From a virus, in the IMG/VR virus record IMGVR_UViG_3300025759_000462, positions 1 through 29,742 of that record: DNA of 29,742 nt, one strand, 5' to 3'. Both the position numbers and the translations under genes were made by a program. Shown here piece by piece: positions 1 to 29,742 of this stretch. The notes below the pieces were generated by a model. That model had not been told where the DNA came from. It ran no database searches and saw nothing but the letters and a program-made list of their open reading frames with translations. Each line of letters opens with the position of its first letter. Position 1 is the first letter of the stretch.

Positions 1-11
1 AAGAGGAAAAA

Positions 12-51
12 TAAAAAAAAAAAATGAAAAAAGATGAACCCCTAAGAGTTC
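12..51 (-). terminator. Rho-independent terminator
   Basis: Read on the minus strand, a 6-bp stem (GAACTC/GGGTTC, one G-T pair) with a TTAG loop at 36-51 is followed by a long T-rich run. It lies about 10 bp past the stop codon of the YkuK-like gene and probably ends the transcript covering 1940-61. Confidence 0.65.
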
Positions 52-60
52 TTCCTTATC

Positions 61-555
61 TTATACTCTTTCATGAAACCCGTGAACAATACCATCAGCA
101 CCGAAAGATGCCGCCAGTGCATCTGGTTTCAATTTCGGTTCCATTCCAGTTACACCAAGAATGTATCCTGCTGCTTCTTTTGCTACACATGAAGAGCCGT
201 GTATTTCGTCTGGATTAACATCAAGATGGACTTCGATATCATACCCAAAAATGTATGGATACATCTGCATGTACAGTTCCGCAACCTTATACACTTCAGT
301 CATAAGTCTCATACGAGGTCTTGAGATGTTCTTTTCATAATCTGGTTCATATGATATGTTCCGAAAAATCTTACAACCGTTTGAACCATTTTTATGTACG
401 ACAAGAACAGTCGCATACTTTGCCATCTTTTGTCCGTTTTTAATAATACGAACAGAATCACATCCAAAGTATATTTTTGTTTTTGACGAAAGTTCTGATA
501 GAATGTCGATTATTTGCGTGATTTGTTCATCTGTGAAATGAACTGGTTTTGTCAT
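61..555 (-). CDS. RNase H-like YkuK/DUF458 family protein
   Basis: This 164-residue protein resembles the DUF458/YkuK family, which has an RNase H-like fold; no reaction is firmly established for it. Visible family features are YFGCDS near residues 29-34 (an acidic residue after a beta strand), HLDVNPDE around 111-118, and the C-terminal stretch with VAKEAAGYILG followed by KPDALAASFGAD. The length is close to bacterial YkuK (about 170). The start is preceded by GAGGGTAG, a good ribosome binding site. It is the last gene before a terminator, following three small overlapping or abutting genes. A role in nucleic-acid processing is inference from the fold only. Confidence 0.72.
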   Translation of the reverse strand: MTKPVHFTDEQITQIIDILSELSSKTKIYFGCDSVRIIKNGQKMAKYATVLVVHKNGSNGCKIFRNISYEPDYEKNISRPRMRLMTEVYKVAELYMQMYPYIFGYDIEVHLDVNPDEIHGSSCVAKEAAGYILGVTGMEPKLKPDALAASFGADGIVHGFHERV

Positions 556-565
556 GTCGCTACCC

Positions 566-775
566 TCAGTTCACATGTTTTGGAACGATGACGCTTCTGC
601 GGATCGTCTTTTCTTCGCTTTCTGTTATAGGAAACTCTTTTAAGAACACTCCATCAACCACAAAATCTTCATAATGTTTTGAATACTTTTCAATTAGATT
701 TTCTTCGGTGTCCGATTTTAACCTAATGCCGAAGCGGACACCGTTAATACTATGAGAACAACAATATTCAGGCAT
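566..775 (-). CDS. Small phage protein, unknown function
   Basis: A 69-residue protein of unrecognised family. An in-frame start exists upstream at 820, but I prefer the ATG at 775 because it overlaps the stop of the preceding gene by 8 nt (ATGCCTGA), the usual arrangement in this genome and suggestive of translational coupling. Two cysteines occur near the N-terminus (YCCSH), and the C-terminal half is charged. No transmembrane segment is seen. Confidence 0.6.
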   Translation of the reverse strand: MPEYCCSHSINGVRFGIRLKSDTEENLIEKYSKHYEDFVVDGVFLKEFPITESEEKTIRRSVIVPKHVN

Positions 776-1019
776 TATAAATGCTCTGAATATGATCCTC
801 GAATTCCTCAACCTTCGCAAGTCTGTTCGGCCAACGAATGTATTCCTTTTCGGGATTTGCTTTGAGATTGTTCAGGAGAGGAACAATGGCATTATACAAC
901 CGATCTATCTTGTCTTGTGAAGAAACGAGTGTTGCGGTAGTTGTCTCTAACTGTTGCGTTGTTTCCATTTCTTCTTCGGATACGGCAGTAAATCCGAAAT
1001 CAAATGTATATTCTGTCAT
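768..1019 (-). CDS. Small phage protein, possible coiled coil
   Basis: An 83-residue protein of unknown function. The N-terminus is acidic and aromatic (TEYTFDFGFTAV), followed by a Glu/Thr/Gln-rich helical stretch (residues 15-45) that could form a short coiled coil. It sits between the secreted ClpP-like gene (1 bp apart) and the next small gene (8-nt overlap), so it is probably cotranscribed with both. Confidence 0.65.
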   Translation of the reverse strand: MTEYTFDFGFTAVSEEEMETTQQLETTTATLVSSQDKIDRLYNAIVPLLNNLKANPEKEYIRWPNRLAKVEEFEDHIQSIYNA

Positions 1020-1020
1020 G

Positions 1021-1767
1021 TTATAATCCTCGATCTTCTAATATTTTAGCATATGTTTTGATTTTCATTTGATACCATTTTACCATGTCTTCTTCATTCA
1101 TATCATCAAAAGTGGATTCTGTTGGTATATCTGGATTTTTTATGTCCAACAAATCTTGATTTGAATCGATTGTCGCATAACGATCCAAATCGGTATGTTT
1201 TAACATATGGGTATAAACACGCACATCACCAAAATGTTTAATGATCCATAAATGTACACCATACAACGTACTAGCATAGTCCGATAATAAATTTTTCATT
1301 TCTTCTCTGTCTTTGGGTAGAATATCAAAATATGGCAAATGAAAACCAACAAGACCATGAATTTCTAATTGCCGCGCATACATAATTGCATATGCACAAG
1401 CCGACAAACAATAATCATAAGGTAGTACTACGACTTTAACTCCTAAATTTTCTAGAAGTTCACCTATTATCAAACCCGATATGAAATTACCACCGGGACT
1501 AGAAAATGCAACATATTCGGGACCAGTCGTTAAAATGATATATTTAAGATAAGTAACAGAAGACCGATCTATTTTTCCATAAAATCGCACAATAGAAACG
1601 CCATCATAATTAATCAGAGAGATGTTGTAACTGCCCTGATGTATCAATACATCGCTTTTTATGGAGTCTCCCGGAACATACCACTCGTTACCCTTTAACT
1701 CTTTCGCTTGAGCAAAAGAAGAAATCAATACAAAGAGTATGGTGAGTAATGTTCTTATACCTGACAT
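1021..1767 (-). CDS. Secreted ClpP-like (crotonase-fold) putative serine peptidase
   Basis: A 248-residue protein with a clear Sec signal peptide: hydrophobic residues 5-17, then SSFAQA before KEL, a good AXA cleavage site. The mature part carries the signature of predicted periplasmic ClpP-like proteins (the COG3904 type): a strand, then FSSPGGNFISGLIIGELL (SPGG oxyanion-hole motif, residues about 88-105), then CLSACAYAIMYA (about 119-130), whose Ser lies where ClpP has its nucleophile; H143 in GFHLPY could be the base. It overlaps the upstream 61-aa gene by 13 nt. A role in the periplasm is inferred from the signal peptide; catalysis is not proven, and no third catalytic residue can be assigned with certainty. 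Confidence 0.75.
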   Translation of the reverse strand: MSGIRTLLTILFVLISSFAQAKELKGNEWYVPGDSIKSDVLIHQGSYNISLINYDGVSIVRFYGKIDRSSVTYLKYIILTTGPEYVAFSSPGGNFISGLIIGELLENLGVKVVVLPYDYCLSACAYAIMYARQLEIHGLVGFHLPYFDILPKDREEMKNLLSDYASTLYGVHLWIIKHFGDVRVYTHMLKHTDLDRYATIDSNQDLLDIKNPDIPTESTFDDMNEEDMVKWYQMKIKTYAKILEDRGL

Positions 1768-1940
1768 AAATATGCTTGAACCTGTTCTGTTTTTTCTATT
1801 TCTTCCGTTCTGACATAATATCTATCGGAAGAACCAGAATCCTCTAAGTCCTTGTTCAAGTCATTTATCCATTTATCCAAAGAAACGAGTTCTTTCATAG
1901 AGTTGATATCATAATCGCCTAAGTATGTTTCTTTGTTCAT
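1755..1940 (-). CDS. Small acidic phage protein, unknown function
   Basis: A 61-residue, Asp/Glu-rich, probably helical protein that I do not recognise. It is the first gene after a strong promoter (about 26 bp upstream) and has a ribosome binding site TGGAG seven bases before the ATG. Its end overlaps the ClpP-like gene by 13 nt, so it may couple translation of that gene. Confidence 0.62.
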   Translation of the reverse strand: MNKETYLGDYDINSMKELVSLDKWINDLNKDLEDSGSSDRYYVRTEEIEKTEQVQAYLCQV

Positions 1941-1965
1941 TTTCAGTCTCCATATAATATTACCT

Positions 1966-1994
1966 ATTATATCACTGTATTATATATAAGTCAA
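1966..1994 (-). promoter_or_regulatory. Host-type sigma-70 promoter
   Basis: On the minus strand TTGACT (1989-1994), 17-bp spacer, TATAAT (1966-1971). It would drive the 61-aa gene, the ClpP-like gene and the genes down to the terminator at 12-51. Confidence 0.8.
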
Positions 1995-2005
1995 GTCAGA
2001 ATTTA

Positions 2006-2569
2006 TTATCTCGGCGCTTGCGGTCGTTTAGGTGCTTTACGGTTAATATCACGATCCGTTCCAGGAGTAATTACTTGCGGACCACCGCCGGTGCCATGCG
2101 CGGCGCGAAACGTTCTGTATTGTGCTTCATCATCAACCATGGTATTGCCGTCATTAGGTAGGTTTACAACACCAGGTGTGGGACTATTTAAGTTATTATT
2201 GACATTAAATCTTGAAGGCCTCGAATATTTATGATCCCCCTTTCCGCCGAAAGGTTTCAGACTCGTTCCGCCTGGATACTTTGTAGGATCACCCCAGCGC
2301 AGACTGTCTCTAGATGGGTGCCTGGTTTTGCGCTCTTTGCTTAAATAATTTGCGAGGGCGCCGGCACCCGTAGCGGCCCCGACCCAAGTTTCTGGTCTTA
2401 TACCTAAAAATCTAGTAGCATTCTTTATTACTTTTGGGTGTGTCATTGCCCGCGAGCTTGCCGACAGAAGAGGGGGCAATACTTTTTTTGCCGCCGCTTT
2501 CACAACCAAGGGCATCAACGGACCCCCTTCTTGCAAATTTTCTTGTCTAAAATCTTTAAATTTTTTCAC
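2006..2569 (-). CDS. Phage protein, possible late/virion component
   Basis: A 187-residue basic protein without a recognised domain. It starts at a GTG with TGGAG upstream. The N-terminus (KKFKDFRQENLQEGG) resembles the K-F-x-x-F start seen in several T4-like marine phage proteins. Residues 20-75 include two short hydrophobic Ala/Gly-rich helices; the rest is Pro/Gly/Asn-rich and likely disordered. A T4 late promoter motif lies about 29 bp upstream, so late expression, and hence a structural or assembly role, is a reasonable inference. Its GC content is somewhat above that of its neighbours. Confidence 0.65.
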   Translation of the reverse strand: MKKFKDFRQENLQEGGPLMPLVVKAAAKKVLPPLLSASSRAMTHPKVIKNATRFLGIRPETWVGAATGAGALANYLSKERKTRHPSRDSLRWGDPTKYPGGTSLKPFGGKGDHKYSRPSRFNVNNNLNSPTPGVVNLPNDGNTMVDDEAQYRTFRAAHGTGGGPQVITPGTDRDINRKAPKRPQAPR

Positions 2570-2597
2570 AGTACATTCTCCATTGTGGCGTTTGTAC

Positions 2598-2605
2598 TAT
2601 TTATA
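2598..2605 (-). promoter_or_regulatory. T4-type late promoter TATAAATA
   Basis: An exact TATAAATA on the minus strand, 29 bp upstream of the GTG start of the 187-aa gene and directly after the terminator of the tRNA-Ser transcript. Its position between terminator and gene supports a real late promoter. Confidence 0.68.
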
Positions 2606-2632
2606 AAAAAAAGGAACCCAAAAGAGTTCCTT
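2603..2632 (-). terminator. Rho-independent terminator after tRNA-Ser
   Basis: Perfect 7-bp stem AAGGAAC/GTTCCTT with an 8-nt loop and an eight-T run on the minus strand, just past the encoded CCA of tRNA-Ser. The T-run overlaps the late promoter. Confidence 0.85.
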
Positions 2633-2637
2633 TTTTT

Positions 2638-2729
2638 TGGCGGAGAGCGGGTGCAATCGAAGCCCATACCCCAGTGAGGTACCCACGGTTTTCAAGACCG
2701 GTCCGGCGCGCCTGTCCGGTTCACTCTCC
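2638..2729 (-). tRNA. tRNA-Ser (UGA)
   Basis: A 92-nt class II tRNA with CCA encoded. The acceptor stem pairs GGAGAGT with GCTCTCC, the discriminator is G (a serine identity base), the anticodon loop is CTTGAAA with anticodon TGA, and a long variable arm precedes the TTCGATT T-loop. It lies at the end of the operon read from the promoter at 3288-3316 and is followed at once by a terminator. Confidence 0.92.
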
Positions 2730-2764
2730 GTACTCAACTTCTTCACCGTTGGCGAACGATCCTT

Positions 2765-2944
2765 TTACTTGTTCTTTACTTTCAAAAGATGGTTGAACAT
2801 GTCACAGAGGGCTTCCGCAATATTCTCGTCAACCTCTGTAACTTCTTGAACATTCCATTCTTTCACGAATGGGTGTGGTTCGCTATAGCAGATCAAACCG
2901 CGACCTTCCGAACCACCAACAGCGACATAGTATTTGCCGATCAT
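2765..2944 (-). CDS. Small phage protein, unknown function
   Basis: A 59-residue protein; the start chosen is the ATG at 2944, which overlaps the stop of the upstream gene (ATGA). The sequence begins IGKYYVAVGG and ends in a helical stretch rich in Glu and Leu. No family recognised. It is followed within 40 bp by tRNA-Ser. Confidence 0.6.
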   Translation of the reverse strand: MIGKYYVAVGGSEGRGLICYSEPHPFVKEWNVQEVTEVDENIAEALCDMFNHLLKVKNK

Positions 2945-3258
2945 CACAAATCACTCACGAAAGAAAACTCTTCACCGAAATGATTAGTCTCTTCTGCTTC
3001 TTCTGCTTCGAACTTGCTGGTCCGCCAAGCAACGACGAATCCCAGACCCATGTTATCTTGATGATCCCACGATCCCAGATCGTATCCGTGATACTTCAGT
3101 TCAGCAACGATTTCAGCGGCAACGGCGAGATTTTCAACATCAACCCCGATACCCTCATAGAAGAACCGTCCGTGATATTCGCCCCGAAAATGAACATCTA
3201 CTCCATTCATTTCGAGACTTTCAACTAGGTCTTTAAACTCTTGTACACTGATTTTCAT
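2944..3258 (-). CDS. Small phage protein, early gene, unknown function
   Basis: A 104-residue acidic protein (mixed alpha/beta pattern, ends in an Ala/Glu-rich tail) directly behind a strong promoter with the shared purine-rich leader; AAGGAAA is the ribosome binding site. It is first in the unit that continues into the 59-aa gene and tRNA-Ser. Family not recognised; early expression is inferred from the promoter. Confidence 0.68.
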   Translation of the reverse strand: MKISVQEFKDLVESLEMNGVDVHFRGEYHGRFFYEGIGVDVENLAVAAEIVAELKYHGYDLGSWDHQDNMGLGFVVAWRTSKFEAEEAEETNHFGEEFSFVSDL

Positions 3259-3287
3259 TCGATTTCCTTTCTCTCTCTTACATTATT

Positions 3288-3316
3288 AATATAAGCATTC
3301 TTGAACCGAATGTCAA
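3288..3316 (-). promoter_or_regulatory. Host-type promoter with GTAAGAGAGAGAAAGGAAA leader
   Basis: TTGACA (3311-3316), 17-bp spacer, TATATT (3288-3293) on the minus strand, followed by AATAATGTAAGAGAGAGA and AAGGAAA. It is one of four near-identical promoter-leader modules in the window (others at 4689, 5470 and 16284). Confidence 0.85.
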
Positions 3317-3344
3317 GAGCAAAATTCGCTATTGAGTCAAGTTT

Positions 3345-3845
3345 TTATGTTTTGAAAAAACGAAGTTCAAATTCAGTGACAGTCAGTGTTTTACGTGCTT
3401 GAAGAACAATTTCATACGAGAACTTTTCTACAAGACTTTTCATATTGTACTTCTTGTTAATCTCAGCGAACACTTTGTCAGCAAGACGATCATCAATACG
3501 AGGATTCTTCTTTGCGTTTTGTTTGTCAACAGCAATCAGTTCACGATAGAACGATGAAGTCTCAGCAGTATCACGCTGATTAACAATCTTATAATCTTCT
3601 GCGTATTCATCAATCTTGCGATGCTTAATGTTTTCAGCATCGTCATAATCTTTAGCATCAATCGTTTCAACGATGCGTACATTCTTGCTCTTGATATAAG
3701 CAGACAGCACAGCATTCTTGTAAACGAAATGAGATGAAGTTTCAGCATTATGCTTAGTAGCTTCAACAGTCAACGAAGAAACAGTAGCGTTATGGCGCAC
3801 GTAAACTTCATTGTAATCATTCATATATACGACGACGGTGTTCAT
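3345..3845 (-). CDS. Phage protein, early gene, unknown function
   Basis: A 166-residue, highly charged, mostly helical protein with repeated Ala/Glu/Thr/Ser segments (AETSS occurs twice, near residues 35 and 95). An in-frame ATG at 3869 lies only a few bases after the -10 box, so I choose the ATG at 3845, which has GAGAGAG upstream as in the other early leaders. No family recognised. It begins its own transcription unit just downstream of tRNA-Thr. Confidence 0.68.
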   Translation of the reverse strand: MNTVVVYMNDYNEVYVRHNATVSSLTVEATKHNAETSSHFVYKNAVLSAYIKSKNVRIVETIDAKDYDDAENIKHRKIDEYAEDYKIVNQRDTAETSSFYRELIAVDKQNAKKNPRIDDRLADKVFAEINKKYNMKSLVEKFSYEIVLQARKTLTVTEFELRFFKT

Positions 3846-3873
3846 AACATTCTCTCTCGTTGCTTTCATATAT

Positions 3874-3902
3874 ATTATATCACCGATTCGCTACTGAGTC
3901 AA
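3874..3902 (-). promoter_or_regulatory. Host-type sigma-70 promoter
   Basis: TTGACT (3897-3902), 17-bp spacer, TATAAT (3874-3879) on the minus strand, close behind the 3' end of tRNA-Thr at 3910. It drives the 166-aa gene. Confidence 0.82.
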
Positions 3903-3909
3903 GTTTTTT

Positions 3910-3983
3910 TGGTGCTTCCATTCAGAATCGAACTGAAAACTTCGGGTTACAAAGCCGATGTTATACCATTTAACTATAGAAGC
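3910..3983 (-). tRNA. tRNA-Thr (UGU)
   Basis: A 74-nt tRNA with CCA encoded. The acceptor stem GCTTCTA pairs with TGGAAGC (one G-T pair), the anticodon loop TTTGTAA gives TGT, and the T-loop is TTCGATT. It is the last gene of the tRNA group before the next promoter. Confidence 0.88.
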
Positions 3984-3988
3984 AATAT

Positions 3989-4016
3989 TGGAGACCCAGG
4001 TGAGAGTCGAACTCAC
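3989..4016 (-). pseudogene. tRNA 3'-end fragment (T-arm plus acceptor strand)
   Basis: A perfect T-arm (GTGAG, TTCGACT, CTCAC) followed by CTGGGTC, T, CCA looks like the 3' end of a tRNA, but no matching 5' acceptor strand or anticodon arm is found in the 75 nt before it. CCCAGG about 28 nt upstream could pair with CCTGGG and create a small tRNA-like fold. I read it as a decayed tRNA; a functional tRNA mimic is possible. Confidence 0.5.
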
Positions 4017-4083
4017 TACTTTCGTGCCTGGGAGTTGTAGTTACGAATCCGTGCAATTTTCAGTGCTTCTTGTTCTGTTTGTT

Positions 4084-4111
4084 TGGCGCAAGCGGCAGGA
4101 ATCTAACCTAC
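4084..4111 (-). pseudogene. tRNA 3'-end fragment, relic of the CAU tRNA type
   Basis: This 28-nt piece matches the T-arm and acceptor end of the long-armed CAU tRNA at 4216-4297 at 25 of 28 positions, including encoded CCA, but lacks the rest of a tRNA. It begins 5 nt after the CCA of the tRNA at 4117. The T-loop is changed (TTAGATT), so it is probably non-functional. Confidence 0.55.
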
Positions 4112-4116
4112 TATTT

Positions 4117-4208
4117 TGGTAGAAGTGGAGGGAGTTGAACCCTCTCAAGAACCCTAATCTGGGGCTAAAGACTTTATAAGTGTCTCCTGACTACCGAGTC
4201 TCACTTCC
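4117..4208 (-). tRNA. Long-armed (class II) tRNA, anticodon reads UAU
   Basis: A 92-nt tRNA-like gene with encoded CCA. Acceptor GGAAGTG pairs with CACTTCT (first pair G-T). A short D-arm GAC/GTC, an anticodon loop CTTATAA closed by an A-A mismatch on AGAC/GTCT, a long variable arm containing CCC...GGG, and a T-arm GAGGG/CCCTC follow. The anticodon at the normal position is TAT (isoleucine AUA), yet the long arm and A73 are features of leucine or tyrosine tRNAs. Identity is therefore unclear; it may also be a decaying tRNA-Leu. Confidence 0.6.
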
Positions 4209-4215
4209 ATTAATT

Positions 4216-4297
4216 TGGTGCAAGCGGCAGGAATCGAACCTGCTCCCCTTTCGGAATCCGTTATGAGCGGATGGGCAACCCAATAGCCATCGCTTGC
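4216..4297 (-). tRNA. tRNA with CAU anticodon and extra variable arm
   Basis: An 82-nt tRNA with perfect acceptor (GCAAGCG/CGCTTGC), anticodon stem ATCCG/CGGAT, loop CTCATAA (anticodon CAT), T-arm GCAGG/CCTGC with TTCGATT, A73 and encoded CCA. CAT fits methionine or lysidine-modified isoleucine, but the variable region is 12 nt and can form a small hairpin with a GAAA loop, unlike the 4-5 nt of normal Met or Ile tRNAs. The amino acid is left open. Confidence 0.8.
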
Positions 4298-4305
4298 ATT
4301 TTACT

Positions 4306-4659
4306 TTAAGCAGCGAACCGATACTTCTTGTTCCACTTGCCGATGTTGATATCGTTGTACCAACCCACGTCGAAATAATCAGTCATGATATCAGAGTTGT
4401 TGTAGTTACCTTCATTCATCGCGGCAACCAGTTTCATCAAGAAACTCCGTTCTTTGCCTTCGTAATGATCTTTGACCCAGTAGACATTCACTTGCAGACT
4501 ATCTCCGTCAACATCTTCGAACAAAGGACCGCTCTGGATATTTACAACAAGCGAAGAATGATTGTCAACACCGATGGTGCCTTTCATTCCGTACTCTTTC
4601 AGAACTGCTTTGATCTTGGGAGCAAGTGCCTTTTTCTTCTCTTGAGACATGTAAGCCAT
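4306..4659 (-). CDS. Conserved T4-like phage protein (YFDVGWYNDINIGKWN type)
   Basis: A 117-residue protein of a family I recognise as common in T4-like marine phages but without known function. Family hallmarks: the N-terminal SQEKKKALAPKIKAVLKEYG, the central VNVYWVKDHYEG, and the C-terminal SDIMTDYFDVGWYNDI followed by GKWNK. I choose the ATG at 4659 because AAGGA lies 8 bp upstream within the shared early leader. Its transcript continues into the downstream tRNAs at 4297-3910, so it may serve as leader gene of that tRNA group. Confidence 0.82.
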   Translation of the reverse strand: MAYMSQEKKKALAPKIKAVLKEYGMKGTIGVDNHSSLVVNIQSGPLFEDVDGDSLQVNVYWVKDHYEGKERSFLMKLVAAMNEGNYNNSDIMTDYFDVGWYNDINIGKWNKKYRFAA

Positions 4660-4688
4660 TCGTTTTCCTTTCTCTCTCTTACACACTT

Positions 4689-4717
4689 AATATAGTCATT
4701 TGAAAATGATTCGTCAA
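4689..4717 (-). promoter_or_regulatory. Host-type promoter with shared early leader
   Basis: TTGACG (4712-4717), 17-bp spacer, TATATT (4689-4694), then GTGTGTAAGAGAGAGAAAGG. Drives the conserved 117-aa gene and probably the tRNAs after it. Confidence 0.83.
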
Positions 4718-4727
4718 GAGGAAAAAT

Positions 4728-4758
4728 GAACTTTTTTGAACTTTTTTGAACTTTTTTT
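4728..4758 (-). repeat. Triple tandem 10-bp repeat GAACTTTTTT
   Basis: Three back-to-back copies (plus-strand reading) fill the space between the CCA end of tRNA-Leu(UAG) and the next promoter. On the minus strand they give A-runs, not T-runs, so this is not a normal terminator. Confidence 0.8.
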
Positions 4759-4835
4759 GGTGCCCGAGGAGGGATTCGAACCCACACTGTACAGATCCTA
4801 AATCTGCCGCCTCCTGTCAATTGGGCTACTCGGGC
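4758..4835 (-). tRNA. tRNA-Leu (UAG)
   Basis: A 78-nt tRNA with CCA encoded: acceptor GCCCGAG/CTCGGGC, D-arm GCC/GGC with a 12-nt loop, anticodon stem GCAGA/TCTGT around TTTAGGA (TAG), variable loop only 5 nt, T-loop TTCGAAT. The missing long arm is unusual for leucine, but the neighbouring Leu(UAA) shares the same design. Confidence 0.87.
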
Positions 4836-4842
4836 ATATGTT

Positions 4843-4920
4843 TGGTGTGGGCGGTGGGATTCGAACCCACACTGTACAGATTTTAAGTCTGTTGTCTCCT
4901 ACCCGTTGGACTACACCCAC
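4843..4920 (-). tRNA. tRNA-Leu (UAA)
   Basis: A 78-nt tRNA with CCA encoded: acceptor GTGGGTG/CGCCCAC, anticodon stem ACAGA/TCTGT around CTTAAAA (TAA), 5-nt variable loop, T-arm GTGGG/CCCAC. The anticodon-stem to T-loop segment is almost identical to tRNA-Leu(UAG), pointing to duplication. Confidence 0.88.
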
Positions 4921-4931
4921 ACATTTAAATT

Positions 4932-5008
4932 TGGCGCTCCCGCTAGGACTCGAACCCAGACTCTGCCGATTAGAAGTCGGCTGCATTATCCAGTTATGCT
5001 ACGGAAGC
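4932..5008 (-). tRNA. tRNA-Arg (UCU)
   Basis: A 77-nt tRNA with CCA encoded; acceptor GCTTCCG/CGGGAGC, anticodon stem GCCGA/TCGGC around CTTCTAA (TCT), T-loop TTCGAGT, discriminator G. It reads AGA codons, which are frequent in the AT-rich phage genes. Confidence 0.92.
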
Positions 5009-5015
5009 ATTTTGT

Positions 5016-5092
<77 letters not shown>

Positions 5093-5099
5093 TTTTTTC

Positions 5100-5175
5100 T
5101 GGAGCGGATAGAGGGAATCGAACCCTACACACTACGGCTTGGAAGGCCGAGGACTGAACCCGTCAGCATACCCGC
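5100..5175 (-). tRNA. tRNA-Gly (UCC)
   Basis: A 76-nt tRNA with CCA encoded; acceptor GCGGGTA/TATCCGC, anticodon loop CTTCCAA (TCC), T-arm TAGGG/CCCTC, discriminator T as expected for glycine. Confidence 0.92.
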
Positions 5176-5244
5176 GAAATTAGGAGGTCAGTTTATCGTC
5201 TTGACCAGGACCGGAGAGAACTCGTAATTCTCGTATCCGTCTAT

Positions 5245-5319
5245 TGGCGACCGTGACGGGAATTGAACCCGCTGCGACTTGATAGACAGTCAAGCTTCCC
5301 ACCATAGGAACCCACGGCC
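5245..5319 (-). tRNA. tRNA-Asp (GUC)
   Basis: A 75-nt tRNA with CCA encoded; acceptor GGCCGTG/CACGGTC, anticodon stem CTTGA/TCAAG around CTGTCTA (GTC), T-loop TTCAATT, discriminator G as usual for aspartate. First tRNA of the cluster. The 69-nt gap to tRNA-Gly holds a GAGAA/TTCTC hairpin but no convincing tRNA. Confidence 0.92.
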
Positions 5320-5469
5320 ATAATTTTTTAACTCGCTAAAATAAATTGTGTGCCCTAACTGACGATCTAAATGGGTATTGACCTAAGTCGCAGGGTTTCA
5401 GGTTTGACACACTCTACTACAAACCCTTGTTCGAAATGGAAGAGACTTTTCTTTCTCTCTTACATACTT
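5320..5469 (-). other. Structured leader between promoter and tRNA-Asp, no gene seen
   Basis: About 145 nt are transcribed before the first tRNA. There is no credible ORF. The RNA can form GGTTTG/CAAACC, GTGTG/CACAC and GAC-TTAG-GTC stems, so it may be a structured leader or a decayed tRNA. No known RNA family is recognised. Confidence 0.4.
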
Positions 5470-5498
5470 AATATAGTGTATTTATACTGCAATGTCAA
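5470..5498 (-). promoter_or_regulatory. Promoter of the tRNA cluster, with late-like motif in spacer
   Basis: TTGACA (5493-5498), 17-bp spacer, TATATT (5470-5475), then the GTAAGAGAGAAAG leader. The spacer also contains TATAAATA on the minus strand, so late transcription from the same site is conceivable. Confidence 0.83.
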
Positions 5499-5517
5499 GA
5501 GGCAAAATGCATTTTTT

Positions 5518-5718
5518 TTATCTTTCTAGTCCAACACAGATTGCTTGAGATCCAGAAGGAAAATAACCTTCTTGAGTTCCTCCGACTCTCAGAGCCAATT
5601 TCTCTCTTGCTACAAAGCAATCTTCCATCTTATCAAAAGAATATTTCGGTGTATATGCGTTCACGGCATATGCGTTACCTACATCAGTGACTAGGATATA
5701 AACGAGAACCCACTTCAC
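5518..5718 (-). CDS. Small conserved phage protein with N-terminal hydrophobic segment
   Basis: A 66-residue protein starting at a GTG that overlaps the stop of the upstream gene (GTGA). KWVLVYILVTDVG could be a short strand or weak signal. The middle (MEDCFVAREKLAL) and end (FPSGSQAICVGLE) resemble a small protein family I know from T4-like marine phages; its function is unknown. Confidence 0.68.
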   Translation of the reverse strand: MKWVLVYILVTDVGNAYAVNAYTPKYSFDKMEDCFVAREKLALRVGGTQEGYFPSGSQAICVGLER

Positions 5719-6101
5719 GTTTCTCTTCCCGGATTTTCCTCAAAATATACTCGTGGTATCTCTCCTGGATTTTCAAGTTTTGCCCATTTGTCTTCGAATT
5801 TCCAGTTGTGTACCATTTCGAGTTTTTGTTCTCTTGACCAGTCTTTAAGATATTCGTTTTCTCTGTCAAAGATTTCAAGAATCTTTTCTTCCCCATCCAC
5901 AATCTCCGTATCAATAATATTTTCGCCAAGATAATCTTGCGACAGTTCACTCACATCTTCACTTGTTACACAATCATTCGCCCATTCAATAGGGTTTACA
6001 GGAACATCTGGATTCTCTTTTTGTAAATCATCAACAGGAATTACATATTTGTGCTTGTGCATTGTGACCGTTGTGATTACTACGTACTGTTTATTTTCCA
6101 T
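5715..6101 (-). CDS. Phage protein, unknown function
   Basis: A 128-residue acidic protein. The N-terminus (YVVITTVTMHKHKYVIPV) looks like a beta hairpin, followed by a helical acidic part containing DCVTSEDVSELSQDYLGE, and ends with a Trp-rich charged region. No family recognised with confidence. It overlaps both neighbours (GTGA downstream; 11 nt with the 41-aa gene upstream). Confidence 0.68.
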   Translation of the reverse strand: MENKQYVVITTVTMHKHKYVIPVDDLQKENPDVPVNPIEWANDCVTSEDVSELSQDYLGENIIDTEIVDGEEKILEIFDRENEYLKDWSREQKLEMVHNWKFEDKWAKLENPGEIPRVYFEENPGRET

Positions 6102-6216
6102 TTAAAAATCTCCACATTTTCAAGTAAAATTCAAATCGCTTTGGTTCTTGATCTATATTAGGCAAGTTTTTAGTACCAAAAAATTTCACAAAATCTCTTA
6201 CATCATCATCTGTCAT
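6091..6216 (-). CDS. Small phage protein (41 aa)
   Basis: A 41-residue ORF that fills the gap between two larger genes. It overlaps the stop of the 225-aa gene by 11 nt and the start of the 128-aa gene by 11 nt. Its sequence (DDVRDFVKFFG, then FEFYLKMWRFLNG) is amphipathic and plausible for a real small protein. Support is from tight packing only; no homology recognised. Confidence 0.6.
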   Translation of the reverse strand: MTDDDVRDFVKFFGTKNLPNIDQEPKRFEFYLKMWRFLNGK

Positions 6217-6883
6217 TAGCATAAAATCCCATTCTGGCTACTTGCATATGCCCCCCTGCGTCATCAAAATCTTCTATGTAAGTGTGTGTGTCTTTGTATT
6301 TTATTTTCTTTTCATAATAATCTGAGGTCCATACGGGAATGATTTCATCAAAATCTGGCTCAAATGAAGGCCGCAAATGAACTTCAATCAGATTGCCGTC
6401 TATGAATTCCACATTTATCTTTTCAATCGCCGAAAGTTCTTTTAGAATATTTGGTATCTCAGGGCATTTATCATGAGATAATCTTACCCATTTTGAAAAC
6501 TTGGACGATCTTTCCAAATCATCATGAAATCCCTGCCAGACATTGTGTATCTTCCAAGATGGTTTTGTTCCGTGTATAAAAGACATTGTAACAGATATAT
6601 GATCGCCTGTAAACCTTTCGCACCAAAAAAATCCGGGTTCTACAGTATTATTTTGTTCGGAACTGATGTATTGAAATCTTGTGTAAACACCCATGCCATA
6701 TAAATTGTATATCGGTCTTACGACATACACACCAGATTTGCTTGGTGCTATACCACCGGGTCCGCAATCATATCCTAAACGTTCTGCTAACCAAAGTTTG
6801 TTGAACCAATCGTGATACTTCGGATATCTTTTCCAAGCAATACCATCAGGGTCTTCTTTAATTTTGTTTTTCGGTCCCGTCAT
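6206..6883 (-). CDS. Conserved phage protein, unknown function
   Basis: A 225-residue soluble protein rich in Trp, Tyr and His. PKYHDWFNKLWLAERLGYDCGPGG and GVYVVRPIYNLYGMGV near residues 20-67 resemble a conserved protein of T4-like marine phages; the VVRPIYNLYGMG segment recalls ATP-grasp-like proteins, but I cannot establish that fold. No signal peptide. The start overlaps the 48-aa gene by 26 nt. Confidence 0.66.
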   Translation of the reverse strand: MTGPKNKIKEDPDGIAWKRYPKYHDWFNKLWLAERLGYDCGPGGIAPSKSGVYVVRPIYNLYGMGVYTRFQYISSEQNNTVEPGFFWCERFTGDHISVTMSFIHGTKPSWKIHNVWQGFHDDLERSSKFSKWVRLSHDKCPEIPNILKELSAIEKINVEFIDGNLIEVHLRPSFEPDFDEIIPVWTSDYYEKKIKYKDTHTYIEDFDDAGGHMQVARMGFYANDR

Positions 6884-7004
6884 CCGTGTCGCGCCTTTTC
6901 AATTCAACTTTTATTTTTCGTTGTTCTCGCAAGACTGTCTCTATCTCTTCTTTAGAAAGTTTGCCTGAGTTTATCATGACATTATTCAGTTTGAATATAT
7001 CCAT
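6858..7004 (-). CDS. Small phage protein (48 aa)
   Basis: A 48-residue ORF with an excellent ribosome binding site (AGGAG, 6 bp before ATG). It is a charged helix: LSKEEIETVLREQRKIKV, then basic and acidic residues. It fills a gap between the lipoprotein gene and the 225-aa gene, overlapping the latter by 26 nt. Function unknown. Confidence 0.68.
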   Translation of the reverse strand: MDIFKLNNVMINSGKLSKEEIETVLREQRKIKVELKRRDTDDGTEKQN

Positions 7005-7033
7005 GATATCTCCTAATGATGTGTTTGCGTATT

Positions 7034-7591
7034 TCATGTTTCTAACCTATAGATAAACCGAATGCCGTGTGAGTAATCATAGTAGTTTGCTTCGTGGCCA
7101 GAGTAAACTGGTTGTATTGGTCGTCCGTTTTTTCTATGCCAACCATATATTGTCACATAGTCATCCCCTCCAGATATCACATCTTTTTTATGCCCAGCAA
7201 TCAGTTTACACCTTCGTCCTTGTAGTTGTTCCTCTATCATATCATTGTGTCGTTTTATATATTTGAAACTTACCATTTTTGGACCCGGTTTCATTGGTAT
7301 CGGATCAAGTTTACAATCGGATTTGGACCATATGAAATTTACCATATCCTTATCGGGTAAACTCCAACCATTCTTTTTCGCAATCTTGATAGCATCCCAA
7401 TAACCTAAAGGCATTCTTATTTTGTTTTTCTTGTAATAATCATTAGATACGCAAAAATGATTATCTTTATAGAAAAGTAGACTAAAACCAGTTTCACAGA
7501 AATCTCTATGCTTTTGTTCTTGAAGTTTTGCGCACGAACCTATGAGTATAATCAAAACCAAACATAGTAATGTCACAAACCTCATCATCAT
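7034..7591 (-). CDS. Putative phage lipoprotein
   Basis: A 185-residue protein with a lipoprotein-type signal: a hydrophobic run FVTLLCLVLIILIGSC with a lipobox-like IGSC, then a charged mature region. The C-terminus (YGWHRKNGRPIQPVYSGHEANYYDYSHGIRF) contains conserved-looking His and Tyr residues resembling a family in T4-like marine phages, possibly linked to the cell envelope, but the activity is unknown. Three successive ATGs stand at the start. A promoter TTGATA-17-TATTAT lies just upstream. Envelope location at lysis or superinfection exclusion is inference only. Confidence 0.66.
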   Translation of the reverse strand: MMMRFVTLLCLVLIILIGSCAKLQEQKHRDFCETGFSLLFYKDNHFCVSNDYYKKNKIRMPLGYWDAIKIAKKNGWSLPDKDMVNFIWSKSDCKLDPIPMKPGPKMVSFKYIKRHNDMIEEQLQGRRCKLIAGHKKDVISGGDDYVTIYGWHRKNGRPIQPVYSGHEANYYDYSHGIRFIYRLET

Positions 7592-7601
7592 TCTTTCTTC
7601 A

Positions 7602-7630
7602 TAATATATACATTCATCGAAAGTATCAAA
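7602..7630 (-). promoter_or_regulatory. Host-type promoter upstream of the lipoprotein gene
   Basis: TTGATA (7625-7630), 17-bp spacer, TATTAT (7602-7607) on the minus strand. Slightly weaker than the TTGACA sites but with the same spacing. Confidence 0.62.
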
Positions 7631-7632
7631 AC

Positions 7633-7857
7633 TTAGTCAGCAAGTCCTACAACAACTTGCTTTCCTTCCCAATTTTTACCAAGGCGAACTGCTCTTTCTT
7701 CACATGCATATCTTGTTTGGTCACCTCGGTCTTTCCAACCATTACGCCTAATTTCTCTTTTTACACTTAAACATTCTGAAATACTATAAGGTCCTGTATG
7801 TTCAATCACTTCACCTTGTGCATAAAGTAAAAGCACAAATGCTACTACGATTTCCAT
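7633..7857 (-). CDS. Small secreted or membrane phage protein
   Basis: A 74-residue protein beginning MEIVVAFVLLLYAQGEV, a short hydrophobic N-terminus that could be a signal or strand. The mature part has two Cys (SECLSVKREI and YACEERAV) that could form a disulphide. The ATG at 7857 is preferred over the longer frame because GGAGG lies 9 bp upstream and the preceding gene ends 2 bp before it. Overall layout resembles the 66-aa protein at 5518-5718. Confidence 0.68.
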   Translation of the reverse strand: MEIVVAFVLLLYAQGEVIEHTGPYSISECLSVKREIRRNGWKDRGDQTRYACEERAVRLGKNWEGKQVVVGLAD

Positions 7858-7858
7858 T

Positions 7859-8329
7859 TTAGTTTCCTCCTGTTGGATTATTTCCTGTCCCGTTGTTTTT
7901 TGCCATACCTCGGGTTTCATGAATTAAATCCATAATTTCCTTTACTTCTGTTTCTAATGCACGAATACGTTCTGCATAGAATTCAAGTGTCAACTTTTGT
8001 TGCTGATCATAAGGTGCTTGACCAGTTTCTATTTCATTTGAGAGTTTTTCTAGTTCTCCTGCCAAGTGTTCAATCAACATAAATTGTTCGGAGTCGGCGG
8101 GTAGTGATCCCATCTCGCCTCTAGGCCATTTTATTCTAAACTCCGAATTCTGATCTAAGTCAGCCGACATCATGGTTATGTTAGTTTCAATTTGATTTAA
8201 TCTTTCAATAATGCCAAAGTATGCCCACGTTCCTATTGCTACTGCAACTATCATGCTAATAAGATTACGAAGAGGCAGGGCTAACTCGGTATTTTCGTTA
8301 ACCCTCGTTGTTTTGCCATCTTCTGACAT
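7859..8329 (-). CDS. Membrane-anchored virion-type protein of T4-like marine phages
   Basis: A 156-residue protein with one transmembrane helix (about residues 22-41, NLISMIVAVAIGTWAYFGII) followed by coiled-coil regions; the middle reads FRIKWPRGEMGSLPADSEQ. I recognise the N-terminal half (SEDGKTTRVNENTELALPLRN, then the helix) as a protein of T4-like cyanophages that has been annotated as a structural protein. An upstream ATG at 8359 abuts the late promoter motif and lacks a ribosome site; the ATG at 8329 has AGAAGGA and is preferred. The late promoter fits a virion or lysis-stage protein. Confidence 0.75.
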   Translation of the reverse strand: MSEDGKTTRVNENTELALPLRNLISMIVAVAIGTWAYFGIIERLNQIETNITMMSADLDQNSEFRIKWPRGEMGSLPADSEQFMLIEHLAGELEKLSNEIETGQAPYDQQQKLTLEFYAERIRALETEVKEIMDLIHETRGMAKNNGTGNNPTGGN

Positions 8330-8361
8330 GGTTACTTTCCTTCTGATAGTACCTACCATGC

Positions 8362-8369
8362 TATTTATC
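8362..8369 (-). promoter_or_regulatory. Probable T4-type late promoter (GATAAATA)
   Basis: One mismatch to TATAAATA, located 33 bp upstream of the chosen start of the membrane-anchored virion-type gene in an AT-rich gap. The gap 8370-8433 shows nothing else clear. Confidence 0.5.
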
Positions 8370-8433
8370 TAAATTAAATTAATAAGAATGTCTAAAATCC
8401 TCTCTTAGTACAAAATCATTTTAAAGTGTAGTA

Positions 8434-8856
8434 TCATCGCATTCCTAACAAACCGGGAAATGCTTCTTCAACAAGGTTAATGGTCAAACCTTTTGCCAAC
8501 TGTTTCTTGTCTTTCATTTTCAAAAGAATCTTAGCATCTTCTGGATGTACACCTTCAAGCCAAGAAATGAACATTCGCTCTCTCTTGAATTGTGGCATAT
8601 TCGTACCAGGACCACCTTTCACAAGATATCTGAAGTTCCTATGAATCTTATGAATAGATGATGGATGACTTTCTTCTGCCGCTTCTTTATAGGGAGGGTC
8701 GCCTTCCGGAATCAACCATTCAATCTTTTCATCATAAGTGCCTTTGAGAACATCTTTCAATGCCCAAGATTCGTTTTGTCTAAGAATCTGCACTTTCTCG
8801 TTTTTGGAATTCGTCTTTTCAACTTTTTCAATAATCTCAAAAATATCTAATATCAT
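8434..8856 (-). CDS. DUF6433-like conserved phage protein
   Basis: A 140-residue protein matching, from memory, the DUF6433 family common in T4-like marine phages: LDIFEIIEKVEK at the start, NESWALKDVLKGTYD, IEWLIPEGDPPYKEA, then RYLVKGGPG and the C-terminal DAKILLKMKDKKQLAKGLT. Function unknown. The start at 8856 is chosen because its ATG overlaps the RNase H stop (TAATG), giving translational coupling, and it removes an unlikely 13-residue extension. Confidence 0.78.
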   Translation of the reverse strand: MILDIFEIIEKVEKTNSKNEKVQILRQNESWALKDVLKGTYDEKIEWLIPEGDPPYKEAAEESHPSSIHKIHRNFRYLVKGGPGTNMPQFKRERMFISWLEGVHPEDAKILLKMKDKKQLAKGLTINLVEEAFPGLLGMR

Positions 8857-9698
8857 TATAGAAACTCCAGTACTTTCTCTAGCAGGTTTATACATTTCTT
8901 ACTGACTAAATACGGAAACACTTTACCCTTTTTGTCCCAAGGATCTTGCGATTTGTATTCCTTCATAATCTTATCTATAATATCTGAAGGACATTCTGAA
9001 AGGTCAATCATCTTTTTGTTTCGTAGATAGTTACGATACACTTCTTCCCCCATAGACTTAGGGTCTACAAGGAGCGATTCTTTCCTTTTTGCTGATAGTG
9101 TGTTTTGACGACGACCTTCAACCAGAACTTTGTCGTCACTCAATACATTCGGCACACCATCACCATTATCACCATTCAAGATGTGGAACTTGAAATAATC
9201 TGCCGGAGATTCATTCTTTACAAGTTTCTTTGTGACAGGTGAAAATTGCGATACATTACCAAGAGTGTGTAGTTGAATGAAGTCTTTGTCGGCGGATATG
9301 ATCATCACATCAGTGTGATTACCAAATTCTTGCGTATCATACACAATCTGCGCAATCGTATCATCTGCTTCGCATCCCCAAATTTTGAGAACTTTGTAGG
9401 GCATATTCTCTTTGATTTCATCAAAAACAAGATTGGTAATACGAAACACTTCATTCCAATCCATAGAAGATTCATCGCGAGATTTCTTGCGATTTGCTTT
9501 ATATTCGGGATATAGTTCTTTTCGCCAGTTACCTCCACCATCAGATACGATAATGGTATCTTCGGCATATTTCTTGAATTTTTGACGATACATTCGGATT
9601 GTGTTTAGAATCATATGACGAATAAGATTTTCATCAATGTTCAGTTTTTGTGATACGATATTGCCAATCGCGATACCGTTATAGTCAATTATTAGCAT
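8856..9698 (-). CDS. rnh: Ribonuclease H, T4 Rnh/FEN-like 5'-3' nuclease
   Basis: A 280-residue member of the 5'-nuclease (FEN/PIN-like) family like T4 RNase H, which removes RNA primers and flaps during lagging-strand synthesis. Metal-binding acidic residues are visible: IIDYNG at the start, GGGNWRKELYPEYKANR (the helical-arch basic region), WGCEADDTIAQ, SADKDFIQL and the helix-hairpin region GDNGDGVPNVLSDD. The length fits (T4 protein 305). The ATG at 9698 is used, with GGAG 11 bp upstream; a TTG five codons earlier is less likely. It has its own promoter and is coupled to the DUF6433-like gene. Confidence 0.93.
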   Translation of the reverse strand: MLIIDYNGIAIGNIVSQKLNIDENLIRHMILNTIRMYRQKFKKYAEDTIIVSDGGGNWRKELYPEYKANRKKSRDESSMDWNEVFRITNLVFDEIKENMPYKVLKIWGCEADDTIAQIVYDTQEFGNHTDVMIISADKDFIQLHTLGNVSQFSPVTKKLVKNESPADYFKFHILNGDNGDGVPNVLSDDKVLVEGRRQNTLSAKRKESLLVDPKSMGEEVYRNYLRNKKMIDLSECPSDIIDKIMKEYKSQDPWDKKGKVFPYLVSKKCINLLEKVLEFL

Positions 9699-9723
9699 AG
9701 TATATTTCTCCAAGTTTGATATT

Positions 9724-9752
9724 ATTATATATCAAGATAATGGGAATGTCAA
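9724..9752 (-). promoter_or_regulatory. Host-type promoter for the RNase H gene
   Basis: TTGACA (9747-9752), 17-bp spacer, TATAAT (9724-9729) on the minus strand; a near-consensus sigma-70 promoter directly downstream of a terminator. Confidence 0.85.
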
Positions 9753-9781
9753 TAAAAAAGAGGGGACAATCCCCTCTTTTT
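9753..9781 (-). terminator. Rho-independent terminator
   Basis: Stem AGAGGGG/CCCCTCT with an ACAAT loop and T-runs on both strands. On the minus strand it ends the tmRNA/secreted-protein transcript just before the RNase H promoter. Confidence 0.88.
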
Positions 9782-9783
9782 CG

Positions 9784-9861
9784 TTATTTTTTGCCCGAAA
9801 GATATTTTGGGGAATTGGAATTGCCCATTTTAATTTTAAAAAATCTTTCCAAAAATTTCAT
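9784..9861 (-). CDS. Possible 25-aa peptide
   Basis: A short ORF between the secreted-protein gene and the terminator. The peptide is basic (FLERFFKIKMG...). It lacks a clear ribosome binding site, so it may be chance; listed because it fills the gap exactly. Confidence 0.3.
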   Translation of the reverse strand: MKFLERFFKIKMGNSNSPKYLSGKK

Positions 9862-9867
9862 GATCTA

Positions 9868-10209
9868 TTAGAAACCGATACCAACTTCAACGTTTGCAGT
9901 AGTTGTACCTGAATTCCAGTTTACCCAACCATCAACAAAAACGTTTCCATTAAGATCCTTTGAGACACCGACATTAACACCCGACCAAGTGCTACCCACC
10001 ATTTCGTAACTTGTGTTACCATAAAGTTTGATGCTGCCAAAATTTTGCGCGACACCTACTGTAGGTGTAAAAGTGTTTGCAGAAGTCGTGAGGTTATGGT
10101 TATAGATTGCCGTTGCAGAGAACACGTTAGTGTTTCGGCCGAACATATCAGCAGAAGCGGAAGTTGCAAAAAGAGCCATTACAGCAGAAACGAAAGCGAT
10201 TTTTTTCAT
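9868..10209 (-). CDS. Small secreted beta-rich protein
   Basis: A 113-residue protein with a canonical signal peptide: KK, a hydrophobic core and TSASA before DMFG (cleavage about residue 20). The mature part alternates hydrophobic and polar residues (SIKLYGNTSYEMV, FVDGWVNWNSG, ANVEVGIGF) and ends in Phe, as outer-membrane beta-barrel strands do; at about 92 residues it is too short for a full barrel alone. The start has AAGGAAA upstream. It is directly downstream of the tmRNA and likely on the same transcript. A role in the host envelope is inference. Confidence 0.75.
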   Translation of the reverse strand: MKKIAFVSAVMALFATSASADMFGRNTNVFSATAIYNHNLTTSANTFTPTVGVAQNFGSIKLYGNTSYEMVGSTWSGVNVGVSKDLNGNVFVDGWVNWNSGTTTANVEVGIGF

Positions 10210-10242
10210 GTATATTTTCCTTAAATTGTAGATAAAAATAGT

Positions 10243-10624
10243 GGGCCCGTTTTTTCATCGCAGGGGAACCCATACTGCTAGACTTCTTTCGTTGGTCACG
10301 AATATCATTCTGTTTCTAGGTGATATCAGACCCAAGCAACTTAGGCCGCAAGGGCGTAAGCACGAGGAGCAAAATTATCGTTTGCCTTTAGTTTATTTGA
10401 CCGAATGTCGTAGGTCAACACGGTAAACTCCACTTCATCTTCACACCTGTCGATCCTATTTCGACCCCATCAAAGATACACTATAGCTTTTTTCCCTAAC
10501 GAACTAAGAACCCGGGGTAGTCTAGCGAGCCAGCCACGGCTGTTTTGTTAATAGTGTATCCATGGTGGAGTCGCTGGGTGCCGCCCCCAGGTCCAGAATG
10601 TGTCCACGTTGCTTCAACGTTTAC
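10243..10624 (-). ncRNA. ssrA: Circularly permuted two-piece tmRNA (alphaproteobacterial type)
   Basis: Transcription order is acceptor piece, spacer, coding piece, the permuted layout of alphaproteobacteria. The acceptor piece ends at 10563 with T-arm CTGGG/CCCAG, then CGACTCC, A, CCA. The coding piece begins at 10468 with GGGGTCGAAATAGGATCGAC, the typical tmRNA 5' end. Acceptor strands GGGGTCG and CGACTCC pair fully and include the G3-U70 alanine signal. The spacer between the two pieces is closed by a perfect 10-bp helix GATACACTAT/ATAGTGTATC, as expected for the precursor. A P2 helix (CAGGTGTG with CACATTCTG) joins the pieces. A pseudoknot stem TTGACC/GGTCAA precedes the tag frame. The 3' end of the coding piece near 10243 and the 5' end near 10624 are estimates. 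It would rescue stalled ribosomes and tag nascent proteins for proteolysis. Confidence 0.93.
10341..10385 (-). other. tmRNA tag reading frame ANDNFAPRAYALAA
   Basis: Starting from resume codon GCA the frame encodes ANDNFAPRAYALAA and then TAA. It keeps the alphaproteobacterial AND-N-F-A start and the ALAA ending read by ClpXP/ClpAP, supporting function of the RNA. Confidence 0.92.
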
Positions 10625-10630
10625 AGACTA

Positions 10631-10659
10631 TATATACAACAAAAGGAGCTGAATGTCAA
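10631..10659 (-). promoter_or_regulatory. Host-type promoter of the tmRNA
   Basis: TTGACA (10654-10659), 17-bp spacer, TATATA (10631-10636) on the minus strand. The predicted transcription start near 10624 coincides with the beginning of the acceptor piece. Confidence 0.85.
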
Positions 10660-10694
10660 CCCCTTTTGTAAAATTTTTTTACTCGACAAAAATG

Positions 10695-11660
10695 TCACAC
10701 TGGATTGATAATGTAATGTACCATTAGTACAAGAGCAACTGATGCGCCTAATCCTACCATCATTTTACCAAAATCCTTAGCAACCAATGGGAATACTGAT
10801 TTTGTTTTCTTCTTACCAAAGTATGTTGCCATCGCAAGTTCACGACCTGCTAACAAACCAACAAATACCCATGTAGTACTCATAGGAATATCATTTAGTT
10901 CTTTAAAGAAGTACAAACACATCCAATAAAAGAAGTCAATCAACGTAGCAGAACGAACATATCTTGTATTGTGTTTTTCCAAAATAATTTGTTGAATTTT
11001 CCCACCTTTTTCTCTAAACATAAAGAACAAGCCACCAACAAATACTATTGAAATGAATATCATTAAATCAATTGGTACTTCACGTGGAAGGAATACCGCA
11101 ATGTTGGCAATATCATGTGAAAGCCATGTGTACCATAATCCGGCAGTTGCTATCCATTGCGCAATTCTCCAAAACTTTTTGTTGCTATCACTCACTGGTT
11201 GTGTTTCATCAAACCATTTGTGCGCAAATTTATTAATAGCAAACCAAACAGCATAAGCAAAAACCGCCGCAACACCATAACCCATAATAGATTTCATTAG
11301 CATTTTCTCCAACACAAAAGTTGAAGCAAATACTGATAGAACTAAGAATGAGGTTGAAACTGGTACACCCATTCTTGTCAATGCTACAAGAACGGCTGGA
11401 GCCGCAGCATGATACCATTGTACTTCTTGCCACGGAATTTTATTTAATCTACCGAAAGATATGTCACCACCATTCATTGCCCACCCGTACCAAAGAGTAA
11501 CCAATAACACAGCAGATGCTGCACCCCAAAGTATTTTATAATTGAAACGCTCATTATTTGACGCGATCCACGTACCGAGCGTTTGTACTGAATCGTTTGC
11601 GATAACTGCATACGCAGCTAAAAGGAACCCCACGAGGCTCCATAGGGTTAACATTTCCAT
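10695..11660 (-). CDS. PiT-family inorganic phosphate permease
   Basis: A 321-residue polytopic membrane protein of the PiT/PHO4 family, which moves phosphate with a cation across the inner membrane. The two duplicated family signatures are visible: ANDSVQTLGT (about 21-30) and SHDIANIAVFLPR (about 182-194), together with the PVSTS (about 99-103) and IPMSTTW (about 258-264) motifs. About nine or ten hydrophobic segments can be traced. It is shorter than bacterial PitA (about 500) but near other compact PiT proteins. Start has AAGGAAAAC upstream. It stands alone between a terminator and the tmRNA promoter. Likely an auxiliary metabolic gene that raises phosphate supply during infection; phosphate as substrate follows from the family. 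Confidence 0.9.
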   Translation of the reverse strand: MEMLTLWSLVGFLLAAYAVIANDSVQTLGTWIASNNERFNYKILWGAASAVLLVTLWYGWAMNGGDISFGRLNKIPWQEVQWYHAAAPAVLVALTRMGVPVSTSFLVLSVFASTFVLEKMLMKSIMGYGVAAVFAYAVWFAINKFAHKWFDETQPVSDSNKKFWRIAQWIATAGLWYTWLSHDIANIAVFLPREVPIDLMIFISIVFVGGLFFMFREKGGKIQQIILEKHNTRYVRSATLIDFFYWMCLYFFKELNDIPMSTTWVFVGLLAGRELAMATYFGKKKTKSVFPLVAKDFGKMMVGLGASVALVLMVHYIINPV

Positions 11661-11708
11661 TTGTTTTCCTTTCTTGCAAGTTTTACCCTTGCCCTCAAGA
11701 GGAGCAAT

Positions 11709-11716
11709 TATTTATT
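11709..11716 (-). promoter_or_regulatory. Possible late-type promoter (AATAAATA) for the phosphate permease
   Basis: One mismatch to TATAAATA, 49 bp upstream of the permease ATG. No good sigma-70 promoter is visible in 11661-11749. Upstream of it are two 11-bp-spaced TTACAA repeats (see findings). Confidence 0.35.
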
Positions 11717-11749
11717 GGTTAAAACACAATAGTTTTGTAACACTTTTGT

Positions 11750-11774
11750 AAAAAAAGAGGGACCGAAGTCCCTC
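11750..11774 (-). terminator. Rho-independent terminator
   Basis: Perfect 7-bp stem GAGGGAC/GTCCCTC closed by TTCG on the minus strand, followed by seven T. Ends the transcript of the synthetase-DUF3310-82-aa genes. A second weak stem (AAAACC/GGTTTT) lies next to it. Confidence 0.9.
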
Positions 11775-11828
11775 CTAAAACCCAAAGGTTTTGTCCTTTT
11801 TATGTGTTATATGTGACATAAATATCAC

Positions 11829-12077
11829 TTATATTCTCGTAAAATCGCATTCAGGTCTTTCTGGATATTCGAACCTGTACTCTTGCACTACCTCTTTTGT
11901 CATGATTCCTTCAATCCAGTTTGATGCAGCATCTTTTACATATTGAAAAGTTTTGTTTGGATATTCTATTTCACCGATAAATTTGTTCGCTTCATAGAAT
12001 TTTATATGCAAAACTTCATCAGACAAATATATTTGCGCAGATCGTGTATCACTCTTATATTCTTCTGACAACATCAT
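11829..12077 (-). CDS. Small phage protein, paralogue of the 70-aa gene beside phoH
   Basis: An 82-residue protein whose core (HIKFYEANKFIGEIEY, then DAASNWIEGI) matches the pattern of the 70-aa protein at 20048-20260 (EIKFYDEGRHLFYTEL, then AQNFADDWTAGI). Both look like a two-strand plus helix domain known in small proteins of T4-like marine phages; function unknown. It starts on the stop of the DUF3310-like gene (ATGA) and is the last gene before a terminator. Confidence 0.68.
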   Translation of the reverse strand: MMLSEEYKSDTRSAQIYLSDEVLHIKFYEANKFIGEIEYPNKTFQYVKDAASNWIEGIMTKEVVQEYRFEYPERPECDFTRI

Positions 12078-12352
12078 AGTTCATTATCATGTATATAGAG
12101 TTGAATAACAGCGTAATGCAGAATCTTCATCAAATCTTTACGCGCATCATCGCGTGTTCCTTTGTTGCCGTACCGATTAGAATACTTGTCAACATTACCC
12201 ATACAAAAACCGGTACCATGACCACGATCAATAATCACCTCCGTTGATTGAATTTTACTTGTTGAGTAGTGGCTGTTATAAGTAGAATCGATATACTCAT
12301 GTAGTTCAGAAATATACCCATCTTCGTTAAATTTATAGTCAATTGTCATCAT
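12074..12352 (-). CDS. DUF3310-like (SaV-like) phage protein
   Basis: A 92-residue protein similar to DUF3310, a family of phage proteins near nucleotide-metabolism genes: SHYSTSKIQSTEVI, GTGFCMGNVDKY and the C-terminal RDDARKDLMKILHYAVIQLY match the family order (HY..., G...GNA.KY, DL.KA..YL). The biochemical role is not established. The ATG at 12352 is chosen over 12403 because the 51-bp duplication explains the upstream extension: in the ancestral arrangement this ATG overlapped the stop of the HAD gene. Confidence 0.72.
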   Translation of the reverse strand: MMTIDYKFNEDGYISELHEYIDSTYNSHYSTSKIQSTEVIIDRGHGTGFCMGNVDKYSNRYGNKGTRDDARKDLMKILHYAVIQLYIHDNEL

Positions 12353-12397
12353 GCAACCTCGTAGTATAGTTGTTCCCAATTCCTTACAATATGTATA
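12347..12397 (-). repeat. Left copy of 51-bp direct repeat flanking the synthetase cassette
   Basis: Matches 15495-15545 at 43 of 51 positions in the same orientation. It still encodes the HAD gene C-terminus in frame (IHIVRNWEQLYYEVA, stop), but without the rest of that gene, so it is an orphan 3' end in front of the DUF3310-like gene. Confidence 0.85.
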
Positions 12398-12434
12398 TAA
12401 CACGTATCTCTTGTTTCTGCAACAATCATCTGAA

Positions 12435-13685
12435 TCAAACCAGACGAACCAGGACGTGGCGTTTTTTACCTACAGACAGTTTGACGGTGTTGCGCAGATC
12501 ATCGGTAGATACCATCAAAGTTGCATCGGTCAAGACTTCATCATTCATTCGGGCGCCAGCATCAGCGATCAAACGTTTTGCTTCTTTGCCGGATTTCGCC
12601 AAACCTGACTGTACGATAAGATGAACAATCGAAATTGCCTCGCCCATTTCCGCAGCATTGATTATCGTGGTCGGCAGGTCATCGCCAATGCCGCCATTCT
12701 CGAACACTTCGCGAGCGGTCTCGGCGACTGTTCTTGCGGACTCTGCGCCATGGGCAAGCGTGGTGACGAGGTTCGCCAGCGTGATCTTGGCCTCGTTGAC
12801 CTCGGACCCCTTCAAGGCGCCCAGCCGGTCGCATTCATCGACCGGCAGTTCGGTATATAGCTTCAGGAACCGCCCGACATCGGCGTCGGTGGTGTTGCGC
12901 CAGAACTGCCAGAACTCGTAGGGACTGCGCATCTCGGCATTGAGCCAGACCGCGCCGTCCTGGCTTTTGCCCATCTTCTTACCGTCCGAGGTCGTCAGCA
13001 GAGGCGAAGTCAGCCCAAAGACCTCGTGATCAAGGATGCGGCGGGTCAGGTCGATCCCGTTCACGATGTTGCCCCACTGGTCCGAGCCACCCATCTGCAA
13101 GAGGCAACCGTAGCGGTTGTTCAGCTCCATGAAGTCATAGGCCTGCAGGATCATGTAGTTGAATTCGAGGAACGACAACGATTGTTCACGGTCGAGGCGC
13201 GATTTGACCGATTCAAACGACAACATCCGGTTAACCGAGAAATGCCGGCCGATATCGCGCAGGAAATCGAGATAATTCAACCTATCCAGCCATTCGGCGT
13301 TATTGACCATCATTGCATCAGAGACGCCTTCACCAAAGGTGATATAGTTCGAAAAGACGGTCTTGATGGCATCAATATTCTCATTGATCTGGGCTTCACT
13401 CAGAAGCGGCCGCTCGTCGGCGCGGAACGAGGGGTCGCCGACCTTGGTGGTGCCGCCGCCCATCAGGACCAAGGGCTTGTGCCCGGTCTTCTGCAGCCAG
13501 CGGAACATCATGATCTGAATGAGGCTTCCGACATGCAGGCTCTGGGCGGTCGCGTCAAAGCCGATATAGGCCGGAACCGCGCCCGAGATCAGCGCATCGT
13601 CGAGGCCCTGCAGATCGGTGCAATCCGCAAGGAAACCGCGGTTCTGCATTTCATGCAGAAAGTCGGATTTCACATGGGTGGTCAT
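12435..13685 (-). CDS. tyrS: Tyrosyl-tRNA synthetase
   Basis: A complete 416-residue bacterial TyrRS, class I, which charges tRNA-Tyr. The HIGH-type motif is HVGS (in [13 protein letters not shown], about 46-58), the tyrosine pocket is seen in YMILQAYDF and GGSDQWGNI, and KMSKS appears as KKMGKS (about 233-238). The C-terminal S4 RNA-binding domain is present ([26 protein letters not shown]). The start has AGGAACC upstream. It is the last gene of the hisS-ORF-tyrS cassette. GC content is far above that of the phage genes, with lower-GC stretches near its 3' end and around 13190-13400, pointing to transfer from an alphaproteobacterium. Confidence 0.96.
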
Positions 13686-13696
13686 GGTATGGTTCC

Positions 13697-13906
13697 TTAG
13701 TGTCTATGTTTATATTTGTAGATAAGTATAGCCCAAAAAATCAACATAGGCAACACAAATACAACAAACGTAGAAAAAACCATACCTAATGACCACAATA
13801 TAGATAACACCCCAATCCAAATCATTAAACTTGTAAAAATTGTAATATTTATCACAATAGCGTATAACGTGTGTTGGGTTTCTGCCCATTTAAAAAATTT
13901 ATTCAT
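13697..13906 (-). CDS. Small two-helix membrane protein inside the synthetase cassette
   Basis: A 69-residue protein with two strong transmembrane segments (about 15-33 and 40-62) and a basic C-terminus (YKYKHRH). It is AT-rich, unlike the GC-rich synthetases on both sides. Its ATG overlaps the hisS stop (TAATG) and its stop is 11 bp before tyrS, whose ribosome site follows at once, so the three genes seem translationally coupled. No family recognised; holin-like size and topology are noted but not sufficient for a call. Confidence 0.72.
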
Positions 13907-15477
13907 TAGATATCTAATACCTCTTCATTAACGTGATAAACATTAGTCCGCGCGATCATCTTGGCGACCTCGGTCACCAGATCGCCTCGTGCGATTTCCA
14001 TCTGCGCCGGCTGCGCCTTCCATTCCTCGTTGGTCTCGACCTCGGCCGCCAGCCGTGCGCCAAGCGCCAGATCCTTGATCTGGACAACGCCCCGCGCTTT
14101 CTCATCAGCACCTTCGATTACCGCGACCGGGCTCTCGCGTTTATCCGCATATTTCAACTGGTTGCCGAAGTTTTTCGGATTGCCAAGATAGACCTCGGCC
14201 CGGATCCCTGCACTGCGCAACTCAGACACCATCGCCTGATAATCCGCCATCCGGTCGCGATCCATCACTGTCACCACGACAGGCCCGGAGACGCTGCCGC
14301 CGATCCGGCCCTTGGCGCGGAGCGCAGCCAGAAGACGGTCGACACCGATGGAAACGCCGGTTGCAGGGACTTCCTGCCCGGTGAAGCGCTTCACCAGGTC
14401 GTCATAGCGGCCGCCGCCAGCGACCGAGCCGAAGCACCGCTTCCTGCCTTTTTCGTCGACGATCTCGAAGGTCAGTTCGGCCTCGAAAACCGGGCCGGTG
14501 TAATAGCCAAGGCCGCGCACCACCGAAGGGTCGATCACGATCCGGTCGGGGCCGTAGCCCTGCGCGGCGAGGAGGGCGGCGATCTGTTCGAGTTCGCGGA
14601 TGCCCTCGGCGCCGACGGTGGATGTGCCCACGGCGTTTCTTAGCCGGTCAAACGTCACCGACTGAATTTCACTCTTGGCTGTCAGGAAATCCATAACCGG
14701 TTCAACACAGTATTCAGGCAGTCCAACACCATCGATATATGCACCAGAGTTATCCTTCCGACCCGTCGTCAGAAGTTCCACTACGCCTGAGCGTCCAACT
14801 TTGTCGAATTTATCGATAGTTCGCAGGATGCCGACCTTCAATTCATCCCAGTCCGTATTGTCCGTTACTCGCTCAGGCACAAGTGAGCGCACGCTTTCCA
14901 ACACCCCATTCAGCACCTTGCGGTTATTCACCCGCACCACGTAATCGCCACGCGGAATGCCGACGGCTTCAAGCGTATCCGCCAGCATGGCGCAGACCTC
15001 GGCATCCGCCGCGACGTTGCCGGTGCCCACGGTATCGGCGTCGCATTGGTAGAACTGGCGGAATCGGCCCGGCCCCGGTTTCTCGTTCCGCCAGACCGGC
15101 CCCATCGCGAAGCGCCGATAGGGTGTCGGCAGATCGTTCCGGTGCTGGGCGTAGACACGGGCCAGAGGTGCGGTCAGGTCGTATCTCAGCGCCAGCCAGT
15201 CGCCGGGCCGTTCGCCCTCGGCTTCTTCCTGCCAGGCAAAGACACCCTCGTTCGGGCGGTCGACATCGGGCAGGAATTTGCCCAGTGCCTCGACGGTTTC
15301 CACCGCCGAGCTTTCCAGCGGGTCAAAGCCGTAGCGATGATAGACTTCGGCGATCTTGGCCAGCATTTCGGTGCGCTCGGTCACCTCGGTGCCGAAATAG
15401 TCGCGAAAGCCCTTCGGCGTCTCGGCGCTGGGATTTTCAAACAGGAAGACTTCGACCTGTTTGATTTGCGTTGTCAT
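13906..15477 (-). CDS. hisS: Histidyl-tRNA synthetase
   Basis: A 523-residue class II synthetase that charges tRNA-His. Seen: PKGFRDYFG (motif 1 region), [15 protein letters not shown], motif 2 [13 protein letters not shown], the HisA box [26 protein letters not shown] and motif 3 [13 protein letters not shown], followed by the C-terminal anticodon-binding domain. Phrases such as [34 protein letters not shown] are typical of alphaproteobacterial HisRS. I use the ATG at 15477, with GAGG about 10 bp upstream; an earlier in-frame ATG at 15510 lies inside the HAD gene. GC content is high except for 14640-14900. First gene of the cassette. Confidence 0.96.
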
Positions 15478-15494
15478 GGGTGCATCCTCATTTC

Positions 15495-15545
15495 CATCAA
15501 GCGGCCTCATGATATAGTTGTTCCCAGTTCTTTACAATATGTATA
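15495..15545 (-). repeat. Right copy of 51-bp direct repeat, end of the HAD gene
   Basis: Same orientation as 12347-12397. It supplies the last 15 residues and stop of the intact HAD-like gene ([15 protein letters not shown]). Most of the 8 differences between copies are synonymous or conservative in this frame. Confidence 0.85.
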
Positions 15546-16093
15546 TCAGAATTTACATGATTCATATTATGTCCATGCTCCATCAGAACAGAATTCAGAC
15601 CAAACTTCAAACCAGTTTCAGCATTCTCGATTTTATCCTCAATCCAGATATATCCACTGTTCTTGTACTTAGCAAGTTCTTCATCTTTGTCTTCACCAGT
15701 GTCAAGAAAGACAAACTTCTCAAATGCCGTTTCACCAAAGATTTTCTTGGTGTTCATGATCCTAAGTTTTTGAGCATTCGGATCCTTTGAAAGTGAAGTG
15801 ATCATGTGGAAAACATAACCATGCTTCCGATGAAGCAGGTCCACATAATACATCGCGTCCCGTAGCGGAGGCAAGAAACCAATAGCAGCAGATTCGTTGA
15901 ATTCCCGAATCAACTTTTTGATTTCGGGTTTGTCAACATCATAGTGATGGATCAGATCATATTCTATTGAAGACTTTCGATCATATCCTTTTTGACTCAT
16001 CCAAACATGGAAGGAATATTCCCAGTTTAGTAGTACTCCGTCACAGTCGGTCAGAATCACTTTATCATCTTTATGAAACCGCATTTTGTTCAT
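15497..16093 (-). CDS. HAD-superfamily phosphatase/nucleotidase-like protein
   Basis: A 198-residue protein with the HAD motif [12 protein letters not shown] (the first Asp is the expected nucleophile, second Asp the acid), motif II MITSLS (Ser/Thr), and motif IV-type acidic residues in [15 protein letters not shown] conserved Lys for motif III may be in AKYKNSG or nearby. Such proteins hydrolyse phosphate esters, often nucleotides. The start overlaps the stop of the 53-aa gene (ATGA). Its last 15 codons lie in the 51-bp repeat and the hisS ribosome site follows, so this gene was the insertion target. Confidence 0.83.
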
Positions 16094-16251
16094 ACTGCCT
16101 CGTCTAAAAACTTATTCATTGCGTATTCCATATGCCAGACCCATTCTTCTTGAGAACATTCCGACCGATCAAGAAAAATCATGGCATCAATCTCACGGGC
16201 GAAAGCCTCATCAATATTGAAGTAGTTCATGATTTGTCGGATGTAGAGCAT
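16090..16251 (-). CDS. Small phage protein (53 aa)
   Basis: A 53-residue ORF directly behind a strong promoter with the shared early leader. It is acidic and helical (FNIDEAFAREIDAMIFLDRSE, then EEWVWHMEYAMNKFL). Its stop overlaps the HAD start (ATGA). Unknown function, but the promoter and coupling make it a real gene. Confidence 0.75.
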   Translation of the reverse strand: MLYIRQIMNYFNIDEAFAREIDAMIFLDRSECSQEEWVWHMEYAMNKFLDEAV

Positions 16252-16283
16252 GGTGATTCTCTCTTTCTCTCTCTTACACTATT

Positions 16284-16312
16284 AATATAAGCACTCATGA
16301 CCGATTTGTCAA
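16284..16312 (-). promoter_or_regulatory. Host-type promoter with shared early leader
   Basis: TTGACA (16307-16312), 17-bp spacer, TATATT (16284-16289), then AATAGTGTAAGAGAGAGAAAG. Drives the 53-aa gene, the HAD gene and, by read-through, the hisS-tyrS cassette, for which no separate promoter is seen. Confidence 0.86.
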
Positions 16313-16349
16313 GAGGTAAAATGAATTTTTTCAGATCAATTGTGATTTT

Positions 16350-16697
16350 TTAGTTCCTTCTCATATTTGCCGCATCAATCGCGGCTTGTTTGTTGTCTTT
16401 ACGAATAGGCACGAGATTTGATTTGTGCATAGTAGCAACCCCAACAATTTCTTCACCAGTATATTGCATTCTGTCTTTTTTAGTACCATTGCCGGGAATT
16501 TTATCACTCGTCATTTTTTCGTAACCATAGATCGGAATTGACAATCCCGCATCTGGTTGCGATTTACCAACACCCATAGACTTCAACCAAGAGTCGTGGT
16601 CTGACTGCGCTTTGAGAAGTCTTTTGTTTTTTGTTTTTTTTCTTTTTCGATTATACTGTGTTGTCGTGTAATGCGGGCCCAGAAGATGCATTACCAT
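16350..16697 (-). CDS. Conserved basic phage protein
   Basis: A 115-residue, very basic protein. The start GPHYTTTQYNRKRKKTKNKRLLKAQSDHDSWLKSMGVG resembles a conserved protein of T4-like marine phages, function unknown. The rest is polar and probably extended. The ATG at 16697 is 3 bp past the upstream stop; another ATG at 16691 is equally possible. The basic character would allow nucleic-acid binding, which is inference. Confidence 0.7.
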   Translation of the reverse strand: MVMHLLGPHYTTTQYNRKRKKTKNKRLLKAQSDHDSWLKSMGVGKSQPDAGLSIPIYGYEKMTSDKIPGNGTKKDRMQYTGEEIVGVATMHKSNLVPIRKDNKQAAIDAANMRRN

Positions 16698-16699
16698 AA

Positions 16700-16921
16700 C
16701 TACCAACCCATAATGTATGCGTTATTCTCGCAACCTCGTAAATCCATAACAGATGGTCCACGAACTCTGGGTTCAAGTTTCTCTTTCCAAAAACTATGAA
16801 TGGTTCTTTTTGGATTTTCGCGCAAATATTCGACAATCTCAAAAGAATACCCTTGTTCAAGCGAACCTTTACAAGTTTTTACAGATACAACTTGACTTTG
16901 ATCAAAATCATAATCTTCCAT
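16700..16921 (-). CDS. Small phage protein, unknown function
   Basis: A 73-residue protein starting MEDYDFDQSQVVSVKTCKGSLEQGYSFEIVEYLRENP. The ATG at 16921 has AGGAG 9 bp upstream and lies behind a good promoter. No family recognised. Cotranscribed with the basic 115-aa protein. Confidence 0.68.
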   Translation of the reverse strand: MEDYDFDQSQVVSVKTCKGSLEQGYSFEIVEYLRENPKRTIHSFWKEKLEPRVRGPSVMDLRGCENNAYIMGW

Positions 16922-16949
16922 TTTCAATTCTCCTTGTTTCATTATGATC

Positions 16950-16978
16950 ATTATAACACAAAAAGTCGTGTATGTAAA
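16950..16978 (-). promoter_or_regulatory. Host-type promoter
   Basis: TTTACA (16973-16978), 17-bp spacer, TATAAT (16950-16955) on the minus strand, immediately after the stop codon of the cell-wall hydrolase gene. Confidence 0.75.
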
Positions 16979-17551
16979 TCACCAAATCCCATTCCAAAAG
17001 AAAAATTTATGATCTCCTATAACAACGGCCAATTCCATTTTTCGATTCCAAGACGGATTTATTGCGTAAGTGTGATAGAATGTGGAACCTTCTGTAGGAT
17101 CATCACCTCGAAATTTATAGACAAGTGTTGCGATTCTTTTTGCTTTCTCCCAAGCGTATTTGTCTTTTGGAACCATATGCTTTCCTTTACCTATTGTCCA
17201 AGAAAACTGATAAGGTTGAAAGACCACTTTACAGATGTTGTTGGGAAATTTGTCATGATCTACTCTGTTGAGTGTGACATGTGCGACCGCGATTTGACCT
17301 AGTTCAGATTGATTACGCGCTTCAAAGTATATGTTTTTGGCAAGACAGTCAATTTGTTTCTTGTCTTCCGCACTAACATAATATTTGCCAATTCTAGAAT
17401 AAATGTTTTCACGACCATCCTCGGTAAAGTTGGTCATGTAATCTTTTAGCACTTTATACCCGCTATACATTGAGGTATAGTTAGGAATCAAGGTCACAAT
17501 CGCAACCGAAAACAAAAAAGTTTTGAAAAATCTCAATGAAGAGGTCCTCAT
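16979..17551 (-). CDS. SleB/CwlJ-type cell wall hydrolase (putative endolysin)
   Basis: A 190-residue protein of the Hydrolase_2 (SleB/CwlJ) family, which cleaves peptidoglycan. An N-terminal hydrophobic segment (about 8-26, FFKTFLFSVAIVTLIPNY) may be a signal anchor. The catalytic domain follows: DCLAKNIYFEARNQSELGQIAVAHVTLNRV (with the expected catalytic Glu), NICKVVFQPYQFSW and FYHTYAINPSW. No holin is clearly adjacent. A TATAAATA late promoter stands 25 bp upstream, which fits expression at lysis. An uncleaved signal anchor would mean a SAR-like or secreted lysin; that is inference. Confidence 0.87.
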   Translation of the reverse strand: MRTSSLRFFKTFLFSVAIVTLIPNYTSMYSGYKVLKDYMTNFTEDGRENIYSRIGKYYVSAEDKKQIDCLAKNIYFEARNQSELGQIAVAHVTLNRVDHDKFPNNICKVVFQPYQFSWTIGKGKHMVPKDKYAWEKAKRIATLVYKFRGDDPTEGSTFYHTYAINPSWNRKMELAVVIGDHKFFFWNGIW

Positions 17552-17574
17552 AATACTTTTCTCTGTTCTATTGT

Positions 17575-17631
17575 TTATTTATAATAACACAGATTCTCAA
17601 CTTGACTCCCGACTTGATTATTAGTTTTCAT
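17575..17631 (-). pseudogene. Truncated second copy of the QV-repeat ORF start
   Basis: Begins with the same MKTNNQV as the ORF at 17797 because a 22-bp segment is duplicated exactly (17611-17632 and 17777-17798). It encodes only MKTNNQVGSQVENLCYYK before the stop, which lies in the late promoter. Probably a remnant. Confidence 0.45.
17576..17583 (-). promoter_or_regulatory. T4-type late promoter TATAAATA
   Basis: Exact match on the minus strand, 25 bp upstream of the hydrolase gene, a typical late gene. It overlaps the end of the short second MKTNNQV frame. Confidence 0.72.
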
Positions 17632-17797
17632 ACCATTGACCCCGGACTTGATCCAAGACTGGATTACTGACTTGCTCCCAGACTTGATACCCGACTTGAT
17701 CCCTGACTTGATACCAGATTTGTAACCAGACTTGACCCCAGACTTGATCCTTGACTTGTAACCAGACTTGATCCCTGACTTGATTATTAGTTTTCAT
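17621..17797 (-). CDS. QV-repeat protein (12-bp tandem repeat ORF)
   Basis: A 58-residue ORF beginning MKTNNQ and made of twelve four-residue units of the form QVxx (QVRD, QVWL, QVKD, QVWG ... QVRG), ending QWYEN. DNA units follow CAA GTC xxx xxx. The frame is open upstream to 17929, but that runs through a strong terminator, so the ATG at 17797 is the likely start; its ribosome site is weak. Similar QV runs occur, as I recall, inside DUF6745 proteins, and a DUF6745 gene lies 450 bp upstream. Whether this is a translated protein or a noncoding relic is open. Confidence 0.5.
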   Translation of the reverse strand: MKTNNQVRDQVWLQVKDQVWGQVWLQIWYQVRDQVGYQVWEQVSNPVLDQVRGQWYEN

Positions 17798-17825
17798 AAT
17801 CTTCAACCATGTTTCATTTGATATA

Positions 17826-17856
17826 AAAAAATCGGGGAAAATTCCCCGATTTTCGT
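17826..17856 (-). terminator. Bidirectional rho-independent terminator
   Basis: Long palindrome ATCGGGGAA/TTCCCCGAT with a 2-nt centre flanked by A- and T-runs. Ends the DUF6745 transcript after the 115-aa gene. Confidence 0.88.
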
Positions 17857-17868
17857 TTTCTGCGGCGA

Positions 17869-18216
17869 TTAGTCCGCCACTCGACGATATCCCTCGGGAG
17901 TGTATTCGCGCTGAAGACGAATTTCCCAATTACCCTCAGTCAAGTATAGGGGTTCGTGAGTATCGGTACCACGAAGGTGAATTACCTCAGCAGGTTCTTT
18001 CACAATCATCTGTAGGATACCCATCCCCTCAGGGACTTTGACTTGCTCCATAACATCAACCTTCATCGCATCGATTACATGGTGATGCCCGGTTTCAGAA
18101 TGAGCAAGAATGAATACCCCTTTCTCAGGATTTACAGGCTTTGCTTCTTCTTTGAATTCTGCTACCCGCCGAATGTACATTTCACCCTGAGCTGCAAAGT
18201 TTTTAACTACTCGCAT
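17869..18216 (-). CDS. Conserved small partner of DUF6745 (AHSETGHHHVI protein)
   Basis: A 115-residue beta-rich protein. The centre has FILAHSETGHHHVI (about 34-47) with a His-rich cluster that could bind metal; then a long strand-rich part and EYTPEGYRRVAD at the end. Proteins of this type, from memory, are often encoded next to DUF6745 proteins in bacteria and phages; that is the arrangement here (28-bp gap). Activity unknown. AGGAG lies upstream of the ATG. Confidence 0.72.
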   Translation of the reverse strand: MRVVKNFAAQGEMYIRRVAEFKEEAKPVNPEKGVFILAHSETGHHHVIDAMKVDVMEQVKVPEGMGILQMIVKEPAEVIHLRGTDTHEPLYLTEGNWEIRLQREYTPEGYRRVAD

Positions 18217-18244
18217 TATTTTTTCTCCTTATTTCATTTTCTGT

Positions 18245-19078
18245 TTAAGTGCGGAATTCAGGCGGCATGAATTCATTCACATCGTCAAATCCAAGCATCC
18301 ATGCCTGTGCTTCGATTGCAGTCTTGACAGTCGGCGGGACCGGCATCGCGAATTCGCGCTTGGTGCCACACAGCACTTTCAAGAAGCGTTCATTGCCGAT
18401 ATCGGGAATGTTCACTTCAAGGAGAGTGCCAATCTCTGGGTCAGTGTCCTCGTCGATCACTTTCGCAGAAAGTTTGTCGAGAACTTTGTTCCAACCGACA
18501 ATTTCGCAGGCGGCACGCCGCAGTTCTGCATTCTGATGACGGAAGAATTCTTTTTCAGTCAGAGATTCCTTATTCATGATCCATTCTTTAGGAACACGCA
18601 TTCCATGCCAGATATATACTGCAAACCCATCAGAATATTCGATTGCAGGACCAGTTTCGCTATGAGTGCGATTCTGTTCGTCGAATTTGATCTTCGTCGG
18701 CCGATCACAGACATAGATTTTCTTGTCGTCATAGTACACCCAACCGAGATTTTCGATTACAGGCACCATAGTCTCAATTTCAGGACAAATTCCGAAATTG
18801 TCGTTGAAGAATTTGTAATGCGCAACCCAGTTCACGTCATGATTTCCATACGTGATATTTTTTGCATTCTTGGGAATGCCGCTGGGCGAGGCGACATATA
18901 CAAATTCGTGACGTTCACAATCTTCACCCAGAAAGTCCTTCAAAGTCTGTACTGCAACTTCAAAATCAATCTGGTCGGTCCGAAGACCGAGTTTGGTGTA
19001 TTTTTCAACGTACTCAGGGATTTGAGCAAGTTGGGCTTCCGTTAGCATTTTAATTTTCGACATTATGTATTTGCTCAT
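18245..19078 (-). CDS. DUF6745 family protein
   Basis: A 277-residue protein matching DUF6745, whose function is unknown. Seen: LTEAQLAQIPEYVEKYTKLGL at the start, WVAHYKFFNDNFGI (family: W...Y.FF...G), ICPEIETMVPVIENLGWVYYDDKKIYVCDRPTKI, and SETGPAIEYSDGFAVYIWHG followed by RVPKEW, the most typical block; then a C-terminal repeat region. Other members often carry a QV-repeat stretch before the W..Y.FF block; here it is missing, and such repeats lie outside the gene on both sides. Start codon among 19078, 19063 and 19048 is uncertain. It has its own promoter. Confidence 0.83.
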   Translation of the reverse strand: MSKYIMSKIKMLTEAQLAQIPEYVEKYTKLGLRTDQIDFEVAVQTLKDFLGEDCERHEFVYVASPSGIPKNAKNITYGNHDVNWVAHYKFFNDNFGICPEIETMVPVIENLGWVYYDDKKIYVCDRPTKIKFDEQNRTHSETGPAIEYSDGFAVYIWHGMRVPKEWIMNKESLTEKEFFRHQNAELRRAACEIVGWNKVLDKLSAKVIDEDTDPEIGTLLEVNIPDIGNERFLKVLCGTKREFAMPVPPTVKTAIEAQAWMLGFDDVNEFMPPEFRT

Positions 19079-19098
19079 CGCGAGTTCGATATATTCAT

Positions 19099-19127
19099 AT
19101 ATTAAGCGATTCTCTTATCATTGTCAA
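19099..19127 (-). promoter_or_regulatory. Host-type promoter for the DUF6745 gene
   Basis: TTGACA (19122-19127), 17-bp spacer, TAATAT (19099-19104) on the minus strand. Confidence 0.75.
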
Positions 19128-19150
19128 GCCATATTCATAATAATCATTAC

Positions 19151-19184
19151 ATTGACCTCTAACTTGATACCTGACTTGAATCCA
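19151..19184 (-). repeat. Dispersed copy of the QV 12-bp repeat
   Basis: Read on the minus strand in one frame it gives QVRYQVRGQC, closely like the end of the QV ORF (QVRGQW). It overlaps the 3' end of the 69-aa gene in a different frame, where it encodes SSQVSS. Confidence 0.65.
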
Positions 19185-19368
19185 AACTACAATTTTCATT
19201 TTCTTGTTCATGCCATTTATACCACACATTTTCATATATTTCACACACAGATTTATCAACTTCCGACTCTATCATTTTTTCAATATCTTGGTATAATGAA
19301 AAAGCTATCTTTTTTCTAACTTTTTTATACATCGTTCTATATATTAGAACTTTTTCTTTCACATTCAT
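19159..19368 (-). CDS. Small phage protein with repeat-derived C-terminus
   Basis: A 69-residue, basic-then-acidic helical protein overlapping the phoH stop by 4 nt (ATGA-like coupling). No family recognised. Its last residues come from the 12-bp repeat sequence read out of the QV frame, suggesting that the gene end was altered by spread or decay of the repeat. Confidence 0.6.
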   Translation of the reverse strand: MNVKEKVLIYRTMYKKVRKKIAFSLYQDIEKMIESEVDKSVCEIYENVWYKWHEQENENCSLDSSQVSS

Positions 19369-20048
19369 AATTTTTCTTTCATAAATATTTCAATCCATTG
19401 TTTGCATATGTCCGAACGAACAATGTCTTTGTGTGTAAACTCGATTACCGGAATATTCAAATCGTATTTTTTGGCAAGATGAACGATCTTTGATAATCCC
19501 GACTGTTCACTAATGTCGGATTGCTGAATGTCTCCATCTAATACTATCTTTGAGTCTTCTCCCACTCTTGTGAGAAGTGCCTTGATTTCCGAAACCGTTA
19601 TGTTTTGGGCCTCATCAACGACCACAAAAGAATCGTCAAAGTTTCTTCCGCGAATCAAAGCCAGTGGAACCATTTCTACATTGTTGTTCTTTATTGCCGT
19701 TTCTAACATACCCTTTCCCATATGTCTTTCTAAAACATCAAGTACTGGTAATGCCCAAGGTTGCGATTTTTCTTCTATTGTGCCTGGAAGAAATCCAATC
19801 TCACGACCAACTGGAACATGGGGTCTTGTGATGATAATCTTATCTATTTTCTTTTCAATATAAAGATTTGCAGCGTATGTTGCTGCGATATAAGTTTTAC
19901 CTGTACCAGCAGGACCAAATACAATTACCTGAGAACAAGTATCAAGCGCCCTGATATAGAGCGCCTGATTTTCGTTTTTAGGTAATAGAATAGACGGAGA
20001 ATTGTTATATTCGGAATTCTTGTAGGTCGTCTTTCTTCTTGATGCCAT
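19365..20048 (-). CDS. phoH: PhoH-like ATPase
   Basis: A 227-residue P-loop NTPase of the PhoH family, frequent in marine phages; exact role unresolved, an RNA helicase or phosphate-stress link having been proposed. Walker A is GPAGTGKTY (about 45-53), Walker B is FVVVDEAQN (about 140-148), with ITRPHVPVGREIGFLPG between and LDGDIQQSD (about 170-178) after. Full-length for the family's ATPase domain. ATG overlaps the stop of the 70-aa gene (TAATG). Confidence 0.93.
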   Translation of the reverse strand: MASRRKTTYKNSEYNNSPSILLPKNENQALYIRALDTCSQVIVFGPAGTGKTYIAATYAANLYIEKKIDKIIITRPHVPVGREIGFLPGTIEEKSQPWALPVLDVLERHMGKGMLETAIKNNNVEMVPLALIRGRNFDDSFVVVDEAQNITVSEIKALLTRVGEDSKIVLDGDIQQSDISEQSGLSKIVHLAKKYDLNIPVIEFTHKDIVRSDICKQWIEIFMKEKL

Positions 20049-20260
20049 TAGGCAGCCGCATCACTAAAGAATTTCTCTATACCAGCAGTCCAGTCATCGG
20101 CAAAATTTTGGGCATCTTCTAGGTGTTCTCTGAGTTCTGTATAAAATAAGTGACGACCTTCATCATAAAATTTGATTTCATATTGCTGTGATTTAGAATC
20201 AAAATTGACTGTAGCATATCCTTTATGATCTTCAGTTACATGTTTTGAAATGATTTCCAT
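20048..20260 (-). CDS. Small phage protein, paralogue of the 82-aa gene at 11829
   Basis: A 70-residue protein with the same EIKFYDE...FADDWTAGIE pattern as the 82-aa protein at 11829-12077. Well-placed ribosome site (AGGTGACA). Coupled to phoH by TAATG. Function unknown. Confidence 0.7.
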   Translation of the reverse strand: MEIISKHVTEDHKGYATVNFDSKSQQYEIKFYDEGRHLFYTELREHLEDAQNFADDWTAGIEKFFSDAAA

Positions 20261-20276
20261 ATTGTCACCTCTTATG

Positions 20277-20951
20277 TTAAGTTGAAATGAAATCCTCCAT
20301 CATCGGAAAGATTTGTGAAATAGCATAACCAATTTCTTTCGCCAATAAAATATGTTCTTTTTGGGTGCCGTGACCACTTCTTAGTTCTACATAATGAATC
20401 CACGTGCGAATCGATGCTTTTGCGTACAATCTCGAAACAGTATTACCTTCTGGCAAAACGCATCGAGCCTGTTCTTTGGCGATACCGTTTTCAATCGCCC
20501 ATTTATATGCCAACTTCGCTTCATAGATAATCTGATCTTGTTTCATCAACCATCGCTTATTAATATCTTCGTCATCCAATGGCAAAGAGTTCTGGCGATT
20601 TTTTGGATCTTGAAGTCTAGCTTCACGCAGCACGAAAGCATCTTCAAGTTGAGTCGGATCAGCATATCGTTGGGAGTATTCTTGAAACGACATGGTTTTG
20701 TGACGAAGCATTTGCCTAGCAATATCACGGGTCGTTTCTATTTCTATATTGGCATCCACCATTTCTAGTGGAGACCAATGTTTGTGTTCAATCAAATATT
20801 TGATAAGTTTCTTACCAGTAGAGTTGTTGATTTGGTTTTCAGGATTTGATACTCTCGCACAATATGCGATGAAATCCTGAACATTAGAAATATCAGTTTC
20901 TCTTTTAAATGATTCGGTTGGTTGTGTATATCCGATTAATCTGACTTTCAT
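20277..20951 (-). CDS. thyX: Flavin-dependent thymidylate synthase ThyX
   Basis: A 224-residue ThyX, which makes dTMP from dUMP with FAD, NADPH and methylene-tetrahydrofolate. The signature RHKTMSFQEYSQRYA (about 81-95; family RHR-x7-S) is present with one Arg to Lys change. SPLEMVDANIEIE, AREARLQ-like substrate region and the C-terminal EARCVLP...SRLYAKASIRTWIHYVELR block agree with the family. Start ATG at 20951 lies 2 bp past the upstream stop; a longer frame to 21002 overlaps the upstream gene and is rejected. Provides dTMP for phage DNA synthesis. Confidence 0.94.
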   Translation of the reverse strand: MKVRLIGYTQPTESFKRETDISNVQDFIAYCARVSNPENQINNSTGKKLIKYLIEHKHWSPLEMVDANIEIETTRDIARQMLRHKTMSFQEYSQRYADPTQLEDAFVLREARLQDPKNRQNSLPLDDEDINKRWLMKQDQIIYEAKLAYKWAIENGIAKEQARCVLPEGNTVSRLYAKASIRTWIHYVELRSGHGTQKEHILLAKEIGYAISQIFPMMEDFIST

Positions 20952-20952
20952 A

Positions 20953-21213
20953 TTACAACGGAGCCAACCTTTTTGCATCATTTCTAAAATAGTGTTTACC
21001 ATCTACTTTTATATATCGTTTGTTGGTTTCATTTTTATTAGGGTTCTCAATCGTAACCACAGTTTTTTTATCTGCTTTATGTGCCTTCAATTGATTCATA
21101 AGACGATCACCAGAAGCAACCGTATCTCTTCGCATAGCATTACGAATTTTTTTATTTACTGAAGGCCTTTCACCTTTTGAAGTGTAAGTCTTACCAGAAC
21201 TCTTTTTACCCAT
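20953..21213 (-). CDS. Conserved small basic phage protein (MGKKSSGKTYTSKGERPSVN type)
   Basis: An 86-residue basic protein that I recognise from T4-like marine phages by its start (GKKSSGKTYTSKGERPSVN) and by TIENPNKNETNKRYIKV. Function unknown; it sits between helicase and thyX genes here. The ribosome site is AGGAG. Confidence 0.78.
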   Translation of the reverse strand: MGKKSSGKTYTSKGERPSVNKKIRNAMRRDTVASGDRLMNQLKAHKADKKTVVTIENPNKNETNKRYIKVDGKHYFRNDAKRLAPL

Positions 21214-21224
21214 AATATAATCTC

Positions 21225-22586
21225 CTATAGTTTAAAATCTTTAAATCTCTCGTTTATTTCAGTCTTGTCAAACACGGGGTCTGTTTCTGTAAGTTCAGTC
21301 TGTTCTTCAGCGTCATACCATTTCATTTTACTACGATTTATGCCAACTGTAAAGCGTTTTTTATAGTTCACATCATTATACCGATTCTTCAACTGCTTTA
21401 TCATAATGAGACCCTGTTCCTCCAGTTCCTCGGAAGAAACTAGAGCAAGAAACAAATCAGCAGTTGCCGGAAGACCAAATGATTCTGAAGTGTCTTCAAG
21501 GCCCGGATCAGAACTCGAATAACCACTGCGTGTTGTTTGAGTAGCAGAAAGAATAGGAACATCAAATTCTACAGCAAGACCACGAACTTCTTCGGCAATC
21601 GCTTTGATGTATGAGTATGAGTTGACTGAACCACCTATTGCCTTCATTCTTGAAGAGGCGCAGATGTTGAGATAGTCTATAACTATCACATCAGGTTTGA
21701 AAGATTTTTTCAGATTCAGTTCGTTTAACAAGGCTCTAAAATGATTTACGTTTGCTGAAGCAGTCGGATATTCTTTGATGATAAGTTTACCCTTCGTCTT
21801 CTTTATAAGATTATTTATACGAGAGGTGAACATATCTTCAGGAATATCTTTGATTTCCGAAATGGGAATATCCAAAAGATTCGCGTCTATTCTTTCAGCA
21901 ATTTTTTCTTCAGACATTTCGGCAGTGATATACAAAACATTATAACCCATGGAAAGCCATGCCGCAGAACAATGACACATACCAAGAGATTTGCCACCGC
22001 CGGTTCCACCAAGAAGCATGTTGAGCGTTTTCTTGGAAAGACCACCTGATGTGATTTCATTCAACAGTTCAATGTCAAAAGGTATCTTGTACTCTTTTGT
22101 GTGATAGTACTCAAATCGTTTTTGATAATCTTCAAGATAAGAATGACCGACATTTCTATCGAAAGAAACATTCAATGCCTTTTGAAGAATGTCAGGCAAA
22201 GCATTTTTTGTGAGTGTCTTGTGTTTACCGTCAATGATATTAATCGATTCAATGACGGCATTGTATAATGCTCTATCTTGACACCATTTTTCTGTACCAT
22301 TCAATAACCAAGTATAATCAACATCCGACTTTACGAACAGATCGCCGACCATATTTTTGATCGTTTCATAACGATCATTAGATATTTCCGAGTTACTCAA
22401 TTCGATAAGAAACGTTTCAGAAGTGGGTATTTTATTGTATTTTCCGACATATTTACTGAATTCAATAAAAATCGTTTTATACACATCTCCAAAATAAGAA
22501 GGCTTGATAAATGGAATTGCTTTTCTTAGGTAGTCATCATTTGTAAACAGATTTTGTAGAATAACTTGTTCGATACTATCATTCAA
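21225..22586 (-). CDS. DnaB-like replicative helicase (T4 gp41 type)
   Basis: A 453-residue RecA-fold hexameric helicase that unwinds DNA at the fork. N-terminal domain (1-160) is helical; the motor has Walker A LGGTGGGKS (about 191-199), VLYITAEMSEEKIAERIDAN, Walker B VIVIDYLNICAS (about 299-310), ATQTTRSGY and the arginine-finger region MIKQLKNRYND. Length is close to T4 gp41 (475). It overlaps the 94-aa gene by 8 nt and probably belongs to the uvsX operon. No primase gene is seen in the window. Confidence 0.93.
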   Translation of the reverse strand: MNDSIEQVILQNLFTNDDYLRKAIPFIKPSYFGDVYKTIFIEFSKYVGKYNKIPTSETFLIELSNSEISNDRYETIKNMVGDLFVKSDVDYTWLLNGTEKWCQDRALYNAVIESINIIDGKHKTLTKNALPDILQKALNVSFDRNVGHSYLEDYQKRFEYYHTKEYKIPFDIELLNEITSGGLSKKTLNMLLGGTGGGKSLGMCHCSAAWLSMGYNVLYITAEMSEEKIAERIDANLLDIPISEIKDIPEDMFTSRINNLIKKTKGKLIIKEYPTASANVNHFRALLNELNLKKSFKPDVIVIDYLNICASSRMKAIGGSVNSYSYIKAIAEEVRGLAVEFDVPILSATQTTRSGYSSSDPGLEDTSESFGLPATADLFLALVSSEELEEQGLIMIKQLKNRYNDVNYKKRFTVGINRSKMKWYDAEEQTELTETDPVFDKTEINERFKDFKL

Positions 22587-22863
22587 TTATTTTTTCCTTT
22601 TCATTCAAAGAATTCAATATAGAGAATAATACATCACCAGCGAGTTCTTGTAAAGCATCATTTTCAATTACTGCTTCATCATTTGGAGATTGTATCACAT
22701 TGAAATCATATTTCATAGATTCTCCGTCTTCAGCAACTCTTAGCATACCAAATTGTATAACAGTCTCCACAAAATCGCCCTTTAGAATTCGAATGGACCA
22801 ATTTTCACTTTCATCTTGTGGAAACAGTTCGTAATCGATATTTTCTACAAGAACATTATTCAT
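22579..22863 (-). CDS. Small conserved phage protein between uvsX and helicase
   Basis: A 94-residue acidic protein (NVLVENIDYELFPQDESENWSIRILKGDFVETVIQFG, then a helical end). Proteins of this sort lie between recombination and helicase genes in T4-like marine phages; function unknown. It overlaps both neighbours by 8 nt. Confidence 0.72.
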   Translation of the reverse strand: MNNVLVENIDYELFPQDESENWSIRILKGDFVETVIQFGMLRVAEDGESMKYDFNVIQSPNDEAVIENDALQELAGDVLFSILNSLNEKEKIIE

Positions 22864-23938
22864 CTTCTGTCTCTAAAATATCATCCATATTCACTACAGA
22901 TTTATAACCAATCGTGTATTGTTTCTTGATAAAATCCTTGAAGTCTGTCATTTCGAATATTGGTCGCCACCAATCTTCTCGTAAAGTTTCCGCTTCACGG
23001 ACCTTTCCATCAGAAGATACTCCCTCTGTGTCATCGGTCTTGTTATCAGAAATATTGAGATTACGAGTATACCAACCATTGGAAGGCTTAACAACATAAT
23101 TACCAGCCAGAGCAACATCAAGTAAGCCAGAGAAATTGTGAACCCCACCATCCCAACTAACTGTGATAGGAATTTTAGACTTTTCTTTAACATATCGCGA
23201 TTTCTCCACATTGATCACAAAATCGTAACCTTGAACTTCGGTGCCTTTTTTGTTCTGTCTCCGACCAATGATCCAGATATTGTCGGCTGAATAGTAAATA
23301 CCAGTACCACCAGAAACCACATCTTTTGGAAACAACCCAATCTCTTTATATGTATGATTGATTGCAAGCATCGGAATATTCTTCATGGCGAGATATGGTG
23401 TAGTCATTCGGAAAAGACTCTTGAGCGCCTTCGCTCTTGACATATCGGCAACAGACTTTTCGGACAATGTATCTTCAAGTTCTTTCTTGGACGCCAAGTT
23501 GCCAACCGAATCGATAACAATAACAACTTTGTCATTTCTGTCAAGATTTTCTAACTGACTGACAAGATCAAACTTGAGTTCCTCGACATTGGTCACGGGA
23601 GTGTGAAGAACACGATTTGTATCAATACCAAACTGGTCAAAATATGCTTGGGGTGATCCAAACTCGGAATCATAGAATAATATAACAGATTCGGGATACT
23701 TTTCCAAATATGCTGATGCCATAATGAGTGCGAATGATGTTTTGAAGTGCTTGGAAGGCCCGGCAAGAACAGTCAGCCCGGGCGTGAGACCACCATCAAC
23801 AGAACCAGACAATGCGACATTGATCATTGGTACTGGAGTAGAAATCATATCTTTTTCGTTGAAGAACTTTGATTCCGATAAAATATCTGTTGTTTTGATT
23901 TTTGAATTCTTTTTGAGTTTGTCCATAATTGACGACAT
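22856..23938 (-). CDS. uvsX: UvsX recombinase (RecA-like)
   Basis: A 360-residue strand-exchange protein that forms filaments on ssDNA for recombination-dependent replication and repair. The Walker A region is GPSKHFKTS (about 59-67), like T4 UvsX GPSKSFKS; then FYDSEFGSP, Walker B VVIVIDSVGNLA, LAINHTYKEIG and GGTGIYYSADNIW. The C-terminus is acidic (MDDILETEDE), as in UvsX. Length fits T4 (391). Start has AAGGAGAAT upstream and a promoter 33 bp further. Confidence 0.95.
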   Translation of the reverse strand: MSSIMDKLKKNSKIKTTDILSESKFFNEKDMISTPVPMINVALSGSVDGGLTPGLTVLAGPSKHFKTSFALIMASAYLEKYPESVILFYDSEFGSPQAYFDQFGIDTNRVLHTPVTNVEELKFDLVSQLENLDRNDKVVIVIDSVGNLASKKELEDTLSEKSVADMSRAKALKSLFRMTTPYLAMKNIPMLAINHTYKEIGLFPKDVVSGGTGIYYSADNIWIIGRRQNKKGTEVQGYDFVINVEKSRYVKEKSKIPITVSWDGGVHNFSGLLDVALAGNYVVKPSNGWYTRNLNISDNKTDDTEGVSSDGKVREAETLREDWWRPIFEMTDFKDFIKKQYTIGYKSVVNMDDILETEDE

Positions 23939-23970
23939 ACAATTCTCCTTATTGAAATCTATACTTATTC

Positions 23971-23999
23971 ATTCTATCACAATTTATGCGCTTTGTCTA
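23971..23999 (-). promoter_or_regulatory. Probable promoter of uvsX
   Basis: TAGACA (23994-23999), 17-bp spacer, TAGAAT (23971-23976) on the minus strand; one mismatch in each box. The -35 lies in the end of the methyltransferase-like gene. Confidence 0.6.
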
Positions 24000-24520
24000 C
24001 AGAAAAACTTTGTCTGGTGCTGATTGTTTTGATCAAACAGATACCAACAAGCATCGTCTTTGCCAGATTTCTTTGAGTTTTCTATCCATTTGACTCGGCC
24101 TATTGTAACGATCTTTGAACAATATGACAAATAGTCTTTTGCTTGCTTTGTGAACATCCAGTTCGCGTCAAACAATAACCAAGTAGGACGAATACTCGAA
24201 AATCTCTCAATCATCGGATGAAGTATTTTGCGGTCCCAAGGAGGATTTGTGATGATCAAATCTGTGTTATTTGGAACCACGACTTTCATGGCATCTATCT
24301 TTTCAATGCCGTCATCTTGTGGTTCAATATCGGACATAAGAGAACAGATACAGTTTGAATCTGTGAGTATATCCAAGTGTTGTGTAAGTCTACCATCACC
24401 AGCACAGGGTTCAGCATAAACAAATGATTTGGGTAAATGGGAAATGAGAGGTTTTACTGCCTCTATTGGAGTTGGGTAATAATCCCTCTCAATTCTTTCA
24501 AAATCACTTCTCTTGCCCAT
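23984..24520 (-). CDS. DNA adenine methyltransferase-like protein
   Basis: A 178-residue class I SAM-dependent methyltransferase-like protein. Motif I is VYAEPCAGDGRLTQHL (about 33-48), an acidic residue in MSDIEPQ, and the catalytic motif IV is ITNPPWDR (about 91-98), typical for N6-adenine methylases. It begins DYYPTPIEAVKPLI, as in phage methylase N-termini. No target-recognition domain or restriction partner is seen, so specificity is unknown. The ATG at 24520 is used. It lies 11 bp after the DruA-like gene. Confidence 0.8.
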   Translation of the reverse strand: MGKRSDFERIERDYYPTPIEAVKPLISHLPKSFVYAEPCAGDGRLTQHLDILTDSNCICSLMSDIEPQDDGIEKIDAMKVVVPNNTDLIITNPPWDRKILHPMIERFSSIRPTWLLFDANWMFTKQAKDYLSYCSKIVTIGRVKWIENSKKSGKDDACWYLFDQNNQHQTKFFCRQSA

Positions 24521-24531
24521 AATTTGCAAAA

Positions 24532-25668
24532 TTACCTAATAATTTGTATATTGTCGTCTTCATCCCAAAGTTCGACTTTATTTCGAAAGCGACCTTCATT
24601 TTTTAGTTTTTCATATCTTTTGGATGCTTTTTTCTTCCACCAATTAATGATGTTATCAAGATAAAATTTATCCCAGTTGGGTCCGCGACGAAGTTCTTCT
24701 TGTTCACCAAGTATAACTTCGCGGACATTTTCGTATCCATAATCTGAAATATAGAATCGCTTTCTTTGAGTAAGACCCAAAGCAGTTTTTATAACCGAAT
24801 TAAACTCGGCAAGTTTGAGCGGATCTTGTAAAGATTTTTTTATCGAACTAATCATTATGTTTTGTCTCTTCATCTTTTTCGAAGAGGCTGTGTTCTCGGT
24901 GAGGGGTGTATTATTATTTAATATTGTAAAGTGATTATGTAAAAGATGAAATGCATCATCATGAAGCAAAGGCATAAATTTACTTTCCGTAAGACCTTTA
25001 TATCTCATAAATGGTTTTAATCCATCATATTGTGATGCGTCTGTTGTTGAACCATATAAAGATGTGGTTTCGAATAGTGCAATGTCTTTTTCAAATACAT
25101 CATTCAAGGTTTCTCGGGCAAAATGGGAACAACAAAGAAGTGCAAGTAGTTTTCCACCAAGATAATTATATCCAAATGGTTGCGATGGAACGATTACAAA
25201 TCCCATTGCAGCATGTCTATTAAAGATAGATAGATCAGGCGCTTTTCCTAACCAAAGATTTCTTGGTTTTGAATTTATTACTGGAGAACCAAAGCGAATA
25301 AATCCAACACATTTATTGGTATTTTTTTCATAAATCATCCATCTCAATTCTCTACCCGGTATATTTTTTTCAATAACATGCGAAGAGGTCGCAGTAATCA
25401 GTCCATTATATGTGTTTTGAGAAACAAAATCTTTATGTGTATTTTTAAATCTGTCACCAACAAATCTAATACTGAATTCCATATCTTCGGGATGCATATC
25501 TTCATTTAGAAACTTGTCAACATTTGAAAACCCTTCCAATTTATTTGGCAAAGATTTTAATGCTTCTTTTTTGGCATATCGAAGATAGTCTTCAATTGAG
25601 GTAAAATTTTTAAAATAGTTGATAAATTGATCCGCAGCCCAAGCGGCATCATTTTCAGGTATTATCAT
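24532..25668 (-). CDS. DruA-like (DUF4338) protein
   Basis: A 378-residue protein related, as I recognise it, to DUF4338, the family of DruA from the Druantia defence system, with relatives in T4-like marine phages. Core features: GRELRWMIYEKNTNKCVGFIRFGSP (about 105-129), LWLGKAPDLSIFNRHAAMGFVIVPSQPFGYNYLGGKLLALLC (about 142-183), then FETTSLYGSTTDASQYDGLKPFMRYKGLT. The C-terminal half after about residue 245 is basic and less conserved. No other Druantia component (helicase DruE) is nearby. Overlaps the UDP-glucose dehydrogenase gene by 14 nt. Phage function unknown. Confidence 0.72.
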   Translation of the reverse strand: MIIPENDAAWAADQFINYFKNFTSIEDYLRYAKKEALKSLPNKLEGFSNVDKFLNEDMHPEDMEFSIRFVGDRFKNTHKDFVSQNTYNGLITATSSHVIEKNIPGRELRWMIYEKNTNKCVGFIRFGSPVINSKPRNLWLGKAPDLSIFNRHAAMGFVIVPSQPFGYNYLGGKLLALLCCSHFARETLNDVFEKDIALFETTSLYGSTTDASQYDGLKPFMRYKGLTESKFMPLLHDDAFHLLHNHFTILNNNTPLTENTASSKKMKRQNIMISSIKKSLQDPLKLAEFNSVIKTALGLTQRKRFYISDYGYENVREVILGEQEELRRGPNWDKFYLDNIINWWKKKASKRYEKLKNEGRFRNKVELWDEDDNIQIIR

Positions 25669-26509
25669 ATTTCACATTCTGTTCTTTTTCTCTATCATCT
25701 TTTTCGTAGACGCTTCGCATTGCATTATTGATTGCGATCACTTCACGCAATAGCGTAAATGATGGATCGAAGTTCAAAAACGCATTTGTGTCTTTGGGGA
25801 AACACGCGCCGCCGAAGCCTCGCTTACCATCAAATCCTGGAACGTTTGTGTGTGATTTGCCAATGCGTTCATCTGTTGTCATGGCACCAATAACTTTATG
25901 AAATGCACCACCATAGTTTGTTACAACATCATAAAACTGATTGAACCAAGCAACTTTACTTGCCAGATATGTGTTGATACCATACTTGACGAATGACGCC
26001 TCTTTCACAGTCATATGAAATACGGGACAAGGCTTACATAAAGAATGTTGCTCGTATATGCGTTGAACAGTTTCCGTAAAATATTGTTCACCTCCAAATA
26101 CATGCATAGGTGGATTTACAAAATCTTCGTTAGCAGTTCTCTCAGTCAGAAACTCCGGATTGTAAACTACTCTATCATATTTGTGCAACTTTTCTGCGAC
26201 ATCTGGAGTGATGGTAGATTTGATAACAATAATACCCGAAACTTCATTTCCATTCAAGTATGATACCGTTTCTTCTACAATTGACGAATTGATTGATCCA
26301 TCATCGTTCATAGGCGTCGGAACACATACAAAGATCAAATCAAAGTCGGTCATATCTTTGATATCATCTATAGACGGCCAGTATCCGGCCGATGCTACTG
26401 GAACCCCATCATAAATTGGATCAACAATTGTTTTTCGAACACCCTTTGTTGAGAATCCATAATCAACTGCTTTACCAACAAAACCATGACCAATAATAAG
26501 TATGTGCAT
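25655..26509 (-). CDS. UDP-glucose/GDP-mannose dehydrogenase-like protein, compact
   Basis: A 284-residue NAD-dependent nucleotide-sugar dehydrogenase, which oxidises the sugar C6 to a carboxylate in two steps. The Rossmann motif is GHGFVGKAV (about 7-15); FVCVPTPMND, NPEFLTERTA, FVKYGINTYLASKVAWFNQFYD (central helix with Lys) and GGACFPKDTNAFL with the catalytic Cys are all present. The C-terminal UDP-binding domain of normal enzymes (about 430 residues) is missing, so it is either a reduced phage enzyme or altered in specificity. Start ATG overlaps the epimerase stop. Confidence 0.88.
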   Translation of the reverse strand: MHILIIGHGFVGKAVDYGFSTKGVRKTIVDPIYDGVPVASAGYWPSIDDIKDMTDFDLIFVCVPTPMNDDGSINSSIVEETVSYLNGNEVSGIIVIKSTITPDVAEKLHKYDRVVYNPEFLTERTANEDFVNPPMHVFGGEQYFTETVQRIYEQHSLCKPCPVFHMTVKEASFVKYGINTYLASKVAWFNQFYDVVTNYGGAFHKVIGAMTTDERIGKSHTNVPGFDGKRGFGGACFPKDTNAFLNFDPSFTLLREVIAINNAMRSVYEKDDREKEQNVKYDNT

Positions 26510-27462
26510 CAATTCACTCCATAGTAGTTTTTGAACCATTCCACAAACCTAGCAACACCATCTTCTATTGATGTTGTCGGTTTGTAACCCAATGATTGTA
26601 ATTTCGTCGTATCAGACCACGTTGCTTGCGTGTCCGCCGGATGTTTTGGTTGCAAATCATGTATAGATTTTCTTCCAAGATTTTTTTCAATCTCTTCTAC
26701 AAAATCCATCAATTGAACTTGATCACCATATCCGATATTGTAGATTTCTTTTTCCTCTTTACCAGACAATGCTCGATTTACGACGATTTCAATACCTTGT
26801 ACAATATCATCAACATATGTAAAATCGCGAACCATATTACCATAATTATACAACACAATAGGTTCATTTTCAACTATATTTTTCGTGAATGTGAATAGAG
26901 CCATGTCTGGTCTGCCCCAAGGACCATAGACTGTAAAGAATCGAAGTCCTATAGCATTTTTGAGAGAAGAGGCCATGAATTGAGATTCGTTTGTAAATTT
27001 GGAATACCCATAAGGATTCAACTGATAGTCACATTTCTCATTCTCTTTCCATGGAAGTTCATTGCCAGCCATGACGCAAGAAGTAGAGGCATAAACACAG
27101 TTTTTCACTCCAGCAACATCCATTGCTTGAATGAGATTGTGGGTACCGACAATATTATTTTGAATATATGCTTCAGGATCTTCCATTGAATGTCGAACAC
27201 CTGCCATTGCTGCTAGGTGAATCACCAAATCTGGTTTGTGGTTTTTCATGAACTTCGAAAGAGATTTCTTCGAAGTCAAATCTACATAAGGCACTTTGAT
27301 GCCCAATTTCTCAAGTTCTTGCCGCCTTGCGTGTTTCAAAAGCACGTCATAATAACTATTGTAATTATCAAAACCTACGACTTCATGACCGGATTCATGT
27401 AGTTTTCTTGCTGTGTGAAAACCAATGAAACCAGCCATACCAGTAATACAAATTTTACTCAC
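26509..27462 (-). CDS. NAD-dependent epimerase (UDP-glucuronate 4-epimerase-like)
   Basis: A 317-residue extended short-chain dehydrogenase/reductase acting on nucleotide sugars. Seen: TGMAGFIGFH (NAD motif GxxGxxG), DNYNSYYDVLLKHAR (typical of UDP-glucuronate 4-epimerases), HLAAMAGVRHSMEDPEAYIQNNIVGT, YASTSCVMAG, the catalytic YGYSK (YxxxK) and FFTVYGPWGRPDMALFTFT. The start is a GTG at 27462, after the 8-nt overlap with the cytidylyltransferase gene; the upstream frame lacks sense. Together with the following dehydrogenase it could make UDP-galacturonate from UDP-glucose; this pathway is inference. Confidence 0.92.
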   Translation of the reverse strand: MSKICITGMAGFIGFHTARKLHESGHEVVGFDNYNSYYDVLLKHARRQELEKLGIKVPYVDLTSKKSLSKFMKNHKPDLVIHLAAMAGVRHSMEDPEAYIQNNIVGTHNLIQAMDVAGVKNCVYASTSCVMAGNELPWKENEKCDYQLNPYGYSKFTNESQFMASSLKNAIGLRFFTVYGPWGRPDMALFTFTKNIVENEPIVLYNYGNMVRDFTYVDDIVQGIEIVVNRALSGKEEKEIYNIGYGDQVQLMDFVEEIEKNLGRKSIHDLQPKHPADTQATWSDTTKLQSLGYKPTTSIEDGVARFVEWFKNYYGVN

Positions 27463-27865
27463 TCTCTGATACTCTCTTTCGCAAATCACTTGAACTGAAA
27501 CGATGGGTTCTATTATTGAAGTATAACACAATTCCCTTTCGTTTACAAACATCTTTTCCAGTAAATTCTTTATTGCGATATTCTTCGCCCATGATCTTCA
27601 CATCAATGTTGAACATTTCAAGAATATCTATAACATCCATCTCAGTTTGATATGGGATAATTTCGTCTACATATTTAACGCCCGATAATTGAACATATCG
27701 TTCAACAAGAGACTGTACAGGTTTATTTTTCTCTGGTCTATCTATAGTGGGATCTGTTTGCAAACCACAAATAAGATAGTCACATTGCTGTTTTGCTTCT
27801 CGGAGCATAGCAATGTGACCAGAATGTAATAGATCAAAAGTACTAAACGTTATTCCAACTTTCAT
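27455..27865 (-). CDS. Glycerol-3-phosphate/sugar-phosphate cytidylyltransferase-like (TagD type)
   Basis: A 136-residue nucleotidyltransferase: FSTFDLLHSGHIAML contains the HxGH signature (HSGH, about 15-18), and the C-terminal RTHRFSSSDLRKRV stands for the RTxGISTT-type second motif. The length fits TagD (about 130). It activates a phosphorylated alcohol or sugar with CTP. Overlaps both neighbours (ATGA upstream). The substrate is open, since related phage enzymes also serve heptose or polyol activation. Confidence 0.85.
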   Translation of the reverse strand: MKVGITFSTFDLLHSGHIAMLREAKQQCDYLICGLQTDPTIDRPEKNKPVQSLVERYVQLSGVKYVDEIIPYQTEMDVIDILEMFNIDVKIMGEEYRNKEFTGKDVCKRKGIVLYFNNRTHRFSSSDLRKRVSESE

Positions 27866-28224
27866 TCGATACCAACAGAATCATTATAACCTACAGTTTC
27901 TCTTTTAATATCTGAATGTGAAAACTCTGCCCAATAAAGTTCATAAGCAATACCAGACTCTAGACATTCAAATTGATGATAAAGTCCCGGTTTGACTTTT
28001 GTATAATCCCCTTCATATAGAATAGTCTCATCCACCAGATTATAATCTTTCTGCCAGACACGAACCAACATTACACCCTTTTCAACATAGAAACCATTCC
28101 ATTTGAATTCATGAAGATGTTTTGAGCAAACACCTCCTTTATTCATTTGAATACGATGAAACTCTAAAGCACTATTTGCCTCAATAAGAGAGGTTACACC
28201 CCATACCTTTCCTGCTTTACTCAT
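27862..28224 (-). CDS. Cupin-fold protein, nucleotide-sugar related
   Basis: A 120-residue single cupin domain. CSKHLHEFKWNGFYVEKG gives the first cupin motif (two His, Glu), and KPGLYHQFECLESGIAYEL the second (His). It resembles the cupin of type II mannose-6-phosphate isomerases or sugar epimerases. Placement before the cytidylyltransferase (4-nt overlap) supports a role in the sugar operon. Substrate unknown. Confidence 0.75.
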   Translation of the reverse strand: MSKAGKVWGVTSLIEANSALEFHRIQMNKGGVCSKHLHEFKWNGFYVEKGVMLVRVWQKDYNLVDETILYEGDYTKVKPGLYHQFECLESGIAYELYWAEFSHSDIKRETVGYNDSVGIE

Positions 28225-28441
28225 TCAGTTCTCCTATTTCAAAATATTCCATTACTTCATTTGTTTGCGATTTTACGATTTGAGTAGCTTCATCCAATGA
28301 TTGTGCATCAAAGATTAATGTTTTACCAATACGAACATCATTGACTTCAGGAAATCCTAGATTATGTAATGCTTTTGTAACAGCCATTCCAGCATTATCT
28401 AAAATACCGCGATGAAGCATTATTGTCGCTTTATATTTCAA
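28217..28441 (-). CDS. purS: PurS-like subunit of phosphoribosylformylglycinamidine synthase
   Basis: A 74-residue protein close to PurS: an N-terminal strand YKATIMLHRGILDNAGMAVTKALHNLGFPEVNDVRIGKTLIF matches the family (LDxxG.A...AL..LGF..V.DVR.GK), then a helix and strand to the end. In bacteria PurS joins PurQ and PurL in purine synthesis. No purL or purQ is in this window. Overlaps the neighbours by 4-8 nt. Confidence 0.85.
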   Translation of the reverse strand: MKYKATIMLHRGILDNAGMAVTKALHNLGFPEVNDVRIGKTLIFDAQSLDEATQIVKSQTNEVMEYFEIGELNE

Positions 28442-28629
28442 GGAATATTCTTTCTCAACATATCAACAAATTCTTTTAGTTTACGATTGATTTTAATATT
28501 ATCAAGTCGTTCACGTTCAATAATACAGTTATCAAGAGACGATTTTAACTTACCCAGAACTACATGATCAAGCAAATCATGCATAACTTCTGTTTCTAGT
28601 ACATCTCCGAGTAGGTCAATCATTTTCAT
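28438..28629 (-). CDS. Small helical phage protein, unknown function
   Basis: A 63-residue all-helical, Leu-rich protein (IDLLGDVLETEVMHDLLDHVVLGKLKSSLD...). ATG preceded by TGGAG. It overlaps purS by 4 nt (ATGA). Not recognised. Confidence 0.62.
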   Translation of the reverse strand: MKMIDLLGDVLETEVMHDLLDHVVLGKLKSSLDNCIIERERLDNIKINRKLKEFVDMLRKNIP

Positions 28630-28650
28630 GTAAACTTCTCCACATCTCGT

Positions 28651-28815
28651 TCAATCATCCATATCCACTACAGCAAGAACTTTGTTATATTCAATTACGT
28701 AACCACATGCACGAAGAAAGTTCTGAAATTCTTCTAGCACTTCATCAAGTGTGCTATCATCGTGGACTTCTATCTCAACCTTAGTTCCGTGTTCATTGCA
28801 TCTGCTAAACTTCAT
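28651..28815 (-). CDS. Small conserved phage protein (54 aa)
   Basis: A 54-residue ORF whose pattern (KFSRCNEHGTKVEIEV, then LDEVLEEFQNFLRACGYVIEYNKV) I recognise from small proteins of T4-like cyanophages ending in FLRGCGY-I-YNK; function unknown. Start overlaps the upstream gene by 11 nt. Confidence 0.68.
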   Translation of the reverse strand: MKFSRCNEHGTKVEIEVHDDSTLDEVLEEFQNFLRACGYVIEYNKVLAVVDMDD

Positions 28816-29056
28816 CCATCAATTCCTTAGTCAATTTCATTGCTTCATTGATAGCATCAGGCAAGTACTTATAGCTACCGTAAGAATTGCAAAAATGATC
28901 CCACACTTCAAAGGTAATTTCATCACATTCAACATCTGTTGCAGGACCGTTTCCTTCTTTCAAGGGCATTATAATAGGATAGAAGGGCCAAGTTCTGACA
29001 TTCAAAGGGTCATAAAGAGAGCGAATAACTTCAACGTCACGTTTATCGTAGCTCAT
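28805..29056 (-). CDS. Small phage protein, unknown function
   Basis: An 83-residue protein rich in Asp, Tyr and Pro at the start (YDKRDVEVIRSLYDPLNVRTWPFYPIIMP) with a helical end. Not recognised. Overlaps both neighbours (ATGA upstream). Confidence 0.62.
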   Translation of the reverse strand: MSYDKRDVEVIRSLYDPLNVRTWPFYPIIMPLKEGNGPATDVECDEITFEVWDHFCNSYGSYKYLPDAINEAMKLTKELMDEV

Positions 29057-29247
29057 CCCCTATCCTCCAATACATTTTTCAGTTCTTTCAAAACTTGTTC
29101 CAGCTTTTCCGCATCTAATGCACGACAACTAGAGATTCTGTTAGGACGAAATACTCGACCTTCATCAGTCTGTTCTGTAATATCAAGCAATCTGAACAGT
29201 TCTCTTACCAGAACATCATAGGCTTGTACTTTACTTGTCAGACTCAT
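29053..29247 (-). CDS. Small phage protein, unknown function
   Basis: A 64-residue helical protein (VQAYDVLVRELFRLLDI...LEQVLKELKNVLED). Not recognised. Stop overlaps the next start by 4 nt; its own start overlaps the 53-aa gene by 17 nt. Confidence 0.6.
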   Translation of the reverse strand: MSLTSKVQAYDVLVRELFRLLDITEQTDEGRVFRPNRISSCRALDAEKLEQVLKELKNVLEDRG

Positions 29248-29392
29248 TTGTATTTTCCTCTAACCATTCACGACAGATTTTAATATAATCATCTCGTTGC
29301 CATCTGACTTTATCGTGTGACAGTTCAGGACGATCATTAGCAATATATTTTATTAACTGTTCAGCAGTTAATGCTTTTGTATATTTGCTCAT
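29231..29392 (-). CDS. Small phage protein (53 aa)
   Basis: A 53-residue ORF filling the gap between two genes: SKYTKALTAEQLIKYIANDRPEL, then WQRDDYIKICREWLEENT. Start preceded by GGAGAGAA and overlapping the 78-aa gene stop by 4 nt. Unknown function. Confidence 0.66.
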   Translation of the reverse strand: MSKYTKALTAEQLIKYIANDRPELSHDKVRWQRDDYIKICREWLEENTNESDK

Positions 29393-29622
29393 TGTTTCTC
29401 TCCATCATATTGTTTGACGCCGTGTTTATCAATATCTTTCAAGATTAGCAACAGCATTTTCTTCACATCTTTAATACTATTTCCGTCTACAGTGACAGGA
29501 TTCTCAGTCCAACCAGGACCATCATCCATTTCATAGTATTCATGGACAGCATAATAACCTTCTTCACCTAAGACAGGTTCATCATACTTGTGATACATTA
29601 GTTGGTAATGCCAGAAACTCAT
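29389..29622 (-). CDS. Small conserved phage protein, unknown function
   Basis: A 77-residue protein: FWHYQLMYHKYD, GYYAVHEYYEMDDGPGWTENPV and a helical C-terminus with a KDIDKHGVKQYD end. The YAVHEYY...GWTENP pattern looks like a family in T4-like phages, function unknown. The ATG at 29622 overlaps the stop of the 32-aa gene; a GTG one codon earlier is an alternative. Confidence 0.66.
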   Translation of the reverse strand: MSFWHYQLMYHKYDEPVLGEEGYYAVHEYYEMDDGPGWTENPVTVDGNSIKDVKKMLLLILKDIDKHGVKQYDGEKQ

Positions 29623-29720
29623 CACGATCCCTCATAGCTAATAGTGCGACCAGTGTATTCATAGATCATTGACCATCCACACCCATATGCAGGAACAATC
29701 TCTACAAACTGTGGCATCAT
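29622..29720 (-). CDS. Small phage protein (32 aa)
   Basis: A 32-residue ORF (MPQFVEIVPAYGCGWSMIYEYTGRTISYEGS), with AAGGA upstream and a stop that overlaps the next start. Short but well placed. The remaining 22 bp to the window edge hold the end of another gene that cannot be identified. Confidence 0.55.
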   Translation of the reverse strand: MMPQFVEIVPAYGCGWSMIYEYTGRTISYEGS

Positions 29721-29742
29721 GTTATCATCCTTTGGGCCATGG

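Follow-up and report, generated by a model that had tools for sequence, protein, structure and literature searches.

Is the RNA gene in a protein-free gap of this T4-like phage DNA a working tmRNA gene of the phage's own, and what is the segment that separates its two pieces? The window, by which we mean the whole 29,742-nt stretch analysed, is an IMG/VR virus record. An initial annotation, made from the letters alone, had put the gap at 430 bp and placed in it a complete permuted ssrA of alphaproteobacterial type. The gap measures 485 bp (10210-10694), and the gene is indeed there.

A two-piece tmRNA gene and its surroundings

The checks proposed at the outset, Infernal with the Rfam alpha_tmRNA model and ARAGORN in permuted mode, both gave matches, which together with a further Rfam model span both pieces. 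The permuted tmRNA called by ARAGORN runs from 10250 to 10657 on the minus strand (no strand had been given initially) and has the tag ANDNFAPRAYALAA. In the Rfam search, tmRNA_permuted (RF04321) scores 110.3 bits over 10624-10341 (model 1-213, gathering cut-off 47) and alpha_tmRNA (RF01849) scores 107.4 bits over 10663-10299 (model 1-355, gathering cut-off 50). Given the Rfam E-values of 6e-21 and 1e-28, and the compensatory changes found in 108 viral relatives, the match lies far above chance. Identities in the list below are to L203, a contig of a sister phage.

13906-15510, minus: full-length HisRS gene resembling those of Rhodobacteraceae; the best phage match covering most of it is ~31% identical
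12435-13685, minus: TyrRS gene, adjoining the HisRS gene
10695..11660, minus: upstream gene, 321-aa polytopic membrane protein; missing at the corresponding place in L203
10669-10662 / 10646-10639, minus: 8-nt inverted repeat ACAAAAGG-N15-CCTTTTGT around the -35 (from sequence)
10631..10659, minus: promoter-like sequence, -35 TTGACA (10659-10654), 17 nt, -10 TATATA (10636-10631) (from sequence)
10563..10624, minus: acceptor piece, 62 nt (ARAGORN, Rfam), 96.8% identical; contains GTAAAC (partner of GUUUAC in the coding piece), T-arm CUGGG-GGCGGCA-CCCAG and CGACUCC-A-CCA
10469..10562, minus: intervening segment (IVS), 94 nt, with the common 3' end UUUGAU; predicted absent from the mature RNA
10299..10468, minus: coding piece (ARAGORN, Rfam), starting GGGGUCGAAAUAGGAUCGAC..., then pre-tag region, tag frame and 3' hairpin; 96.5% identical; 3' end approximate
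10341..10385, minus: tag reading frame ANDNFAPRAYALAA-stop, resume codon GCA (ARAGORN)
10301..10327, minus: 3' hairpin of the coding piece, GATATC-ACCTAGAAACAGAAT-GATATT (Rfam), its loop being the alpha consensus ACCuGGCAACAGAA
10210..10298, minus: 89-nt tail reaching the start codon of the following gene, 100% identical; possibly a leader or terminator region
9868..10209, minus: next gene downstream, 113-aa protein with apparent signal peptide; conserved, 97.1% identical

The acceptor stem GGGGTCG/CGACTCC forms seven of seven pairs across the two pieces, including G3-U70, and a 10-bp helix without mismatches closes the spacer, pairing GATACACTAT (10560-10551) with ATAGTGTATC (10484-10475); both features had been described correctly. 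So had the tag as one of the phage's own: its frame is open from the resume codon to a hydrophobic, Ala-rich end, and it is unlike the ANDN[RK]AP... tags of sampled Rhodobacteraceae. The coding RNA had been expected at ~220 nt, and the coding piece is closer to 170 nt (10468 to ~10299). Only 19 nt separate the tag stop from the hairpin loop motif, against ~62 in Rhodobacteraceae, and the same spacing of 19-20 nt occurs in phages L018, L023, L038 and L047; compared with Rhodobacteraceae ssrA, the phage form is shortened downstream of the tag. Because of this shortening the window reaches 107 bits with RF01849 where Rhodobacteraceae tmRNAs reach 284-320 bits, and pseudoknots in that region may therefore have been lost.

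The promoter had been called near consensus. This holds for the -35, which is perfect; the -10 matches at 4/6 positions, which explains why a consensus promoter scan did not list the site. L203 carries TTTACA-17-TATAAG at the corresponding place. The inverted repeat around the -35 is a possible operator, and L203 is without it.

The gene was rightly taken to be phage-encoded. Its neighbourhood contains a T4-like gp41 helicase, UvsX, RNase H, PhoH, Thy1 and a DruA-like PHROG, and both the tree and the sister phage described below agree. Distant blastn against 50,697 phage records gave no match to the tmRNA region. The 321-aa membrane protein encoded just upstream of the promoter matches nothing in Pfam, PHROG or NCBIfam; a resemblance to PiT phosphate transporters, seen by eye (IANDSVQTLGTW), is only a lead.

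As hisS has ~60% GC in a window of 40% GC, and its best segment is 73-78% identical to Rhodobacteraceae HisRS, the phage host is probably a member of this family. The HisRS and TyrRS genes are both missing at the corresponding place in L203, so that the pair looks like an insertion. No SmpB gene lies within the 29.7-kb fragment; SmpB is present in three Rhodobacteraceae genomes, and the use of host processing and host SmpB is plausible. The gene may also compete with host ssrA or take its place, as initially suggested.

Phage ancestry and proposed function

We collected 108 viral tmRNAs by an exact 20-base motif, a choice that fixes acceptor positions 1-4. All seven acceptor pairs form in 107 of them. 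At the positions whose 3' side is free of search bias, the pairs across the IVS change in concert: pair 5 is G-C in 73 relatives, C-G in 20 and U-A in 13, and pair 6 is C-G in 80 and U-A in 27. The T-stem likewise covaries.

In the tree, 20 of 21 Rhodobacteraceae tmRNAs form one clade (support 0.999) containing neither the window nor any viral sequence, and the nearest neighbours of the window tmRNA are viral. This placement marks the gene as long established in phages, as opposed to newly copied from a host. A second contig, L202, has a tmRNA letter for letter identical to that of the window. L203, which shares further genes with the window, has the tag ANDNFAPRAYAIAA, one residue off, and a G-C pair in the 3' hairpin in place of the window's G.U.

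Altogether, it is very probable that the phage gene in the window is functional and yields a two-piece tmRNA of alphaproteobacterial type, with an IVS that, because it would be discarded, is a permissive and exchangeable slot. One precursor, most likely made from the gene's own promoter, would adopt a fold in which the IVS closing stem stacks coaxially on the acceptor stem. It would then be cut by tRNA enzymes of the host, RNase P before GGGG and the 3' processing activity at CCA, yielding an acceptor RNA of ~62 nt and a coding RNA of ~170 nt. Charged with alanine by host AlaRS via G3-U70 and bound by host SmpB, the product would free ribosomes that stall in the course of infection, adding the tag ANDNFAPRAYALAA. 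The LAA end of this tag is similar to that of tags recognised by ClpXP.

Three other readings of the gene deserve consideration. The coding piece shortened after the tag (19 nt where hosts have ~62) and the low Rfam score would also be expected of a recently captured host ssrA copy, decaying and functionless in the phage. We judge this very improbable, since the window groups with viral tmRNAs and not with Rhodobacteraceae, its stems are all intact, the tag frame stays open in L203, and a matching stop-to-hairpin spacing recurs in four other phages. An anti-host decoy, titrating SmpB or host factors to stop host trans-translation, has a precedent in the role suggested for a molecule of mycobacteriophage DS6A that consists of the TLD only (PMC4131195; mentioned in PMC11915505). 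Yet a decoy has no need of an open, conserved tag or resume region, and complete tags, with ..LAA or a similar end, are kept in the window and in most viral relatives, so this role seems quite improbable. Doubtful, if somewhat easier to entertain, is a redirection of tagging in which truncated host proteins are marked for faster or different proteolysis and their amino acids recycled, as opposed to simple added rescue capacity. The idea was put forward for the phage Melnitz (PMC9004378), and ANDNFAPRAYALAA does differ from ANDNRAPVALAA-like host tags; however, with the C-terminal LAA retained the same protease is expected, and selectivity finds no support.

The intervening segment as an exchangeable slot

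Comparison with L203 reveals a natural swap. The mature pieces of the two phages are 97% identical, whereas their IVSs give no meaningful alignment. The IVS of L203 (98 nt) encodes a 27-aa membrane peptide, MYDLIFNKFYYVLLGILIGFTINAVFF, preceded by AAAGGA, with a stop codon that ends one base ahead of the coding piece. The window IVS, in which no ORF led by a Shine-Dalgarno (SD) sequence is present, was ruled out as a coding segment; its overall fold is no better than that of shuffles (z -0.87), the closing stem being the exception, and it is a non-coding hairpin. We rejected assembly chimeras as the source of these differences, in view of the identical tmRNA in L202 and of the recurrence of the L203-type peptide in L023, where 8 of 13 nucleotide changes fall at third positions.

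To count related phages we considered IVSs of at least 90 nt, and called a nested ORF qualifying when it was SD-led and filled at least 60% of the IVS; dinucleotide shuffles served as control. Among IVSs gathered by a coding-piece motif (112 distinct), 29 of 56 contain a qualifying ORF, against a shuffle mean of 1.4 (max 5 of 200). A second sample, gathered by an acceptor-piece motif (68 distinct) and overlapping the first at a few loci, gave 11 of 22 against a mean of 0.7 (max 4). No qualifying ORF occurs in the 55 IVSs of 60-89 nt.

Ten pairs of related nested ORFs have a pooled pN/pS of 0.22, the pairs having been picked by peptide family, which somewhat favours low values; third positions take 57% of the changes (p 4e-13). 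Single dN/dS values of nested ORF families are mostly 0.03-0.3. These patterns indicate purifying selection on the nested ORFs of the relatives, not of the window. In other phage contigs, moreover, homologues of several nested ORFs occur free-standing: that of L025, for example, is 65% identical over 69 aa to one in L022, and in L039, L101 and Melnitz free-standing copies of the family of L081 and L027 precede the tmRNA IVS by ~100 nt. Beta-type phage tmRNAs contain nested ORFs too (within L234-L259). Ten representative IVS proteins had no match in PHROG, and for two nested ORFs tblastn found nothing among phages. The IVS is thus a swappable cargo slot, which in many related phages holds a small, apparently undescribed protein gene, presumably translated from the uncut precursor or the released IVS. 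That these ORFs are chance frames in an inert spacer would fit the non-coding IVS of the window and the half of long IVSs with no qualifying ORF, but is extremely improbable in the face of the shuffle test, the dN/dS values, the third-position excess and the free-standing homologues.

The initial annotation had recognised the closing helix and missed the exchangeable, in relatives often protein-coding, nature of the spacer. ARAGORN called no tRNA gene inside 132 IVSs. By eye, hairpins resembling a T-arm adjoin the closing stem in the non-coding IVSs of L371, L394, L400, L046 and L087, which gives these segments the look of degenerate tRNAs. The 152-nt IVS of L410 contains a frame, ..CTHCKGWWSVATMEDWKPNKLYCTHCGKLCLF-stop, that lacks a clear start and would encode a peptide resembling a zinc ribbon.

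Across viral IVSs the closing stem has a median energy of -12.0 kcal/mol, against -4.4 for mispaired ends, and the ends pair in both coding (median -9.6 kcal/mol) and non-coding (median -14.0 kcal/mol) forms. The SD sequence therefore often lies within the closing stem, facing the last codons of the nested ORF. Roughly half of the nested ORFs take their stop codon from conserved tmRNA bases: among 51 coding IVSs, 16 stop at UGA, within the common 3'-terminal UUUGAU, and 13 at UAG, within the GAAAUAG of the mature coding piece, with several further ORFs likewise extending beyond the cut site. In the cases that extend beyond it, the message once cut by RNase P would be non-stop, and we hypothesize that tmRNA handles it. 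Taken further, the tmRNA precursor in many phages might double as the mRNA of a small, often membrane-bound IVS protein; where the stop lies in the mature tmRNA (UAG of GAAAUAG), maturation by RNase P would then generate a non-stop message and make the amount of peptide depend on tmRNA activity, much as with ArfA, so that the phage could sense when ribosome rescue is saturated or get around it. We offer this as a speculation that is more likely wrong than right by a good measure.

For comparison we took 71 bacterial permuted tmRNAs among the matches listed, deliberately enriched for long matches and limited to Alphaproteobacteria, because for a beta-type host control only one beta tmRNA scored above cut-off. 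In this set 69 IVSs are at most 70 nt long; the other two, of 104 and 125 nt, have no qualifying ORF. The longer belongs to a phage-like second tmRNA of Salipiger mucosus (L233, G026:C2:355616-356009; tag ANFNRAPAGALAA), which accompanies the normal host ssrA and comes perhaps from a prophage.

ARAGORN also calls permuted tmRNAs in Pseudomonas phage UF_RH6 (L321, 52745-53816), with matches in the related SM1 and PaMx31, and in Xanthomonas phage XacN1 (L320, 36729-37793); the stretches shown of UF_RH6 and XacN1 have no tmRNA feature annotated. The hosts of these two phages have a one-piece ssrA.

Relation to known systems

The window gene adds a probable Rhodobacteraceae phage of T4-like type to those carrying their own ribosome-rescue RNA. 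The exchangeable IVS carries more weight than the gene itself: a tmRNA gene serves as a cassette holder, with small phage protein families inside an RNA gene where annotation puts no protein. We found no earlier report, in the open-access literature, of protein genes in tmRNA intervening segments or of a swappable IVS with nested genes such as that suggested here.

With Rhodobacteraceae ssrA (RF01849/RF04321) the window shares the piece order, the G3-U70 acceptor stem, the T-arm, the resume region and the 3' hairpin loop. It differs in the shorter post-tag region, in an IVS of 94 nt where theirs are mostly 22-48 nt, in its tag and in falling outside their clade.

A 2025 database paper, which counts 79 phage tmRNAs (PMC11915505), describes tmRNA genes bearing inserts: one form has a group I intron, and single permuted-tmRNA IVSs contain a tRNA gene or a repetitive element. 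There, too, extra sequence is removed on maturation; the IVS inserts are a tRNA gene or a repeat, whereas many of the phage IVSs analysed here appear to hold protein genes, which the paper's passages on intervening sequences do not mention. The E. coli arfA mRNA lacks a stop codon and is repressed by trans-translation (PMC10107115). Its likeness to several of the nested ORFs is one of logic only, in that the cut message would be non-stop; there is no sequence relation.

Two-piece tmRNAs in phages as such are already known. They were reported in 2022 with the Methylophilales phage Melnitz (MZ577097), together with 53 two-piece structures in phage genomes (PMC9004378), and the window is a further example, reduced 3' of the tag. 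Like the window, Melnitz is a T4-like marine phage with a promoter-near, permuted alpha-type ssrA for which the host would supply the rest. Its host differs from the Rhodobacteraceae host proposed for the window, in which, unlike Melnitz, no riboswitch was found by the Rfam search. The IVS of Melnitz is 141 nt long and contains an SD-led ORF (MFKWLSK...PKYLSG...), that of the window is 94 nt long and non-coding. In the Melnitz record the tmRNA is annotated over this ORF, with no CDS there, and the available text of PMC9004378 makes no mention of a protein gene in the IVS. As Melnitz is in culture, its IVS ORF makes the proposal directly testable, and with it the question of why phages carry tmRNA.
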